A stretch of DNA of 64,000 nucleotides from Euzebya pacifica (GTDB lineage Bacteria > Actinomycetota > Nitriliruptoria > Euzebyales > Euzebyaceae), in contig NZ_CP031165.1 in NCBI RefSeq assembly GCF_003344865.1, positions 3,353,910-3,417,909 of the forward strand. Reading direction: 5' to 3'. Positions 1-64,000 of this stretch are shown here, piece by piece. A program made the translations under genes and the position numbers. The notes below the pieces were generated by a model. It did no database searches and was not told the DNA's origin. It saw only the letters and a program-made list of their open reading frames with translations. Position 1 is the first letter of the stretch; every line of letters starts with the position of its first letter.

Positions 1-15
1 CGGCAGCCGGGATCG

Positions 16-45
16 ACGACGGACCCGCTGGTGCGGGTCCGTCGT
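16..45. terminator. Perfect 13-bp hairpin
   Basis: Bases 16-28 pair perfectly with 33-45 around a 4-base loop. It lies just beyond the stop codon of the leftward gene at 57..344, so it probably terminates that gene. It could also end a rightward gene from outside the window. There is no long T run, so strength is inferred from the stem alone. Confidence 0.65.
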
Positions 46-56
46 GGGGTGGGCGT

Positions 57-344
57 TCAGCGGTCGCCAGCGAGCTCGCAGTCGAGTCCTGCGCCGCGGT
101 GCAGGTCCAGGACCATGCACGTCATCGGCCCGTCGGGCGTGTCGACCCGACAGTGGCGGATCGTCTCGACGCCGTCGTCGTAGATGGCGACGTGCGTGCA
201 GTCGGCGTCGGGTACGCGCGACAGCTCCGCAGCCGGAGCAGGGCCTGGCGTGTGGAACGCAAGGAGCAGGGCGGCGAACACGACGACGAGGGCGGCGCCG
301 CCGACCAGGTCGAACCACGAGAGCTGCTTGAAGATGTCGGACAT
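57..344 (-). CDS. Small membrane-anchored protein, function unknown
   Basis: This 95-residue protein has one hydrophobic segment at about residues 12-31, followed by a short Pro/Ala linker and a soluble tail. The tail has four cysteines (49, 65, 76, 89) and ends in a GAGLDC-like motif, so an exported domain with two disulfides is plausible. The ATG at 344 is chosen because a GGAGGAG ribosome binding site lies just upstream and the hydrophobic segment starts close behind it. I recognise no family. The gene points away from its right-hand neighbour and ends at a strong hairpin. Much longer open frames covering it are arginine-rich antisense artefacts. Confidence 0.7.
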   Translation of the reverse strand: MSDIFKQLSWFDLVGGAALVVVFAALLLAFHTPGPAPAAELSRVPDADCTHVAIYDDGVETIRHCRVDTPDGPMTCMVLDLHRGAGLDCELAGDR

Positions 345-599
345 GCGGGTCTCCTCCCGGTAGGTGCACCACGCGTTCGCGTGGTGTCTCCCGGAGGACC
401 GTGGCGGCTGGGCAGTGGACGCCAACCGGACCTCCGCTGCTGCCACACGCCAGCCCCCGCGTCGAGTACGGAGTCCCCTTGCCAGGTGCCCGCCGGTGCG
501 GCCCGATGGGTCGTGGCTTGCCTCCTTCCGGTGGCCCACCACGGGTGACGGCATCCTCCTGCCACACGGGCAGGGAACCGAACGAGGAAGGAAGCGAAC

Positions 600-1370
600 G
601 TGTCCCTGTTCGACAGGTTCCGATCCCGCCAACCCGCCAACGACACCGCCCCCGTCCGGACCAGGCAGCCGTCGATGACGGTCGACCGCTCGTCCAAACG
701 GATGTGGGCCCTGTTCGAGCAGACCAGCGTCGGTGTGTCCGTCGCCGACACCGTCCGGGTGGTCGCGATCTCCGGGTCCCGAAACCAGCAGCAGGTGTTC
801 TACGCAGCCGTTGAGCTGGCCGACGGGACCGCCCACACGTCGGTCCTGCCGACGTACGTGGGCCAGACACCAGCCAAGGCGCTCGTCGCGGCCACCTGGG
901 CAGGCAACAGCCCGATGTTCCGCCCCGCACACCGCCTCCACCTGCGGTCCGTCCTGGCCGACACCGCCGCCGTCATCGGACGGGCCGACAGTCCCGTGGC
1001 CGAACGCGACCAGCTCGCCCGAGCAGTCGTCGACCTGTTCGCGGTTGCCGACCGGACCGCCGCGGTCGCCACCGATGCCCTGGAGGCAACCGAACTCCGG
1101 TCCGACGACGACCCGGTCCGCACGGACCTGATGGCGACCCTCGCGATCGAACGGCAGCTGTTCATCCGTGCCGTCGACGACCTCATCGACCTCACCGACC
1201 GGGTCGACTCGCTCCAGCGGGCCATCCGTCGGGAGACCGACATGGTCGGAGCCGCATCCGCGGAAGCGCGACTGGCCGTTGCGAGGGCCCGGCTCGAGCA
1301 GCCGTCCGCGGCCGCTGATGCCGCCGAATCCGCAAGCCGGCTCGAGTCCGCCCTCGTGGGCCTGGCCTGA
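600..1370 (+). CDS. Hypothetical protein with helical C-terminal half
   Basis: A 256-residue protein with a GTG start behind a GAGGAAGGAAG ribosome binding site. Residues 30-110 look like a small mixed alpha/beta domain. Residues from about 115 onward are almost wholly charged and alanine-rich helix, with coiled-coil character between about 150 and 240. There is no signal peptide or membrane segment, so it is probably cytoplasmic. It is followed by a strong hairpin at 1394-1429, so it is probably a single-gene unit. Codon use matches the surrounding high-GC genes. I do not recognise the family. The helical half recalls other long-helix proteins in this accessory region (2264..3031, 20791..21540), but I cannot show homology. 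Confidence 0.7.
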   Translation: MSLFDRFRSRQPANDTAPVRTRQPSMTVDRSSKRMWALFEQTSVGVSVADTVRVVAISGSRNQQQVFYAAVELADGTAHTSVLPTYVGQTPAKALVAATWAGNSPMFRPAHRLHLRSVLADTAAVIGRADSPVAERDQLARAVVDLFAVADRTAAVATDALEATELRSDDDPVRTDLMATLAIERQLFIRAVDDLIDLTDRVDSLQRAIRRETDMVGAASAEARLAVARARLEQPSAAADAAESASRLESALVGLA

Positions 1371-1393
1371 CGCCGCACCACCACGCCATCCCG

Positions 1394-1429
1394 GCCGTCC
1401 CGTCCTGCGCACCCGCAGGGCGGGACGGC
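1394..1429. terminator. 16-bp hairpin downstream of 600..1370
   Basis: Bases 1394-1409 pair with 1414-1429 around a 4-base loop, with one G-U type pair in the middle. It sits 24 bases after the stop of the rightward gene at 600..1370 and before the next gene's ribosome binding site. Confidence 0.65.
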
Positions 1430-1556
1430 TCGTTCGCCCCGACCGTCCGGCCGCAGGGGAGCCGGCAGGGCCGGATCGGGCTTGCGGTTGGGGACGGGGC
1501 GGCCACGGCAGGCCAGGGCACACCCGTGCCCGTTCCAAGCGACGAGGAGAACCCCT

Positions 1557-2072
1557 GTGAGCACCGTCCCGACGGTCACCGACCGCGACCGCACCCTCGG
1601 TTGGCTCTGCGACGCCGGCCACCCCCACGACTTCGACCCCTGCATCATCGGCTCGCTCGGCGACCCGGACGTGACCGTCCCCGTCGTGATCGCACAGGTC
1701 GACGACCCCCGCGCAGACGGGCCGACCATCGCCCTGTACAGCAGCCACGAGGGCCACACCGGCACCGCCGAGGACCTCCTCGGCCACTTCCCGGTCCGTC
1801 CCCGCCCGATGCCGCTGTTCGACCTGTCCGACGACGAGATCGACGCCACCGACGACGAGGAGTTCCGCCGTCAGGTCGACTGGTACGGCGACGCCCGGTT
1901 CGTCCCCGCGGCCGCGTCCGCGGCTGCAGCTGTCGAGCTCGTCACGCTGCTCCGGTCGATCGGCTACGACCCGGCCGCGACCGAGGCCGACGAGGACCTC
2001 CCGATTGCCGACCAGTGGCTGTTCCACCACGTCGGCGCCGCACTGGCCGAACTCGGCCGGCTCGCCCACTGA
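1557..2072 (+). CDS. Hypothetical acidic cytoplasmic protein
   Basis: A 171-residue protein rich in Asp and Glu, especially at about residues 82-105. It has no signal peptide or membrane segment. The frame is open upstream to 1482, but the GTG at 1557 is preferred because a GAGGAG ribosome binding site lies just before it and the upstream part is arginine-rich non-coding-like sequence. It is followed directly by a perfect hairpin terminator at 2101-2126, which suggests a monocistronic unit. I do not recognise the family and infer no function. Confidence 0.65.
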   Translation: MSTVPTVTDRDRTLGWLCDAGHPHDFDPCIIGSLGDPDVTVPVVIAQVDDPRADGPTIALYSSHEGHTGTAEDLLGHFPVRPRPMPLFDLSDDEIDATDDEEFRRQVDWYGDARFVPAAASAAAAVELVTLLRSIGYDPAATEADEDLPIADQWLFHHVGAALAELGRLAH

Positions 2073-2100
2073 CAGAGCAGAGCACGCACGCACAGCACCG

Positions 2101-2126
2101 GCCGTCCCCGCACCCGCGGGGACGGC
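2101..2126. terminator. Perfect 9-bp hairpin
   Basis: Bases 2101-2109 pair with 2118-2126 around an 8-base loop. It lies 28 bases after the stop of 1557..2072 and is followed by a modestly T-rich stretch. Confidence 0.7.
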
Positions 2127-2263
2127 CTGTTCGTTCCCACGGACGCCGGTGCGGCCGGGTGCCGCAGTCGCAGGTCCGCCGGGCGTCGCGTCGGGGTCCT
2201 CGGCACCCGGACCGGCTTCTGGTGGCCGCTTCGGATCGTGGCCGTCCGCGGGGTTCCGGGACC

Positions 2264-3031
2264 ATGGGTGACGCCAGCCCCAACGGAACGGATGACGAAA
2301 TGGCCGACAGCGCCGAACACCCTGCCCACACCCTCGACACGCCGTCAGCACGGCAGGTCGAGCTGCACCGCTGCGCCTGGCTGCTCCGCAACGTGCTCGT
2401 CGTGCTGACGGGCCCCTTCATGGCCGTGTCCATGCTGGCCGTCGCCCGACACGGCATCCAGACCCCCTCCGACCTGTGGTGGGGCCTCGTCCTTCCGGTC
2501 CTCTCGGCGCTGTCCGTCCACCGCGACGTCCGGTGGAGGGCCCGCTACGGGGACCACAGGAAGTGGTGGACCCACTACCTCGAGGGCGGTGTCGAACGGG
2601 AACAGGCCAGTCAGGAGGCGACAGCCGAACGCGTCCGGACCGAGTGGCCCCGCATCGCCGAGCTACTGGAGGCCTCGAAGGACCTTCCGGAGGTCGCGGC
2701 CGAACTCGTCGACGGCCACCGGCACGAACTGGTACGGGCTGCGGAGGACACACTCGAACTGTTCGACAGGGCCGGGCGAGGCAGGGAAGAGGCCGCACGG
2801 TATCGGCGTGCCCAGGCCGATCTCGAGGAGGCCATCGAGGAGTTCGCGGGGCTCGTGGCCGACGCCCGCGCGCTTGCGGTGGCACGTGCGACCGTCGCTC
2901 TTCGTGAGATCGGCGACGCCCGCTTGCGGGCGAGGGCGCTGCTGCACGTCGAGCACGTGACGCTGATCGACGACACGGTGCCGGCTGAACGCTTCGACGG
3001 GCCGTCCCGTCAGGTGGTCAGCACCAGCTGA
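2264..3031 (+). CDS. Membrane-hairpin coiled-coil protein (intact paralogue of the IS21-broken gene)
   Basis: This 255-residue protein begins with a short hydrophilic stretch. Two hydrophobic segments follow at roughly residues 43-65 and 72-90, then a long charged helical region. It is probably an inner-membrane protein with a cytoplasmic coiled coil. The C-terminal two thirds align by eye with the gene fragment at 18184..18918. Shared blocks include the WRARYG motif after the second hydrophobic segment, a TEWPR block, a KDLP motif, the EEAAARY motif, an acidic EEF block and an ALLH motif. The two genes are therefore clear paralogues. The start is uncertain: ATG at 2264 or 2300, with no strong ribosome binding site at either. 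The family's function is unknown to me. Confidence 0.7.
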   Translation: MGDASPNGTDDEMADSAEHPAHTLDTPSARQVELHRCAWLLRNVLVVLTGPFMAVSMLAVARHGIQTPSDLWWGLVLPVLSALSVHRDVRWRARYGDHRKWWTHYLEGGVEREQASQEATAERVRTEWPRIAELLEASKDLPEVAAELVDGHRHELVRAAEDTLELFDRAGRGREEAARYRRAQADLEEAIEEFAGLVADARALAVARATVALREIGDARLRARALLHVEHVTLIDDTVPAERFDGPSRQVVSTS

Positions 3032-3047
3032 CCGGCATGCCTCCGTC

Positions 3048-3200
3048 TCATTCGATCCGGTGGACGTCCTCGACGCCACACCACGGGCAGCGGGTCCGGG
3101 CCTCGCACGGTTCGGTGCGGAGGTCCACCGTCCCCTTGTAGGTGCGGGTGCACGTGCGGCAGCGGCCGAGGAAGCTGGCAACCAACGGAGGACGTCCCAT
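3048..3200 (-). CDS. Possible 50-residue zinc-ribbon protein
   Basis: A short frame on the leftward strand with two CxxC pairs (CRTC near residue 14 and CPWC near residue 38) spaced as in zinc ribbons. It ends 16 bases from the stop of the convergent gene at 2264..3031. The ATG at 3200 has no good ribosome binding site, and the frame stays open farther upstream without one. It could be a real small zinc-binding protein or a remnant. I judge it only by the paired CxxC motifs. Confidence 0.35.
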   Translation of the reverse strand: MGRPPLVASFLGRCRTCTRTYKGTVDLRTEPCEARTRCPWCGVEDVHRIE

Positions 3201-3384
3201 CTGCACAGCATGCACCAGCCGTACGACATGGGTTCCGCCACCAGGAGGCCAACCGGCACGAGGGCTGCCCGCCGCCGCCCGCAACGCACCGTTCGTCCCC
3301 GGACGCCAGATCGGGCAGCAGCCCGAGGTGAACGGCCGGCAGGGCCGCACCGTCGACGCGTCCCCGGATGACGAGGAGGACCCT

Positions 3385-4029
3385 GTGGAACCGCACCGAC
3401 CGGAGGTCACGTCACCGGGACGCATCGCATCGCTGTACGACGACCACCACGACCGCTACGTCGAACGGACCGACCACCTGGTGCCGCCAGGCCGCGACAG
3501 CTTCCTCGCGGCCGTGCCGACGTACTCGACGGTCCTGGACCTCGGATGTGGACCGGGGAGGGACCTGCTGGCGTTCGCCGACGCCGGCCATGCCGCAATC
3601 GGGGTCGACGTGTCCGCCGCCATGGTGGCCACGGCCCGGGACCGGCTGGCCGGACGGCCGGACTGCGCCGCCCACCTCGCCGACCTCACCGCGTTGCCCC
3701 TGCCGGACGGGTCCGTGGACGCGGTCTGGTCCAACGGGGTCGTGCACCACCTGAGCGTCGACGACCTCCGGACCGCCCTTCGTGAGGTCCGTCGGGTCTG
3801 CCGCCCCGGGGCGCCGGTGCACTTGCTGACCAGGGCAGGGGACGTCACCGGTGTCGCCTTCGGTGGCAGGCCCGCCGACGGCGGGTCCGTTCCCGGTGTC
3901 CTCCTGTGGACCCCGGCCGATTTCGAGGCGGTGTTGCGTGACACCGGACTCGTTCCGACCGTCACCGCCGTGGTCGCCGACCCCGTCGTGGCCGATCTGG
4001 AGTGGCTTCATGCCATCGCGACCACCTGA
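3385..4029 (+). CDS. Class I SAM-dependent methyltransferase
   Basis: A 214-residue protein with the usual Rossmann methyltransferase layout. Motif I, LDLGCGPG, is at about residues 51-58. The acidic end of strand 2 follows (GVDVS), then the ADLTALPLPDGSVD motif II region and the VLHH-like NGVVHH motif typical of methyltransferase domains 11 and 25. It transfers a methyl group from S-adenosylmethionine, and the substrate cannot be told from sequence. The GTG at 3385 is chosen because GAGGAGGA lies six bases upstream. No membrane segment is seen. It converges with the PH/SHOCT gene on the other strand, and the neighbours give no pathway clue. Confidence 0.85.
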   Translation: MEPHRPEVTSPGRIASLYDDHHDRYVERTDHLVPPGRDSFLAAVPTYSTVLDLGCGPGRDLLAFADAGHAAIGVDVSAAMVATARDRLAGRPDCAAHLADLTALPLPDGSVDAVWSNGVVHHLSVDDLRTALREVRRVCRPGAPVHLLTRAGDVTGVAFGGRPADGGSVPGVLLWTPADFEAVLRDTGLVPTVTAVVADPVVADLEWLHAIATT

Positions 4030-4117
4030 TCGGAACGGCCCGCGGCCTTCCGCACCAGCGACGACCGTCGCCGTCCCCGGACCGGCCGAGGACGGCCGCA
4101 CCATTCGCCGGGCCGGG

Positions 4118-4978
4118 CTACTGCTGGAGGAGGCGGGCCTTGGCGGCGGCGAACTCGTCGGCGTCGAGCACCCCGGACTCGTGCAGTTCGCCGAGCTTGG
4201 CCAGCTCGTCCGCCAGCCCGCCGCTGTCGGCGGCTGGTGTGGCCGACGCGCTGTCGTCGGGCCGGCCGGCACGGCTGCGGACCAGCGCGACAAACGCTTC
4301 GGTGTCGCCGACGTTGATCATCGACATCGCGAGCTTGTCGTTGGACGTGTGGACGGTCACCTTCCCGCCGGTCATGGTCCTGCCTGCCTCGACGGAGGAG
4401 ATCCGTTCGTAGCGGATCGATTCTGAGTCGTAGCCGGATGTCCGGGTTCCGTAGAGGACGACCCGCCGATCGGTCGCAGCGAGGACGCCGGACCTGATCG
4501 TGTCCTGCCCGAACATGTCGGAGTCGTAGGTGCCGGCCAGGAGCGCCTCGACGGCCTCGTCGGGGTCGAGCATGCCACGGAGTCCAGGGAGCTTGTCACG
4601 GACCCGCTTGTCCTTGCGGATCGTGGCGTCGATGCCGGCGAACGGGCTGACGTGGTCGTTGCCGGCCACCCATTTCTTCGCGGCACGGATGAACCGTGCG
4701 GCGTTCTTCCACTCGCCGAGGGCGAGGACAACGGTCTGCGGATGGTTGGCTGCGGCCAGCATGCCGGCCGGCGGGGGACAGTCGGGGGTCTGGACGGCAA
4801 CGTAGCCGCGGGCGAACCCGGGCTTCTTCCAGGTGACGGTCACGATCTCGGTGATGGCGAACCGGACGTCGGACTTCGCGGCCTTGTTCCAGATGTGCAC
4901 TTCGCCGTCGACGACCTCGAGGCCCGACCGGTACCCGCGTACCGTGATCGGGTCCGTTGCCTGTGCCACTTCGTCCAC
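4118..4978 (-). CDS. Bacterial PH-domain protein with C-terminal SHOCT
   Basis: A 286-residue protein. Residues about 10-110 resemble the short DUF4429-type domain often found before PH domains. Residues about 120-235 look like a bacterial PH-like beta domain: many alternating hydrophobic strands, a RVVLYG strand, and a final helix ending near VRSRAG. The last 35 residues form a typical SHOCT motif, starting GGLADELAKLGEL and ending with the AKARLLQQ helix. SHOCT tails are thought to mediate oligomerisation or membrane association. The GTG at 4978 is chosen for its GGAGG eight bases upstream. The exact role is unknown. Confidence 0.75.
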   Translation of the reverse strand: MDEVAQATDPITVRGYRSGLEVVDGEVHIWNKAAKSDVRFAITEIVTVTWKKPGFARGYVAVQTPDCPPPAGMLAAANHPQTVVLALGEWKNAARFIRAAKKWVAGNDHVSPFAGIDATIRKDKRVRDKLPGLRGMLDPDEAVEALLAGTYDSDMFGQDTIRSGVLAATDRRVVLYGTRTSGYDSESIRYERISSVEAGRTMTGGKVTVHTSNDKLAMSMINVGDTEAFVALVRSRAGRPDDSASATPAADSGGLADELAKLGELHESGVLDADEFAAAKARLLQQ

Positions 4979-5337
4979 TGTTGTGTCCTCCGTCGTTTCG
5001 AGGTCGGACACTGTACCCGGTGTTTCGTTGCACACCGTCACTCTGGGCGGTCCGTGCGATTCGCGGTTCACCCGGCGGCGTGCCCATGCGTCCGACGGTC
5101 CCACCAGCGTCCCGCTTGCCCTCTGGCGGGCCGGTCCCGGCCGGTGGTACGCTTCGGCCGTGCGGCCGCCCGCCGCGCACCCCGAGGCCAGGTGCCCACG
5201 CCACCGTCGTGCCGAGGAGGGGGAAGCCGTCTGCGACGCACGGGCGTCCCTACAGCACAGACATGCTCTACGACACCGCCCGCGGACCTGCGGAGCGTGG
5301 CCGCGACACGGACCACGGGCGGGGAACTGGAGACGTG
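4979..5337. other. Intergenic region between divergent genes
   Basis: No convincing gene is seen here. The region separates the leftward PH/SHOCT gene from the rightward 5338 gene and should hold promoters for both. An ATG at 5263 is in frame with the 5338 gene and could be a longer start, but it lacks a good ribosome binding site. Confidence 0.4.
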
Positions 5338-5865
5338 ATGTCGTCGCACCGCAACGAGAAGAGGGACGTCCGCCGACGGATGGCCCTGACCGGCGAGCCA
5401 TGGACCGTGGCGCTCGCCAACCACCGGGCCGGACAGGACCCGTGGCTGGACCTTGATCGCCTCGTCGCGATCGATCCGGCCATCGGCGAGGCCCTCGACC
5501 GCATCCGCGTCCTGCGTGACGCCCACCCGGACGCGACCGTGTCGCAGCTGTGGAACGGCGACACCCTGGCAGGTATCCCGCCGGTCCGTGCCGACGTCGA
5601 CGCGGTCGTCGGGTTCCTCCGTGGCGTCCCCACCGACGCCATCGAGGCCGCCGTCGTCTCCGACCCCCGCACCGTGCTCGTGGGTGGCTTGAAGGTGACG
5701 TCCACCGTCCCGGTCGGTGAGCTCGTCGACGCGGCTCGTCGTCGGGACCTGATCGCGGACCGTGCCGACGGCGGCCACCGTGCGGACCTGCGGACCCAGC
5801 CGGCCCATGCGGTCGTCACCGCTGCGGTCGTGGCGATCCTCGACCGGCGGGACGGCACCCGATGA
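5338..5865 (+). CDS. Hypothetical protein with RMxxTGEPxT N-terminal motif
   Basis: A 175-residue protein that starts with a basic helix containing an RRRMALTGEPWTVA stretch (residues about 10-23). Similar motifs recur in unrelated actinobacterial proteins, including plasmid and transposon proteins, with no settled function. The rest is helical and acidic, with no signal peptide or membrane segment. The ATG at 5338 follows a CTGGAGAC ribosome binding site. Its stop overlaps the start of the XRE regulator (ATGA at 5862-5865), so the two are translationally coupled and probably act together. Function is unknown. Confidence 0.7.
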   Translation: MSSHRNEKRDVRRRMALTGEPWTVALANHRAGQDPWLDLDRLVAIDPAIGEALDRIRVLRDAHPDATVSQLWNGDTLAGIPPVRADVDAVVGFLRGVPTDAIEAAVVSDPRTVLVGGLKVTSTVPVGELVDAARRRDLIADRADGGHRADLRTQPAHAVVTAAVVAILDRRDGTR

Positions 5866-6308
5866 CCGGCCGGGACGAACTCGCACTGGCCGCCACGATC
5901 GAACCGGCCGAACCGTCGCCGTTGGGCTGTTGGGTCCGTGACGAACGTGCCCGTCGCAAGCTGTCGCTCCGTGACCTGAAGGCCCGCGGCGGCCCCGATG
6001 GGTCGGTGGTCTGCCGTCTGGAGCGCGGTGAGAGCAAGGAGGTGCGGCCCCACAACCTCGAGCGGCTCGCGACGGCGTTCGGGGTCTCCTACGCCTACCT
6101 TGCCGACCTTGCCGGCGACGACCTGGTGGACGGGCCACCACGTGGCGGCACGGCCGTTCCGTTGCTGGACCACCTGGCTGCCTGCGGGCTCGGCCCGGCT
6201 GCCCGCCGGACCGTCGCAGACCTCGTCGTCGCGCTCGGCGGCACCGTCGACGTCCCCATCGACGTCCCCGTGGGGCAGGGCACCGGCCAGCCGGACGGCC
6301 TGCCATGA
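5862..6308 (+). CDS. XRE-family helix-turn-helix regulator
   Basis: A 148-residue protein with an XRE (Cro/CI-type) DNA-binding domain at about residues 20-85. Recognisable helices include WVRDERARRKLSLRDL, SVVCRLERGES and LERLATAFGVSYAYL. The C-terminal 60 residues carry a short helical segment and an acidic tail. It probably binds operator DNA as a dimer and controls its own operon with the upstream partner. It overlaps that gene by four bases (ATGA). Such two-gene units are common in mobile and accessory DNA, but nothing here identifies a toxin. The regulon is unknown. Confidence 0.75.
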   Translation: MTGRDELALAATIEPAEPSPLGCWVRDERARRKLSLRDLKARGGPDGSVVCRLERGESKEVRPHNLERLATAFGVSYAYLADLAGDDLVDGPPRGGTAVPLLDHLAACGLGPAARRTVADLVVALGGTVDVPIDVPVGQGTGQPDGLP

Positions 6309-6366
6309 TCCGGCCTGTGCAGGGCGGCCCGTTGTCGCCGGTGTCGTGGCGTCCACCGTGCCGGCC

Positions 6367-6732
6367 ATGACCGACACGACGACATCCGAAACCGAACTGC
6401 GGCCGGTCCCGGTCGGCAGCCTCCCGCCGATGCGGGGCGTCTGGTACGACGGCCGCGTCCACGTGATCACCCGCCACACCGCCTGCCTCGCCCCTCCCGG
6501 GTGGAGCAACGTCGGTCGCTTCTGGCAGGCGATCCTGTGGGACGGCACCGTCGACCCGGACGGGACCCCGGCGGAGGACGGCCTCACCGGCGTCTACCAC
6601 GACATCGAGGTGGTCCCGGTGTGGGACGACCCCGACCACGTGACCGTCGAGGACGACGTGGCCGTGCCCGACGAAGCGCCGGTCGAGCTGACCCTCGAGG
6701 CGCTCAACCGCTGCCACTTCGCCGACGCCTGA
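6367..6732 (+). CDS. Hypothetical 121-residue protein
   Basis: A small acidic soluble protein, tryptophan-rich in the middle (about residues 25-60), with an acidic C-terminal third. It follows the XRE regulator by 58 bases on the same strand and ends 19 bases before a perfect 13-bp hairpin, so it may close the 5338-6732 operon. The ATG at 6367 is chosen to suit this spacing, although no strong ribosome binding site precedes it. GTG at 6358 is an alternative. I do not recognise a family. Confidence 0.6.
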   Translation: MTDTTTSETELRPVPVGSLPPMRGVWYDGRVHVITRHTACLAPPGWSNVGRFWQAILWDGTVDPDGTPAEDGLTGVYHDIEVVPVWDDPDHVTVEDDVAVPDEAPVELTLEALNRCHFADA

Positions 6733-6751
6733 CCGTCGGCACCCGATCCTG

Positions 6752-6780
6752 CGACGTCCCGACCCCAGGTCGGGACGTCG
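6752..6780. terminator. Perfect 13-bp hairpin
   Basis: Bases 6752-6764 pair with 6768-6780 around a 3-base loop. It directly follows the stop of 6367..6732 and probably ends the three-gene 5338-6732 unit. Confidence 0.75.
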
Positions 6781-6858
6781 TCGCGTCCGGGACTACATCC
6801 CAGGGCACCGCTCTGCCCCTTGGATCCGGATCGTGGAACGTGGGTGCATCCTGCGTCC

Positions 6859-7134
6859 ATGGTTCCAACACATCGTCTCGTCCAGTGCCCGACCTGCGGT
6901 CACGTCCCCCAACCGGAGGCTGCCCACTTCGGCACACCTGCCCGTCCTGTCGACGTGCGAATCGGCGACCACACCAACCCGGCCAGTCCCGTCGGTGCCA
7001 CCTGCACCGGCGTCCGGACGGTCAGTCTTCCCACCGAACGGCACGCATCACCACGCCGACCACCCCTGTACGACTCTCCTGGTGTCGACGACGTCGGCGC
7101 CGCCCACTCCTGGGACGCCGACAGATGGCACTGA
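6859..7134 (+). CDS. Doubtful 91-residue frame with one CxxC
   Basis: The frame begins with MVPTHRLVQCPTCGH, a zinc-ribbon-like first knuckle. A second knuckle (TCPSC) appears just downstream in a different frame near base 6940. This may be a real small zinc-ribbon gene damaged by a frameshift, or chance. No ribosome binding site is evident. Apart from this frame, I see nothing coding in 6781-7238. Confidence 0.25.
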   Translation: MVPTHRLVQCPTCGHVPQPEAAHFGTPARPVDVRIGDHTNPASPVGATCTGVRTVSLPTERHASPRRPPLYDSPGVDDVGAAHSWDADRWH

Positions 7135-7238
7135 CGGCCGTTGTCACGGCCCAGGACACGCAGCGGCCATGCGGGAGGTGGGCCGTGCCGGAGGGGCAAC
7201 TGCACGCAGCAGCGGCGCGGCCCGGCCCGGCGCGGGTG

Positions 7239-7457
7239 TCAGCAGCCCTCGAGGTCGAACCGGGTCTGGAGTCCACGCAGGGCCTGCTTCAGCTCCTCCT
7301 CCCGACCGCCGGGCTCGTTGGCCAGGGACTGCTCGACGTTCTCGATCTCCTCGGCCAGCGCCTCGCAGAGCGACCGGGACTGGACCGCCCGGTATGCGGC
7401 GGTCGCGGCCAGGCTCACCGCGACCGCGGTCAGCCACAGCAGCAGCGCTCGTTTCAT
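7239..7457 (-). CDS. Small membrane-anchored coiled-coil protein
   Basis: A 72-residue protein with a short basic start (MKR), one hydrophobic segment at about residues 4-21 and an acidic helical tail of heptad-like character up to residue 70. It looks like a type II single-span protein with a short extracytoplasmic or cytoplasmic coil. The start at 7457 follows a purine-rich GACGAGGGG site. I recognise no family, and it stands alone in its orientation here. Confidence 0.6.
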   Translation of the reverse strand: MKRALLLWLTAVAVSLAATAAYRAVQSRSLCEALAEEIENVEQSLANEPGGREEELKQALRGLQTRFDLEGC

Positions 7458-7597
7458 GCGGCCCAGCCCCTCGTCCGATAGCACGTGCCGTGCAGGGTAC
7501 GCGCCGTTCGCGCCCGCTGACTGGGGCGGGTTCACCGGTCCGCTGACCAGCCGCCGTCGCCTCCCGGGCCCCTGCCGCCGTGCCCGACCGGGACACC

Positions 7598-8311
7598 ATG
7601 GCATCCATGGCCTCCACCACCCCACCGCCCGCGATCGTCGCCCTGACCAACGGGGCGTTCACCGGCCTGTCCAAGGACGAGTCGTTGGAGTGGATCGTCG
7701 CCCGGGCCGACGGCGTCCAGCTCGTCGCCTACACCGCCGAGGAGCTCGACGACGACGTCGACGGCTGGGTTCGACGCTGCCGGGAAGCCGACCTGTCCAT
7801 CGTTGCCGTCCACGCCCCACCACACGACATCGGCCGGCCGTCGGCAGCAGTCGTCGACCGGCTCGTCCGGGTCGCCGACGGCCACCGGGTGGTCGCCCAC
7901 CCTGATGCGATGGGCGACCTAGCCCCGTGGACGCGGCTCGGCGGGCAGCTGCTCGTGGAGACGCTGGACCCGGGGAAGTCGACCGGCCGGACCGTCCCGG
8001 AGGTCGAGGCGATCCTGGGCCACCTGCCGGACGCCGGTGTGTGCCTCGACGTGTCCCATTCGTTGACCGCTGGCGGGCCGGACCTGCCGGTGGAGATGGC
8101 CCGACGGTGGGGCGACCGGATCGGCCTCCTCCACGTCGGCTGCCAACGCGGCCGGGGTGCCGGCCGTGGCGACGAGGTCCCGGCCGTCGACCTCGACGTC
8201 CTCGCGGCCGTCCGTGGGCTGCTGCCCGACACCCCTGTTGCCGTGGAGGGGCACTGGTCGGTCGCCGCGCACATGCGGGTCCTCGAGCACCTGACCGGCC
8301 GGGGACGGTGA
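7598..8311 (+). CDS. TIM-barrel sugar-phosphate isomerase/AP endonuclease-like protein
   Basis: A protein of about 237 residues that reads as a beta/alpha barrel. Strands end in VQLVAYTAEEL, LSIVAVHAPPH, HRVVAHPDAM, LLVETLDP, VCLDVSHS, GLLHVG and PVAVEGHW. Conserved His, Glu and Asp residues stand at strand C-termini, as in the AP endonuclease family 2 / xylose isomerase-like TIM-barrel superfamily (metal-binding H, E, D, H, E). The family includes isomerases, epimerases and nucleases, so the reaction is unknown. The start could be 7580, 7598 or 7607, since three start codons are clustered and no ribosome binding site is decisive. Confidence 0.65.
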   Translation: MASMASTTPPPAIVALTNGAFTGLSKDESLEWIVARADGVQLVAYTAEELDDDVDGWVRRCREADLSIVAVHAPPHDIGRPSAAVVDRLVRVADGHRVVAHPDAMGDLAPWTRLGGQLLVETLDPGKSTGRTVPEVEAILGHLPDAGVCLDVSHSLTAGGPDLPVEMARRWGDRIGLLHVGCQRGRGAGRGDEVPAVDLDVLAAVRGLLPDTPVAVEGHWSVAAHMRVLEHLTGRGR

Positions 8312-8411
8312 CGGGCACGGCGACAGCGGGATCCGGACCGCTGTGACCGGCGCGAGGCCGCCGGACCGGCATCACCGCGGGCATCGGCGGACGCGGCACT
8401 GGCCCGAGTCC

Positions 8412-9218
8412 TCAACGTCCGGTCGCCGACCGGGGCTCCGGGGCCGCGGCTGCGTCCGCGGCTGCCTCCGCCCGCTTGAGGGCATCGACGACGTCGGGAA
8501 AGAACTCGACGAGGTCAGCGGGTCCGTCGGGGAACACGGGCGTGCACGGGAAACCCGTTGCGGTCGTGGTACATCGTGCCGGGCCGGCCGTGGTGGAGGG
8601 AGTACTCGGCGACGAACACGTAGAAGCTGTCGCCGACGATCCGGCCGAGCGCCTGGCAGCCGAGGTCGTCACGGGACACGTCCGGCGGGTCGGTCCACGG
8701 GAACGGGTCGTCCTTGGCGAGGCCGATCGGGCTGGGCACCGCATCCCAGGCGGCGAGGTGGTCCGCGGCGACGTCCGGGGCGGTGTCGATGACGTCGTCG
8801 GGGAAGCACTCGGGGTCGTCGGCAACGATGTCGGCGGCCTCGGCGGCATGCCATGCGGTGGAGTACAGGACCCCCTCGGCCATGTTCCCGACGATCCGAC
8901 CGAACTCGTGGGTCGGTCCGGTGTCCATCCCGAGCAGCCGGTCCCGGTATGCCAACGCGATCTCCATCGTCGTGATCTGTTCGGCGTATGTCTCGCGAGG
9001 GTCGACGCACTCGGCGTCGAGCGCGACCGCGGCCGCTTCGGCCTCAGATGCCACGACCGCTGCCTCGGAGGCGTCCCGTGCGGCGAGGACCGCTTCGACG
9101 GCGACCTGGACGTCGGTCTCGTCGAGCCCTGACGAACAGCCGGTGGCGAGCACGACCACGAGGGTGAGGACGGCAGGGCAGGGTCGAACGGACCGGTCGG
9201 CGGAACGGGTGTCGCATG
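8412..9218 (-). pseudogene. Lipoprotein gene with two apparent frameshifts
   Basis: The body (9159 down to about 8550) is a clear exported protein: a hydrophobic stretch ending in the lipobox LATGC, then a helical domain. No start codon gives that frame a proper signal sequence. In a second frame an ATG at 9218 begins a basic N-terminus (MRHPFRRPVRSTL) that would join it exactly if one base were absent near 9185. At the other end the body frame stops at 8515. A third frame continues convincingly (PADLVEFFPDVVDALKRAE) to 8412 if one base is removed near 8550. So there are two single-base frameshifts, from gene decay or assembly error. Function is unknown. Confidence 0.6.
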
Positions 9219-9458
9219 CCGGCCGACCCTAACGGGCACCAGTCGGGCCGTTCAACCGGGCCGTCGACGACGCGCCGGTGCGACAGAGGGGACTCTGCGG
9301 AACCACCCCACCACACGGACAGACAGTGGGGTCGAGGCGTCGGCCTGTTGGAAGCAGCAACCGGCGCCTTCCCGCGAGGCACGTCCGCACTGCGGATCGG
9401 GCATCCCTGTCCCCAGCGGGCCCTCGACACAGCGCCAGGAGGCAGGACGGTGCCCCTG

Positions 9459-9734
9459 TCAGGACTGGTTGAGGACGTCAACCGCCTTGCGGACCGCGAT
9501 CGGGGTCACATGGGCAACGAGGACGTTGCCGCCGACCGACTCGACGACCGGGGGGATGTACGGGGCGTACGGGTGCGACGGATGGGTCGGCGTGCCGTCA
9601 GGACCGAGTCGGCCAGGACAGGCCGCGCCACCGGCCACATCGTCGGAACCCACGACCGTCGGGTCGACCCCACGGGGCCGCAGCCCGGAGTGGGCCGGGT
9701 CCTCCTTCGCCAGTAGCGCCTGGAGGCCCTTTGG
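9459..9734 (-). pseudogene. C-terminal remnant of a truncated gene
   Basis: About 88 codons with strongly G/C-ending codon use run leftward to a stop at 9459, ending AVRKAVDVLNQS. Upstream of about base 9732 the codon use changes abruptly to A/T-ending codons and no usable start codon appears. The gene seems to have lost its 5' part exactly where the lower-GC island begins. The remaining piece is Pro/Gly-rich and matches no family I recognise. Confidence 0.5.
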
Positions 9735-9737
9735 GTC

Positions 9738-10382
9738 GTGAACTCGAGTATGATACCGAACGTGCAGTTCAACTACGGTCGTGGTGGCCGAATCGGTGTC
9801 GCGTGGCTGGCGGGTGCCGCGGTGGTCTTGGCGATCGTCGTCACGGGGGCCGTCATGGCATCGCCCCCAGCCGATTCGTGCGGCAACGCTGGGGCCGCGG
9901 CACCGGTCGCGACGAACCGGTCGTCGCTGCAGCCGCCATCGGGGCCTGACGCCCTGCCGTCCGGCCGAGTGTGTGCCATGAAGAACGGTGAGGAGCCGGT
10001 GGCCGTGAGGGACCTGCTGGACGGCAGGCCGCTCGTGCTCAACTTCTGGGCGTCGTGGTGTGGGCCGTGCGTGCAGGAGCTCCCTGCGCTGCAGCGCTTC
10101 CATTCCGACCACGGGGACCGCTACCGGGTGGTCGGGGTCGCCACGCAGGATGCGCTGGCCTCTGCCCGGCGGTTCGCGAACGAGGCCGGTGTCACGTACG
10201 ACCTCCATGCCGACCCGCGCGGCGACTACTTCGCAGAGGCGGGCGGATGGGGGTGGCCGACCACCCTCTTCGTGGCCGCCGACGGGACCGTCCGGTACCA
10301 CCACTCGGGCCCCCTGGACAACGATGACCTCGACCGTCTCGTCAGTGAACACTTGGAGAACGACCGACAGAACCCTGACTAA
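9738..10382 (+). CDS. TlpA/ResA-type membrane-anchored thioredoxin
   Basis: A protein of about 214 residues with a membrane anchor at residues 19-41 and a thioredoxin-fold domain outside the membrane. The active site WCGPC is at about residues 107-111 in the context NFWASWCGPCVQELPAL, and the cis-proline region is GGWGWPTTLFV. Such proteins reduce or form disulfides on exported substrates. The next gene codes for a small secreted protein with two cysteines, an obvious candidate partner, but that link is inference. Starts at 9738, 9750 and 9762 are all possible. Codon use is less G/C-biased than to the left. It is the first gene of the island. Confidence 0.8.
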   Translation: MNSSMIPNVQFNYGRGGRIGVAWLAGAAVVLAIVVTGAVMASPPADSCGNAGAAAPVATNRSSLQPPSGPDALPSGRVCAMKNGEEPVAVRDLLDGRPLVLNFWASWCGPCVQELPALQRFHSDHGDRYRVVGVATQDALASARRFANEAGVTYDLHADPRGDYFAEAGGWGWPTTLFVAADGTVRYHHSGPLDNDDLDRLVSEHLENDRQNPD

Positions 10383-10469
10383 TAGCTGTACCCCAAGGCT
10401 CGGAATGCCGTAGGGTGGCCCCTGGCGTCAGAAGGCGCCGGCGTACAACCGATACGGCGGCCACCAGCC

Positions 10470-10850
10470 ATGTCATTCAACGCAGTCACACCCATTCCAC
10501 TCTTCAGATTCGCCCTTGTGAGCACTATGGCGATGGTCCTCCTGGCAGTGATGAGCCTGCCGGCCCATGCGTGGAGCCACGGGTCACTCACCTTCACGGG
10601 GTACAGCTCGGGCAACGGAAGCGGTACCCACGCCTGCACCACGATCACGAGCGGTTACGCGCACCCGGACCGGGTGCGCGCGCAGGCCCGCTGGTACGTC
10701 CTCGGAGACGGATGGAGCACAGGATCCGCGACCGACGTCGCCACCTCCTCGGTCTGCACCGGGAAGCAGGGTCCGGGGTACCCCGATGACACCCAAGGAC
10801 TGCACCGGGTCAGCGACAACGGCTGGTGGAGTGCAACCTACTACAGCTGA
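10470..10850 (+). CDS. Small secreted two-cysteine protein, candidate bacteriocin precursor
   Basis: A 126-residue precursor with a signal peptide (hydrophobic core about residues 14-30) and likely cleavage after AHA at residue 34. This leaves a mature chain of about 92 residues starting WSHG. It has just two cysteines (56 and 96), many Gly/Ser/Thr/aromatic residues and an aromatic end (WWSATYYS). A WxHG start, a THAxTT segment and an aromatic C-terminus weakly recall the lactococcin 972 family. The downstream ABC exporter genes are the kind of neighbours such peptides have. The similarity is by eye and could be superficial. It may instead be a secreted structural or signalling protein. Confidence 0.6.
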   Translation: MSFNAVTPIPLFRFALVSTMAMVLLAVMSLPAHAWSHGSLTFTGYSSGNGSGTHACTTITSGYAHPDRVRAQARWYVLGDGWSTGSATDVATSSVCTGKQGPGYPDDTQGLHRVSDNGWWSATYYS

Positions 10851-11313
10851 CCCCACATACTACAGGTGATGTCACCCGTGCCTCCACCTTCACCGGTGGG
10901 GGCCACGGCCCGTGTTGTGAGGTGATCGTGCAACAGGTAACGCTGTTGGGGCGGCGTGAGTCGACTGTTGCCGCGGGCATGGTTGTACTGCTCATCGCAA
11001 CCGCACTCGTTGGTCTCCTCGTCGTCGCATCAGCCAACCTCCGATCCTCGGCGACCACCCATGGACCGGTGTTGCTGGTCCCAGAGCGCCGAGAGGTGCC
11101 ACGGACGTCACCGGCCGCGTTGGATGTGCACGTCACAGTTCCTGCGGCGCTGCTCGAGCCGGGGAACCAAGGCCTCGTGACTGCGGTCCACGTCAGGCCG
11201 GGCACGACCCTGCAGGACGGCATGCCGTTGTACGACGTGGACGGTCGCACCGTGGTGGCGTTGCAGTCGAGTCGCCCACTGCACCGCGACGTGGGAAGGG
11301 ATGCCGACTCGGA

Positions 11314-11321
11314 GGAGACAC
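11314..11321. repeat. IS256 target site duplication, left copy
   Basis: The sequence GGAGACAC abuts the left end of the IS256 element and is identical to bases 12721-12728. Confidence 0.9.
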
Positions 11322-12720
11322 GGCTGAGTCCCGTGAGGTGGTGGAAGTAGAAGGTCACCGTTCGTGAAGTTGTTGGCAGGCTATGCCGCGGTGGTGGTGG
11401 CTGTCACCTCGATGGTGGTGTCGGCGGCGATGGTCTTCATGGATTCCTCGGAGAAGTAGCTGCGTTCGGCGACTTGCCATTCGTCGTGCTGCTCGAGCAG
11501 GACGGCGCCGATGAGGCGGATGATGGAGTTGTCGTCGGGGAAGATGCCCACCACGTTGGACCGGCGCTTGATCTCCTTGTTGACCCGTTCCAGCGGATTG
11601 GTTGACCACACCCTGCGCCAGTGGGTCCTGGGGAACGCCGCGAACGCGGTGAGATCGGGTTCGGCGTCAAGCAGCATCTGGGCCGCGGCGGGGAACCGGT
11701 CGGTGAGCATGTCGGCGACGGCGCGGAGCTGGGCGGTGACGGCGGCCTGGTCGGGCTGGGCGTAGATGGTGCGGATCATGGCGGTGACCATCTCGCCGTG
11801 GGCCTTGCCGACCCGGGCCAGGACGTTGCGGTTGAAGTGGACCCGACAACGCTGCCACGCCGCGCCCTGCAGGTGCCGGCGGATGGCGGCCTTCAACCCT
11901 TCGTGGGCGTCGGAGATGACCAGCTGCACACCACCGAGTCCGCGGGTCTTCAAGCTCCTGAGGAAGGCACCCCAGAACGCTTCGTCCTCGCTGTCGCCCA
12001 CGTCCAGCCCGAGGACTTCGCGGGTGCCGTCAGCGGCGACGCCGAACGCCACGACGATGGCGCGCGACACGACGTGGCGGCCGACGCGGCCCTTGACGTA
12101 GGTGGCGTCGCAGAACACGTAGGGGAAGTCGGTGTGGGCCAGGGTGCGGGCTCGGAACGCCTCGACGTGCCCGTCGATCTCCTTGCAGATCCGCGACACC
12201 GTCGATTTCGACACGCCCGAGTCCACGCCGAGTGCCTTGACGAGGTCGTCGACCTTGCGGGTGGAGGTGCCCTTGACGTAGGCGGTCATGATCACCGCCC
12301 ACAGGGCCTGGTCCACCCGGCGGCGCGGCTCCAGCAGCGACGGGTAGAAGTTGCCGGCCCGAACCTTGGGGATCGCCAGCTCCACATCACCAGCCGGTGT
12401 TGACAGGGTCCGGGGTGGCCGGTGGCCGTTGCGCTGCCCCGTCCGGTCATCGGTGCGCTCGTGCAGCGCCGCCCCGATTGAGGCGGTCAGCTCTTCCTCG
12501 ATCAGTGTCTGCAACGCGTTCTGGAGCAGATCACGAAACAGGCTGCGGTGCTCCTCGGTCAGCAGGTTCGTCGCAGCGTCGGTCAGCAGGTCATTATCAA
12601 TGTCGGCCATCGTGTGGCCCCTTTCGAGAGATCCGTGGAAAGACCTCACGAACAGTCACACGGTGGCCAACACCGTCTGGGGAACCAACTCCGACTTACA
12701 CCTGTTGCCGGGACTCAAAC
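11322..12720 (-). mobile_element. IS256-family insertion sequence, complete
   Basis: The element is 1,399 bases long with a single transposase gene on the leftward strand. Its ends are imperfect inverted repeats: GGCTGAGTCCCG at the left and, on the other strand, GTTTGAGTCCCG at the right, followed by further scattered matches. It is flanked by an exact 8-bp duplication, normal for the family. The element plus one duplication copy is 1,407 bases, a multiple of three. Transposase and both ends look intact, so it may still be mobile. It interrupts the membrane fusion protein gene. Confidence 0.93.
11381..12610 (-). CDS. IS256-family transposase
   Basis: A 409-residue DDE transposase of the Mutator/IS256 type. 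The three catalytic acidic residues fall in VFCDATYVKGR, VISDAHEGL and NPLERVNKEIKRR, each in its family context. The N-terminal region carries the usual DNA-binding helices. ATG at 12610 (MADIDNDLL) is preferred over the upstream frame start at 12649 because AAAGGGG lies just before it. The length is normal for the family and no frameshift is seen. It cuts and pastes or copies its own element through a circular intermediate, as known for the family. Confidence 0.95.
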   Translation of the reverse strand: MADIDNDLLTDAATNLLTEEHRSLFRDLLQNALQTLIEEELTASIGAALHERTDDRTGQRNGHRPPRTLSTPAGDVELAIPKVRAGNFYPSLLEPRRRVDQALWAVIMTAYVKGTSTRKVDDLVKALGVDSGVSKSTVSRICKEIDGHVEAFRARTLAHTDFPYVFCDATYVKGRVGRHVVSRAIVVAFGVAADGTREVLGLDVGDSEDEAFWGAFLRSLKTRGLGGVQLVISDAHEGLKAAIRRHLQGAAWQRCRVHFNRNVLARVGKAHGEMVTAMIRTIYAQPDQAAVTAQLRAVADMLTDRFPAAAQMLLDAEPDLTAFAAFPRTHWRRVWSTNPLERVNKEIKRRSNVVGIFPDDNSIIRLIGAVLLEQHDEWQVAERSYFSEESMKTIAADTTIEVTATTTAA

Positions 12721-12728
12721 GGAGACAC
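12721..12728. repeat. IS256 target site duplication, right copy
   Basis: GGAGACAC directly follows the right end of the element and is identical to bases 11314-11321. It is in the same reading frame (Glu-Thr) on both sides of the interrupted gene. Confidence 0.9.
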
Positions 12729-13362
12729 TGGCTGCCCTGGCCCTGTTGCGGGCGACTGCGGGCGCCGAGTTCGCCGATCGTGGCGTGATCGATGGTGCCG
12801 TCCTTGACGCCTTGCGTTCAGCGAACACCGGCCGCGGCTGGGGCAGCGCGCCAGCCCTGTTGAGACACTCCGTGGTCTGGGTGCCCCAGAGTCCGTACGT
12901 CGTCGACGGTGTCCAGGTGGTGGCTGGTGCTCCCGCGCCAGGTCCGGGCGGGTCAGTCCTCACCGGGAGGCCGATCGTCAACGCCACCCTCGTTGACTCC
13001 ACTGGCGAGGAGACAGGGACCTTCATCGGCGAGGGCATCACGGCCCAAATCACGGACGGGCGGGTCGAGCTCGACCCGGTCGACAGCGGGGAACTGGCGG
13101 GACGCATCGTGGGGCAGTTGCAGTTCGGTGAGATGTCCAGTGCGTGGGCGGTACCGCTCTCGGCCCTTCTTCCGGGCGCATCCGGATCATGCATCCTCAC
13201 CATGCAAGAGGGTCCTGTCAGCGGCTGGGAAGGCGTCGTACCCGTGTCGACCACAGTACTGGGGGACAACCAGACGGAGGTACTCGTGGGAGTCCCAGCA
13301 CAGGAGGGCCAGGTCGTCATCAATCCCAGGGAGGCACCACACACCCTTGTGGAGGCGTGTCC

Positions 13363-14034
13363 GTGAGGGCCGGCACGAAACTCCACGCCCTTGGTCTGTC
13401 CTGTCGGTTCGGTGACAGGTATGTCCTTCGGCGAGTCTCCTTCGTTGCCTTTGGCGGGACGGTGACCGCGATCACCGGGCCGTCAGGAAGTGGCAAGTCG
13501 ACCCTGCTGGCCCTATTGGGTGGGGCGCTCGAACCGACCGGAGGAGCGGTCATGATCACCGCCGGGGAAGCACGCTTCCACCCATCCGCGGGCGAACCGG
13601 CAAGTCGCACGGGATGGGTGTTCCAGACCACGAACGTGCTCCCTCGCCGGACGGCGCTGGACAACGTCGTCGTGCCTCTGCTCGCCGCTGGGGTGGGTCG
13701 CCAGGTGGCGGAGGGCCGTGCCGCAGCGGCCCTGCGGGCGGTCGATCTCCCAGCGTTCGACGGTCGGGCTGCAGCGACGTTCTCGGGCGGAGAACGTCAG
13801 CGGATGTGCATCGCGCGGGCGTTGGTCTCCGGGCCGAGGCTCCTCCTGGCGGACGAACCAACCGGCCAACTCGACTCCGCGATGTCCGCCAGCGTGTTCG
13901 ACGCACTCCGGGCAGGCATCGTCGGGACGGAGTGCATAGGAATCGTGGTCACGCACGACGAAGAGCTAGCGGGGCGGTGCGACCAACGTCTCAGGCTCGT
14001 GGACGGGAGGCTGAGAAGTGCGGCTCATCGTTGA
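13363..14034 (+). CDS. ABC transporter ATP-binding protein (MacB/LolD-type)
   Basis: A 223-residue ATPase with Walker A GPSGSGKST (about residues 39-47), Q-loop VFQTTN, signature FSGGERQRM, Walker B RLLLADEPTGQLD and H-loop VVTHD. The length and the EPTGQLD motif fit the MacB/LolD group that pairs with FtsX-like permeases. GTG at 13363 overlaps the fusion protein stop (GTGA) and follows GGAGG, so translation is coupled. It probably powers release of a peptide, lipoprotein or lipid from the membrane together with the permease and adaptor. The related lactococcin 972 export ATPases also belong here. With the adaptor gene broken by IS256, activity of the whole pump is doubtful. Confidence 0.9.
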   Translation: MRAGTKLHALGLSCRFGDRYVLRRVSFVAFGGTVTAITGPSGSGKSTLLALLGGALEPTGGAVMITAGEARFHPSAGEPASRTGWVFQTTNVLPRRTALDNVVVPLLAAGVGRQVAEGRAAAALRAVDLPAFDGRAAATFSGGERQRMCIARALVSGPRLLLADEPTGQLDSAMSASVFDALRAGIVGTECIGIVVTHDEELAGRCDQRLRLVDGRLRSAAHR

Positions 14035-15064
14035 GGAGGCATTCCGGGACCATCGGGTCCGGCAGCGGAGCGAACGGGGGCTTGGCGTCGGTCTCGGCCT
14101 TGTTCTGTGTGCGGTGTCCTCCAGCACGTTCTGGCTTGTCGGGCCGATCTATGCCTCGGTCCTGGAGGCAAGGGCTGCGGGAGCGCACGTGGCAGTCGCC
14201 GCGGTCGCCGATCCCGAGGGTCGAGTGGATGCTGCCAGGTGTCTGCGGGTTCGGCAGGCTCTGCCCGAGATCCTCTCGGTTGGACTTGCTGATCGGCACG
14301 TGCCGGTGGACGTGGCCGGACACCCCGAGGCCCTCACCCAGTTGGCAATGGACCCGTCAGCGTTCGGTGCTCTCACTGGGACCCGCTGGGACCACGCAGG
14401 TTCCCCGGGTGTCATGCTTGCGTCGGGGGCCTGGACGGAGCTGTCGGCGCCACTGCTCTTGTTGACGGAGGGCTGGTCTGCTCCTGTCGCGGGTCGGGTT
14501 GACACGATCCGTATCGACTCCCACGTCCGTAGTGTCATTCGGCCTCTCGGACCGTCGTCCGTGCCGGACATGTGCACGTTCCAGTTCGCGCGAGAAGTCG
14601 GACCGGTCGACACGGCAGCGATAGACACGATCGTCGGTGACCCGACTGTCAGGACCACGACCCTTGCACCCGGCGCGGGAGCGGGTCCGAACGGGGAAAG
14701 GCGTCAGCTGGTCGGGATGGTGTCCGGGGCTGCGCTCGTAGCCGCACTGGCGTCGGCTGGCTTGCTGTTGGCGAACCTCTTCACACGACGGTCGGAGATA
14801 GTCCTTCGTCGTCTGCTGGGTTACTCGTCGAGTGGGCTGGCGGTGATGGAGGCGGTCCACACCCTGGCGCTGCTGCGAACGGCCCTGCCGGTTGCAGCGC
14901 TGGGCCAGATCGCCATGGCCGTCTGGTCGCCGCCCGTGGTCCCCGCCCTACTCGGCATGGCTCCTGTCCAGTGGCTCGTCGGAACATCCGTGGGAGTCGT
15001 AGCTGTAGCGATTGTCACAGATCTCTTGGCCCGCCGTGCACGAATCCATCACCTGAAGGAGTGA
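14018..15064 (+). CDS. FtsX-like ABC permease
   Basis: A 348-residue membrane protein with one N-terminal membrane segment at about residues 27-47. A large extracytoplasmic domain (to about residue 235) follows, then three C-terminal segments. This is the FtsX/MacB permease layout, with the C-terminal block holding the usual R-R-x-x-x-L-R-R-L-L-G loop (SEIVLRRLLGYS). It overlaps the ATPase gene by 17 bases and has GGGAGG before its GTG start. It is the partner of the upstream ATPase. FtsX-like permeases act by mechanotransmission rather than classical transport, so the job may be extracting or releasing a membrane-linked substrate. Cargo is unknown; the peptide at 10470 is the best candidate. 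Confidence 0.8.
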   Translation: MRLIVEEAFRDHRVRQRSERGLGVGLGLVLCAVSSSTFWLVGPIYASVLEARAAGAHVAVAAVADPEGRVDAARCLRVRQALPEILSVGLADRHVPVDVAGHPEALTQLAMDPSAFGALTGTRWDHAGSPGVMLASGAWTELSAPLLLLTEGWSAPVAGRVDTIRIDSHVRSVIRPLGPSSVPDMCTFQFAREVGPVDTAAIDTIVGDPTVRTTTLAPGAGAGPNGERRQLVGMVSGAALVAALASAGLLLANLFTRRSEIVLRRLLGYSSSGLAVMEAVHTLALLRTALPVAALGQIAMAVWSPPVVPALLGMAPVQWLVGTSVGVVAVAIVTDLLARRARIHHLKE

Positions 15065-15068
15065 GAAC

Positions 15069-15584
15069 ATGTTCGCCGTAGTTCGCTACTGGGTACGCGT
15101 GAATCGAGCGTATTGTGCTGTGGTCCTGTTGGGACTACTCGTCACCGTCAGTGGGTGCACCCAGTCACAGGATGCCTCCGAGATCACCCGAGCCGACTAT
15201 GAACGTGCTGTCTTCAAGACGATTGGATGCATGGAAGAAGCAGGGCTGCCTGTTGGCCCTCCGACCTACGATCCGATCAATCAGCAGTACATGTACGAGT
15301 ACGGACCGTTCGAGACCCTGGAGTTGCTCGAGGCTGCTGATTCTGTCTACGAGGACTGCAGGATGAGCGAAGAGGCTGCTGCGGCCGAGCAGTGGCAAGC
15401 CCAGGTCGCCCGGACACCCAACGAGGAGGCCGCCCTAGCCGTGGAGTTGTCAGAGTGCACCGCCGCGGCCGGTGTTGAGCTCGATGTGCCCGATCCGCCC
15501 TCGCTGTTCGACGTGGAGCGTGCGGGCCTCGAGAGCGCCGGGAACGCATACCAGATCTGCCGGGCATCGGTGCCGACGCAATGA
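15069..15584 (+). CDS. Island lipoprotein
   Basis: A 171-residue precursor with a type II signal peptide: basic start, hydrophobic core and lipobox VSGC with the lipidated Cys at residue 30. The mature part is acidic and helical with four cysteines near residues 54, 92, 142 and 164, which could form two disulfides. It starts four bases after the permease stop with a GGAGTGAG site, so it belongs to the same operon. Lipoproteins in this position may be immunity, adaptor or receptor partners of the exporter, but nothing in the sequence decides this. Codon use is clearly richer in A/T than in neighbours outside the island. Confidence 0.75.
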   Translation: MFAVVRYWVRVNRAYCAVVLLGLLVTVSGCTQSQDASEITRADYERAVFKTIGCMEEAGLPVGPPTYDPINQQYMYEYGPFETLELLEAADSVYEDCRMSEEAAAAEQWQAQVARTPNEEAALAVELSECTAAAGVELDVPDPPSLFDVERAGLESAGNAYQICRASVPTQ

Positions 15585-15594
15585 CGACTGGCTG

Positions 15595-15808
15595 GCCGAG
15601 GTCGCCATCCTCGGGCTGAGCGGCGGATCCTCGAGCTGCACCGCAGCCACGTCGGCCGCCACGTGGTCGCGATTGATGGCCCATCCGTTGAGGACGTCGT
15701 GGACGGGCCGGCTTTGTTGAGGCGTCCGAGGATCGTGTGGGCGGTCCCTGGCGCGATGCCGGTACGGCGGGCGACCGCCCGTCCCGACAGCGGGGCAGTG
15801 GTGGCCAC
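15595..15808 (-). pseudogene. N-terminal remnant of a winged-helix (nucleotidyltransferase-associated) gene
   Basis: On the leftward strand the frame from 15808 reads a winged-helix start (LSGRAVARRTGIAPGTAHTI, then LGRLNKAG). Near 15705 the sense moves to another frame, which continues VHDVLNGWAINRDHVAADVA. Together they match the helix-turn-helix and wing that precede a MNT-type nucleotidyltransferase domain in many actinobacterial proteins. The catalytic domain is missing: coding sense ends near 15595, where the island lipoprotein gene begins. So the gene is frameshifted and truncated at the island edge. Confidence 0.5.
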
Positions 15809-15978
15809 GAGTCATGGCGCGTGGGGTCGTCGGCCGCCCTCGGTTCGTGACCGCCCGGGACTGCCGTGCACTGTCGAGGCCACTGGCCCGACGACACCAC
15901 GACACGGGCGCCTCCGAACCGGAGGAGCAGACATGGCAGCACGACACCAGGCGCCCGACACCGGCGGATCCGAACGTC

Positions 15979-15983
15979 CCATC
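15979..15983. repeat. IS21 target site duplication, left copy
   Basis: CCATC directly precedes the element's left end at 15984 and matches 18179-18183 exactly. Confidence 0.85.
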
Positions 15984-16114
15984 TGTCGGTAGCGGCCCAA
16001 TACTGACCCCCTGACGACGGGCGAATCTTGACCCCCTTCGTCGTGGTTCACCTGCTGTGGGCGGGTGGGATCTGACCCTGACTCGATCGTGTCGTCGAGT
16101 CAGGAGGAAGGGTT

Positions 16115-17332
16115 GTGATTGACGTGGAGCAGTGGGCTGAGGTCCGCCGGTTGCATTTCGCTGAGGGGATGGCGATCAAGGCGATCGTGCGGGCGACGGG
16201 GTTGTCGCGCAACACGGTGCGGGCGGCGATCCGCTCGGCGTCGCCACCGAAGTACGAGCGGGAGGCGGCGGGGTCGGCGGTGGATGCGTTCGAGCCGCAG
16301 ATCCGCCAGTTGCTCAAGGCCACGCCGGACATGCCGGCCACGGTGATCGCCGAGCGGATCGGCTGGTCGCGGGGGATGACGGTGCTGCGCGACCGGGTGC
16401 GTGAGCTGCGTCCGGCCTACCTGCTGCCGGAGGGGTATGGCCGCACCGTCTATCGGGAGGGCGAGCTGGCCCAGTGGGACCTGTGGTTCCCCGAGGACCT
16501 GAAGGTGCCGGTCGGGTTCGGACAGACCGCGGTGCTGCCGGTGATCGTCGGGGTGCCCTGCTACTCGCGGTGGATCACCGCCCGGATGATCCCGTCCAAG
16601 GACAAACACGACGTGCTCGGCGGGCACCTGTGGTGCCTCCGCGACCTGGGCCGGGTGCCCCGCAAGGGGGTGTATGACGGCGAGCCCGCGATCAGCGTCC
16701 GGCGGGGCCGCAAGCTGGTCTACACCCAGGAGTACTTGGCGTTCCGAGGCACGTTGGGGATGGGCTCGATCGTGCTGGCCAAGGGCCACCCGGAGCGCAA
16801 GGGGGTGGTGGAGCGGGCCAACGGCTACCTGGAAACGAGCTTCATGCCCGGACGCAGCTTCGGCTCGATCGACGACTTCAACACCCAGCTGGGCCTGTGG
16901 CTTGAGGACCGGGCCAACGTCAGGGTCCACGCCGGGCTGCGCCAGCGGCCCTCCGAACGCATCGACGCCGACCTGGCCGCGATGCTGCCGCTGCCGCCGG
17001 TGCCGCCCGATGTCGATTGGACCCACACCGTCCGGTTGGGCGCCGACCACTGGGTGCGGGTGGACACCAACGACTACTCCGTCCACCCGGGCGCGATCGG
17101 CCGCAAGGTCACCATCCGCCGCACCGCCGATCAGGTCGTGGTGACCTGTGGCCGCGACGAGGTCGCCCGCCACGACCGGGTCCTCGCCAAGCATCAGACC
17201 ATCACCGACCCGGCCCACGACGCCGCCCGCAAGGCCCGCGCCCAGCTGCTCGAGCTGCCCGTCGCCGGCCCCGACACCGGTGTGGAGCAGCGGGACCTCG
17301 CCGACTACGACCGGCTGCTCGGGGTGGCCTGA
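16115..17332 (+). CDS. istA: IS21-family transposase IstA
   Basis: A 405-residue protein with an N-terminal helix-turn-helix (about residues 18-45, MAIKAIVRATGLSRNTVRAA) and a retroviral-type DDE integrase core. The core acidic residues are seen in LAQWDLWFP, VYDGEPAI and KGVVERANGYLE. The C-terminal part carries the beta domain HWVRVDTNDYSVHP typical of IstA. GTG at 16115 follows AGGAGGAAGG. The length fits the shorter actinobacterial IstA group. Its stop overlaps the istB start (TGATG), giving coupled translation. It performs cleavage and strand transfer with the helper ATPase IstB. Confidence 0.95.
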   Translation: MIDVEQWAEVRRLHFAEGMAIKAIVRATGLSRNTVRAAIRSASPPKYEREAAGSAVDAFEPQIRQLLKATPDMPATVIAERIGWSRGMTVLRDRVRELRPAYLLPEGYGRTVYREGELAQWDLWFPEDLKVPVGFGQTAVLPVIVGVPCYSRWITARMIPSKDKHDVLGGHLWCLRDLGRVPRKGVYDGEPAISVRRGRKLVYTQEYLAFRGTLGMGSIVLAKGHPERKGVVERANGYLETSFMPGRSFGSIDDFNTQLGLWLEDRANVRVHAGLRQRPSERIDADLAAMLPLPPVPPDVDWTHTVRLGADHWVRVDTNDYSVHPGAIGRKVTIRRTADQVVVTCGRDEVARHDRVLAKHQTITDPAHDAARKARAQLLELPVAGPDTGVEQRDLADYDRLLGVA

Positions 17333-18117
17333 TGGCAACCACGCCGGCGTCGGCCACCGACAGCCACCTGGCCTACCTGTGCCGGGCCATGAAGGCCCCG
17401 TCCCTCGCGGCGGCCGCCCCGCGGCTGGCCGACCGGGCCCGCGAGGAGGGCTGGACCCACGAGGCGTTCCTCGCCGCGTGCCTTGAGAAAGAAGTCGACG
17501 CCCGCGCCGCCCACGGCGGCCAGGCCCGCATCAAAGCCGCGAAGTTCCCGGCCCGCAAGACCCTGGAGGACTTCGACTTCGACCACCAGACCTCCGTCAA
17601 GCGCGAATTGATCGGCCATCTCGGCCAGCTCGACTTCGTCGACGCCCGCGCCAACGTGGTGTTCCTCGGCCCGCCCGGCACCGGCAAGACCCACCTCTCC
17701 ATCGCGCTGGGCATCCGCGCCTGCCTGGCCGGTCACCGCGTCGCCTTCGCCACCGCCGCCCAATGGGTCGACCGGCTCGGCGCCGCCCACGCCGCCGGCC
17801 GGCTCCAGGACGAACTCCGCGCCCTCGGCCGCGTCCCCGTCGTGGTCATCGACGAGGTCGGCTACATCCCGTTTGAGGCCGAGGCCGCCAACCTGTTCTT
17901 CCAACTCATCGCCGCCAGATACGAACGCGCCAGCGTGATCATGAGCTCCAACAAGCCATTCAGCCGGTGGGGCGAGGTCTTCGGCGACCCCGTCGTGGCC
18001 GCAGCCATGATCGACCGGCTCGTCCACCACGCCGACGTCGTCCCGCTCAAGGGCGACAGCTACCGCCTCAAGGACCGCGACCTCGGCCGCGTCCCCGCCG
18101 CCGACCCAGCACCATGA
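17332..18117 (+). CDS. istB: IS21-family helper ATPase IstB
   Basis: A 261-residue AAA+ protein related to DnaC. It has an N-terminal helical region, Walker A GPPGTGKTH (about residues 105-113), Walker B VVVIDEVGY and a sensor region ending IMSSNKPFSRW. IstB ATPases assemble on target DNA and stimulate IstA. ATG at 17332 overlaps the istA stop by one base. A single frameshift-free frame runs to a stop 61 bases before the element's right end. The C-terminal region DSYRLKDRDL is typical of the family. Confidence 0.95.
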   Translation: MATTPASATDSHLAYLCRAMKAPSLAAAAPRLADRAREEGWTHEAFLAACLEKEVDARAAHGGQARIKAAKFPARKTLEDFDFDHQTSVKRELIGHLGQLDFVDARANVVFLGPPGTGKTHLSIALGIRACLAGHRVAFATAAQWVDRLGAAHAAGRLQDELRALGRVPVVVIDEVGYIPFEAEAANLFFQLIAARYERASVIMSSNKPFSRWGEVFGDPVVAAAMIDRLVHHADVVPLKGDSYRLKDRDLGRVPAADPAP

Positions 18118-18178
18118 ACTCCAGAGGGGGTCAAGATTCAACCGCTGCAAGGGGGTCAGATTTCGCCCGCTGTTGACA

Positions 18179-18183
18179 CCATC
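18179..18183. repeat. IS21 target site duplication, right copy
   Basis: CCATC directly follows the element's right end at 18178 and matches 15979-15983. Confidence 0.85.
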
Positions 18184-18918
18184 CCGACCGAATGGCAGTA
18201 CACCGCCCACGACCTCGGGACGATGTTGCGGTGGATGCTCACGCTCGTCCTGTCCCCGCTGATGGTCGTGTTCGCCTTGTCGATCCTGCGGCAGGGAATC
18301 CAGGGCGCCGAGGACGTCGTGTTCGGCCTCGTCGCGCCTGCATGCCTCGGATACGCCTACTATCTCGCGGCGAGATGGCGGGCACGGTACGGCAGCCAGC
18401 AGGAGTGGTTCGAGTACTACCACGGGGGCGGCGAGGACAGGCAGCGCCGGGATCGGATGCTCGCTGATCGGATCAGTACCGAATGGCCGCGCCTCCGGGC
18501 GTTGCTCGTCGACGCCAAGGACCTCCCAGCGGACGTCCGGGCCGACCTCGTCGACGGGCCGGCACAGGACGTGCGACGTGCCGCGGAGGCCACCCTTGCG
18601 CTCGCCGACCTGTCGGATCAGGGCGAGGAGGCCGCCGCCCGGTACCAGCGGTCACGGACCGATCTGGAGGAGACCATCGAGGAGTTCTCGGGCCTCCTCG
18701 ATGCTGCCAGGGCGTATGCGGCTGCACGGGCGGCGGGTGACCTCGCCGCGTCCCGCGACCGGCACGGTGACGGCCGCGACGACGCACTGAGGGAAGTCAC
18801 CGACGCCCGCATGGGTGCCGAGGCCTTGCTGCACACCGAACGACTGTCGGTGGCCGAGGGCATGGGTCCCAACGAGATCGACGACGTCGCCAGTCAGCAG
18901 GTCGCCGCGACCGGCTGA

Positions 18919-19237
18919 CCGGTACGGCAGGTCGCCGTCCCGATGCCGGAGGTCTCGGCGCAGCAGCGGATGCCGCGCAGGAAGCGTTGGCCGCTGTCCG
19001 AGCCTCCCGAACCGTGCGAGGGCGCCGGTCCACGAGGTGCCAGTCATCCCGTGGGTAAGCGGTGGGGAAGCGGTGGTGCACCCCCACGGGACCGACCGCC
19101 TCCACTACGTCTCATCATTGTTATACGTAGTCAGGGGTGGAGGCCGGTACGGGGAAGTGGTGCCGGCGCCTGCTGGGTGGGGTCCTGCGTCGTACCGGAA
19201 CACTGACACCACCGAGGACCGAACAACCGTCATCGGC
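18919..19237. other. Intergenic region with an AT-rich inverted repeat
   Basis: No gene is supported here. Bases 19105-19110 (CTACGT) and 19125-19130 (ACGTAG) form an inverted repeat around an unusually AT-rich centre that includes TTATAC. In this GC-rich DNA that suggests a promoter or operator for the gene starting at 19238. The element itself is weak evidence. Confidence 0.35.
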
Positions 19238-19755
19238 ATGACGCACGATGACTTCACCCGCATGCCAGGGACGATCCACAACCAGCGGGAGGACACCGCC
19301 GCCGTTGATGACGAGCGCCGCACGTGGGAGGCGACTGTGCCCGTGGTCCCGTGGGCGTTCCGACCGACAGCTGAGGCGATGCTCGTCGGCCTTGGACTCG
19401 GGGCTGCGGCAGGATTCTGGGGGCCTCGGTCCCTGTCCAGGTGGCGTTGCTCACCGGCCCGTTCCTCGTCGCACTGGCCATCGGCATCGTAGTCATTGCC
19501 ACCTGGTCGTCCCTCCCCGCGACCGTCATCGCGTCGGAGGTCGGATTCCTGATCAGCCCCAGACTCCCGCGGATGGGTCGGTTCGGCGTGCTCCCGGAAG
19601 CGTTCACCTACGATTCCTGCAGGATGATCGACAGTCCGGACGACAGCGACCTGGTCGTCATCCGCGACTGGCGGTACATCAAGTTCGGGGTCGAGCTGTC
19701 CGACGCCGACCGCCAGTGGGTCCAGGACAGGCTGGCGGCCAGGGTCGGGACCTGA
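19238..19755 (+). pseudogene. Two-segment membrane protein gene with one frameshift
   Basis: The frame from ATG 19238 encodes a hydrophilic N-terminus and the start of a hydrophobic segment (AEAMLVGLGLGAAAG), then drifts into arginine-rich nonsense near base 19424. In another frame the hydrophobic segment resumes at once (ILGASVPVQVALLTG), continues into a second segment (PFLVALAIGIVVIATW) and ends in a soluble domain at 19755. Adding one base near 19424 would give one protein of about 172 residues. A true mutation and a sequencing error look the same here. I do not recognise the family. Confidence 0.55.
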
Positions 19756-19839
19756 GCGCAGGGTGCAAGAGCTCACCTGCCGACCTGGCGCCATGCCAGG
19801 CGCCTCGCCTGCGGCCTGCGCTCCAGGGCGTGCCGCACG

Positions 19840-20664
19840 TCACAGGATGCGTGACCATTCCGGACACAACGTCGTCATCGCGGCTGCCGAGGTGACAGTG
19901 GAGACCGACAGCGCGGTGTCGTCACTGTGGGTCTCGGCGAGGTACTGGGCCCATTCGAGCGCTGAGGAGGGCGCCACCGAATCCAGCAGCGCACAGGCGG
20001 CCACGCCGACCTCGAGCAGCCGGTCGTCGGGGACGCTGGCGAGCTCGGCCCGCAGTGGCCCTGCGCGCAACGCCTCGATGTAGGCGACCTCGGCGGCAGT
20101 GGTGACCGCCGGCAGGTCCTGGGTGGCCGCGCCGTCGGGGGCACTGACGGCCACGGCGACCCAGTCCTCGACGAGGAAGTCGAGCTCGGGACACAGTGTG
20201 CCGGCCGCGATCTGCCCGAGGGCCTGGAGGAAGTTGATCCGATCGAGGTCCTCGAACCCGTGGACGCCCATGAGCTCCCGGCGCAGGTCGATCGGTTCGA
20301 CGAACCTCTCCTCGATGTCGGCAGACCTCCCGCCGGCAGCATCGGAGATCCGCCGCCAGTTGCGCATCTGCGCGCACAGGTCCTGGCCGGTGTGCAGCAG
20401 GTCGTCGTCGGGGGTCCGCTCGATCTGCCCGACGGTGACATCGGCGCTGGGTCTGTCGGGCCGGGCGGCCATCGCTGCGGCGAGGAACGCCTCCTCGGGG
20501 TCCACCGGTTCGACGGTCACCACCGGCTCGGCTGTCACGACGGCGGCAGGTGTGGGCGTGGGTGTCGACCGCTCCCCTGCCCCGGCGGTTTCGGGGGTGG
20601 CCTCGCCAGCACAGCCGGCGAGCACGAGGAGGGTCAGTAGGGCAAGGACGGGACGTGACTGCAT
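19840..20664 (-). CDS. Lipoprotein with two DUF732-like repeats
   Basis: A 274-residue precursor with lipobox VLAGC (lipidated Cys at residue 18), a Thr/Pro-rich spacer, then a helical domain. Two segments resemble the DUF732 pattern of mycobacterial exported proteins: a glycine then Cys early and a CPE motif late. One is GQDLCAQM to GTLCPEL, the other VGVAACALL to TTLCPEW. Each could hold one disulfide. ATG at 20664 begins a standard lipoprotein signal. It is divergent from 20791..21540. Function of DUF732 is unknown. Confidence 0.65.
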   Translation of the reverse strand: MQSRPVLALLTLLVLAGCAGEATPETAGAGERSTPTPTPAAVVTAEPVVTVEPVDPEEAFLAAAMAARPDRPSADVTVGQIERTPDDDLLHTGQDLCAQMRNWRRISDAAGGRSADIEERFVEPIDLRRELMGVHGFEDLDRINFLQALGQIAAGTLCPELDFLVEDWVAVAVSAPDGAATQDLPAVTTAAEVAYIEALRAGPLRAELASVPDDRLLEVGVAACALLDSVAPSSALEWAQYLAETHSDDTALSVSTVTSAAAMTTLCPEWSRIL

Positions 20665-20679
20665 CCGGAGAGACTATGC

Positions 20680-20721
20680 GCAGCCGGCGCGCCGACCCAG
20701 ACCGCGCGGGACGCCGGCTGC
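20680..20721. repeat. 10-bp inverted repeat between divergent genes
   Basis: Bases 20680-20689 and 20712-20721 are perfect inverted copies of GCAGCCGGCG, 22 bases apart, located between the starts of divergent genes. It could be an operator or a leader hairpin. Nothing else supports a role. Confidence 0.35.
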
Positions 20722-20790
20722 CCGCTGGGTTGGTCGTGGCGGTGTCGCTTCGACGGTGGAGCTCGTCCATCCGAAACGACAGGAGAACCC

Positions 20791-21540
20791 GTGAGCACCA
20801 GCCATGTCACGTTCCATCCGCCTGCGACCCAACGTCCGACGTTCGGCAAGCTGACTCCCTACGGGGACTCGACCGCGTCGGCTGTCGCCGCGCTCGGCCT
20901 TCCCGTGGTGGTGTCCCTCGTCCTGATGGCGACCGTGTCACCGTGGTTCGCCGCGTTGCTGGTCGTCGCCGTCGCCCACGCCCGCCACCACGTCGCAGGC
21001 GAACGGGACCGCCGTGCCGACCACGAGCGGTGGGCTGCCATCAAGGGTGTCGTCCTGGAGCTGAGGCCTGTCGCGGGCATCGACCACCACGACGGGTTCG
21101 CCGCTGCTCGTGCCCGCCAGGAGACCCTGATCGCCGAGCTTGCCAGTGCCGACCGGCTTGCCCGGATGGCCATCGAACAGCTCGCCGGCGACCCTGCGTT
21201 GCTTCCCAGCATCGAGGCGCTCGTGTGGGATGCGGCCTGTCAGCTGCAGATGGCTGAGAAGTCCGTGTCGGACCTCGCCCGTCGCGACGACGTCGACAGC
21301 CACGATCGGGCGCTGGCCCGTTGGGAACGGTTCGCCGACCTGGCCGAGTCAACCATCGCGGTCCTGACCGGCTTCACCGATGCGCTCGCGGCGCGTGCGG
21401 CAACGGAGAGCAATCACCTGCAGACGATCGAGATGGCCACCAGCCGCCTCGAGGCCCAGGTCGGCCTGTCCGTCGATGCCGACCCGGAACTCGCCCGGGC
21501 GGTCGCGGAGGTCAAGGCCTCCCTGACCCAGCCGGCCTAG
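20791..21540 (+). CDS. Membrane-hairpin coiled-coil protein
   Basis: A 249-residue protein with GTG at 20791 behind AGGAGAA. It has two hydrophobic segments at about residues 30-48 and 52-64, then a long helical domain with several coiled-coil stretches (about 85-245). This is the same architecture as 2264..3031 and the IS21-broken gene, but I do not see convincing sequence similarity. It is probably an inner-membrane protein with a cytoplasmic coiled coil. It ends 15 bases before a 14-bp hairpin terminator. Function unknown. Confidence 0.7.
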   Translation: MSTSHVTFHPPATQRPTFGKLTPYGDSTASAVAALGLPVVVSLVLMATVSPWFAALLVVAVAHARHHVAGERDRRADHERWAAIKGVVLELRPVAGIDHHDGFAAARARQETLIAELASADRLARMAIEQLAGDPALLPSIEALVWDAACQLQMAEKSVSDLARRDDVDSHDRALARWERFADLAESTIAVLTGFTDALAARAATESNHLQTIEMATSRLEAQVGLSVDADPELARAVAEVKASLTQPA

Positions 21541-21555
21541 CCGACGACGACCCCT

Positions 21556-21585
21556 CGACGCCCCGTGCACCTGCACGGGGCGTCG
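21556..21585. terminator. Perfect 14-bp palindromic hairpin
   Basis: Bases 21556-21569 pair with 21572-21585 around a nominal 2-base loop, followed by TTGG. It directly follows the stop of 20791..21540. Confidence 0.75.
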
Positions 21586-21660
21586 TTGGCTGCCTGCGGT
21601 TCGCGACCGTTCAGCACTCCCCTGCCATGGGGTGCCCGGCGAGTGGCTCCGCGAACGTGG

Positions 21661-21691
21661 CGAGGTCCCGCACGGGTGGTGCGGGACCTCG
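21661..21691. terminator. Perfect 13-bp hairpin
   Basis: Bases 21661-21673 pair with 21679-21691 around a 5-base loop. It lies next to the stop of the leftward gene 21697..22077, so it most likely ends that gene. With the hairpin at 21556 it forms a paired barrier between convergent genes. Confidence 0.75.
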
Positions 21692-21696
21692 GGGCC

Positions 21697-22077
21697 TCAG
21701 CAGACGTCGCAGGAGACGTCGCGCTGTTCGGGCATGGTTGCCTGGTCGAGCCAGCGGTCGACGGCGTCGTCGACCGGGCCGAGGAAGCGGGTCAGCTCCT
21801 GGCGGGTGGCACGCCGCACACGACGGTTGTCGTCGCGGACGTAGTCGCTGTACCGGCCGGCGTACCAGCGGCGGACGTAGTTGTGGGGGGTCCGGCGGGT
21901 GGCGAGGCCGTCACCCTCCCGGATGGCGATCAGGTGCTGTTCGGGGCAGATCCCACCGGGGTGGTCCTGCGGCGGGACGACGCACGGGCTGCGGTGGTCA
22001 CACAGGCCGTGGGGGTCGTGGTCGGGCGCGTACGGGCACGGGGTCCAGCGGCGCGGGGCGTGAAGGGAACGGGACAC
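21697..22077 (-). CDS. Hypothetical Cys/His-rich protein
   Basis: A 126-residue protein with GTG at 22077 behind a strong AAGGAGG site. The N-terminal half has several cysteines and histidines (about residues 14-46). This may be a metal site, while the C-terminal half is basic and helical and ends CDVC. It has no membrane segment. It is the last gene before a strong hairpin on its own strand. I do not recognise the family. The Cys/His pattern suggests zinc and possibly nucleic acid binding, which is inference only. Confidence 0.65.
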   Translation of the reverse strand: MSRSLHAPRRWTPCPYAPDHDPHGLCDHRSPCVVPPQDHPGGICPEQHLIAIREGDGLATRRTPHNYVRRWYAGRYSDYVRDDNRRVRRATRQELTRFLGPVDDAVDRWLDQATMPEQRDVSCDVC

Positions 22078-22153
22078 GGCGGCCTCCTTGCGGTCGGCCG
22101 TCCGACGATCGGACGGTCTTAACGCATGGCGGTCGCCTCCGTGGTGTCGTGGG

Positions 22154-22534
22154 TCATCGGTCTGGTCCCGGCTCGGGTCCGGGGGCCGGTTCGGGGAGGG
22201 TGCGGCGCCGGCTGTCGCGTGCAGCGGCGGGGTCCGTACGGGTGGGGCTGTCCGGTGTAGGGCTGCTGGCGGCGCTCGACTGCCCTGCGGTCCGCAGCGC
22301 TGCCCGGCTGTGCGCCCGGCCTGCCTGCCGGGCCGGGAGTGCGGTGGCTGCGGCGGCGAGGACGAACGCGACGGTTCGCAGGGCGGTCCGTGGGATCAGG
22401 TTGGCGACGCAGTCGCTTGCGGATCCGCAGTCGACGTACACCTCGCGGGGCTCGTTGAAGAGGTGGACGGCGACGGCGAGTGTCAGGAGGAGGGCGACGG
22501 TCCGGCCGACAAGGCCACCACGGGCGACGAGCAG
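22154..22534 (-). CDS. Possible two-segment membrane protein without a normal start
   Basis: The frame encodes a hydrophobic segment (RTVALLLTLAVAVHLF), a short loop with two cysteines (VDCGSASDC), a second segment (TALRTVAFVLAAAATAL) and a Pro/Ser-rich tail. The composition looks coding, but no ATG, GTG or TTG precedes the first segment at a sensible distance. The coordinate given uses a CTG. It overlaps the end of the XRE gene, so it may be coupled to it or be part of the same damaged gene. Confidence 0.4.
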   Translation of the reverse strand: MLVARGGLVGRTVALLLTLAVAVHLFNEPREVYVDCGSASDCVANLIPRTALRTVAFVLAAAATALPARQAGRAHSRAALRTAGQSSAASSPTPDSPTRTDPAAARDSRRRTLPEPAPGPEPGPDR

Positions 22535-23113
22535 TCGCGGAGCGCGGCGAGCATCCCGAGGAGGACGTCCTTGTCCTCTCGGGTGAGCGTCGGATCCCGG
22601 TCGATGACCGCCTCCGCACTGGTGTCCCTGTGGAGGGCCACCTCCGCTGAGGTGAGCAGTCCGAGTGCCTGCAACGCAACGATCGGGTCGCGTTCGACGA
22701 CGTGGCACCACCGGACGAGGAGGTCGAGGTCACGGTCGAGCGGCGTCTTGCCGGTCTCGAGCCGCGAGACGGCTTGGTCGGTGAGGTCGAGCCGCCGACC
22801 CAGCGCCGCTCCAGACAGGTCCCGCTTCCACCGGGCCTTCTTCAGCCAGCGTCCGACCGTCTTGTGGACCTCGTGTTCCTCCAGCGACCCGGGAGGTGGC
22901 GGCCACTCGCGTGGCAGCGGGTTGCCGTCGCCCGGAGGTCCGTCGGGGACATCCGGGGCAGGTGGAGGGAGGACGGGATGGCACGGACAGCTCCTCGCCC
23001 TGGCCGGCCCGGGACATCCAGGTGGCGGAGATACCGATCCGTCGGGCCACGGCCGCCTGGGTCAGTCCGGTCCGTTCGCGTGCCCGCCGGATCAGCTCAC
23101 CCGTGCCGGTCAC
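22483..23113 (-). pseudogene. Two-domain XRE-type regulator gene with an apparent frameshift
   Basis: GTG at 23113 starts a clear helix-turn-helix (IRRARERTGLTQAAVARRIG). After about residue 40 that frame becomes arginine/proline nonsense. Another frame, open from near 23000 and without a start codon, takes over. It has a proline-rich linker, then a second helix-turn-helix (KKARWKRDLSGAALGRRLDL, then DQAVSRLETG) and an acidic helical end at 22483. A single-base change near 22990-23000 would join them into one regulator of about 210 residues with two XRE-like domains. Two overlapping genes are possible, but the second would lack a start. Confidence 0.5.
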
Positions 23114-23195
23114 CCGCTACTCCCCTGCCCCTGCCCTGGTCGAGCCTGTGTGCCCGCCCGGCTCGGCCGACACACCGACGAACGGCAGGGGCATG

Positions 23196-24149
23196 TCAGA
23201 GCCCGTTTGCGGTGGCACCATGCTCTGCCTGCGGACGGGTGAACCCGTCGAAGACGAGCTGGTCGATGAGGCCGGACCGAGAGAACGCGCTGAACGACAG
23301 GTACTGGGCGCCCTTCGCGACAGCCTGTTCGTTCCAGTCAACGGAGATCCGCGACACGCCGTACTCGGCCTCCGCTGACGTGTACCCGTCGAACTCGAGC
23401 TGGCCGATCAGCCCGGACCGAGAGAACGCGCTGAACGACAGGTACTGCTCCGCGGACCCGACGGCCTGCTCGTTCCAGTCGGCCCCGACCGTGTCGACGG
23501 CATGGGTCGCATCCTCATAGCTGTAGCCGTCGAACTCGAGCTGACCGATCAGGCCGGATCTGGAGAAGGAGCTGAAGGAGAGGTACTGCTCGGCTGCCCG
23601 TCGCGCGTTGCTCTGGCTGGCGGACCCGGCAGGTGCCGCAGGCGCAGGCGCAGGGGGTGGTGGTGCAGGGGCAGGAGCCGGAGGGGGTGCCGGTGCGGGT
23701 GCAGGTGGCGCGGGTCGGGTCGGGTCGGCCGCCTCGTCCGTGGTGTCGTCCGGGGCTGCTGCGGCCGTGTCGTCGGGCCGGTCGGACTCGACGGCGACGT
23801 CGTCCGGTACCGGGCCCGCGAGTGCCCCGATGATGCCGATGACCACGAACAGGCCGAACACGGACACGGGGATCAGGAACCGCTTCTTCTGATACCACGG
23901 ACGGCGGCCGCGTGGCGGTGGGGGCTGCATCGGACCGCCTGGCCAGCCGGGGCCTAGTGCGGGCCCCTGTGGTCCGGGCGGCCACTGCTGCCCGGCGGTG
24001 GGTGGTCCGGCCGGCCACTGGGGACCGGGCGGGGGCCCGTGCTGCTGGCCGGTGGGCGGTCCCGGAGGCCACTGGCCGACAGGGCCCGAAGGGGGCTGCT
24101 GCGGACGGGGAGTCGGGCCGGGTCCGGTCGGCTGGTCTGGTGGCTGCAT
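23196..24149 (-). CDS. Membrane protein with three Ltp-type surface repeats
   Basis: A 317-residue protein. Residues 1-80 are Pro/Gly/Gln-rich and probably cytoplasmic. A membrane segment lies at about 88-112, followed by an acidic then Pro/Ala-rich spacer (about 115-180). Three tandem repeats of about 47 residues follow, each with YLSFSxFSRSGLIxQLxFDG and two ending DWNEQAV. These match the Ltp repeat (host cell surface-exposed lipoprotein domain). Ltp proteins of some phages block DNA entry of other phages. Here the repeats hang on a membrane anchor with no lipobox, and the last repeat is short. ATG at 24149 follows AGGAG. The role here is open. Confidence 0.85.
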   Translation of the reverse strand: MQPPDQPTGPGPTPRPQQPPSGPVGQWPPGPPTGQQHGPPPGPQWPAGPPTAGQQWPPGPQGPALGPGWPGGPMQPPPPRGRRPWYQKKRFLIPVSVFGLFVVIGIIGALAGPVPDDVAVESDRPDDTAAAAPDDTTDEAADPTRPAPPAPAPAPPPAPAPAPPPPAPAPAAPAGSASQSNARRAAEQYLSFSSFSRSGLIGQLEFDGYSYEDATHAVDTVGADWNEQAVGSAEQYLSFSAFSRSGLIGQLEFDGYTSAEAEYGVSRISVDWNEQAVAKGAQYLSFSAFSRSGLIDQLVFDGFTRPQAEHGATANGL

Positions 24150-24281
24150 TGCTGAACTCCTGGGGAGGGGGTGCCAGGACGGTCAGCTGCACACCTCCCC
24201 TCCACCCCGGGAGCAGCTGCCCGAGGGGTTCCTCCCCGGACCGTTCGAGGACCGATCGTACCGGATCAGCGGCCGTTCGGG

Positions 24282-24887
24282 TCAGGTGCCGTCCGTCGTC
24301 CAGCAGCCGCCGTGGTGCCCTGCGCCGGCGGTACGGGCCTCCGCGAACGCGACGTCGAGCTCGGCGGCGTAGCCGGGGGCCTCGTGCCGGAAGTCGTCCA
24401 GGTACCGGTCGTCGGCCATGCCGTTGCGGGCGAGGACGACCCCGAGGTCCCGGCCGTCGGGCAGGACGACCCGGGCGACGGTCCGGCCGTGGGTGTCGGT
24501 GGAGTACGGCGCGACGGTGAACCCGTCGACGAGGTGCGCGGCGGTGTACGCCGTCGACTCCGACCCGCCGCACTCGCCCACCTCCGGGGTGTTGACGAGC
24601 CCGACCCGGTACTCGACCCCGTCGGAGGCAACCCAACTGTCCCCGTCACGCTGGTCGACGACCGTCAGCAACACCAGCCTGACACTGACCGCCCCATCGG
24701 CCGCCGCCGGAGTGACGGCCGGGGCGAGCGTCCCGGGGCCGGCCAGCCCATAGGCGGTGATGGACCCGGCCAACAGCAGTGCGGCCGTCAGCCGCAGCAG
24801 GACGACACCGGGGCGGCGTGACAGGTCGGCGGGCGGCCGTCCGGACGGCACGGGCACGTGGGTCGGTGATGTAGATGTCTGGGGCAT
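24282..24887 (-). CDS. Exported thermonuclease-like (SNase) domain protein
   Basis: A protein of about 201 residues with an N-terminal membrane or signal segment (VLLRLTAALLLAGSITAYGLA, about residues 28-48). A staphylococcal-nuclease-like domain follows. Family landmarks are visible: VDQRDGDSW for the first acidic site, YRVGLVNTPE in place of the usual R-x-x-G-I-D-x-P-E, and THGRTVARV with the second catalytic Arg. Asp in the DAPE position is Asn here, so calcium binding or activity may be changed. The start is uncertain (24887 or GTG at 24956). It lies upstream of the Ltp-repeat gene on the same strand, and the two could be co-transcribed. Expected activity is extracellular DNA/RNA cleavage. 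Confidence 0.7.
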   Translation of the reverse strand: MPQTSTSPTHVPVPSGRPPADLSRRPGVVLLRLTAALLLAGSITAYGLAGPGTLAPAVTPAAADGAVSVRLVLLTVVDQRDGDSWVASDGVEYRVGLVNTPEVGECGGSESTAYTAAHLVDGFTVAPYSTDTHGRTVARVVLPDGRDLGVVLARNGMADDRYLDDFRHEAPGYAAELDVAFAEARTAGAGHHGGCWTTDGT

Positions 24888-25039
24888 GGCGGAGTCCGGG
24901 TCCGTGTCGGCGGGAACGGGTCCCCTGGACCGTTGCCCGGCGGTCCGGTCCGACACGACCGGGTTCCCTGCGGATCGGCCGCCCTGACCGGTACCGGCCC
25001 CGCAGCACCCTGCGGACCCGAACCGACCACGGAGACGCC

Positions 25040-25300
25040 TTGACCTCCCTTGTCCTCGTCGACAACGACGCCCTCGACGCCTACGTCGACACGCTCATCA
25101 CCACGGGCCTGACCGCTGCCGACTGGCGTCTGCCGGTCTACCCGGACGACGACCTCGAGTTCGTCGCGCACATCGGCGTGCAGAACGCCCTCAACTTCTG
25201 CTTCTTCAACCCGGCCGCCGACGGCAAGTAAACCGTCACCCACGGCGGCATCCCGTGGACCGGCGCGATGGCCCTGTGTGCCGCGCTCCCGGCCCCAAGC
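25040..25300 (+). pseudogene. Fragment resembling queuosine salvage proteins, with an in-frame stop
   Basis: A TTG start behind CACGGAGACGCC opens a 63-codon frame ending at TAA 25229-25231. The frame stays coding-like past the stop (THGGIPWTGAMALCAAL). The pattern of an acidic N-terminus, NALNFCFF, then a glycine and ALCAAL resembles the middle of the Q_salvage (queuosine 5'-phosphate glycosidase) family, where NFCFW and a later ALCAA-like helix are conserved. The rest of that family's domain is absent. I read this as a nonsense-mutated fragment. It could also be an unrelated small gene. Confidence 0.35.
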
Positions 25301-25593
25301 ACGAGACCTACCCGTTCCAGGCCGGCTACTGCCAGTTCTGCGACGAGGACATCGAGACCAGCGGGGCATGGGTCGAGGTGCAGATCGCACAGACCTACGT
25401 CGTCCACGTCGACGACCGGTCCGAGCTGTCCCTGGACGCCGACTACCCCGACCACCTGATCGCCTGGCGGGACCAGATGGGTCCCAACCCGACCACCGTC
25501 AGCGACTACGACGTCGACTTCGAGCTGCACGACATCCCGCCACAACAGGCCATGTGGCAGGGCGCCCTCGACGGCAGCAAGTTGCCCCCGTAG
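25255..25593 (+). CDS. Hypothetical protein with one CxxC
   Basis: A 112-residue acidic soluble protein, GTG at 25255. It has a CQFC knuckle near residue 26, followed by a strand-rich region and an acidic end. The coding character is good from about residue 14 onward. The first residues overlap the Q_salvage-like fragment in another frame, so the true start may have been lost in a deletion joining the two. No clear ribosome binding site. Family unknown. Confidence 0.45.
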   Translation: MDRRDGPVCRAPGPKHETYPFQAGYCQFCDEDIETSGAWVEVQIAQTYVVHVDDRSELSLDADYPDHLIAWRDQMGPNPTTVSDYDVDFELHDIPPQQAMWQGALDGSKLPP

Positions 25594-25751
25594 GGGTACA
25601 GCGTGTCATCGACCCAGCTGCGCCGCGCACCGGGGGTTGGGTTCATGTCGGCATCGTCCTGCGTACCCGCCCGGTGGGCAACCCGCTGCGGCCGCCATCG
25701 CGGCTACGCTCTCCCCTCGCACGACGCATGTCCCCCCGAGAAAGCCGAGCA

Positions 25752-28700
25752 GTGTTCTCCCCCGTCGATCAGCAGCCCGATTTCCCGGGCATGGAAACTG
25801 CCGTCCTGCAGCGCTGGAAGGACCACCAGACCTTCCAGGCGTCCCTCGAGGCACGCGCCGACGGGCCGCTGTTCTCCTTCAACGAGGGGCCACCGACCGC
25901 CAACGGCAGGCCAGGCGTGCACCACGTCGAGGCGCGGGTCTTCAAGGACATCTTCCCCCGCTACCGCACGATGAAGGGCTACCGGGTGCCCCGCAAGGCC
26001 GGCTGGGACTGCCACGGCATCCCGGTGGAGCTGGAGATCGAGAAGAAGCTCGGCTTCACCCACAAGCAGGAGATCGAGGACTACGGCGTCGAGGCGTTCA
26101 ACGCGCTGTGCCGCGAGTCGGTGGAGACCTACGTCGACGAGTGGACCCGCCTGACGGAGCGCATCGCGTTCTGGGTCGACACCGACGACGCCTACTGGAC
26201 GATGGACACCTCCTACGTGGAGAGCGTCTGGTGGAGCCTCAAGCAGCTGTGGGACGCCGGGCTGCTCTACGAGGGCCACAAGGTCCTGCCGTACTGCGGG
26301 CGCTGCGGGACCTCGCTCTCGGACCACGAGGTCGCCCAGGGCTACGACCAGGCCGAGGACCCGTCGGTGTACGTCCGTTTCCCCCTCACCGACGGAGCCC
26401 TGGCCGAGGCGGGGGCGTCGCTGGCCGTGTGGACGACGACACCGTGGACGCTGATCTCCAACACGCTGGTGGCCGTCGGCGAGGACGTCGCCTACGTGCT
26501 GGCGCAGGGCGACGGTGATGCCTACCCCGTGGTCATCGCCCGTGACCTGGTCGAGGCGGTCCTGGGCGAGGGCGCCACGATCCACCGCGATGTCGCCGTG
26601 CAGGAGCTGATCGGCCAGCCCTACCGTGCCCCCTTCGACTACGTCGTCCCCGAGGGCCGGGCCCACTACGTCACCACCGCCGACTTCGTCACCACCAGCG
26701 ACGGCACCGGGCTCGTGCACATGGCGCCCGCGTTCGGCGCTGACGACTACGCCATCGGCCAGCGCGAGGGCGTCGAGGTCGTCAACCCCGTCGACCTCGA
26801 GGGACGGTTCACCGAACGGGTCACGCCATGGGCGGGCCTGTTCGTCAAGGACGCCGACGCGGGGATCATCGAGGCGCTCCGCGAGGCCGGCCTGCTGATC
26901 AGGGCCGAGACCTACACCCACACCTATCCCTTCTGCTGGCGGTGCAAGAACCCGCTGCTGTACTACGCCAAGCCGTCCTGGTACGTCGCCACGTCGCAGT
27001 ACAAGGACAAGCTGCTGGCCGTCAACGCCGAGGTCGACTGGCATCCCGAGCACATCCGCGACGGCCGCTACGGCGACTGGTTGTCCAACAACATCGACTG
27101 GGCGCTGTCACGGTCCCGCTACTGGGGTACCCCGCTGCCGGTGTGGCGCTGCGACGGCTGTGAGGACACCATCTGCGTCGGCTCCCGAGCCGAGCTCGGC
27201 GATCTCGCCGGTTCGGACCTGTCGGCGCTGGACCCCCACCGGCCCTACATCGACGACATCACCTTCGAGTGCCGGCGCGACACCGGCGACGGCCCCTGCG
27301 GCGGCACGATGACCCGCGTGCCCGACGTGATCGACGCCTGGTACGACTCCGGTGCGATGCCGTTCGCCCAGTTCGGCTATCCCTACGCCGAGGGGTCGGA
27401 GCAGACGTTCAGCGAACGCTTCCCGGCCGACTACATCTGCGAGGCCATCGACCAGACCCGCGGCTGGTTCTACTCGCTGATGGCCGAGTCCACGCTGCTG
27501 TTCGAGCAGAACAGCTACCGGACCGTCCTGTGCCTCGGGCACATCGTCGACGCCGACGGCAAGAAGATGTCGAAGTCCCTGGGCAACATCATCTCGCCGT
27601 GGGAGATCGTCGACCGGCACGGCGCCGACCCGCTCCGCTGGCTGCTGCTGACCGATGGATCCCCGTGGATCAACCGTCGGGTCGGGCACGGACCCGTCGA
27701 GGACGTCGTCCGTCGGTTCTTCCTGACGCTGTGGAACAGCTACTACTTCTTCGTCACCTACGCCCGGATCGACGGGTGGACCCCCGACGCACGGCCCGCC
27801 CCGCCGGTTGCCGAACGGCCGGTCATGGACCGCTGGATCCTGTCCGAGCTCGCCCAGCTGATCACGACCGTGGACGAGGGGCTGGAGGCGTTCGACGCCA
27901 CCACCGCCGGTCGTGCGCTGGAGGACTTCGTCGACGGCCTGTCCAACTGGTACATCCGTCGGACCCGGTCGCGGTTCTGGGCAGCGGGCACGTCGGCGGA
28001 CAAGGACGCGGCCTTCGCCACCCTGCACGAGTGCCTCGTGACGCTGTCGGCGCTGCTGGCCCCCTTCACCCCCTTCGTCGCCGAGTCGCTGTACGACAAC
28101 CTGGTGTGCACCGTCGACGCCGACGCGCCGGACAGCGTCCACCTGCTGGACTTCCCCGTGCCCGACACGACAGCCGACGACGCCGACCTCCGACGCGCCA
28201 TGGCTGCGGCCCGGCAGGTCGTCACCCTCGGGCTGCGGGCCCGCAACGAGGCCCAGATCGGGGTGCGTCAGCCCCTCCCCCGGGCGCTGGTCACCCTGCC
28301 CGACACCGATGGGTGGGACCGTGTTGCCGGTGTGGTCGCCGACGAGCTCAACCTCAAGGCGATCGAGCTGAGCGAGGGCGGCGACACCGTCAGCTACCAG
28401 CTCAAGGCCAGCTTCCGCGACCTCGGCCGCGTGTTCGGCAAGCAGACCCCCGACGTCGCCGCCGCCATCACCTCCGCCGATCCCGATCCGGTCGTCGCGG
28501 CAGTGCGCGCCGGGCAGTCCGTCGACCTGATGCTGGCCGACGGCACACCGGTCACCGTCGACCCGTCGATGATCCAGGTCGTGGAGGAGTCCCGGGAGGG
28601 CTGGACGGTGGCCACCGAGGGCGGCGTGTCGGTGGCGCTGGACCTGACCGTCGACGACGTCCTGCGTCGTGAGGGCCTGGCCCGCGAGCTGATCCGGACC

Positions 28701-28919
28701 ATCAACGACCAGCGAAAGCAGCTGGACCTCCAGCTGTCGGACCGGATCCGGCTCGAGCTGGCCATCGACGGTCAGCTCGAGCAGGCGGTGGCCGACCACC
28801 GCGAGACCATCTGCCGCGAGACCCTGGCAACCGACATCACCGACGGCGCCGCCTCCGGCGGGGCGTTCGTCGAGGTCGGCGGACACGCCGCCCGCATTCG
28901 TATCGAGGTCAACCGATGA
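25752..28919 (+). CDS. ileS: Isoleucyl-tRNA synthetase
   Basis: A class I aminoacyl-tRNA synthetase of about 1,055 residues that charges tRNA-Ile. The HIGH-type motif region is GPPTANGRPGVHH at about residues 47-59. The CP1 editing domain contains WTTTPWTL near 225. The tryptophan-flanked core with CxxC knuckles (YCGRCG, FCWRCK) and KMSKSLGN near residue 605 follow. The length fits the long, archaeal/eukaryotic-like IleRS type, which is often linked with mupirocin tolerance. I prefer GTG 25752 (FSPVDQQPDFP) over ATG 25728 because it fits the family N-terminus. I found no T-box leader in the 158 bases before it. The stop overlaps the next gene (ATGA). Confidence 0.97.
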   Translation: MFSPVDQQPDFPGMETAVLQRWKDHQTFQASLEARADGPLFSFNEGPPTANGRPGVHHVEARVFKDIFPRYRTMKGYRVPRKAGWDCHGIPVELEIEKKLGFTHKQEIEDYGVEAFNALCRESVETYVDEWTRLTERIAFWVDTDDAYWTMDTSYVESVWWSLKQLWDAGLLYEGHKVLPYCGRCGTSLSDHEVAQGYDQAEDPSVYVRFPLTDGALAEAGASLAVWTTTPWTLISNTLVAVGEDVAYVLAQGDGDAYPVVIARDLVEAVLGEGATIHRDVAVQELIGQPYRAPFDYVVPEGRAHYVTTADFVTTSDGTGLVHMAPAFGADDYAIGQREGVEVVNPVDLEGRFTERVTPWAGLFVKDADAGIIEALREAGLLIRAETYTHTYPFCWRCKNPLLYYAKPSWYVATSQYKDKLLAVNAEVDWHPEHIRDGRYGDWLSNNIDWALSRSRYWGTPLPVWRCDGCEDTICVGSRAELGDLAGSDLSALDPHRPYIDDITFECRRDTGDGPCGGTMTRVPDVIDAWYDSGAMPFAQFGYPYAEGSEQTFSERFPADYICEAIDQTRGWFYSLMAESTLLFEQNSYRTVLCLGHIVDADGKKMSKSLGNIISPWEIVDRHGADPLRWLLLTDGSPWINRRVGHGPVEDVVRRFFLTLWNSYYFFVTYARIDGWTPDARPAPPVAERPVMDRWILSELAQLITTVDEGLEAFDATTAGRALEDFVDGLSNWYIRRTRSRFWAAGTSADKDAAFATLHECLVTLSALLAPFTPFVAESLYDNLVCTVDADAPDSVHLLDFPVPDTTADDADLRRAMAAARQVVTLGLRARNEAQIGVRQPLPRALVTLPDTDGWDRVAGVVADELNLKAIELSEGGDTVSYQLKASFRDLGRVFGKQTPDVAAAITSADPDPVVAAVRAGQSVDLMLADGTPVTVDPSMIQVVEESREGWTVATEGGVSVALDLTVDDVLRREGLARELIRTINDQRKQLDLQLSDRIRLELAIDGQLEQAVADHRETICRETLATDITDGAASGGAFVEVGGHAARIRIEVNR

Positions 28920-29572
28920 CTGCACGCACCCTGCTCCGCCGAACCCTGTTCCTGGCCGGCTTCCTCGGCCTGGTCGCCGGGGTCGTGTGGAGCCGCAAGG
29001 AGCTCAACGAACCCAACGACCGCACCGGTTCGGCGATCCCCCTCCCCCGGGTGCCCAGGGGCACCGACCGGATCGCCGACGCACGCCTGGTGGCACGTCC
29101 GGAGGAACCCGAGTGGGTCGTCGACCTGGCGGGTTGGGTCCCCAAGGCGATCCGGAACCGGCCCCTGCAGGTCGTGGCCATCCTGTGGGCGTTCCCCTCG
29201 ACGCTGGTGGGGCTGGTCGTCGGCCTGCTGAGCGGCGCGAGGCCGACCCTGCGCGATGGCGTGGTCGTCTTCTCCCCCGTCCGCGGACCGGTCTGCTTCG
29301 CGCTCCACCGAGGAGGGTTCGCCGCCACGACCCTGGGGCACGTGGTCCTGGCCCGGCACCAGCCGTCGGACGCCCTGATGGCCCACGAGCTGGTGCACAC
29401 CCGCCAGGCGGAGCGGCTGGGCCCGCTCATGGGACCGGTCTACTGGTACCTGCTGGTCCGCTACGGCTACGCACGCCATCCCATGGAGCGAGCCGCCCGC
29501 GTTGCCGGTCGCGAGGCCAAGCACCTGGGCGGCGGGCACACCCGACCAACCGCACCCCCCGTCCACACCTAG
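28916..29572 (+). CDS. Membrane protein with metalloprotease-like HELVH motif
   Basis: A 218-residue protein with an N-terminal segment at about residues 8-25 and a second hydrophobic stretch at about 84-105. The C-terminal part reads LMAHELVHTRQAERLG, then YGYARHPMERAA. HExxH followed by a downstream HPxE motif is what zincin metalloproteases look like (two His and a later Glu as zinc ligands), so a membrane protease is plausible. The overall fold does not match a family I can name. ATG at 28916 overlaps the ileS stop by four bases, so it is translated with ileS. Confidence 0.65.
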   Translation: MTARTLLRRTLFLAGFLGLVAGVVWSRKELNEPNDRTGSAIPLPRVPRGTDRIADARLVARPEEPEWVVDLAGWVPKAIRNRPLQVVAILWAFPSTLVGLVVGLLSGARPTLRDGVVVFSPVRGPVCFALHRGGFAATTLGHVVLARHQPSDALMAHELVHTRQAERLGPLMGPVYWYLLVRYGYARHPMERAARVAGREAKHLGGGHTRPTAPPVHT

Positions 29573-29583
29573 GCTCCGCCCCG

Positions 29584-31695
29584 ATGGGCCCGCGGCGCAG
29601 TCCTCGACCGGGTCGCCTCGCCTCGTGCGGGACGATCGGCGTGCGTGCGCGTGCCCGCGGGGTGCTCACCGCCCTCCTGGTGATGGCGTGCGTGTGGTCG
29701 ACCGGCATCAGCCCGGCCTCGGCCGACCCAACGCCCGCGACGACCGGACAGGACGCGGCGGCCCTGGCCGGCGGGTGGCTGGCCCGACAGATCACCGCCA
29801 GCGGGTCCCCACGAGGCACCAACACCGCCACGGACGTGCGCCCCGCCGGTTGGGCGGTCCTCGGCATGCTGGCCGGCGGGGTCGGCGAGACGGCGGCCGG
29901 GCGGGCCACCGCCGCGATCTCCTCGGCGATGACGGACCGGCCACTCGACGAGGTGGATACCGGTGAGCTGGCGATGGCCATCGTCGTTGGCGTCGCGCGG
30001 AGCGCACCGCTCGTGGTCGGGCCCGATGACCTCGACCTCGTCGCGGCCCTGCAAGCTCGAACCCAGTCCAGCGGCGTCGACGAGGGGCTGATCGGCTCGT
30101 CGTCGCTGCTGCAGGAGCCGGTGACCACCCACAGCCTCGGGTTGCTGGCGTTGCGAGCAGCAGGTGTCCAGGCCACGGAGGCCCAGCAGCGATGGCTGAT
30201 CGAGCAGCAGTGCCCGTCCGGTGGGTGGCCGCTGTACCGCAGCGCCCCCGCTCGGTCGACGGGAACCTGTGAGCTGCTCGTGCCCGACATGTCGTTCACC
30301 GCCCTTGCCGCACAGGCCGCGGCGGCTGCCGGCATCGAGGTGCCGTTCGACGTCGAGCCGTTCCTGCGCGCCTCCAGCAGCCCCACGGGGGGCTTCGCAC
30401 CCGCACCGGGGTTGTCCCCGACCCCGGTGGCCACCGCGCAGGGGATCTCCGCCCACCGCGCGCTGCTGGGATCGGAGCCCGACGAGACCTGGGCAGGCAC
30501 GGCCGGGACGCCGCAGCAGGTCCTCCTGGCCGAGCAGCTGGGCTGCGGCTGGCACGGAGAGGACCGGGGCGCGGTCCCCGACCGCATGCTCGACACCGCC
30601 GGGGACGTCACACAACCCTCCGCCGACGAGCCGGGTGTCGCCGGCCCCGTCGAGGACGTTGCTGCTGCCGCGCTGGCCTGGGCCGGCATGCTGCTGCCGG
30701 CCGTCCCCGGCGGGCCGCGTGTGGGCGACCCCTTCCCGGACTGCCCCGTGGCGACGTCCCGGGCGGCCGGCAGCGACCGGGTCGCAACCGCGGTCGCCCT
30801 GTCGACCGAGGCGTTTCCCGACGGTGCCCCGGCCGCGGTCGTCGCGACGGCCGCTGGCTACGCCGACGCGCTCGCCGCCACGGCGCTGGCCGGTCGCCTC
30901 GGCGGCCCGGTGCTGCTGACCCCGCCGGCTGACCTTCCGACGGTGGTCGTCGACGAGCTGACCCGCCTGGGCGTGGAGGAGGTGGTGCTGATGGGCGGCC
31001 CCGCAGCCCTTGCCCGACGTGTGGAGGCGACGGCTGCGACGGTGGAGACCGTGGAGACCGTGCGGCGCATCGCCGGGGAGACGAGGTTCCAGACGGCTGC
31101 CGCGGCCGCCGAGGAGGTGGGTGGGAACCGCGCCTTCCTCGCCAGGGGTGCGGGGCCGGCCGACCGGGCGCCGTGGGCCGACGCGTTGGCCGTGGGTGCC
31201 TGGGCCGCGACGCAAGGCATCCCGGTGCTGCTGACGGAGGCCGATGTCCTGCCCGAGGAGACGGCCGCGGCCCTCGACGGACGTGCGGAGGTCATCCTCG
31301 TCGGCGGAACGGCGGCCGTGTCGGAGGCGGTGGCGCAGCACGCGTCGTCCCACGCGGACGCGATCCGTCGGATCGGCGGGGGCAGCCGCTTGGCGACCTC
31401 CGCGATGGTGTTCGTTGCCGCCCGCGCCGACGGCGTCGACGTCGACCGGGTCGCGATGGCCACGAGCGCGGACTATCCCGACGCGTTGGCGGCAGGGCCG
31501 GCGGTGGCCGCGCTCGGTGGCAGCCTGCTGCTGGTCGATCCATCGGCAGGCATGGCGAACCCCGACACCGCCAACGCCCTCCTCGACGTCGACTTCGTCG
31601 TGGACGACCTGCTCGCCGTGGGGGGCGTCGTCGGGCTGCCCGCCAGAGTGCTGGCCGACGCGGCGGTGCTGGTCCGCGAGGGCACCGACGGCTGA
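29584..31695 (+). CDS. Secreted cell-wall-binding repeat (CWB2) protein
   Basis: A 703-residue precursor with a long basic signal peptide, cleaved probably near residue 48 after ASA. Residues about 55-380 hold helical repeats with motifs such as PAGWAVLGML, THSLGLLALRAAG and CPSGGWPLY, like the alpha/alpha toroid of prenyltransferase/cyclase-type secreted proteins. Residues about 395-700 contain three CWB2 repeats, marked by DRVATAVALS, VVLMGGPAAL, VILVGGTAAV and similar strands. CWB2 repeats anchor proteins to anionic cell wall polymers. It starts 11 bases after the previous gene. It may display or trap a ligand at the surface. The substrate is unknown. Confidence 0.8.
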   Translation: MGPRRSPRPGRLASCGTIGVRARARGVLTALLVMACVWSTGISPASADPTPATTGQDAAALAGGWLARQITASGSPRGTNTATDVRPAGWAVLGMLAGGVGETAAGRATAAISSAMTDRPLDEVDTGELAMAIVVGVARSAPLVVGPDDLDLVAALQARTQSSGVDEGLIGSSSLLQEPVTTHSLGLLALRAAGVQATEAQQRWLIEQQCPSGGWPLYRSAPARSTGTCELLVPDMSFTALAAQAAAAAGIEVPFDVEPFLRASSSPTGGFAPAPGLSPTPVATAQGISAHRALLGSEPDETWAGTAGTPQQVLLAEQLGCGWHGEDRGAVPDRMLDTAGDVTQPSADEPGVAGPVEDVAAAALAWAGMLLPAVPGGPRVGDPFPDCPVATSRAAGSDRVATAVALSTEAFPDGAPAAVVATAAGYADALAATALAGRLGGPVLLTPPADLPTVVVDELTRLGVEEVVLMGGPAALARRVEATAATVETVETVRRIAGETRFQTAAAAAEEVGGNRAFLARGAGPADRAPWADALAVGAWAATQGIPVLLTEADVLPEETAAALDGRAEVILVGGTAAVSEAVAQHASSHADAIRRIGGGSRLATSAMVFVAARADGVDVDRVAMATSADYPDALAAGPAVAALGGSLLLVDPSAGMANPDTANALLDVDFVVDDLLAVGGVVGLPARVLADAAVLVREGTDG

Positions 31696-31734
31696 GGCCC
31701 CCGCGAGGGCAACCCTACGCGGGAGGATGCAGAC

Positions 31735-32286
31735 CTAGGCGGGAGGTGGAGGTGGCGGCGGCGGTGTTGCGGCCGGACGCGTCGGCCCGGAGGAGGATGC
31801 CGGTCGGGGGCTCGCACCGGGGGGTGCCCAGCCGCCGCCCTTGGGGGCTGCCGGCGCGGACGTGGGCGGCGCGACGGGTGGAGGTGCGGGGGCCGGCGGA
31901 GGTGTGGACACCGGTGGGGTTGCCGCAGGCGGCGCCGCGGGCGCCGGGGGTGCCGAGTCCTGCACCGCGGGCGGCGTTGCGGAGGCCCCGCTCAGGTCGG
32001 TGGTGACGTCCTCGTCACGCGACAGGGCGTCTTGCCCGTTGCCGCTCCACCCGGCACCCTTCCACGTGGCGGCCGGCGCATCGTCACCGGAGGTCGTCGT
32101 GGGTGCTGCGGCACGGACGGGCTTGGGTCGCCGGTTGCCGCGGAGCACGCCGACCAGCAGGAACACCCCCGCAGCCAACGCGGCCGCGATGGAGACGTAG
32201 ATGAGGTCGAGCTCCTCGGAGAACAGACCGCCGATCAGCAGGCTGACGGCTGAGACGAGGACGAGGATGAGGCTGATGAGGATCAC
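31735..32286 (-). CDS. Two-segment membrane protein with proline-rich tail
   Basis: A 183-residue protein with two hydrophobic segments at about residues 1-22 and 29-48. A basic stretch (RGNRRPKPVRAA) and a disordered Ala/Pro/Ser tail with long proline runs at the end follow. The tail is probably cytoplasmic by the positive-inside rule. It is the last gene of the leftward division cluster, 108 bases after divIVA, and converges with the CWB2 gene. Such tails often bind partner proteins at the pole or septum, but this is only suggested by position. Confidence 0.7.
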   Translation of the reverse strand: MILISLILVLVSAVSLLIGGLFSEELDLIYVSIAAALAAGVFLLVGVLRGNRRPKPVRAAAPTTTSGDDAPAATWKGAGWSGNGQDALSRDEDVTTDLSGASATPPAVQDSAPPAPAAPPAATPPVSTPPPAPAPPPVAPPTSAPAAPKGGGWAPPGASPRPASSSGPTRPAATPPPPPPPPA

Positions 32287-32394
32287 GCGTTGGCCTTCGG
32301 CCGCGAACGAACGGATGCGGAACGAGCCCGAGCGTACTGCCTCGATCGCCGACGCCCGGACAGGTCCGGGGTCCGGTCGTCCGAGGCCCTCGGT

Positions 32395-33885
32395 TCAGTC
32401 CCGGTGGGGGGCACGCAGGAGGTGGACCAGGTCGATCTGGCTGCTCGTGGACGAGCTGCCGCGGCGGCCGCTGGTGCTGCCGATGTCGTCGCCGACGACC
32501 CGCAGGCGCGGGTGGTCATCGGCTGATGCGGCGTCATCGCCCGGCCCGTCATCGACGACGTCGAGGGCCAGGAGGGGCTCCGCAGGTGGCGGACCGGACG
32601 AGCTCGGGGCCTCGTCCTCCTCCGACCCCGTGACGTCCTGCTGGGACCCGTCATCCGGCTCGGCGTCGTCTGGCTGGGCGTCGTCTGGCTCGGCGTCGTC
32701 TGGCTCGGTGTCCTCCGGCTGGGACTCCTGCCGCTCGGACTCGGCCCGGTCGGACTCGACCTGCTCGGACTCGGCCTGTTCGGACTCGACCTGCTCGGAC
32801 TCGACGTGCTCGAGCTCGGAACCCTCCGCCGATCCGGTGTCGTCGGTGCGGCTCGACCGCAACCGGTCGATGGTCGTCAGCATCTCCTCCGGCACCGCCG
32901 GCAGGGCCCCCAGCCGCTCGATCTCCGCCATCTGGCTCGACATCGCGTCGGTGATGACCCGGGCGTAGGCGGTGCGCTGCTCGGCGAGCTTCTCCGCCGT
33001 GCGCATCGCGTCGTCGAGGACCGCCGCAGCCTCGGACCGGGCCTCGCCGACCTGGCGGGAGGCATCGGCCAGCAGCTCCGATGCACGGGCCTCGGCCCGG
33101 GCGGTCATCGCGGCGGCGGAGGACTCGGCATCCGACACGGTCGCCCGGGCACGCGCGTCGGCCTCGGCGATCAGTCGTTCGGCCTCGGTCCCGGCGTCGG
33201 AGCGGGTGCGCTCGGCTTCGGCACGCGCGTCGGCAACAGCCTGCTCGGCCACGCCCCGTGCTTCCTCGGTGGTCTGGTTGGCCTCGGCCCGTGCGGTCTC
33301 GACGAGGCGTTGTGCCTCGGCCTCGGCCTCGCTGCGGACGCGGTCGGCCTCCCGGTTGGCTTCGGCCCGTTCGGCAGCCGCGGCCGCCCGGGCGTCGTGC
33401 AGCAGCCGTTCGGCCTCCTCACGGGTGCGCGTGCGCAGTCCCTCGGCCTCGCTCCTGGCACCGGCGAGGGTCGCAGACGCCTCTTCCTTCGCGGCGGACA
33501 CGGTGCGCTCGGCCAGGGCCTGGGCTTCGTGCACGGTCGCGTCGGCCGTGCGCTGCGCGGTGATGAGCGTCCGCTTCAGCATCTTCTCGGCCTCGAGCGC
33601 ATCGCTTGCTGCCGACTCGACCTGCGCCACGCGGGCGTTCGCAGCGGACTCGGCCTGCTGCACCCGGTCCGCGGCGGCGGCCACCCGTTCGTCGGCCTGT
33701 GCGCGCGCGTCCGCGGCGTGGCGCTCGGCGTCGTTCAGGCGCGCCAGCAGCCCCTCGCGTTCGCGGCGCAGCTCCTCGAGGGTGTCGGCCACCCGATCAA
33801 GGAAGGTGTCGACGTCCTCGCGGTCGTAGCCGCGGAACTCGGTGGCGAATACCTGACGTTCGATGTCGTCGGGTGACAAGCTCAT
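32395..33885 (-). CDS. divIVA: DivIVA-domain polar/septal scaffold protein, long form
   Basis: A 496-residue protein starting with a DivIVA membrane-binding domain (MSLSPDDIERQVFATEFRGY, then DREDVDTFLDRV). A coiled coil of about 270 residues with very regular Ala/Glu/Arg heptads follows. The C-terminal third is acidic and low-complexity, with repeats of the VESEQ and EPDDA types at about residues 360-420. DivIVA proteins sense membrane curvature and organise polar growth or septation. The position after yggT and sepF is the normal actinobacterial or firmicute order. Start ATG 33885 follows GGAGCTGCC. It is much longer than typical DivIVA and could alternatively be called a DivIVA-domain coiled-coil protein. 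Confidence 0.88.
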   Translation of the reverse strand: MSLSPDDIERQVFATEFRGYDREDVDTFLDRVADTLEELRREREGLLARLNDAERHAADARAQADERVAAAADRVQQAESAANARVAQVESAASDALEAEKMLKRTLITAQRTADATVHEAQALAERTVSAAKEEASATLAGARSEAEGLRTRTREEAERLLHDARAAAAAERAEANREADRVRSEAEAEAQRLVETARAEANQTTEEARGVAEQAVADARAEAERTRSDAGTEAERLIAEADARARATVSDAESSAAAMTARAEARASELLADASRQVGEARSEAAAVLDDAMRTAEKLAEQRTAYARVITDAMSSQMAEIERLGALPAVPEEMLTTIDRLRSSRTDDTGSAEGSELEHVESEQVESEQAESEQVESDRAESERQESQPEDTEPDDAEPDDAQPDDAEPDDGSQQDVTGSEEDEAPSSSGPPPAEPLLALDVVDDGPGDDAASADDHPRLRVVGDDIGSTSGRRGSSSTSSQIDLVHLLRAPHRD

Positions 33886-33931
33886 GGCAGCTCCGTTGGC
33901 GTCCTCGCGATCACTCGCGCCCCAGGGCCGG

Positions 33932-34180
33932 TCAGCAGAGGATGGCCTGGAGGATGTTCACCCCAAAGAAAAGCACGAGGATGCTCAGATCCAGCGCAAC
34001 CGCTCCCATTCGCATGGGCGGGATCGCGTTGCGGAGGGGGGCGACAGCCCAGTCCGTGGCCCTGACGGCCACGTCGTTGACGACCAGCAGCGGGTCCGGT
34101 GGACGGGGAATCCACGAGAAGATCACCCGGACGATGAGCAGGACCCAGAACGCGGTGAGCGCCCAGCAGATGATCAGCAT
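33932..34180 (-). CDS. YggT-family membrane protein
   Basis: An 82-residue protein with two hydrophobic segments (about residues 3-24 and 60-80). Between them is the family motif region IFSWIPRPPDP, and later PLRNAIPPMRMGAVALDLS. YggT proteins are found beside sepF and divIVA in many Gram-positive bacteria and are linked with division site or osmotic functions. It lies 19 bases downstream of sepF and 46 upstream of divIVA on the same strand, clearly in the same operon. Confidence 0.9.
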   Translation of the reverse strand: MLIICWALTAFWVLLIVRVIFSWIPRPPDPLLVVNDVAVRATDWAVAPLRNAIPPMRMGAVALDLSILVLFFGVNILQAILC

Positions 34181-34199
34181 GGCCCCACCGTAGGTGGCG

Positions 34200-34814
34200 T
34201 CACGACGTCAGGCCACGATCCTGCAACCGTGACAGCTCGCCAGCGGAGATCTCCACGTCGGCCGGGGTCAGCAGGAAGATGCGGTCGCCCTTGCGCTCGA
34301 TGCGCCCGTCGAGGCCGTAGATGAGGCCCGAGGCGAAGTCGAGGAGCCGCTTGGCGACGGTCTCGCTGGCGCCCTGCAGGTTCATCAGCACCGGCACCCG
34401 GTCGCGGAAGTTCTCCCCGACCTCCTCCACGTCGTTGAACGTGGTGGGGCTGGTGATGTGGACGTGGTCGGCGACACGAGGGCCACTCGGCGCCGGCGGG
34501 TCCTCGGCCCGGGGGCCGCCCAGGACGTTGACCGTGCCGGTCGGTGCGACCGGGGCGGGCGAGGATGCCGGCCCCGTGCCCGACGCACCCATCCCGGACG
34601 CACCCATGCCGGCGGGGGCCATGTCGTCGTCCATCGACCCGGCGGTCGGGATCCGTCGCACGTTGGACGGCTCGGACCGCGGCGCTGCCGGCGGTTCGGC
34701 GCTCAGGGGCGGCGCACCCATCGGCTCGGCCGTGGGCATGTCGTTGTAGTCGTCGTCGTACTCCTCGACCAGGCCGAGGAAGTGCATCGCGCGCTTCCAT
34801 CCGTTGGACGCCAT
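34200..34814 (-). CDS. sepF: Cell division protein SepF
   Basis: A 204-residue protein. An N-terminal amphipathic helix (MASNGWKRAMHFLGLVEEYD) serves for membrane binding. A long disordered linker with Met-Gly-Ala repeats (about residues 30-110) precedes the SepF core (about 112-198: VHITSPTTFNDVEEVGENFR, VLMNLQ, LLDFASGLIYGLDG, FLLTPADVEI). SepF binds the FtsZ tail and tethers it to the membrane, taking FtsA's place in organisms without FtsA. No ftsA is seen here, which fits. Start ATG 34814 follows GGGAGC. Confidence 0.95.
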   Translation of the reverse strand: MASNGWKRAMHFLGLVEEYDDDYNDMPTAEPMGAPPLSAEPPAAPRSEPSNVRRIPTAGSMDDDMAPAGMGASGMGASGTGPASSPAPVAPTGTVNVLGGPRAEDPPAPSGPRVADHVHITSPTTFNDVEEVGENFRDRVPVLMNLQGASETVAKRLLDFASGLIYGLDGRIERKGDRIFLLTPADVEISAGELSRLQDRGLTS

Positions 34815-34901
34815 CTGTTGCTCCCTTCCATGCCCCCCAGGGGGCGGTCGTGGCCGGTGTGGCCACGGTAGTTCGGTTGTACTGGTGGACCGGCGAGGTG
34901 C

Positions 34902-34917
34902 CCCGCCCGTCCGGGCG
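34902..34917. terminator. 7-bp GC palindrome after the YggS-type gene
   Basis: Bases 34902-34908 pair with 34911-34917 right at the stop of 34919..35608. It could attenuate transcription into sepF. The stem is short, so this is tentative. Confidence 0.4.
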
Positions 34918-34918
34918 G

Positions 34919-35608
34919 TCAGCCGTCGCGCGGACCGAAGATCGCGGTGCCGAGGCGGACGAGGGTTGCCCCCTCCTCCACCGCCAGCTCGTAGTCCCCG
35001 CTCATGCCCATGGACAGGTGCACGATCTCGGGGAAGGACTCGCGCAGCTCGTCGCGCAGGGTGCGCAGCCGCACGAAGGCGGGACGGGGGTCCGCCCCGA
35101 GGGCGGGAATCGTCATGACCCCCTGCACGGAGATACCGGGGATCTCGCGGATGCGCGCGATCGCCGTGGGTGCCTCGTCGATGGAGAAGCCCGCCTTGTC
35201 GGGGTCCTCACCGGCGTTGACCTGGACCAGGACGCGCTGGACCCGCTGGTGGTCGCGGGCCTCGGTGGCGATGGCCTCGGCCAGCCGCATGGAGTCCACG
35301 GAGTGGATCAGCGTCGCGGTACCGGCGACCAGGCTCACCTTGTTGCGCTGGAGTCGGCCGACGAAGTGCCAGCGAACCCCGAGCGCCGGGTCGGCGTCGT
35401 GGCGCGCTGCGAGTGCCTTCGCCCGGCTCTCGCCGAAGTCGACCTGCCCGGCGTCGCGCGCGGCGCGAACCGCGTCGTCGTCGAACGTCTTGGAGACCGC
35501 GACGAGGGTGATCCCGCTGGTGGAGCGGCCGGCGCGTTCCGCGGCCTCGGCGATCGTGCGCCTCACGTGTTCGAGGCGCGCGGCGATGGTCGTCGACATC
35601 TCGCTCAT
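34919..35608 (-). CDS. YggS/PROSC-family PLP-binding protein
   Basis: A 229-residue single-domain TIM-barrel protein that binds pyridoxal phosphate and manages PLP and amino/keto acid balance. No catalytic activity is established for the family. Landmarks are LVAVSKTFDD with the PLP-binding Lys, FGESRAKAL, WHFVGRLQRNK, VNAGEDPDKAGF, MTIPALG and SMGMSGDYELA. It sits between pgeF and sepF, the conserved place for this gene in the division cluster. ATG at 35608 overlaps the pgeF stop (ATGA) and has GGAGGAC upstream. Confidence 0.93.
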   Translation of the reverse strand: MSEMSTTIAARLEHVRRTIAEAAERAGRSTSGITLVAVSKTFDDDAVRAARDAGQVDFGESRAKALAARHDADPALGVRWHFVGRLQRNKVSLVAGTATLIHSVDSMRLAEAIATEARDHQRVQRVLVQVNAGEDPDKAGFSIDEAPTAIARIREIPGISVQGVMTIPALGADPRPAFVRLRTLRDELRESFPEIVHLSMGMSGDYELAVEEGATLVRLGTAIFGPRDG

Positions 35609-36408
35609 GCGTCCTCCCGCACGATCACGCCGATCTGTCGTCCGGCGGGAAAGGTCGTTGCGTCCATGGTCGTGGCCCGGTGGCTGAACCACGTGTCGGC
35701 CTCGCACCTGGTGCAGCCGCCGGCGCGGTTGATCCGGGTGACGCCCCGGGCCAGCAGCTGATCGCCCACCGCACCGGGGAGGTCAAGGGACGGAGTACCC
35801 CAGGACGTCCGTGCGCGCGCGTTCGGCAGGCCCGTGGCCTCCACCACGTCGGCGGCCATGTCGGCCGGTACCTCGTAGCAGCAGGGGCCGATGGCCGGTC
35901 CGATCACGGCAGCGACCTGGTCCGCGGACGCGTGTCCGTCGGCGAGAAGCACCTCGATGGCCTCCCCCACGACGTCCAGCGCCACCCCTCCCCTGCCTGC
36001 ATGGACCGCACCGATGGCGTCGCCGGCCGACAGGAGGACGGGAACGCAGTCCGCAACGAACACGCCGAGCGCCGTTGCCGGACTGGTGGTCACCAGCCCG
36101 TCGGCCTCCGGCCGGCGGTCGGGAGCGGAGCCCGCTCCGGCGTCCTCGCCGACCGTTGCAACCGTGCGGCCGTGGACCTGTCGCATCAGGGCGACCGGCA
36201 CGTCGGGGTGGCCGATCTCGGCCACGAGCGCGCGCCGAGCCGCCACCGGGTCTCCCTGGCCGACGGTGTCGGAGGTGGTGCCGTGCGCACGGGTGGAGAA
36301 CCCGTAGCGCACGTCCGACCGCCCGGGCATCAGCCCGGTTCGGGGGACGGTGGGCGGCGCCGCGGCGCTCGCCGGGACCGCGCCCGTCGCGGTTCGAGGG
36401 GCGTTCAC
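35605..36408 (-). CDS. pgeF: Peptidoglycan editing factor PgeF (laccase-domain)
   Basis: A protein of about 267 residues of the DUF152 / multicopper polyphenol oxidase-like family. The zinc/copper site residues are seen in RQVHGR (His), VADCVPVL (Cys) and GAVHAGRGG (His). A C-terminal CCYEVP and CTRCE region is typical. PgeF removes wrongly incorporated serine-containing precursors in cell wall synthesis, and some members act on adenosine. It lies between ftsZ and the YggS-type gene, as is conserved. GTG at 36408 is used; ATG at 36330 (MPGRSDVRYGF) is nearly as likely and would trim a disordered extension. Confidence 0.9.
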   Translation of the reverse strand: MNAPRTATGAVPASAAAPPTVPRTGLMPGRSDVRYGFSTRAHGTTSDTVGQGDPVAARRALVAEIGHPDVPVALMRQVHGRTVATVGEDAGAGSAPDRRPEADGLVTTSPATALGVFVADCVPVLLSAGDAIGAVHAGRGGVALDVVGEAIEVLLADGHASADQVAAVIGPAIGPCCYEVPADMAADVVEATGLPNARARTSWGTPSLDLPGAVGDQLLARGVTRINRAGGCTRCEADTWFSHRATTMDATTFPAGRQIGVIVREDA

Positions 36409-36421
36409 GTCGTCAGTCGGG

Positions 36422-37624
36422 TCAGCGGCGCAGGAACGAGGGGATGTCGAGGTCGTCGTCACCGTCGTCGTCGGCCGGACGGTCCGACGCCGCCGGCGAG
36501 CGGAAGACGTCTTCGTCGTCATCGTCGTCGTCGAGGATCGACGGCAGCGGCGGCGGGCTGTCCACCCGCACGGTGCGGCCGAAGTCGGGACGGGACGGCT
36601 CGCGCGTCGGACGCAGGGGCGTGACGTTGGCCGCCTGTGCCGACATCTGGGTCGGCGCCTTCTCCTGGGCCGAGGTCGGCGAGTCGTTGAACCCCGCAGC
36701 GATGACGGTGACCTTGACCTCGTCGCCGAGGGAGTCGTCGATGACGGTACCGAAGATGATGTTGCCCTCGGGGTCGGCGTGGTCCTGGACCGCCGCAGCG
36801 GCCTCGTTGACCTCGTGCAGGCCCAGGTCGGAGCCACCGGCGATGGTCAGCAGCACGCCGCGCGCACCGTCCATGGAGGCCTCGAGCAGGGGCGAGGAGA
36901 TCGCCATCTCGGCGGCCTGCCGTGCACGACCCTCGCCGCGCGCCTTGCCGACGCCCATCGTGGCCGAGCCGGCGTCACGCATGACGGTGGACACGTCGGC
37001 GAAGTCGGTGTTGATCAGACCCGGGGTCGTGATCAGGTCGGTGATGCCCTGCACACCGTGCAGCAGCACGTCGTCGGCCAGGCGGAACGCCTCCAGCATC
37101 GAGGTCTCGGTGTCGGAGATCTCCAGCAGCCGGTCGTTGGGGATGACGATGAGGGTGTCGACCGCGGCGGCCAGACGGTCCACACCGTGCTCGGCCTGCA
37201 TGGCGCGGCGACGGCCCTCGAAGGAGAACGGCCGGGTGACCACACCGATGGTGAGGGCGCCGAGCGACTTGGCGATGTCGGCAACGATCGGTGCGCCACC
37301 GGTTCCGGTGCCACCACCTTCGCCTGCCGTGACGAAGACCATGTCGGCCCCCTTGAGGACCTCCTCGATCTCGTCGCGGTGCTCCTCGGCGGCCTTCTCG
37401 CCCACCTCGGGGTCCGAACCGGCGCCGAGTCCACGCGTCAGCTCACGGCCGACGTCGAGCTTGACGTCGGCGTCGGACATCAGCAGGGCCTGGGCGTCGG
37501 TGTTCACCGCGATGAACTCCACGCCCTTCAGGCCCGCTTCGATCATGCGGTTGACGGCGTTTACTCCGCCGCCTCCGATCCCGACCACCTTGATGACGGC
37601 CAGGTAGTTCTGTGGTGCGGCCAC
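36422..37624 (-). CDS. ftsZ: Cell division protein FtsZ
   Basis: A 400-residue tubulin-like GTPase that forms the division ring. The nucleotide-binding strand ([15 protein letters not shown]) is near residue 14 and the tubulin signature GGGTGTG at about 103-109. The T7 synergy loop is NTDFADV, and a C-terminal linker ends with the conserved tail [10 protein letters not shown] that binds SepF. Start ATG 37624 follows AAGGAG. It is preceded by a 366-base region containing an AT-rich inverted repeat, so ftsZ may have its own promoter separate from the upstream mur genes. Confidence 0.98.
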
Positions 37625-37990
37625 GAACGTGTCTCCTTGTCATTTCCCTGCGCTCTGCCGGCGCAGCTGTTCACTTCAACATGGGGGAAGACCCCTCGCG
37701 GGCCACTCCCCGATGGGGGGCGATCCGTGGTGGGCATGGTGGGTGTGACCGTGTCGATCGAACCCTAACCCTCAAGTAGAGGGTTATACTTATGTAAACC
37801 TCTTGACTGGTCAGACCTTACGCACTGCCTCCGCATGCGTCAACCTGACCACCCTGCCGGTGCCCCGGGGGAGTCCTCGTGAAACGGTGACAGCGGGTGG
37901 ACGGTGGGACTGGCGCGGCAGACAATCGCCGGTGTCCGTGCCGTGCACGAAGGTCGCACGGCTGTCCGCCAGTCGAGGGGAACCACCACC
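37625..37990. promoter_or_regulatory. Divergent regulatory region between ftsZ and a lipoprotein gene
   Basis: No gene is seen in these 366 bases. Bases about 37760-37815 are markedly AT-rich for this genome and include TTATACTTATGTAAACC, so they probably hold promoters for ftsZ (leftward) and for the lipoprotein gene at 37991 (rightward). I cannot assign exact -10 and -35 boxes. Confidence 0.5.
37766..37786. promoter_or_regulatory. Perfect 8-bp inverted repeat, candidate operator upstream of ftsZ
   Basis: TAACCCTC at 37766-37773 and GAGGGTTA at 37779-37786 are perfect inverted copies separated by AAGTA. It lies in the AT-rich divergent promoter region. A dimeric regulator binding site is the simplest reading. 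A transcript hairpin is also possible. Confidence 0.45.
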
Positions 37991-38518
37991 ATGAAGGTTC
38001 GTGTGCAGTCAGCCAGATCCGGGTCCGGGCGGTCGCGTGCGTCGATGGGCCGTGCCGCCCTCCTGCTGGCGGTGATGTTGCTGGCCGCTGCCTGCAGCGC
38101 CCAGGACGTCGCGGAGAACATCGCCAACCAGGCGCTGGAGGAGGAAGGGATCTCCATCGACCTCGACGGCGACCAGATCACCGTGGACGGCCCCGACGGG
38201 CAGGTCAGCGTCGGCCAGGGCCTGCCTGCGGACTTCCCCGCGGACTTCCCCCTCCCCCAGGGTGCCGAGGCGCAGGGCGGTGCGGGAGGGGCGGGTCGTG
38301 ACGTCGTTGCGATCTTCCAGGCCGACGGGTCCGTCGAGGACGTCTCGGCGTTCTTCTCCGCCGAGCTGCCGGCCGCCGGCTACGAGATCACCCAGTCGAC
38401 CGGCGACGGCTCGACCGGACAGGTCTACAGCGTCTCCGGCAACGGCTGGACGGGCGAGGTCGCCATCGGCCAGAGCGTCGGCACCAGCTTCACCGTCAGC
38501 CTCGACCGCCAGGAGTAA
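37991..38518 (+). CDS. Lipoprotein encoded opposite the division genes
   Basis: A 175-residue precursor with a basic N-terminus, hydrophobic core and lipobox LAAAC (lipidated Cys at residue 35). A region of short beta strands rich in Asp/Gly (about 55-80) follows, then a C-terminal domain starting VVAIFQADGSVEDV that resembles the small alpha/beta fold seen in several actinobacterial lipoproteins. ATG 37991 follows AGGGGAA. It is the only rightward gene inside the division cluster, inserted between ftsQ and ftsZ. The function is unknown. Confidence 0.75.
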   Translation: MKVRVQSARSGSGRSRASMGRAALLLAVMLLAAACSAQDVAENIANQALEEEGISIDLDGDQITVDGPDGQVSVGQGLPADFPADFPLPQGAEAQGGAGGAGRDVVAIFQADGSVEDVSAFFSAELPAAGYEITQSTGDGSTGQVYSVSGNGWTGEVAIGQSVGTSFTVSLDRQE

Positions 38519-38547
38519 CCGGACCGCGACGGCCGGGATTGGTCGTC

Positions 38548-38601
38548 GGCGACGATTGTGGGCGTCGGTGCACGGGTGCACCCCTCACCACAATCGTCGC
38601 C
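38548..38601. terminator. Nested palindrome, bidirectional terminator
   Basis: An outer perfect 14-bp stem (38548-38561 with 38588-38601) encloses an inner 7-bp stem (38567-38573 with 38576-38582). It lies between the convergent ends of the lipoprotein gene and ftsQ, so it can stop transcription from both sides. Confidence 0.7.
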
Positions 38602-38657
38602 AGATGCCAATCTGCTGGCGTTGCGGTCCAGTGCCGGGTTGGTGTGAGTGAACAGCC

Positions 38658-39887
38658 TCAGGCGAGCACGATGGGCCGGTCGGGGATGCGGACGTCGAGG
38701 GCGCGGGGGGTCATGCCGTTGCCGACGGTCTCCTCGACCAGCGAGGCGATCGTGGCGGCCTTGACGTCGACCTCGACGGGACGGCCGAGGTGGGCGACGA
38801 GCTCCACTGGGCCGGATTCGGTCGGGACACGCAGCAGCGCGTCGACCTCGTCGTCGCCAGCCGTGCTGTAGGAGACCAGCCACCGCTCCATGCCCGGGGG
38901 CATGCGTGCGGCGATCTCGGCCGCAGCCAGCACCGAGGGCGCCGTGACGACCGCACCGACGGGGGGCGCCGCGGTCAGGGCCATGGTCGTCACGCCCTCG
39001 GGAGCCTCGTCCACCACCTCGATGACCAACCCCTCGGCGTCCACGAGGTAGGTGTTCTCGCCGAACGTGCCGGCCAGCACCGGGGTGCGCGCGGACACAC
39101 GGATCTCCACGGTGGAGGGAAGTCGGCGGCGGACGGTGGCCCGCTCGACCCACGACAGCTCGGTGACCTGGGCCTCGACGGCCTGCAGGTCCACGTCGAG
39201 GACGTTCTGGCCGACCCGGACCGACGCCACGCCCAGCACCTCCGCAGACACCTCGCCGGGCACGCCGACGACGCGGACGTCCTCCACGGCCAGCAGCGGC
39301 GATCGCAGGGTCCCCCACCCGAGCAGCACCGTGGCCAGCAACGCCAGCAGGGACGCCGTCACGACGCGTTCGCGCCGACGTCGACGTTGCAGCCCCTCCA
39401 GGATGCGCTCGCGCATGCGCGGGTGGCCGGTGACGTGGATGGGACGCTCGGCCAGGCCGAGGACGACGAGCGGCTGGAACCGACGCCGCGGGTGACGAGG
39501 CTCCTGCGGTCGTCGGGCCCCTGTCCTGGCCCGTGGACGCGATCCTGCCGGCTGCCGCGACCGCTTCTGTGCACCATCACGATCACGCGAACGGGAACGG
39601 GAGCGGCGGCGACGCGGCGCAGACGACGTCGACCGGGGCACCGATGGACGGGTCACCGTCGACTGCCGGACCGGCACGGGATCGGTGGCCGCCGCGTTGC
39701 GCTGCGCGTCGCCGCGACCGACGGCGCTCAGGAGCAGCTCGGCGTCGACGACCGCCCGTCGCGAACCGTCCGGTGCCACCTGTGCAGCAGCACGGACGCG
39801 CACGTGGGACGGCGCGGCAGGGCGCCTGGCGGGCCGGGGGGCCGACGCGAGGCCGAGGTAGCGGAGGGCGGGACGCAGCGCGCTCAC
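38658..39887 (-). CDS. ftsQ: Cell division protein FtsQ/DivIB with long basic N-terminus
   Basis: A 409-residue single-span protein. Residues 1-170 are arginine-rich and low-complexity (an SRSRDRDG-type run near 95), which is unusual; normal FtsQ tails are shorter. The membrane segment is at about 176-192 (TASLLALLATVLLGW). The POTRA domain follows (SPLLAVEDVRVVG, SVRVGQNVLDVDL, WVERATVRRRLPSTVEIRV), then the FtsQ beta domain (TYLVDAEGLVI). It recruits FtsL and FtsW/FtsI. GTG at 39887 overlaps the murB stop (GTGA). Confidence 0.88.
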   Translation of the reverse strand: MSALRPALRYLGLASAPRPARRPAAPSHVRVRAAAQVAPDGSRRAVVDAELLLSAVGRGDAQRNAAATDPVPVRQSTVTRPSVPRSTSSAPRRRRSRSRSRDRDGAQKRSRQPAGSRPRARTGARRPQEPRHPRRRFQPLVVLGLAERPIHVTGHPRMRERILEGLQRRRRRERVVTASLLALLATVLLGWGTLRSPLLAVEDVRVVGVPGEVSAEVLGVASVRVGQNVLDVDLQAVEAQVTELSWVERATVRRRLPSTVEIRVSARTPVLAGTFGENTYLVDAEGLVIEVVDEAPEGVTTMALTAAPPVGAVVTAPSVLAAAEIAARMPPGMERWLVSYSTAGDDEVDALLRVPTESGPVELVAHLGRPVEVDVKAATIASLVEETVGNGMTPRALDVRIPDRPIVLA

Positions 39888-40873
39888 GCGGCCTCCCCTC
39901 CCCCGCTGCCCAGCGGATCCGCGAACCCCTCGATGACCACCTCGGGATGCAGCACCACACCGTGCACCCGGTCGACCTCGGCGCGCACGTGGCGGATGAC
40001 CTCGTACACGTCGCTGGCGGTGGCTCCCGGGCTGACGGTGATGAAGTTGGCGTGCTTCGGGCTGACGCGCGCGCCGCCGACGGCATGGTCCTTCAACCCG
40101 GCCGTGTCGATCAGGCGGCCGGCGGAGTCACCCGGCGGGTTGCGGAACACGCTGCCGCACGACGGCTGGTTGATCGGCTGGTGGTCGCGCCGCCACTGCT
40201 TCATCTCGGCCATGTCGGCGGCCAGCGTGTCCGCATCCTCCCGCTGCAGGCGCAGGCACGCGCGCGTCACGACGGCGTCTGACGGAAGGGCGGTGTGGCG
40301 ATAGGACATCTGCAGGTCAGCAGCGTGCCAGCGCTCCGTCGTCCCACGCGTGAGGCGGACCACGTCGGCCCACTCCAGCACGTCGGCCATCTGCCCGCCG
40401 TGGGCGCCGGCGTTCATGCGGACCGCACCGCCGACGGCACCGGGAATCGCCACGCCGAAGGCCATGCCACCGAGGCCGTGGCGTTCCAGCGTCGACGCCA
40501 GCACGGGCATGGGTTCGGCCGCCCCCGCGATGACCGTCCAGTGGGATCCGTCGGGATGCCGGGGGTCAGTGGCCTCGACGTCCACCCCGCGGAACCCGCG
40601 ACCGAGGGTGACCGCGACACCGTCCCAGCCGCGGTCGGCGATCAGCATGTTGGACCCGCGACCCACGACGAGCCAGCCGACTGCCATCTCGTTGCAGACC
40701 CGAGCCACGGCGAGCAGGTCGTCCTCGGACTCGGCCACGACCAGCGTGCGCGCGTTGCCGCCCACCTTCAGGGTGGTCCGCGGTGCCAGGGGTTCGTCCG
40801 CGGTGACCGCACCGCCGACACGGGCGACCAACGCCTCGTACAGCGGGTCGCCCGGTCCCCACTCCTTGCTCAT
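39884..40873 (-). CDS. murB: UDP-N-acetylenolpyruvoylglucosamine reductase
   Basis: A 329-residue FAD enzyme that reduces UDP-GlcNAc-enolpyruvate to UDP-MurNAc with NADPH. Visible motifs are TTLKVGGNA, VVGRGSNMLIAD for FAD binding, GIPGAVGGAVRMNAGAHG, and the catalytic serine motif SCGSVFRNPPGD. Its place between murC and ftsQ differs from Streptomyces and Mycobacterium, where murB lies elsewhere. ATG 40873 overlaps the murC stop (ATGA). Confidence 0.96.
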   Translation of the reverse strand: MSKEWGPGDPLYEALVARVGGAVTADEPLAPRTTLKVGGNARTLVVAESEDDLLAVARVCNEMAVGWLVVGRGSNMLIADRGWDGVAVTLGRGFRGVDVEATDPRHPDGSHWTVIAGAAEPMPVLASTLERHGLGGMAFGVAIPGAVGGAVRMNAGAHGGQMADVLEWADVVRLTRGTTERWHAADLQMSYRHTALPSDAVVTRACLRLQREDADTLAADMAEMKQWRRDHQPINQPSCGSVFRNPPGDSAGRLIDTAGLKDHAVGGARVSPKHANFITVSPGATASDVYEVIRHVRAEVDRVHGVVLHPEVVIEGFADPLGSGGGEAA

Positions 40874-42294
40874 GCGCCTCGTCCCTCCAGCCGCTCCAGC
40901 AGCTGGGGACCGACGCCCGTGATGTCACCGGCGCCCATCGTGAGGACCATGTCGCCGGGCTCGACCAGGTCGGCGAGCAGCTTCGGCAGGTCACCCAGGC
41001 GCGGCATGAACCGGACCTCGGCGCCGGCGTCCGCCGCACCGTCGGCGACCAGCGCACCCGTGATGCCCGGTACCGGCGCCTCACCGGCGGCGTAGACGTC
41101 GGTGACGACCACGAGGTCGGCCGCGGCCAGCGCCCGTCCGAGGTCCGTCCCGAGCGCCTCGGTCCGGCTGTAGCGGTGGGGCTGGAAGACGGCGATGACC
41201 CGGCCGTCGGGGTTGGCCTCCCGGGCGCCGGCGATCGTCGCGGAGAGCTCCGTGGGGTGGTGGCCGTAGTCGTCGACGACGGCGACGCCGCCGACCGTGC
41301 CGAGCCGCTGGAACCGACGCATCGCCCCGGCGAAGTCCCGCAGGCCGTCGGCCACCCCCTCGACCGACGCCCCGACGAAGCGGGCAGCGGCGATCGCCGC
41401 GGTGGCGTTGAGGACGTTGTGCCGGCCGGGCACGAGGACCGAGAACTCGCCGAGGTCCTCCTCGCCGTCGGTCACGCGGAAGCGGCTGCCGCCCTCGGGG
41501 GTGGGGGTCACTTCCGACGCGCGCACGTCGGCGCCAGCGACGGTGCCGTAGGTGCGCACCAAGCCGGTCAGGTGGGGGGCGAGGGTGGCCGAGCCCTCGT
41601 CGTCGGCGCAGAGCAGCGCGAGCCCGCCCTCGGGACGACGCTGGAGGAACTGCACGAACGCCTCGCGGTAGGCCTCGAGGTCGGCGTACTCGTCGTGATG
41701 GTCCATCTCGACGTTGGTGATGATGGCCACGTCGGGGGTCAGGCGCAGGAAGGACCGGAAGGCCTCGTCGGCCTCGGCAACGAACACTGCACCGGTGCCG
41801 TGATGGGCCGACGTCCCGCCACCGTGCAGCGCACCGCCGATGGCGAAGGAGGGGTCGAGTCCGGCAGCCTGCAGGGCCACGGTCGTCATCGACGTCGTGG
41901 TCGTCTTGCCGTGGGTGCCGGAGATCAGGACACGTGTGCTGCCGGTCAGCAGCAGCTCCAGCAGGTCCGCACGCAGCACGACGGGGATGCCCAGCTCGTG
42001 GGCGCGCTGGCGTTCGACGTTGCCGCGCGGGACGGCGTTGGAGACCACGACGACATCGGCCCGCTCGACGTGTCCGGCATCGTGGCCGACGTGGATCGTG
42101 GCCCCCATGGCCTCCAGCACCATGCAGGACGGTCCGCCGCGCAGGTCGCTGCCCGACACGGGCATGTCGCGCTCGAGCAGGATCTGGGCCAGGGCGCTCA
42201 TGCCCGACCCACCGATCCCGATCAGGTGCACACGGGTGTCGGCGGCAAGCTCCAGGCCTGCGGCGGTGGTCAGGTCGGGGTCGTCAGCGGTCAT
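40870..42294 (-). CDS. murC: UDP-N-acetylmuramate--L-alanine ligase
   Basis: A 474-residue Mur ligase that adds L-Ala to UDP-MurNAc. The N-terminal Rossmann motif is HLIGIGGSGMSALA (about residues 23-36). The ATP P-loop is SGTHGKTTTT and the central EADEAF region binds metal. Three Mur-ligase domains are complete, ending near 474. ATG 42294 overlaps the murG stop (ATGA), so the two are coupled. Confidence 0.97.
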   Translation of the reverse strand: MTADDPDLTTAAGLELAADTRVHLIGIGGSGMSALAQILLERDMPVSGSDLRGGPSCMVLEAMGATIHVGHDAGHVERADVVVVSNAVPRGNVERQRAHELGIPVVLRADLLELLLTGSTRVLISGTHGKTTTTSMTTVALQAAGLDPSFAIGGALHGGGTSAHHGTGAVFVAEADEAFRSFLRLTPDVAIITNVEMDHHDEYADLEAYREAFVQFLQRRPEGGLALLCADDEGSATLAPHLTGLVRTYGTVAGADVRASEVTPTPEGGSRFRVTDGEEDLGEFSVLVPGRHNVLNATAAIAAARFVGASVEGVADGLRDFAGAMRRFQRLGTVGGVAVVDDYGHHPTELSATIAGAREANPDGRVIAVFQPHRYSRTEALGTDLGRALAAADLVVVTDVYAAGEAPVPGITGALVADGAADAGAEVRFMPRLGDLPKLLADLVEPGDMVLTMGAGDITGVGPQLLERLEGRGA

Positions 42295-43430
42295 GGTGTG
42301 GCTACCTCCAGCACGAGCTCGGCCAGCCGGGCAGCTGCCTGCGGGCGGCCGAACGCCGTCGCGGCGGCAGCCACGCGCTCGTGGGTCGTGGGGTCGTGGA
42401 GCAACGGCTCGGCGGTGGCGACCAGCCGATCGGCATCCATGTCGGAATCGGGGACGACGACCGCACCGCCGGCTGCCTCGAGGGCCCGGCCGTTGGCGGT
42501 CTGGTGGTCGTCGGTTGCGTGGGGATAGGGCACGAGGATCGACGGCAGGCCGAGCGCGGTCAGCTCGGCGATGGAGGAGGCGCCAGCACGGCAGACGACC
42601 ACGTCGGCCGCAGCGTAGGCGAGGTCCATGCGCGTGATGAACTCCTCGACGACGACGTGCAGGCCGCCGTGCTCGACCGCTCCCCAGGCGGCGACCGTCT
42701 CGTCGTGGGTTCGGGAACCGGTGGCGTGGAGGACCTGGAGCTCCTCGGGCCTGGTCCAGCGGTCGACGGCGCCGGTCAGCGCCCGGTTGATCTGCCGGGC
42801 TCCCTGGCTGCCACCGAAGACGAGGAGGGTGCGACGGTCCGGACGCAGCCCGAAGGTGGACAGGGCCTCGTCGCGGAGTCGGGCGCGGACGGCCGGGAGG
42901 TCCTCGCCGGGCGCCGCGTCGGGCAGCAGCCCGGGTCGTACGGGGTTGCCGGTCAGCACGGTCCTGGTCGAGCCGAAGCCGTCAGCGGCCTGCTCGAAGG
43001 TCACGGCGACGGCCGCGGCGGCTCGTGCTGCCAGCTTGTTGGCGCGCCCGGGGACCGCGTTCTGCTCGTGCACCACCAGGGGCGTGCCGGTCGTGCGGGC
43101 CGCAAGCGCCAGGGGGACGGACGTGTAGCCGCCGAAGCACACCGCGGCGATCACGTCGGACTGGCGGATCAGCTGACGGGTCGCCGACACCGCCCGCCCG
43201 AGGACGACCGGCAGCTTCAGCGCCGACAGGTCCTTGCGCAGCGCCATGGCGGGCACGGTGTGCAGGGGCCAGCCGGCCTCGGGGACGAGGCGAGCCTCCA
43301 GCCGGTCGGCGGTGCCCACGAAGGCGATCTCCAGGTCCGGACGGGCGTCGTGGAGCGCGGCGGCGGTGGCCAGTCCGGGGAACACGTGACCGCCCGTGCC
43401 GCCCGCGGCCAGCAGGACGGTGTCACCCAT
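42291..43430 (-). CDS. murG: UDP-GlcNAc:lipid I GlcNAc transferase MurG
   Basis: A 379-residue glycosyltransferase of the GT28/GT-B fold that turns lipid I into lipid II at the inner face of the membrane. Motifs are LLAAGGTGGHVFPGLA at the N-terminus, FGGYTSVPLALAA, VVHEQNAVPG, LLVFGGSQGAR, and CRAGASSIAELTALGLPSILVPYP for UDP-GlcNAc binding. ATG 43430 overlaps the ftsW end by eight bases. Longer frames upstream are arginine-rich artefacts. Confidence 0.97.
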   Translation of the reverse strand: MGDTVLLAAGGTGGHVFPGLATAAALHDARPDLEIAFVGTADRLEARLVPEAGWPLHTVPAMALRKDLSALKLPVVLGRAVSATRQLIRQSDVIAAVCFGGYTSVPLALAARTTGTPLVVHEQNAVPGRANKLAARAAAAVAVTFEQAADGFGSTRTVLTGNPVRPGLLPDAAPGEDLPAVRARLRDEALSTFGLRPDRRTLLVFGGSQGARQINRALTGAVDRWTRPEELQVLHATGSRTHDETVAAWGAVEHGGLHVVVEEFITRMDLAYAAADVVVCRAGASSIAELTALGLPSILVPYPHATDDHQTANGRALEAAGGAVVVPDSDMDADRLVATAEPLLHDPTTHERVAAAATAFGRPQAAARLAELVLEVATP

Positions 43431-44688
43431 CGAGCGACGCACCGTCCCCCGCGGGCCGCGCCGACGGGGCCGGCACCCGCCCGTGCCTCGCCTCCACATC
43501 GCGCCCGTGCCGGGCGACCGACGCGAGCAGGCCCACGCCGGCCATCGTGATCACCAGGGACGACCCACCGAAGGAGACCAGCGGCAGCGTGACACCGGTG
43601 ACGGGCAGCAGCCCGACGACGGAGGACATGTTGATGCTGGCCTGCAGGATCAGCCAGGCGGTGACCGAGGCGGCCAGGAGGCGCCCGAACACGTCGGTGG
43701 ACCGAGAGGCGATCCGGATGCCGAGCCAGGCGAAGCCCGCGAAGGCGATGAGGACCAGCAGGGCACCCAGCAGGCCGAGCTCCTCGCCGATGATCGCGTA
43801 GATGAAGTCGGTGTGGGCGTTGGGGACGTACAGCCACTTGCCGCGCCCCTGGCCCAGCCCCACGCCGAAGAACCCGCCGGATCCGAGGGCGATGAACCCC
43901 TGGGTGGTCTGGTAGCCGTAGGTGTCGGCGTAGGCGGTGGGGTCGAGCCATGCGGCCAGGCGACCGAGGCGATAGGGCTTGGAGGCGACCTCGTACCAGG
44001 CGAACAGCCCGGCGAGGATGCCCATGACCCCGACGATGCGCAGCGGCAGGCCGGCCACGAAGAGGGCCGTGCTGCCGATGGCCATGACCAGCACGGCGGA
44101 CTCCAGGTCGGGGCCCATGGCCACGAGCACCCCGGCGACCACGATCACCGGTGCCGCGGGCAGCAGCAGGTCGATCACCCCACCACGGTCGATCGAGCGC
44201 CACTTCGAGGCCAGGACGTGTGCGGTCCACAGCGGCAGGGTCAGCTTGACGATCTCCGCAGGCTGGATGGAGACCGGCCCCAGCGCGAACCAACGCTTGG
44301 CGCCGTTCACCTCCTCCCCCACGACCAGCACGAGCGCCATGGCCAGCAGGGTCAGCACCAGGGCGGGCAGGGCGAACATGCGCCACCGCCGGTAGTCCAC
44401 GACCGTGGCCACGAACGCAACCGGCAGGCCGAGGAACGCCCAGAACGCCTGCCGCCCGAAGACGTCGAAGGCGTCACCGGTGTCGGCGGTCGACTGCACG
44501 AAGGACGCGCTGAAGGTCATGACGAGGCCGAGCAGCAGCAGGCCGCTGGCCAGCAGGAGCAGCCAGACCGAATCCGGCGTGGCACGGCCCGACACGATCC
44601 TGCCGAGCAGCCCGGTGCGGCCGTCGGCCTCGACGGTGGCCGACGATCCGGCCGCGGTCACCTCGGGGTCCGATCCAACGGTGGTCAT
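43423..44688 (-). CDS. ftsW: Septal peptidoglycan glycosyltransferase FtsW
   Basis: A 421-residue SEDS-family membrane protein with about ten membrane segments. It polymerises lipid II with its partner FtsI. Key features are NGAKRWFALGPVSIQPAE, the GPDLESA segment with the catalytic Asp region, KPYRLGRLAAWLDP, GLGQGRGKWLYVPNAHTDFI, and the final LPLVSFGGSS motif. The N-terminal 35 residues are hydrophilic. ATG 44688 overlaps the murD stop by four bases (ATGA). Confidence 0.96.
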   Translation of the reverse strand: MTTVGSDPEVTAAGSSATVEADGRTGLLGRIVSGRATPDSVWLLLLASGLLLLGLVMTFSASFVQSTADTGDAFDVFGRQAFWAFLGLPVAFVATVVDYRRWRMFALPALVLTLLAMALVLVVGEEVNGAKRWFALGPVSIQPAEIVKLTLPLWTAHVLASKWRSIDRGGVIDLLLPAAPVIVVAGVLVAMGPDLESAVLVMAIGSTALFVAGLPLRIVGVMGILAGLFAWYEVASKPYRLGRLAAWLDPTAYADTYGYQTTQGFIALGSGGFFGVGLGQGRGKWLYVPNAHTDFIYAIIGEELGLLGALLVLIAFAGFAWLGIRIASRSTDVFGRLLAASVTAWLILQASINMSSVVGLLPVTGVTLPLVSFGGSSLVITMAGVGLLASVARHGRDVEARHGRVPAPSARPAGDGASLDG

Positions 44689-45959
44689 CGCAGCGCCTCC
44701 ACTTCCCGCCTGAACACGTCTCCGCGCTCGGCGTAGTTGCGGAACTGATCCATGCTGGCCGCCGCCGGCGCAAGCAGGACGGTACTGCCCGGGACCGCGA
44801 TTTCGGCGGCACGTCGGACGGCGGCGTCGAGCTGACCGACCTCCTCGACCGCCACACCGACGGTGCGGGCGACGGCGGCGAGCTCCGGGCCGCAGGCGCC
44901 GATGGTCAGGACGGTCCGGACGCGGCCGGGCAGGTCATCGGCGAGCGTCGCGAAGTCCAGGCCCTTGTTCAGCCCGCCGGCGATCCACACGATGTCCTCG
45001 AAGGACCGCAGCGCGGCGAGGGCGGCATGGGGGTTGGTGGCCTTGGAGTCGTTGATCCAGCGGACCCCGTCTCGGTCGGCGACGAGCTCGAGGCGGTGGG
45101 GGCCGGGCTCGAAGGCCTGCAGCGCGTCCCGGACGTCCTCGACCGACGCACCAGCGGCAAGTGCTGCCCGCGCCGCCACAGTGGCGTTGGCCAGGTTGTG
45201 GGGGCCGCCCGCCCGCAGGTCGAGGCCCTGCAGCACCTCGTCGTTGCCGATGTCGTCGACACGGACCAGCTGTCCGGGGGGCGGGTACGCCTCGAGCGTG
45301 GCGACGGTGCCGGCGTCGGCGGTGAAGGCGACGGTGACGTCCTCGGGACGCTGTGCCTGCCACATGCGGGCCTTGTCGGCCCGGTAGCCGTCGAGGCCGC
45401 CGTGCCAGTCCAGGTGGTCATCGGCGACGTTGAGGAGGGCGGCGACGTCGGGCCGCAGCTCGTGGCAGAAGTGCAGCTGGAAGCTCGACAGCTCGGCGAC
45501 GACGACCGGTGGTGGCGTGTCGGCGGCCAGGACCTGCACCAGCGGCACGCCGATGTTGCCCGCTGCGGGTGCGTGCAGGCAGGCGGCGATCATCTCCGTG
45601 GTGGTCGTCTTGCCGTTGGTCCCGCTGACGGCGACGAGGCGGCTGCGGCCCTCGTTGAGCTGCCAGGCGAGCTCCGGTTCGGACCAGACGGGCACCCCAC
45701 GGTCGACGGCCGTCGCCAGGAGGGGCTGGGTCGGCGGCACACCCGGGCTCGTGACGACGACGTCGACGTCGGCGAGCGCAGACGCATCGACGGCGCCGAG
45801 CCGGACCTCGACCCCGTCGGGCATGGCGGAGGTGTCGGCCTCGGCACGCTCGTCGACGGCCAGGACCTGCCAGCCCCGGGACAGGGCAGCCGCGGCGACG
45901 GCAACACCGGAGGCGCCGACACCGAAGACCAGGACTCGCCTCGGGTCGGTGGCGGTCAT
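44685..45959 (-). CDS. murD: UDP-MurNAc-L-alanine--D-glutamate ligase
   Basis: A 424-residue Mur ligase that adds D-Glu to UDP-MurNAc-L-Ala. It has the N-terminal Rossmann motif FGVGASGVAVA, the P-loop VSGTNGKTTTTEM and the LNVADDHLDWHG motif that holds the carbamylated-lysine region. WINDSKATNPHAALAAL is typical of MurD. The length is normal. ATG 45959 overlaps the mraY stop (ATGA). Confidence 0.97.
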   Translation of the reverse strand: MTATDPRRVLVFGVGASGVAVAAAALSRGWQVLAVDERAEADTSAMPDGVEVRLGAVDASALADVDVVVTSPGVPPTQPLLATAVDRGVPVWSEPELAWQLNEGRSRLVAVSGTNGKTTTTEMIAACLHAPAAGNIGVPLVQVLAADTPPPVVVAELSSFQLHFCHELRPDVAALLNVADDHLDWHGGLDGYRADKARMWQAQRPEDVTVAFTADAGTVATLEAYPPPGQLVRVDDIGNDEVLQGLDLRAGGPHNLANATVAARAALAAGASVEDVRDALQAFEPGPHRLELVADRDGVRWINDSKATNPHAALAALRSFEDIVWIAGGLNKGLDFATLADDLPGRVRTVLTIGACGPELAAVARTVGVAVEEVGQLDAAVRRAAEIAVPGSTVLLAPAAASMDQFRNYAERGDVFRREVEALR

Positions 45960-46996
45960 CCCGACCCCGCCCGGGACAGGTACTCGGCGTAGAACAGGCC
46001 GATCCCGAAGGCCGTGCAGAGTCCGCCGATGATCCAGAACCGGACGATGACCTGGTTCTCGTGCCAGCCGAGCTGCTCGAAGTGGTGGTGGAAGGGCGCC
46101 ATGCGGAACAGGCGCCGACCGCCCATCAGCCGGAACACCGCGATCTGCAGGATGACCGACACGGTCTCGGCCACGAACAGGCCGCCGAGGATGATCAGCA
46201 GCAGCTCGGTCTCGGTCAGCACGCCGAGGGCGGCGAGCATGCCGCCGAGGGCCAGCGACCCGGTGTCACCCATGAAGATCTTGGCCGGGTGGGCGTTCCA
46301 CCACAGGAAGCCCAGCGTGGCGCCCATGACGGCTGCGGCGCCGATCGCGAGGGTGTCGGCGTGGATCCATGCCTCGTTGGTGTAGTCCAGCTGATGGCGG
46401 AAGATCCAGAAGGCGATGATCGTGTAGGCGCCGAAGACCATGGCGCTGACCCCGCTGGCGAGGCCGTCGAGCCCGTCGGTCAGGTTCACCGCGTTGGAGG
46501 TGGCCGAGAGGATCACGAAGCAGAAGATCGGGAACAGGACCGGCCCGAAGTCCAGCGACAGCGGCCCGATGAAGCTCAGGCGGGTCGACGTCTCGGCGAC
46601 GTACTGTGCGCCGAACGCGAAGACGATCGCGACCAGGGCCTGGCCGCCGAACTTGGCGGTCTTGTTGAGGCCGAGGTTGCGCTGCTGCTTGAGCTTGATG
46701 AGGTCGTCGAGGAACCCGACTGCGCCCATGCCGGCGAACGTGGCCATCGCCAGCGCCCCGCCGGCGGAGTCGAGCCGCCCGGCCAGCGCTGCGGAGATCG
46801 CGTAGGCGATCAGCGCCGCGATGATGATCGCGGTGCCGCCCATGGTCGGGGTGCCGCGCTTGGTGTGATGGCTCTGTGGGCCGTCGTCGCGGATCAGCTG
46901 GCCGAGCTCGCGAGCCCGGAAGAAGCGGATGACCGCCGGGGTGCCGATCAGCGACAGGACCAGCGACAACGACGCGGAGATCAGGATGAACCTCAC
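45956..46996 (-). CDS. mraY: Phospho-MurNAc-pentapeptide transferase MraY
   Basis: A 346-residue membrane enzyme with ten predicted segments that moves phospho-MurNAc-pentapeptide onto undecaprenyl phosphate to form lipid I. Active-site motifs are HHTKRGTPTMGG near residue 43, VGFLDDLIK, the NLTDGLDGLA loop, the PAKIFMGDTGSLALGG motif, and the final APFHHHFE motif. ATG 46996 overlaps the murF stop (ATGA). Confidence 0.97.
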   Translation of the reverse strand: MRFILISASLSLVLSLIGTPAVIRFFRARELGQLIRDDGPQSHHTKRGTPTMGGTAIIIAALIAYAISAALAGRLDSAGGALAMATFAGMGAVGFLDDLIKLKQQRNLGLNKTAKFGGQALVAIVFAFGAQYVAETSTRLSFIGPLSLDFGPVLFPIFCFVILSATSNAVNLTDGLDGLASGVSAMVFGAYTIIAFWIFRHQLDYTNEAWIHADTLAIGAAAVMGATLGFLWWNAHPAKIFMGDTGSLALGGMLAALGVLTETELLLIILGGLFVAETVSVILQIAVFRLMGGRRLFRMAPFHHHFEQLGWHENQVIVRFWIIGGLCTAFGIGLFYAEYLSRAGSG

Positions 46997-48372
46997 TGGT
47001 GGCCACCGTCCTCCAGCAGCGCCGCGGCCAGGACTTCCAGGCCGACGCTGCGGCTGCCCTTGACCAGGACGACGTCACCGGCGGCGACGAGCCCGGCGAT
47101 CGTGTCGGTGGCCTCGCCCACGTCGGCAGCCTCGAGGATGCGTCCGGCGAAGCCGGCCTCCCGGGCCCCGTCGGCGATCGCGCCGGCACGGGCCTCGACC
47201 ACGACGACGCCGTCGATCCCGGCCTCGGCCAGGTGCGCGCCGACCGTCCGGTGGCCCGGGCCGGTCTGATCGCCCAGCTCGGCCATGAAGCCGAGGACCG
47301 CCCAGCGTGCGCCGTCGGTGCGGATGCTCGCGAGCGTGTCGATGGCGGCAACCGTCGACTGGGGGTTGGCGTTGTAGGCGTCGTTGACCACCACGACCCC
47401 GTCGGCGCTGGTGGTGACCTCCATGCGCCACCGCGACACGCCGGCGTCGGCCAGGCCCCCGGCGGCGACGTCGCGGGGCACGCCGACGATCTCTGCGGCG
47501 GCGAGGGCGGCCAGGGCGTTGCCGACGTTGTGCAGGCCGGGACGCGGCAGCCGGACGGTGACCTCGCCGATGGTGAGCACGGCGTGGCCGGCTTCGTCGA
47601 CGGTCACCTCGTCGGGGTGGAGGTCGGCGGTCTCGGCCCTGCCGAAGGTGACGACACGTCCGGGGCTGCGCTCGGTCAGGCCGGCGACCTCGGGGACGTC
47701 GGCGTTGAGGACGGCGACCCCTTCCTCCGACAGGCCCTCCACCAGCTCGCCCTTGGCCCGCACGATGGCTTCCAACGAGCCGAACTCGCCGATGTGGGCG
47801 CCGGCGATCGTGGTGACGATGGCGATGTCGGGACGCAGCATCGGCATGACCTCAGCGATGTGGCCGATGCCCCGGGCGCCGATCTCGCAGACCAGCACCT
47901 CCGTCTCGGCGGTCAGCAGGCACAGCGTCAGCGGCAACCCGATCTCGTTGTTGAACGAGCCGGGGTTGGCGACGGTGACCCTGGCCGCGCCGATGGCGGC
48001 GGCGGTCAGGTCCTTGGTGGTGGTCTTGCCGTTGGAGCCGGTGACGGCGACGACGATCGGATCGACCTCGTCGCGTACCCAGGCCGCCAGCCCGGTCAGG
48101 GCGTCGAGGGGGTCGTCGACGACGATCCCGCCGGGCAGCCGGGCGGCCAGGTCGGCGTGGGCCTCGTCGCACAGGAAGCCGGTCGCGCCGGCCGCCACGG
48201 CGGCCTCGACCCAGTCGTGGCCGTCGCTGTGCTCGCCCACGAGGGGGACGAAGAGGTCGCCGGCCATCACGCGTCGGCTGTCGATGGAGACACCCGTGAT
48301 CCGGGTGTCGGAGTCGGAGACCAGGTCGCCACCGACGATGTCGGCGACGGCGGCCACGGCCAGGGGAATCAT
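46993..48372 (-). CDS. murF: UDP-MurNAc-tripeptide--D-alanyl-D-alanine ligase
   Basis: A 459-residue Mur ligase that adds the D-Ala-D-Ala dipeptide. It has an N-terminal substrate domain with ITGVSIDSRRVMAGDLFV, the P-loop VTGSNGKTTTKD, NPGSFNNEIGLPLT, and a C-terminal domain with NDAYNANPQSTVAAID, all MurF hallmarks. ATG 48372 directly abuts the murE stop codon (48373), so translation is tightly coupled. Confidence 0.97.
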   Translation of the reverse strand: MIPLAVAAVADIVGGDLVSDSDTRITGVSIDSRRVMAGDLFVPLVGEHSDGHDWVEAAVAAGATGFLCDEAHADLAARLPGGIVVDDPLDALTGLAAWVRDEVDPIVVAVTGSNGKTTTKDLTAAAIGAARVTVANPGSFNNEIGLPLTLCLLTAETEVLVCEIGARGIGHIAEVMPMLRPDIAIVTTIAGAHIGEFGSLEAIVRAKGELVEGLSEEGVAVLNADVPEVAGLTERSPGRVVTFGRAETADLHPDEVTVDEAGHAVLTIGEVTVRLPRPGLHNVGNALAALAAAEIVGVPRDVAAGGLADAGVSRWRMEVTTSADGVVVVNDAYNANPQSTVAAIDTLASIRTDGARWAVLGFMAELGDQTGPGHRTVGAHLAEAGIDGVVVVEARAGAIADGAREAGFAGRILEAADVGEATDTIAGLVAAGDVVLVKGSRSVGLEVLAAALLEDGGHQ

Positions 48373-49854
48373 CTACAGCACCTCGTTGAGGACGTTGCGG
48401 GCGACCTCGCGGTCGTCGAAGTGGATCCGGCCGTCGGCCAGCTCCTGGTACGGCTCGTGGCCCTTGCCGGCGATCACGACCACGTCACCGGCCCGCGCCT
48501 GGCGCAGGGCTTCGGTGATGGCGGCGGCGCGATCGGTTATCCGGATGGCCGCGGCCGGGTCGGCGAGGCCTTCGACCATGTCGTCGAGGATGGCCTCGGG
48601 ATCCTCGCTGCGCGGGTTGTCGCTGGTCAGCACGGCGACGTCGGCGCCGGCCACGGCGGCGCGGGCCATCAACGGCCGCTTGCCGGCGTCGCGGTCCCCG
48701 CCACAGCCGAGGACGACCAGCACCCGTCCGTCGGTCAGCCGACGGGCGCTGGACAGCACGTTGGTGACGGAGTCCGGGGTGTGGGCGTAGTCGACGAGTA
48801 CCGCGAAGGGCTGGCCGGCATCGACGCGTTCCATGCGGCCGGGCACGCCGGCGATGGCACCCACGCCGGCCACCGCCACCTCGATGTCGACGCCGGCGAG
48901 GTGGGCGGTCGCGATGGCACCGAGGGCGTTGGTGACGTTGTAGTCGCCGGGGATGGCGATCCGGACGGCGTGTCGCCGACCCTCCACCAGGGCGGTGAAC
49001 GTGGCGCCGTCGGGCCCGGTGACGACATCGGTGGCCGTGATGTCGGCGTCGCGATGGCGCGACACGGTCAGGACCGACAGGCCAGCCGAACGGGCGCGGT
49101 CGGCCATGCGGTCGCCCCACTCGTCGTCCACGGTGATGGCCGCCGCCGGGACGAACGCCGGCGTGAACAGCCGTGCCTTGGCCTCGAAGTACTCGGCCAT
49201 GTCGTGGTGGAAGTCGAGGTGGTCCTGGCTGAGGTTGGTGAACAGGGCCGCACGCATGCGCACCCCGTTGAGGCGGCCGAGCGCAAGGCCGTGGCTGGAC
49301 ACCTCGATGGAGGCCGCGGTGACGTCGTCGTCGCGCATCCGGGCGAACAGGCGGTGCAGGTCCGTGGCCTCGGGCGTGGTGCGCACGCCCGCGATGACCT
49401 CGCTGCCGATCCGGGTCTCCACGGTGCCGACCAGCCCGGTCCGCCGTCCGGCGGTGCGCCAGACGGCGTCCAGCAGGTAGGCGGTGGTGGTCTTGCCGTT
49501 GGTGCCGGTCACGCCGAGCACGTCGAGGGCGTCGCTGGGGTTGCCGTGCGCGGCGGCGGCGGCCCACCCCATGGCCTCGGCCACGGACGGGACGACCAGC
49601 TGATCGACGGGCAGGTCCGGCAGGTGCCGCTCGACCAGCAGCGCGGGGCTGCCCGCCTCGACGGCGGCAGGCGCGAAGTCGTGTCCGTCGGCCCGTTCGC
49701 CGGGCCGGGCGGCGAACAGCACGCCGGGGCCGGCCATGCGGCTGTCGTGGGTGACGTCGGTCACGACGGATCGGCCGACACCGTGCAGGACGGCGTCGGG
49801 CAGCAGGTCGGCCAGGTCGGTCAGGGACGGGCCGGGAAGATCGGGTGGGGGCAC
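48373..49854 (-). CDS. murE: UDP-MurNAc-dipeptide--diaminopimelate ligase
   Basis: A protein of about 493 residues that adds the third stem amino acid. It has VTDVTHDSRMAGPGVLFAA at the N-terminus, the P-loop VTGTNGKTTTAYL, and SHGLALGRLNG. The DNPR motif (TSDNPRSEDP) selects meso-diaminopimelate, so this organism should make DAP-type peptidoglycan. The start is uncertain: GTG at 49854 fits the family length but has no good ribosome binding site, and the frame stays open upstream as arginine-rich sequence. It lies 136 bases after the ftsI stop. Confidence 0.95.
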   Translation of the reverse strand: MPPPDLPGPSLTDLADLLPDAVLHGVGRSVVTDVTHDSRMAGPGVLFAARPGERADGHDFAPAAVEAGSPALLVERHLPDLPVDQLVVPSVAEAMGWAAAAAHGNPSDALDVLGVTGTNGKTTTAYLLDAVWRTAGRRTGLVGTVETRIGSEVIAGVRTTPEATDLHRLFARMRDDDVTAASIEVSSHGLALGRLNGVRMRAALFTNLSQDHLDFHHDMAEYFEAKARLFTPAFVPAAAITVDDEWGDRMADRARSAGLSVLTVSRHRDADITATDVVTGPDGATFTALVEGRRHAVRIAIPGDYNVTNALGAIATAHLAGVDIEVAVAGVGAIAGVPGRMERVDAGQPFAVLVDYAHTPDSVTNVLSSARRLTDGRVLVVLGCGGDRDAGKRPLMARAAVAGADVAVLTSDNPRSEDPEAILDDMVEGLADPAAAIRITDRAAAITEALRQARAGDVVVIAGKGHEPYQELADGRIHFDDREVARNVLNEVL

Positions 49855-49990
49855 GAGGGAGGGTCGCCGTGGTCGTCGCGCCGGCCCCGTCGGCCGGCGT
49901 CTGGGCCGGCCCGAGGATACGACCGGGGCCCTCGAGAACCCGGGAGGGGTCGTGGTCGACCGGACACGCGAACCCAGGTACGCCCCGCGA

Positions 49991-52057
49991 TCATCCCTCT
50001 GCACCGTCGTCACCGCCCGAGGATTCGGCCTCGGGGGACTCCTCGTTGATCTCGCGGTCACTGGCCGTGTCGCTGGCGGTCTCCGTGGGGGTCGGCGCCG
50101 TCGCGAAGGTGTTGCCGAGGCGCTGCCCGACCGGCAGGGGGATCTGCGGCGTGTGGGGCGGGATGCGCTGGTCGCGGAGGGCGAACTCCATGATGCGGCT
50201 GAACGTCGGGGCGGCGGACAGCCCGCCGTAGTGCGGGGTGGGCTCGTCGAGCATGACGGCGACGACCACCTGCGGGTCCTCCACCGGGGCGAAGCCGGCG
50301 AAGGTCGCGATCCAGGCGTCCTCCCGGTACCCACGGGCGCCCTCGAGGGGCTTCTGTGCGGTACCGGTCTTGCCACCGACGCTGTAGCCGCGGACCGCGG
50401 CCCGGCTGCCGGTGCCGACGTCGGACTCGACGACGTCGACGAGCATCTGGGCGACCGTCTCGGCCGTCTCGGCCGACACGACCTGCCGTGGTTCGGCGGT
50501 CGCGGCAGGGGTGAAGGCCCCGTCGGGGCCCACGGTGCCCTGCACCAGGCTGGGCGGGACGTAGGTGCCGTCGTTGGCGATGACGCCGAACGCCTGGGCG
50601 ACCTGCACGAGCGTCGCCGAGACACCCTGCCCGATCGCGATGGTCGGCAGGCTGGAGATCGACCAGTCGTCGACCTCGGCGAGCAGGCCGTTGGACTCAC
50701 CGGGGAAGTCGAGGCCGGTGGGGCGACCCAGGCCGAACTCGGTGACGTAGTGGTACAGCCGCTCCTCCCCCAGCGCCTGGGCGATCTTGATCGTCCCGAC
50801 GTTGGAGGACCGGGCGATGATGTCGTTGACCGACCACCAGCTGGTCGCGTGGCCGCTGGAGTCGTTGAAGACCTCCGGGCCGATGGCGATCCGATCCGCG
50901 ACCTCGAAGCTCTGGTCGGCACCGATGACGCCGTCCTCGATGGCACCGGCGATGGTGATGACCTTGTTGACCGAGCCGGGCTCGAACACGTCGGTCACGG
51001 CGCGGTTGCGGCGTGCGTAGGGTTCGGAGTCCGCGAAGGCGGTGGGGGCGACGGACGGCACGCTCGCCATGGCGAGGATCTCGCCGGTACGTGGGTCCAG
51101 CACCACCGCGGAGCCGCCGATCGCGTCGTAGGTCTCCACGGCCTCGACCAGGATCTCCTCGGTGGCGAACTGCACCTCGCGGTCGATGGTCAGCCGGATG
51201 TCGGCGCCAGCGGTGGCGGGGACGACCTCTCGGGGAGCGGCGGTGATCTCCAGCCCGCCGGGGGCACGTTCCAGCCGCAGGGTTCCGGCGACACCGGCCA
51301 GGGCCTCGTCGTACTGCAGCTCGATACCGGCCAGGCCGCTGTTGTCCACGCCGGCCCAGCCGACGACCTGGCTTGCGATCCGGTCGGCCGGGTACACCCG
51401 GTTCGGCTCCTCCAGGACACCGATGCCGGCCAGCTCCATGGCGGTGATCTCCTCACCCACGGCACGTGGCAGCTGGCGGCCGAGGAACACGAACTCCCGG
51501 TCCGCCGTCAGGTCCTCGACGAGGTCGACGACGGAGCGGCCCAGCGGCTCGGACAACCGCGACGCCAGGACATAGGGGTCGATGTCGTTCTCGGCCAGCA
51601 GCCGGGGGTTGGCGAAGATCGTTGCTGCCGACAGGCTCATGGCCAGCGGGTCGCCCTCACGATCGGTGAGCGCACCTCGGGTGGCGGGCAGGTCGACCTC
51701 GCGCTGGGTCTGACGACGTGCGAGCTCGCTGTAGTCCTCTGCGGCAACGATCTGCACGGTCACGAGGCGCCAGCCCATGAGCAGGGTCAGCAGCACGTAG
51801 ATCAGCAGCAGCGTGAACAGCCGACGGGAGCACTTGGCCCGCTGCAACGCCCTGGCGAGGGCGTCGTGGGTGGCGATGAGCAGCCCGGCGGCAAGCGACG
51901 GCGGCCGCGGGCCACGGGGACGACCTGCACCGGCGGGTGGCCGACGGGGCGAGGACGGCGCGGTGACAGTCCGTGCGCCTTGGGTGGGGGTGGGTGACGT
52001 GGTCGGCCGGGTGGTCGTCCGCGAGCGGCGGGTGCGGGTGATGGTGCCGGACGTCAC
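49991..52057 (-). CDS. ftsI: Septal penicillin-binding protein FtsI (PBP3, class B)
   Basis: A 688-residue transpeptidase with a basic disordered N-terminus (1-75) and a membrane segment at about 82-98 (FTLLLIYVLLTLLMGW). The pedestal domain begins REVDLPATRGALTDREGDPLA. The penicillin-binding domain has SVNK with the catalytic Ser near residue 362, SSN near 417-419 and KTGT near 563. An acidic low-complexity tail ends the protein. It crosslinks septal peptidoglycan with FtsW. GTG 52057 lies four bases after the stop of the ftsL-like gene. Confidence 0.97.
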   Translation of the reverse strand: MTSGTITRTRRSRTTTRPTTSPTPTQGARTVTAPSSPRRPPAGAGRPRGPRPPSLAAGLLIATHDALARALQRAKCSRRLFTLLLIYVLLTLLMGWRLVTVQIVAAEDYSELARRQTQREVDLPATRGALTDREGDPLAMSLSAATIFANPRLLAENDIDPYVLASRLSEPLGRSVVDLVEDLTADREFVFLGRQLPRAVGEEITAMELAGIGVLEEPNRVYPADRIASQVVGWAGVDNSGLAGIELQYDEALAGVAGTLRLERAPGGLEITAAPREVVPATAGADIRLTIDREVQFATEEILVEAVETYDAIGGSAVVLDPRTGEILAMASVPSVAPTAFADSEPYARRNRAVTDVFEPGSVNKVITIAGAIEDGVIGADQSFEVADRIAIGPEVFNDSSGHATSWWSVNDIIARSSNVGTIKIAQALGEERLYHYVTEFGLGRPTGLDFPGESNGLLAEVDDWSISSLPTIAIGQGVSATLVQVAQAFGVIANDGTYVPPSLVQGTVGPDGAFTPAATAEPRQVVSAETAETVAQMLVDVVESDVGTGSRAAVRGYSVGGKTGTAQKPLEGARGYREDAWIATFAGFAPVEDPQVVVAVMLDEPTPHYGGLSAAPTFSRIMEFALRDQRIPPHTPQIPLPVGQRLGNTFATAPTPTETASDTASDREINEESPEAESSGGDDGAEG

Positions 52058-52061
52058 GTGG

Positions 52062-52589
52062 TCAGCTCCCTGTCCGCACCATGGGCTTGGGCTGCGGCGC
52101 CGGCATGTCCGCCGGGTCGATCTCGAGGAATCCGGGCACCTCGGGCTCCATCAGGCCGAGCTGGCCGAGCGCGACGTCACGAACCCGGTTGGGCGACTCC
52201 AGCTGGGCGACCGCGGCGACCAGGTCGTCGTGGTGCAGCGTCAGGTCGGAGATCTCCTGCTCCAGCGCCCGGGCCTCGAAGGAGGCCTCGGCGGCAAGGG
52301 CGTTGAGGGCCACCACCCCGAGGACTCCCAGGACCACGATGGTCACGGCGAGGGCGGCGACGAGCGGTGCGGCGAGCCGGAAGGGGTCCTTGCGGCGATC
52401 GGGGACCGCCCGGACGGCTGCCCGACGACGTTCAGCGGCGGCCCGGCGGGCGTCGGCGGCCTGCTGGCTCGTCTGACCTGCAGGGCGGCCGTTCGGGGCT
52501 GTTGCCAGCCCTGCGGCGACCAGGAACGCCTCGGTTCGGGCGCGGGCGGTGGTGCTGCCACGGCGTGGCAGCTGGGCGACGGCGGTCAT
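52062..52589 (-). CDS. ftsL: FtsL-like division protein
   Basis: A 175-residue bitopic protein with a basic N-terminal tail (1-72) and one membrane segment at about 74-95 (APLVAALAVTIVVLGVLGVVAL). A short coiled coil follows (about 98-130, EARALEQEISDLTLHHDDL), then SPNRVRDVALGQLGLMEP, the usual FtsL/septum-formation-initiator end. The call rests on size, topology and its position between rsmH and ftsI rather than on strong motifs. It would bridge FtsQ and FtsW/FtsI. Confidence 0.8.
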   Translation of the reverse strand: MTAVAQLPRRGSTTARARTEAFLVAAGLATAPNGRPAGQTSQQAADARRAAAERRRAAVRAVPDRRKDPFRLAAPLVAALAVTIVVLGVLGVVALNALAAEASFEARALEQEISDLTLHHDDLVAAVAQLESPNRVRDVALGQLGLMEPEVPGFLEIDPADMPAPQPKPMVRTGS

Positions 52590-52595
52590 CCGGCG

Positions 52596-53663
52596 TCACC
52601 GGGTCCCGAGCTGGTCGTCGTCAGGGGTCTCGTCCCCGGAGAGACGTTCCACGACCCGCAGCGTCGCCGATCGGGCGCGCGGGTTGGCAGCCACCTCTTC
52701 CTCGGAGGGGCGCTCACCCTTGCGGCTGACGTGGGAGAGGAGGGGGACGCGACCGCAGCCGCACACCGGGAGACCCGGAGGGCAGATGCAGCCATCGGCC
52801 GCGTCGGAGAAGAACCGTTTGGCAATACGGTCCTCCAGGCTGTGATAGGCGAGCGTGGCGATGCGACCGCCACGATCGGAGGTGTTGGCGGTGCGCCCGC
52901 CCCGGCCGTCGACGTCACCGTCGCGGGGGGATGTTCCGGGGGCGGGCGCCGCCAGCTCCAGTGCCTGGGGAAGGGAGGCACCGAAGCGTTCGAGCTCTGA
53001 GTTGACCGCGATCCGCAGGCCCTGGAAGGACCGGGTGGCGGGGTGGATGCCCTTGGCGCGATCCTTGCGGCGCTGCGTACGGGGCATGGCCTGGGCGATC
53101 AGGTCGGCAAGGCCGACCGTGGTCGTGAAGGGACGGTTGGCGACGATCGCCTGGGCGATCCGTCGTGCGTGGGACTCCTCGCCGTACTCCGAGAGGATCC
53201 GCTCCAGCTCGGTCTCGCTGGCGGCGTTGACGAACTCCGCAGCGGTGGTCGGCGACGTGGTGTCCATGCGCATGTCGAGCGGCCCGAAGGCACGGAAGGA
53301 GAAGCCCCTCCCGGGCGTGTCGAGCTGCATGGAGGACACACCGAGGTCGTAGAGCACACCCATGAGGGGCCCGTGCTGGGCGACGACCGGGGCAACGTGT
53401 TCGGTGAACTCGTCGAAGGGGGCGTGCACGAGGGTGACGCGGTCGGCGAAGGCCGACAGGCGACGACGGGCCAGGTCCAGCGCGTCGGGATCACGATCGA
53501 AGCCGACGAGGTGGGTGTTGGGGCCGCTGGCGGCCAGCAGGCGGGCGGCGTGGCCGGCCGCGCCGAGGGTGCAGTCGACGAGGACCGCGGGGCGGTCGTC
53601 GGTGACGGCGAGGAGGTCGACGATGCGGTCGACCATGACGGGATCGTGGGGTGCGCTGGCCAT
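52596..53663 (-). CDS. rsmH: 16S rRNA (cytosine-1402-N4)-methyltransferase RsmH
   Basis: A 355-residue SAM-dependent enzyme (MraW). HDPVMVDRIVDLL starts the protein, VDCTLGAAGHAARLL is motif I, and VGFDRDPDALDLA and VLYDLGVSSMQLD are active-site motifs. GFSFRAFGPLDMRMD, RIAQAIVANRP and the C-terminal LAYHSLEDRIAKRFF are also characteristic. An insert near residues 245-275 is Asp/Gly-rich. ATG 53663 is preferred over upstream starts because the HDPVM block follows at once. It ends seven bases before the ftsL-like start. Confidence 0.97.
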   Translation of the reverse strand: MASAPHDPVMVDRIVDLLAVTDDRPAVLVDCTLGAAGHAARLLAASGPNTHLVGFDRDPDALDLARRRLSAFADRVTLVHAPFDEFTEHVAPVVAQHGPLMGVLYDLGVSSMQLDTPGRGFSFRAFGPLDMRMDTTSPTTAAEFVNAASETELERILSEYGEESHARRIAQAIVANRPFTTTVGLADLIAQAMPRTQRRKDRAKGIHPATRSFQGLRIAVNSELERFGASLPQALELAAPAPGTSPRDGDVDGRGGRTANTSDRGGRIATLAYHSLEDRIAKRFFSDAADGCICPPGLPVCGCGRVPLLSHVSRKGERPSEEEVAANPRARSATLRVVERLSGDETPDDDQLGTR

Positions 53664-53722
53664 GACTCTCGGGTGGATCCTCGGTCGGTGGGCGCGACGC
53701 GGACGGTGCCAGGACGGGGCGA

Positions 53723-53860
53723 TCAGCTGAACAGCCACAGTGCCACCCCTCCCGAGATCAGCAGCGAGCCGGCCAGGGGTGCCACGACGGCGGCACGACG
53801 CGTGGGAACCCCGGCGTCGACGAGGCCGAGCCGATCCAACGGGCGATACGAGGTCTGCAC
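53723..53860 (-). CDS. 45-residue single-span membrane protein between mraZ and rsmH
   Basis: GTG at 53860 has an ideal AGGAG five bases upstream, and that AGGAG overlaps the mraZ stop region, so it should be well translated right after mraZ. The protein has a basic or neutral start and one membrane segment at about residues 24-43 (AVVAPLAGSLLISGGVALWL). Nothing longer is lost, since it fits exactly between two division genes. I know no named protein of this type in this slot, and a small divisome accessory is a reasonable guess. Confidence 0.6.
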   Translation of the reverse strand: MQTSYRPLDRLGLVDAGVPTRRAAVVAPLAGSLLISGGVALWLFS

Positions 53861-53868
53861 CTGGGCTC

Positions 53869-54324
53869 CTAGAAGATGTTGATGTCGAACTCGGCGGACA
53901 GTTCGGCGAGGTTGGACAGGCCGCCGCCCTCGTACTCGTCCCAGCGCCCGGCGTCCCAGATCTCCACACGGGTCACGGCACCGACGACGGCGACGTCCTT
54001 GTCCAGGCGTGCGTACTCCCGCAGGTCCTGCGGGATGGAGATACGACCCTGCTTGTCGAGGGTCTGCGGTTCGGCGTTGCTGGCCACGAGTCGGGTGAAC
54101 AGTCGCTCTCGCGGGTTGGAGGTCTTCAGCGAGCGGAGGGTGGTCAGCGTCTTCTTCCACTCCGACGTCGTCTGCAGCGTGAGGCAGTTGTCGTAGCCGA
54201 TCGTCATGACCATTCCTTCCTTCAGTAGCTCGCGAAAGGTGGCGGGCAACACCAACCGACCCTTGGTGTCCATCGCGTGGTGATGGGTTCCAAGGAACTC
54301 GGCGCTGTCGTCCTGTTCCTCCAC
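53869..54324 (-). CDS. mraZ: Transcriptional regulator MraZ
   Basis: A 151-residue protein with two AbrB-like DNA-binding half domains, each with the DxxGR signature: DTKGRLVLPATFREL near residue 20 and DKQGRISIPQDLREY near 95. MraZ forms rings and binds repeats upstream of its own operon to regulate the dcw cluster. GTG at 54324 is chosen for its AAGGAGAAC upstream and the MEEQDDSAEFLG start. It heads the leftward division operon. The N-terminal HHHAMDTKGR stretch is typical. Confidence 0.93.
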   Translation of the reverse strand: MEEQDDSAEFLGTHHHAMDTKGRLVLPATFRELLKEGMVMTIGYDNCLTLQTTSEWKKTLTTLRSLKTSNPRERLFTRLVASNAEPQTLDKQGRISIPQDLREYARLDKDVAVVGAVTRVEIWDAGRWDEYEGGGLSNLAELSAEFDINIF

Positions 54325-54760
54325 TGTTCTCCTTCTGCACCCACTGTGCCCCACCACCCCCACCGGGTCAACCACACGACCCCACTTCTCTTCACTCTTC
54401 TTAACAGTAGTTGCAAAACTGCAGGTCAACGCGGTGGTGGAAGGTGGGTGGCCTCGCACCTGCGATGCCGTTGAGGCGTCCAGGACGGCCGTCCTGGACG
54501 CCGCCGAGGGCCTTTCGCGACCTCGGCGGGGGCGTGCGGGGGCGTCGGGGGGTCCTGGTGGGGGGCCCGTGGGGCTGGGTGGGGGACGTCGCACCCCGGT
54601 GGTGGGGGACGGTGGGAGGACGGTCCGCCCCCTCCCCCGCCAGCTCCGCTCCGCACGCCGGAACAAAAAGATTGGAGTCCGGCAGGAAACCCGACGAGCT
54701 TTGGCGAATACTGTTCATAGCGGCGCCCTTGGCGGGAGCGCCCTCTCCTAAAGGCGGGAG
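54325..54760. promoter_or_regulatory. mraZ upstream region, no gene seen
   Basis: This stretch should hold the promoter of the leftward mraZ operon. Bases about 54380-54425 are the least GC-rich part and include CTTCTTAACAGTAGTTGC, a likely promoter area. Direct T/G-rich repeats (GTGGGG type) lie at 54330-54360, near where MraZ boxes are expected. Frames within are proline/arginine-rich shadows. Bases 54731-54740 and 54753-54762 are identical (GGCGGGAGCG). Confidence 0.4.
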
Positions 54761-54804
54761 CGAAGAGCCGGTCCCACGGCGGGGGCCGGCTCTTCGGCTT
54801 TTTT
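54761..54804 (+). terminator. Strong rho-independent terminator, rightward
   Basis: Bases 54761-54771 pair with 54786-54796 (11 bp), and the run GCTTTTTT ends at 54804. It is the only hairpin with a real T run that I saw in the window. No protein gene ends in front of it on this strand, so it may end a small RNA. Confidence 0.85.
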
Positions 54805-54826
54805 GTCAGCCGACCCCTCGGCGCCC

Positions 54827-54874
54827 GTCACCGTGTCGGCGAACCGGCCACATGTCGTGATTGGGCGACACGCG
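54827..54874. repeat. 48-bp direct repeat, copy 1
   Basis: Begins GTCACCGTGTCGGCGAAC and ends GGGCGACACGCG. It matches 54900-54947 with a single C/G mismatch. Within it, TGTCG and CGACA form a short inverted repeat. Confidence 0.9.
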
Positions 54875-54899
54875 ACCGCGCTGTTCGGGCGACTACCCG

Positions 54900-54947
54900 G
54901 TCACCGTGTCGGCGAACGGGCCACATGTCGTGATTGGGCGACACGCG
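54900..54947. repeat. 48-bp direct repeat, copy 2
   Basis: Second copy, 73 bases after the first, with one mismatch. It lies between the terminator at 54761-54804 and the 3' end of the leftward peptidase gene. Confidence 0.9.
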
Positions 54948-54982
54948 TCCGGGAGGGGGGTGGGCGGGGCCGGGCAACGCGA

Positions 54983-55014
54983 ACGCCCCCTCCGCCGTGG
55001 GGCGAAGGGGGCGT
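54983..55014. terminator. 9-bp hairpin after the peptidase gene
   Basis: Bases 54983-54991 pair with 55006-55014. It lies 15 bases past the stop of the leftward gene 55029..56462. Confidence 0.6.
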
Positions 55015-55028
55015 GGGTACTGGTCGGG

Positions 55029-56462
55029 CTAGTAGCTGGCCGTCCCGTTCACCGTGCTGCGCTCGGCGCGGGAGTCCAGCAGGAGGGGGATGACGTTCTT
55101 GGACTGCTGGGCCATCGGGAAGACGGCCTGGTCGCCGTCGACGGTCCAGTCGACCTCGTGCAGGCCGAGGACGCCGGTCAGCGTCCCGTGCACCCCCTCG
55201 GCCTTGGTCAGCGCGGAGGCCGGGATGCGGTATTCCTCGGCGCCGGGGTCGTCGAAGGTCTGGGGCTGCAACGACGCGAGGCTGGTGCTGGGGTGGGCCT
55301 CGTCCTGGCCGTCGAACCACACCGTCCCCTGGGCAGCGCCGTCCTCGGCACGGCGGACCGGGGCACCGGCGGTGATCGCCATGGACGCCTCACCCTTCTC
55401 GGAGAGGTGGCGGATCGCGGCGTCCATCACCACGCGCTGCGACGCGACGCGGCGGAACAGGTTGTTGGTGGCCTCCGACGGGTCGTGGGGGCGGGCGGAG
55501 ACGGCCGACTCGACCAGGATGCCCATGGCGTTGCGCAGGCCCGTGGCGTTGCGGGCGATCCCGTCGTCCCAGTCGCCGGCGGTCTGGACACCGGTGGGCG
55601 CGCCGACGGGCGTCTGCAGCGGGCCGTAGTTGGGGCCAACCTTGGCCAGGCCGTACTCGTCGGCGGTGTAGCCAGCGGCCTCGCAGTCGGCCTTGATGTA
55701 GTCCAGGCAGAACTCCTTGGCGCCGGCCCGGACCTGCTCGTCGACGTTGAGGTTGCGGGGCCACAGGTAGAGGACGTCGTCGTCGTAGAGCACCGGCTGA
55801 CCGGGGCCGTACTCGTGGTGGTCCACGATCATGTACGGACGCCACACGTTGCCTGCCTCGGCGTAGGCACGGGCCTCGCGCGTCCGCAGGTTCAGGTGGT
55901 CGCGGTTGATGTCGGTCACGCCGTTCTCGCGTGCGTTGCGCTGCCGACCACGGGGGTTGGCCGTCGGGGTGACGATGATGTTCACCTTCGACAGCAGCTC
56001 CAACAGCGTGGGGTCGGTGGTGAAGGCGAGGTCACGGATCAGCTCGATCCCGGCCTCGCGACCTGCCGGCTCGTTGCCGTGCTGGGAGCAGAGGATGTAG
56101 ACCGTCGGCCGCGTGCCCGGCGTCGCGACGTCACCCGTGTGGTCGGTGCCGAAGGCGAACAGGTGCACCGGCAGGGTGCCCTCGCTCCCGTCGCGCCGTA
56201 CGCAGTCGTCGAGGTCGGTCTGGCCGATGACGTCCATCGTGAACCGGTTCGGCGACTTCGGGCCGAGGATGGAGTCGAAGAAGTCGAGCTCGGCGGCGTG
56301 GCTGGTCCAGCCGGTCCGGCCCCCGGCCTCGAAGGGCGTCTGCGGGGCGGAGCCATCCTGGGCGAACGCAGGCGCGCTCAGCAGGGTGGGCAGGGAGAAC
56401 GCGCCGGCGGCAGCCGCGCTGGAAGCGGCGCGGCCGAGGAACATGCGTCGGGAGAGCGACAT
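55029..56462 (-). CDS. Tat-exported M14-type metallocarboxypeptidase
   Basis: A 477-residue precursor with a Tat signal (SRRMFLGRAASSAAAAGAFS) and a cleavage site near residue 35 (AFA). The peptidase domain (about 45-330) has zinc ligands in CSQHGNEPAGREA (His and Glu) and later VDHHEYGP (His). Also seen are the TPTANPRGRQRNARENG and DINRDHLNL motifs and a probable catalytic Glu in MGILVESA. The C-terminal 140 residues form a beta-rich accessory domain. Substrate could be peptide or cell wall peptide. It is the last gene of the leftward fatty acid/serC run. Confidence 0.88.
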   Translation of the reverse strand: MSLSRRMFLGRAASSAAAAGAFSLPTLLSAPAFAQDGSAPQTPFEAGGRTGWTSHAAELDFFDSILGPKSPNRFTMDVIGQTDLDDCVRRDGSEGTLPVHLFAFGTDHTGDVATPGTRPTVYILCSQHGNEPAGREAGIELIRDLAFTTDPTLLELLSKVNIIVTPTANPRGRQRNARENGVTDINRDHLNLRTREARAYAEAGNVWRPYMIVDHHEYGPGQPVLYDDDVLYLWPRNLNVDEQVRAGAKEFCLDYIKADCEAAGYTADEYGLAKVGPNYGPLQTPVGAPTGVQTAGDWDDGIARNATGLRNAMGILVESAVSARPHDPSEATNNLFRRVASQRVVMDAAIRHLSEKGEASMAITAGAPVRRAEDGAAQGTVWFDGQDEAHPSTSLASLQPQTFDDPGAEEYRIPASALTKAEGVHGTLTGVLGLHEVDWTVDGDQAVFPMAQQSKNVIPLLLDSRAERSTVNGTASY

Positions 56463-56549
56463 CGGTCGGGTGACCTTTCGAGGAGCAGGAGGGGACGTCC
56501 TGCTCTGGGTTCGACGTCGCGACGTCGAACTCCTCCCCCGGACCGGTCG

Positions 56550-57665
56550 CTACGCGGTCAACGCCTCGACGACGTGGTCGATGGAGGCGAGCAGCTGCTC
56601 GACGTCGGCGGTGTCGACCGCGGGGAAGACGCCCAGGCGCAGCTGGTTGCGGCCGAGCTTGCGGTAGGCCTCGGTGTCGAGGATGCCGTTGGCCCGCAGG
56701 ATGCTGGAGACCTGGGAGGCGTCGATGGCGTCGTCGAGGTCGACGGTGCAGACCACCGGCGAGCGGTCGGCCGGGTCGGCCACGAACGGGGTCGCCCAGT
56801 CGCGGTCCTCGGCCCAGCCGTAGACCAGGCCGGACTTCTCGCGGCAGTCCTCGGCGACGGCGGACAGGCCACCCTCACCCAGCAGCCACTCCACGGAGTC
56901 GGCGAGGAGGAACAGCGAGGACACGGCCGGCGTGTTGTAGGTCTGGTCCTTGGCGGAGTTGTCCAGCACGATCGACAGGTCCAGGGACGGCGGCGTCGGC
57001 CGACCCGTTGCACGGATGCCGCCGATGCGGGCCTGCGCCGCCGGCGACAGCAGGGCGACACACAGGCCGCCCTCGGCGCCGAAGGCCTTCTGGGGAGAGA
57101 AGTAGTAGGCGTCGACCTCGGTGGGGTCGAACTCGATCGCGCCGGCCCCGGAGGTGGCGTCGACCAGGACCAGGCCGTTTCCGGCCGGACGCGTGACCGG
57201 CATGGTCACGCCGGTCGAGGTCTCGTTGTGGGTCAACGCGTAGACGTCGACACCCTCGATCCGCTCCATCGTCGGGTGGGTGCCCACCTCGGACTCCACC
57301 GTGACGGGCGACTCCAGGTGCGGGGCGATCTCGGCGGACTTGGCGAACTTGGAGGAGAACTCGCCGAACACGGCGTGCGCCGAGCGCTGCTCGATCAGGC
57401 CGTAGCAGGCCGCGTCCCAGAAGAAGGTCGCCCCACCGTTGGTGACCGCGACCTCGTAGTCCTCGGGCAGGCCGAAGTACGCCTTCATCCCCGAGCGGAT
57501 CCGCCCCACGATGTCCTTGACCGCAGGCTTGCGGTGCGAGGTGCCGAGGATGGTCGGGCCGGCCGCAGCGAGGCGGTCGACTGACTCCTGGCGCACCTTG
57601 GAGGGGCCGCAACCGAAGCGGCCGTCGGCGGGAAGCAGGTCGGCGGGAATGGTGATGTCGCTCAT
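56550..57665 (-). CDS. serC: Phosphoserine aminotransferase
   Basis: A 371-residue PLP enzyme that makes 3-phosphoserine from phosphohydroxypyruvate and glutamate in serine synthesis. RFGCGPSKVR starts the catalytic part, followed by GTSHRKPAVKDIV, NGGATFFWDAACYG, VDATSGAGA, and the PLP lysine in YYFSPQKAFGAEGG. The C-terminal region LRLGVFPAVDTADVEQLL closes the fold. It belongs to the actinobacterial SerC type. ATG 57665 starts MSDITIPADLLPADG. It lies 81 bases after the acyltransferase gene, possibly co-transcribed. Confidence 0.96.
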   Translation of the reverse strand: MSDITIPADLLPADGRFGCGPSKVRQESVDRLAAAGPTILGTSHRKPAVKDIVGRIRSGMKAYFGLPEDYEVAVTNGGATFFWDAACYGLIEQRSAHAVFGEFSSKFAKSAEIAPHLESPVTVESEVGTHPTMERIEGVDVYALTHNETSTGVTMPVTRPAGNGLVLVDATSGAGAIEFDPTEVDAYYFSPQKAFGAEGGLCVALLSPAAQARIGGIRATGRPTPPSLDLSIVLDNSAKDQTYNTPAVSSLFLLADSVEWLLGEGGLSAVAEDCREKSGLVYGWAEDRDWATPFVADPADRSPVVCTVDLDDAIDASQVSSILRANGILDTEAYRKLGRNQLRLGVFPAVDTADVEQLLASIDHVVEALTA

Positions 57666-57745
57666 CGCCGTCAGGGTAGACGACGCCGGCAGCCCCACCC
57701 GACGGGCCAACGGTGCCAACCGGGCAGTGACGCCGGGCCACCCGG

Positions 57746-58462
57746 TCAGCTGTCGGGGATCTCCGCGAACCCGTCGGCGAGCGGCTGGCCGCACAGCGAC
57801 GCCACCTGCTCGTGGACCGCGGCGGTGGCCTGCCGCCGGGACCGGGGCGAGTCGTCGGGCAGGTGGACGGCCTCGCCGAAGTGCACGCCCACGACGCCCC
57901 TGTGCGGGCGCTGCATCGACGGACGTGCCTGGCCGCGGGGCCAGACCTCCGCCATGCCGGTCATCCCGACGGGGACGATCGGCACGTCGGCTGCCGCAGC
58001 CATGCGCGCCATGCCGGACCGGAAGCGGTACAGCCGACCGTCCGTCGACCGGGTGCCCTCGGGGAAGATGCCGATCAGCGCCCCCGCCCGCAGCAACGTC
58101 ACCGCGACGTCGAGGGCGCTGAGGTCGGCGCTGCCGCGCTCGACGGGGATCATGCCCATGGCGACGTTGTAGCGGCCCGACAGCCCCTCGGCGAGGGAGG
58201 CCTTGCCGAAGAAGCGCATCGGTCGCGGGCTGGCCGCGCCCATGGCGAAGTGGTCGAGGAAGGAGCGGTGGTTGGCGGCGAGCAGCGCCCCTCCCGAGGA
58301 CGGCACCTGTCCCGTCCCGGTCACGGTGGCGCGCAGCCACCACAGCACGGTGGGGCCCATCACGGCATGGCTGATCCGCATGGGTGGGGTCGTCGGCCCG
58401 TCCCCTGCGACGCCTGCGCCCGGATCGGAGGGGGTCCGGCCCTCGGCGTCGGCCTGACTCAC
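57746..58462 (-). CDS. PlsC-type 1-acylglycerol-3-phosphate acyltransferase
   Basis: A 238-residue acyltransferase with the HX4D motif NHRSFLDHF and the FPEGTRS motif of the PlsC family, plus RFFGKASLAEG and VPIVPVGMTGM between and after them. It should move an acyl chain from acyl-ACP or acyl-CoA to a lysophospholipid. It follows fabG with a GTGA overlap (58459-58462), tying it to the fatty acid genes. GTG 58462 is used; the first 30 residues are weakly conserved. Confidence 0.88.
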   Translation of the reverse strand: MSQADAEGRTPSDPGAGVAGDGPTTPPMRISHAVMGPTVLWWLRATVTGTGQVPSSGGALLAANHRSFLDHFAMGAASPRPMRFFGKASLAEGLSGRYNVAMGMIPVERGSADLSALDVAVTLLRAGALIGIFPEGTRSTDGRLYRFRSGMARMAAAADVPIVPVGMTGMAEVWPRGQARPSMQRPHRGVVGVHFGEAVHLPDDSPRSRRQATAAVHEQVASLCGQPLADGFAEIPDS

Positions 58463-59196
58463 GCGAACAGGCCGCCGTCGACCTGCAGGACGGTGCCGTT
58501 GACGTAGGCAGCCTCGTCGCTGCACAGGAAGGCGATGGCGGCGGCGATCTCCTCGGCCTCGCCGAGCCGCCCGGCCGGGATCCGGTCCAGCATGTCCGCG
58601 GTGTCGACCTCGTCGGTCATGGCGGTGCTGATGAAGCCGGGGGCGACGGCGTTGACGGTGATGTTGCGCTTGCCGACCTCGCGGGCCAACGACTTGGTCA
58701 GCCCGACCAGGCCGGCCTTGGAGGCGGCGTAGTTGGCCTGGCCGGCGTTGCCGTGCAGCCCGACGACGCTGGTGACGTTGACGATGCGACCGAAGCGGGC
58801 GCGCAGCATCCGTCGCAGGACCGCGCGGGACAGCCGGAACGACGCGGTCAGGTTGACGTCGAGCACGCGCGCGAAGGCGTCGTCGTCCATGCCGAAGACC
58901 AGGCCGTCGGCGGTGATGCCGGCGTTGTTGACCAGCACGGCCACCCCACCGACGTCCTCGGCGGCCTCGGCGAGGGGCTCGACGGAGGTGGACAGGTCGG
59001 CCCGCACCGCCCGTGCGGCCACGCCGGCGTCCTCGCAGGCAGCCACCACAGCCGCTGCGCCGTCTGCGTCGCCGCCGAAGCCGACCAGGACGTTGCGGCC
59101 CTGGCGGGCCAGGGCGACGGCGGTTGCGGCGCCGATGCCCTTGGAGGCGCCGGTGACCAGCGCCCAGGTGCGGTCGTCGGTTGGCTGATCGGTCAT
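58459..59196 (-). CDS. fabG: 3-oxoacyl-ACP reductase
   Basis: A 245-residue short-chain dehydrogenase with the nucleotide motif VTGASKGIGAA, NNAG, the catalytic Ser in VNVTSVVG and YxxxK in YAASK. It has the C-terminal VNAVAPGFISTAMTD loop and ends QVDGGLFA. NADPH-dependent reduction of beta-ketoacyl-ACP is the family reaction. It starts four bases after fabD ends and overlaps the acyltransferase gene, so it is in the same operon. Confidence 0.94.
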   Translation of the reverse strand: MTDQPTDDRTWALVTGASKGIGAATAVALARQGRNVLVGFGGDADGAAAVVAACEDAGVAARAVRADLSTSVEPLAEAAEDVGGVAVLVNNAGITADGLVFGMDDDAFARVLDVNLTASFRLSRAVLRRMLRARFGRIVNVTSVVGLHGNAGQANYAASKAGLVGLTKSLAREVGKRNITVNAVAPGFISTAMTDEVDTADMLDRIPAGRLGEAEEIAAAIAFLCSDEAAYVNGTVLQVDGGLFA

Positions 59197-59200
59197 CGGT

Positions 59201-60094
59201 CTACAGGTCCTCTGGCGTGGTGATGGCGATGCGGTCGATGCCGCGATCGATGCGCTTGATCATGGCGGTCAGCACGGCGGTGGCGCCGAGCTCGACGACC
59301 TGTTCGATGCCGGCGTCACGCATGGTCAGCACGCTCTCGCGCCAGCGGACGGGGCTGGTGACCTGATCACGCAGCAGGGTGGGCCATTCGGCCGCCGCGG
59401 TGTGGGGGGCCGCGTCGACGTTGGCGACGACGGGCACGGTGGCGTCGGCGAAGGGTGCGGCGTCCAGCGCCTCGCCCAACGGGCCGACGGCAGCAGCCAT
59501 GTGCGGCGAGTGGTAGGCCGCGCCGACGGGGATGTCGCGCACCTTGCCCTTGCCCTCGGCCAGGATCGCTTTGACCGCTGCCAGCTGCTCGACCGTGCCG
59601 CTGACCGTGATCTGCCCGACGGCGTTGTCGTTGGCGACGTGCGCACCAGCCCGTTCACAGGCGGCCGTCACCTCCTCCACCTCGAAGCCGAGCGCGGCGA
59701 TCATCGTGCCGGGCATGTCGTCGGCGGCGTCCTGGGTGGCGCGGGCCCGGACGTCGACCAGGCGCAGGGCGCTGGCGAAGTCGAGCACGTCGGCGGCGAC
59801 GAGGGCGTCGTACTCCCCCAACGAGTGGCCGGCGACGAACGCTGGTCCGCTGCCGGGGGTGTTCGCCTGCCATGCCTCCAGCAGGACGATGTGGTGGACG
59901 AACAGCGCGACCTGGCAGTTCCGCGGCTCCCGCAGCTCCTCCGCGGGTGCGGCCAGCCCCAGCCGGGACACGTCGAGGCCGAGCACGTCGTCGGCCTCGG
60001 CCCAGCGTGCGAAGGACGGGTGGTCCTGCCAGGGCTCGGCCATGCCGGGTTGCTGGCTCCCCTGGCCGGGGAACACCAGCGCCATCGTGCTCAT
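59201..60094 (-). CDS. fabD: Malonyl-CoA:ACP transacylase
   Basis: A 297-residue acyltransferase with FPGQGSQQPGM at the N-terminus and the catalytic Ser in GHSLGEYDAL near residue 88. GAHVANDNAVGQITVSG and AAYHSPHM carry the catalytic His region. It loads malonyl groups onto ACP. ATG 60094 overlaps the acpP stop (ATGA). Confidence 0.95.
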   Translation of the reverse strand: MSTMALVFPGQGSQQPGMAEPWQDHPSFARWAEADDVLGLDVSRLGLAAPAEELREPRNCQVALFVHHIVLLEAWQANTPGSGPAFVAGHSLGEYDALVAADVLDFASALRLVDVRARATQDAADDMPGTMIAALGFEVEEVTAACERAGAHVANDNAVGQITVSGTVEQLAAVKAILAEGKGKVRDIPVGAAYHSPHMAAAVGPLGEALDAAPFADATVPVVANVDAAPHTAAAEWPTLLRDQVTSPVRWRESVLTMRDAGIEQVVELGATAVLTAMIKRIDRGIDRIAITTPEDL

Positions 60095-60348
60095 GCGGAT
60101 CGTGCCTTTCTGTCCAGTGCGTCGGAGACGGCCGCGACGAGCCTGCCATAGGTGGTGACGTCTGCGGTATCGGCTTCGTCGAAGCGGATGTCGAAGGTGT
60201 CCTCGATGGCGACCTGCAGCTCGATGACCGACAGCGAGTCCAGCTGGAGGCCGTCCTGCAGTTCGACGTCGTCGTGGAGGGCGTTGGCCGGGACGCCGAA
60301 CAGATCGTCGATGACCTGGGCGACGCTGGTGTGGATGGGGGATGACAT
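60091..60348 (-). CDS. acpP: Acyl carrier protein
   Basis: An 85-residue acidic helical protein with the phosphopantetheine site LQLDSLSVIEL (Ser near residue 38) and the following IRFDEAD helix. It carries growing acyl chains. It lies between the AMP ligase and fabD. ATG 60348 follows GGAGAACC. Confidence 0.94.
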   Translation of the reverse strand: MSSPIHTSVAQVIDDLFGVPANALHDDVELQDGLQLDSLSVIELQVAIEDTFDIRFDEADTADVTTYGRLVAAVSDALDRKARSA

Positions 60349-60364
60349 CGTGGGGGGTTCTCCG

Positions 60365-61921
60365 TTACCGCGGGGGGGCCGGGTCGTGCAGCGCCCGTCG
60401 ACCCTCGAGGGCCTCGGCGCGCAGGGCGGCCTTGTCGATCTTGCCGGTGGCGTTGCGTGGGAGGACGTCGACGGCGGTGACCCGCCGGGGCACGGCATGT
60501 CGACCGATGCCGTCGTCGACCAGCGCACGAAGCGCCATCACGTCCAGTTCGGAGCCGGACCGCATGACGACTGTTGCGAACACCGCCTCGTCGTGCAGGC
60601 CGTCGGGCACCCCGAAGACCGCGGCCTCGGCAACGTCGGGATGGCTGGCGAGCAGCTGCTCCACCTCGACGGAGAAGACGTTGGCGCCGCCCCGCATGAT
60701 GACGTCCTTGGCGCGGTCGAGCAGCCGGACGGTTCCGTCGGGCCCGACCGTGCCGATGTCGCCGGTGCGCAGCCAGCCGTCCACGATGACGTGGTCGGTG
60801 ACCTCGGCGTCGTCGGCGTAGCCGGGGGTGACGTTGGCGCCGCGGACCAGCAGCTCGCCCGGATCGCCATCGGTGCGGACCTCCACACCGGGGATCGGGC
60901 GGCCGACCGTGCCCGGCATCGGCGGGGCCGAGGGGTCGTACCGCAGGGCCGTGGCGGGGCCGTGGGTCTCCGAGAGCCCCCACACGTCCCACAGCCGCAG
61001 GTCCGGGAACCGCCGGGCCAGGGTCGACGCGGTCTCCTGCGGCATGGGCGCGCCGCCGTAGATGAGGGTGCGCCAGGTCGGGATCGCCGTGTCGCCGGAC
61101 CGTGCGAGCAGGCCGAGCCAGGCCGGGACCGCGTCGACGTAGGTGATGTTGGCCGTCGCCATCGCACGAGCTGCCCGGTGGGGCGTGGTCTCGGCGGGGA
61201 TGACGTTCACGCCACCGACCAGCGGCATCGTGGTGGTCTGCGCCGACAGCGGGCCGATGTAGTGCAACGGCAGGCAGACGAAGGACCGGTCGGTGCCGTC
61301 GAGGCCGAGAAGGTGCACGTAGGCCATCGCGGCGTGGATCAGTCCGCCGGTCGTGACCCTGCTCATCTTGGGCACGCCGGTCGTGCCCGAGGTGGCGATC
61401 AGCGCGAGGGTCTGGTCCGGATCGGCCTCCTCGAAGGACTCGGGGGCCGCGGTGCCGTCCAGGGTCCAGGCCCGGGCTGCCTCGACGACCGCGACATCGG
61501 TGCCGAACGCGGCCGTGCGCGCGGCCTCGATGTGATCGGGGTCGGCAACCACGACCTCGGGGCGGGCCCGGTCGAGCTGGTCGCGCCACGCCGACGGCGA
61601 GAGGCTGGTGTTGAGGGGCAGGACGGTGACCCCGGCCCGGCTGGCCACGTAGGGCAGGAGGAACAGCGGGAGGTCGTGTCCCATGGCCACCGCGATGGTC
61701 GCGCCCTCGTCGGCGACGGACCGAACCGCCGTCGCGGCGCTGTCGACGGCCGCGTGCAGCTCGGCGTAGGTCAGCGTCCCGGCCGGCGCCACGACGGCCT
61801 GGCGTCGCCCGAACCGTCGTGCTGCTCGCCGGAGGACCGCGTCGTGGCTTGCCGGGCGGCCCACGAAGGCCTGGACCGTCGTGCCCAGGTGGGCAAGCGG
61901 CTCGAGGGCTGGCGATGGCAT
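60365..61921 (-). CDS. AMP-dependent acyl-CoA/acyl-ACP ligase
   Basis: A 518-residue ANL-superfamily enzyme. Motifs are the phosphate loop IATSGTTGVPKMS, YGGAPMP, WGLSETHGPAT, GWLRTGDIG and the C-terminal catalytic Lys in PRNATGKIDKAAL. It activates a carboxylic acid to an acyl-AMP and then to a thioester. Its placement between fabF and acpP suggests it charges the adjacent ACP or supplies a starter acid. In most clusters fabH sits there, and none is seen here. The substrate is unknown. ATG 61921 abuts the fabF stop. Confidence 0.88.
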   Translation of the reverse strand: MPSPALEPLAHLGTTVQAFVGRPASHDAVLRRAARRFGRRQAVVAPAGTLTYAELHAAVDSAATAVRSVADEGATIAVAMGHDLPLFLLPYVASRAGVTVLPLNTSLSPSAWRDQLDRARPEVVVADPDHIEAARTAAFGTDVAVVEAARAWTLDGTAAPESFEEADPDQTLALIATSGTTGVPKMSRVTTGGLIHAAMAYVHLLGLDGTDRSFVCLPLHYIGPLSAQTTTMPLVGGVNVIPAETTPHRAARAMATANITYVDAVPAWLGLLARSGDTAIPTWRTLIYGGAPMPQETASTLARRFPDLRLWDVWGLSETHGPATALRYDPSAPPMPGTVGRPIPGVEVRTDGDPGELLVRGANVTPGYADDAEVTDHVIVDGWLRTGDIGTVGPDGTVRLLDRAKDVIMRGGANVFSVEVEQLLASHPDVAEAAVFGVPDGLHDEAVFATVVMRSGSELDVMALRALVDDGIGRHAVPRRVTAVDVLPRNATGKIDKAALRAEALEGRRALHDPAPPR

Positions 61922-63208
61922 CTAGCGGTCCCTCTCGTGGAGGTCGTGGGCTGCGCTGGTGACGACGAGCACGGCGTTGTGACCTCCGAACCCGAACGAG
62001 GAGGACATCGCTGCCCGCAGGACACCTTCCCGAGGGTGCCCGAGGACGAGGTCGACCATACAAGCGGGGTCCTGGTGGACGGTGTTGAGGGTGGCCGGGA
62101 CGACCCCGTGGTGGAGCGCCTGCACGGTCACCACTGCCTCGATCGCACCGGCGGCCCCCATGAGGTGGCCGAAGGAGGACTTGGGCGCGGTGACCGCCGG
62201 ACGGTGGTCGCCGAACACGGTGGCCATCGCGGTGGCCTCCGCCAGGTCGCCGACGGGAGTTGAGGTGGCGTGGGCGTTGACGTGGTCGATGTCGCCGGGC
62301 CCCAGGCCCGCGTCGGCCAGCGCCAGCCGCATGGCACGGACGGCACCCTCGCCGTCGGGAGCAGGGCTGCTGGGATCCAGCGCATCGTTGGAGGCGCCGT
62401 AGCCCGCCAACCAGGCGATCGGCGCAGCCCCTCGGGCCGTCGCGTGCTCGGCGGTCTCCAGGACCAGGACCGCCGCCCCCTCCCCCGCGACGAAGCCGTC
62501 CCGGTCGACGTCGAAGGGTCGGCTGGCAACCGCGGGGTCGTCGTTGCGTCGCGACATCGCCCCGGCTGCATCGAACCCGGCGAGCAGGAGCGGGTTGATG
62601 GCCGCCTCGGTCCCGCCGACGACGGCCACGTCGGCCCGGCCGGCGCGCAGCAGGTCCAGGCCGGTGCCGATCGCGTCAGCCGCGGAGGCACACGCCGAGA
62701 CCACGGCGCTGGCCGGCCCACGCAGGCCATGGCGCATGGCGACCTGCCCGGCCGCCATGTTGAGGGGCATGGCGATGGACAGGTAGGGACGGACCCGGTC
62801 GGGCCCGTCGGCCAGGAGGCGCTGGTGCTGGGTCGTGATCTCGTCGATGCCCCCCGCCCCGGAGGCGATGACGACGGCCACACGGTCGGCGTCCACCCCC
62901 TCCACCGGGTGCCGCACCGCCTGTGGATCGGGCGTCAGCAGTCCGGCGTGGACCAGCGCCTCCTCCGCGGCGATCAACGCGTATCGGGCGAACGGGTCGG
63001 TCTGGCGCTGCAGCCGTCTCGGCAACCTGTCCGACAGGTCGCCGGGGACCTCACAGGCGAAGCGGACGCGATGCCCGCTGGCGTCGAACCGGGTGATCGG
63101 CGCCGCACACGAGCGCCCCGCGAGCAGTCCGTCCCACAACGCGTCGGTACCGACGCCGTGGGGGCTGACGGCGCCGAGACCGGTGATCGCGACGTGGGCT
63201 GGGCTCAT
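61922..63208 (-). CDS. fabF: 3-oxoacyl-ACP synthase II (KAS II)
   Basis: A 428-residue condensing enzyme with the catalytic Cys in VVSACASAADAIG near residue 167, His in NAHATSTPVGD and His in KSSFGHLMGAAGA. The N-terminus VAITGLGAVSPHG and the C-terminus SSFGFGGHNA are typical. It elongates acyl-ACP with malonyl-ACP. ATG 63208 heads the leftward fatty acid operon, with a 56-base gap to the divergent ABC gene. Confidence 0.94.
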   Translation of the reverse strand: MSPAHVAITGLGAVSPHGVGTDALWDGLLAGRSCAAPITRFDASGHRVRFACEVPGDLSDRLPRRLQRQTDPFARYALIAAEEALVHAGLLTPDPQAVRHPVEGVDADRVAVVIASGAGGIDEITTQHQRLLADGPDRVRPYLSIAMPLNMAAGQVAMRHGLRGPASAVVSACASAADAIGTGLDLLRAGRADVAVVGGTEAAINPLLLAGFDAAGAMSRRNDDPAVASRPFDVDRDGFVAGEGAAVLVLETAEHATARGAAPIAWLAGYGASNDALDPSSPAPDGEGAVRAMRLALADAGLGPGDIDHVNAHATSTPVGDLAEATAMATVFGDHRPAVTAPKSSFGHLMGAAGAIEAVVTVQALHHGVVPATLNTVHQDPACMVDLVLGHPREGVLRAAMSSSFGFGGHNAVLVVTSAAHDLHERDR

Positions 63209-63264
63209 GGTGCAGGCATGGGTGGAGGACGGATGGATTCGTCCTGCCATACTGGCGGGTCGCA
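63209..63264. promoter_or_regulatory. Short divergent promoter region
   Basis: A 56-base gap separates the starts of fabF (leftward) and the ABC ATPase (rightward). It must hold at least part of both promoters. The motif CATACTGGCG is the only AT-leaning piece. Confidence 0.4.
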
Positions 63265-64000
63265 GATGGTAACCACCGAGCACGCAACGCCCGCGCCGGT
63301 CGATAGTGCCGCTCCCCCGGCGATCGAGGTGACGGGCCTGGTGAAGGCCTACGACGACCGGCGTGTCGTCGATCAGGTCGACCTCGCCGTGCCCGTGGGG
63401 CAGGTCGTGGCGTTGCTGGGCCCCAACGGCGCCGGCAAGACCACGACCGTGGAGTGCATCGAGGGCTTCCGCCGTCCCGACGCCGGCACGGTGCGCGTCC
63501 TCGGGCTGGACCCCGTCCGCGACCGCAACACGCTGACGCCCAAGCTGGGCGTGATGCTGCAGGAGGGAGGGGTCTGGCAGGCGGCCACCCCCCGCGAGGT
63601 GCTGAGGCTCTTCGCCCGCCTGCACCCGGACCGCTGGAACCCCGACGACCTGATCGAACGCCTCGCCCTGGGCACCGTTGCGGGCTCGAAGTACCGCAAC
63701 CTGTCGGGCGGCGAGAAGCAGCGGCTGAACCTGGCGCTCGCGCTGGTCGGCCGTCCCGAGGTGCTGATCCTCGACGAGCCGACGACGGGCATGGACCCCG
63801 AGGTCCGCCAGCAGACCTGGGAGCTGATCCGCGGGCTGCGCAACGAGGGCACGTCGGTGCTGCTGACCACCCACTTCATGCAGGAGGCCGAGGTGCTGGC
63901 CGACCAGGTCGCCATCATGGCGCGCGGCCGGATGCTGGCCGAGGACTCACCCGCCGGGCTGATCGCCACGCATGCACCGCCCGGCATCGTCGTCACCACG
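63265..64000 (+). CDS. ABC-2-type transporter ATP-binding protein, 3' end cut by window
   Basis: The frame is open from ATG 63265 to the window edge (at least 245 codons). It has a typical drug/antibiotic-exporter ATPase domain: EVTGLVKAYDDRRVVDQV, Walker A GPNGAGKTTT, Q-loop VMLQEGG, signature LSGGEKQRL, Walker B EVLILDEPTTGMD and H-loop LTTHFMQEAE. An ABC-2 permease gene is expected just beyond the window. The substrate is unknown. The ribosome binding site is weak (GGCGGGT). Confidence 0.93.

Follow-up and report, generated by a model that had tools for sequence, protein, structure and literature searches.

The Ltp-repeat gene and its surroundings

The window, i.e., the whole stretch of 64,000 nucleotides of Euzebya pacifica DNA that was analysed, carries on its minus strand an open reading frame for a protein of 317 residues, with an AGGAG motif 5' of the ATG. 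The following features of this protein and of its neighbourhood were assigned, each with the evidence on which it is based.

11381-12649: Mutator-family transposase, left of the Ltp gene
16115-18117: IS21 istA and istB genes, left of the Ltp gene
22730..23113, minus strand: HTH_31 (XRE-type) regulator-like ORF, downstream of the Ltp gene (PF13560, E 1.5e-8)
23196..24149, minus strand: Ltp-repeat protein of 317 aa with a membrane anchor and without cysteine (PF07553, PHROG, AlphaFold and 4eqq match)
23196..23618, minus strand: three Ltp repeats of three helices each (PF07553, nucleotide self-repeat, charge, AlphaFold)
23619..23819, minus strand: linker, acidic and then Pro/Ala-rich, residues ~111-177 (charge and model)
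23820..23876, minus strand: single transmembrane helix, residues ~92-110 (KD 2.63 and AlphaFold helix)
23877..24149, minus strand: Pro/Gln/Gly-rich tail, residues 1-91, ending in RGRRPWYQKKR, probably on the cytoplasmic side (composition)
24282..24956, minus strand: staphylococcal-nuclease-like ORF, likely start ATG 24887 (201 aa; PF00565)

Membership of the window protein in the known Ltp family is firm. The Pfam family PF07553 (Lipoprotein_Ltp) matched three stretches of it with an E value of 9.7e-39 and 131.7 bits (cut-off 23.2), two PHROG families of superinfection exclusion matched at E 2.2e-45 and 2.1e-43, and phmmer found the solved Ltp structure 4eqq at E 2e-9. The endolysin family phrog_7854 matched at E 0.002. 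Together with the fold comparison described below, the Ltp and superinfection-exclusion matches confirm at the sequence, profile and fold level what an earlier note on this DNA had proposed, namely that the repeats are Ltp domains.

In the DNA, a unit of 122 nt occurs three times with spacings of 141 and 141 nt, and self-identity of the repeat part at a lag of 141 amounted to 0.693 versus a maximum of 0.386 among 500 codon shuffles. The three copies had been called near-identical, which holds for the 20-residue core motif and fails for whole repeats, whose identities are 32/47, 21/40 and 23/40. Over 47 codons the first two copies differ by 12 silent and 15 changed codons, and because silent and changed codons both separate the copies, the repeats are not a fresh duplication. 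For each of the three window repeats, the best non-self blastp partner is found in another protein.

Hydropathy analysis gave one membrane segment (KD 2.63 at residue 92), and P, Q and G together make up 69% of the 91 residues N-terminal to the helix. As none of the 317 residues is a cysteine, the window protein cannot be a lipoprotein; the lipobox cysteine and lipid anchor of Ltp-type exclusion lipoproteins are absent and a helix is present instead. The description of a Pro/Gln tail on a single membrane segment without a lipobox was therefore correct. We favour an orientation in which the tail lies inside and the repeats outside the membrane, as suggested by the basic RGRRPWYQKKR sequence before the helix.

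From position 25695 rightwards, the window is colinear with the congener G002 (ileS, a CWB2-repeat protein and DivIVA, 86-89% identity), and synteny breaks at this position. Window ORFs tested at 14-25 kb were without a match both in the 1.7 kb of G002 sequence available ahead of ileS and in ~16 kb upstream of this gene in the congener G001. This marks the Ltp stretch as a variable region. The ileS gene itself (window 25758-28919) is 95% identical in G002 and 77% in G001; the congener G003 holds only a 43%-identical paralogue, and a similar one is also found in G001 and G002. In Pfam, the neighbouring ORFs, many of which matched nothing, gave no phage families and only IS transposases, PHROGs having been applied to three proteins. 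Neither Rfam at its gathering threshold nor a tRNA scan gave any match in the window.

The synteny break and the Mutator-family and IS21 transposases would fit an acquired gene that sits in a variable, transposon-bearing stretch as a silent passenger without present function. No sigma-70-like promoter was found, which points the same way and is of little weight in actinobacteria. A passenger of this kind is nonetheless quite unlikely in our judgement: the frame is intact, codon-position GC of the repeats (0.61, 0.47 and 0.87) is coding-like, and the repeats score well above the family cut-off.

Predicted fold of the repeats and likeness to RecX

AlphaFold predicted nine helices in the three repeats with a pLDDT of 97-98 and a membrane helix at residues 93-110. 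The tail up to residue 90 is without predicted structure (pLDDT 50-57), and residues 111-176 form neither helix nor strand. The tandem three-helix (helix-turn-helix) Ltp fold is present in the predicted model of the window repeats, which superposed on 4eqq, i.e., Ltp of the Streptococcus thermophilus phage TP-J34, with an rmsd of 1.1 A over 96 residues and a Z score of 16.7 (Foldseek and VIA-align). Like Ltp-type exclusion proteins, the window protein has acidic repeats carried by a low-complexity spacer: the repeat region has a net charge of -11 and a pI of 4.3, and the spacer is unstructured in the model. Acidic repeats were also found in 74 of the 77 relatives collected, and the linker of the window protein (residues 113-183) carries a net charge of -8. 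The window protein and TP-J34 Ltp thus have in common the repeat family, the fold, the low-complexity spacer and a place outside the membrane, the latter being the probable side for the window protein. They differ in that TP-J34 Ltp is lipid-anchored, comprises 142 aa and is encoded beside an integrase in a phage, whereas the window protein has a helix with a Pro/Gln tail and three repeats and is chromosomal, with no phage family found nearby.

RecX is a cytoplasmic regulator of RecA. Apart from Ltp, RecX entries alone gave high fold matches, with Z scores of 10.2-13.6 over 134-142 residues in Foldseek/VIA-align, for which VIA-align itself cautions that in helical repeats a Z below ~13 may reflect mere arrangement; the next match reached a Z of 4.1. 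The RecX matches span all three window repeats (23196-23618). When three-repeat Ltp regions (21 of 22 used) were compared as a profile with 18 RecX ORFs, hhalign yielded no significant match (E 0.097 local, 0.43 global), and homology to RecX by sequence was accordingly not supported. The Pfam family RecX_HTH1 matched 4 of the 77 relatives at E <= 0.001 and the window protein at E 0.025, under the family cut-off. Since the Z scores lie near the arrangement range and the profile comparison was without sequence kinship, we regard RecX as a likeness of fold only: both proteins consist of tandem three-helix repeats, whereas RecX resides in the cytoplasm and shares no sequence homology by profile comparison. 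A rather unlikely extension of this likeness would be that Ltp repeats are an extracellular RecX scaffold. The three window repeats extend over the entire RecX fold, and they might hold the tape-measure protein, a helical filament, during its passage through the membrane in a way similar to the grip of RecX on RecA filaments; with three repeats, the helix-borne clamp would then be longer than with two. Passages of a paper touching on RecX, Ltp and superinfection exclusion handle RecX and Ltp as separate genes.

Anchors and distribution of the Ltp family

The earlier note had considered a membrane segment without a lipobox unusual for an Ltp protein. Among 78 family proteins including that of the window, a crude rule assigned a tailed helix to 34, a short N-terminal segment to 22 and a lipobox to 15, leaving 3 without a called helix and 4 without a class, so that this expectation was overturned. 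For this count, 11 duplicate or fragment rows (L002, L003, L005, L006, L052, L078, L080, L086-L089) had been removed first and starts were reset by hand in 10 rows; by eye, L015, L020, L033 and L036 also resemble lipobox proteins, and L031, L069 and L073 (TM2-like) as well as L016, L017, L021 and L035 (second hydrophobic stretch) possibly span the membrane more than once. A passage of PMC5137146 (2016), which deals with CbpL, ascribes a lipid-anchoring cysteine to all reported Ltp members, a statement that is not borne out by these anchor counts.

The Pro/Gln-rich tail followed by a helix and Ltp repeats was also found in proteins of Williamsia limnetica (L012), Dietzia (L029) and the Rhodococcus opacus plasmid pLPS8 (L103), as well as in the Gordonia phage Hanem. 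L012 and L029 differ from the window protein in that two repeats were called in each, and the neighbours of all three loci differ as well. Two of the 13 phage regions, Hanem gp90 and RedWattleHog gp139, both from Gordonia phages and annotated as 'lipoprotein', encode a Pro-containing tail, a basic stretch (KRKWPW) and a single helix in place of the lipobox, followed by a linker and Ltp repeats. The build that had seemed odd is therefore phage-borne too. Compared with the window protein, the two phage proteins are shorter (184 and 176 aa), phage-borne and placed elsewhere in the repeat tree, where one protein of Williamsia and two of Rhodococcus plasmids join them in a clade (support 98/85).

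The motif PWYxKKRFxIP with the helix (window 23820-23910) recurs in L062, L091-L093, L095 and L096, all from the same order or class and with unrelated outer parts. Judged by sequence, the window anchor looks like an exchangeable module.

A genome scan yielded 56 Ltp loci in several phyla, one of which, L062, matches the anchor only and is without Ltp. Within the Actinomycetota, 26 of 396 genomes contain the family, and in a set made up of the window genome plus 40 relatives it was detected in 3 of 41, the window's own included; none of the three congeners has it. We conclude that the window Ltp gene is accessory and probably horizontally acquired. A search of 50,697 phage records found Ltp relatives at E <= 1e-5 in 137, of which 100 belong to Gordonia phages, some of these being entered twice, and 24 of 72,556 plasmids had an Ltp match.

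A repeat tree was calculated from 94 rows and only 92 columns, with unsettled bootstrap; the thirteenth phage region (L124), which yielded no ORF, is absent from it. On this tree the anchor type switches between tailed helix and lipobox at least 14 times, counted over 64 rows labelled partly by eye, and phage and non-phage rows switch at least 9 times. A topology test rejected the 12 phage rows as one clade (p-AU 1.5e-5), and the gene has therefore crossed between phages and cells. The window groups with two Bacillota rows and not with phages (support 97/90, from the same 92 columns).

As recurrent partners, the 77 relatives carry DUF2510 domains (8), zinc ribbons (up to 8), PASTA (5) and TM2 (3), whereas weak Pfam matches (Hexose_dehydrat 3, O-antigen_lig 3, RuvA_C 2, New_glue 2 and singles, e.g., Peptidase_M60) were taken as chance. 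These partners, and the presence of relatives in several phyla, speak for the main rival to an anti-phage function, in which the protein would be a general envelope protein whose repeats hold a cell-wall or surface partner, the module having been borrowed by phages. According to passages of PMC5137146, CbpL of Streptococcus pneumoniae sets a precedent, since this cell-surface protein carries an Ltp domain without a lipobox, is no lipoprotein and has been linked to host interaction. CbpL differs from the window protein by its choline-binding wall anchor, its Excalibur domain and the role in host interaction reported there. Such an envelope function is possible, if on balance somewhat doubtful, given that the Ltp repeats are the part common to all 77 relatives, that many phages carry them as short separate genes and that their patchy presence contrasts with a core envelope role.

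Neighbouring genes and possible function

A thermonuclease-like gene had been noted just upstream on the same strand. It is indeed there: the nuclease ORF matched PF00565 at E 2.2e-5 and 25.3 bits versus a cut-off of 21, a weak match that nonetheless passes, and its end is separated by 132 bp from the Ltp start codon. The protein has an N-terminal hydrophobic stretch (KD 1.86 at residue 27). Conservation of this pairing was assessed in 45 genomes, consisting of 23 of the 26 Ltp genomes of the phylum (the window genome, G000, included; G032, G143 and G195 left out) and 22 genomes with named loci. The former were scored by contig and position and the latter by nuclease position relative to Ltp contig range or length. 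A PF00565 match occurs in 22 of the 45, and only in the window genome does it lie beside Ltp. A single-sequence tblastn of the loci agreed, the window's own loci being the only ones with the two genes side by side.

If the two genes formed a surface barrier, Ltp would block or hold incoming DNA and the thermonuclease would cut it, an arrangement to which the shared strand, the short gap and one hydrophobic stretch in each protein lend some appeal. We hold it highly improbable, because the genes are adjacent in none of the 44 other Ltp genomes, 21 of which have the nuclease elsewhere, and all three congeners, which lack Ltp, contain related nucleases with 49-59% identity in the part that matched. 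Neither a DNA-uptake role nor a nuclease partnership gained support from these sequence comparisons.

PADLOC reported nothing for the window Ltp or the nuclease. Two of 10 window proteins were matched, both 15-21 kb further left: one with a methyltransferase domain, by mad2, and one with a TIM barrel, by PDC-M70B. A scan that covered 15 of the 56 loci with 112 surrounding ORFs matched 20 PADLOC models at E <= 1e-10, a number from which no enrichment is claimed, as the scan was without control regions. The matches assigned to a locus were several helicase models on one protein and mad2, both at L010, and, in Nesterenkonia sedimenti (L030:5917-9506), ZacA (E 1.5e-122) and ZacB (E 4.4e-146), whose genes follow Ltp at a distance of 79 bp and share its strand. 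The other models matched included TIR-TM, AriA, PycC and mad3. On pLPS8, a putative S-4TM effector and a CBASS cyclase lie 1.7 kb and 2.6 kb from Ltp on the opposite strand. The link to defence is thin and uncontrolled, and serves as a lead only.

An integrase or transposase gene is located within ~4.5 kb of Ltp in three of five plasmid regions; in pLPS8 (L103:4614-8742) the integrase lies 3.8 kb from Ltp, on the side opposite the S-4TM effector and cyclase. Two other Rhodococcus plasmids (L131:5266-8820 and L133:5266-8824) share an Ltp gene at 94% identity followed by a same-strand pair of hypothetical genes at 98-99%, so that Ltp and the two hypothetical proteins possibly represent a conserved unit. 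Upstream lies a DEAD/DEAH helicase gene in one plasmid and one for a DUF499 protein in the other.

We propose that the window gene was acquired horizontally by the chromosome and that its product, tethered to the membrane, would block the injection of phage DNA by catching the tail tape-measure protein, a proposal that we consider evenly poised between right and wrong. Against it weigh the lack of phage families among the Pfam matches nearby, the empty PADLOC result for Ltp, the host-interaction role reported for CbpL and the placement of the window repeats beside Bacillota rows in the tree. If expressed, the protein would sit in the cytoplasmic membrane with its Pro/Gln tail inside, and the flexible linker would hold the three acidic repeats outside. 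An incoming siphophage would push its tape-measure protein through the envelope, where the repeats may bind it; binding would stall DNA ejection and spare the cell, as with phage Ltp proteins. Passages of PMC3952083 and PMC11480721 describe Ltp as tethered on the outer side of the membrane, with the repeats bringing about exclusion and ejection stalling on contact with the tape-measure protein; in the latter paper, negative Ltp residues meet positively charged tape-measure peptides. PMC3952083 further describes exclusion proteins tethered by a lipid or an N-terminal membrane helix, and activity of Ltp on more phages once its lipid anchor is missing, so that anchoring by a helix would agree with the function. 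The similar tail-and-helix forms in Gordonia phages and plasmids make an anti-phage role plausible by analogy.

Helix-anchored Ltp proteins go by the database name 'lipoprotein', yet they are common and shared by bacteria, plasmids and phages. If these proteins do not block phage injection, the window gene would be an ordinary one. If they do, actinobacterial chromosomes would encode a kind of exclusion that has been described too little, and on such proteins the importance of the lipid anchor could be tested.
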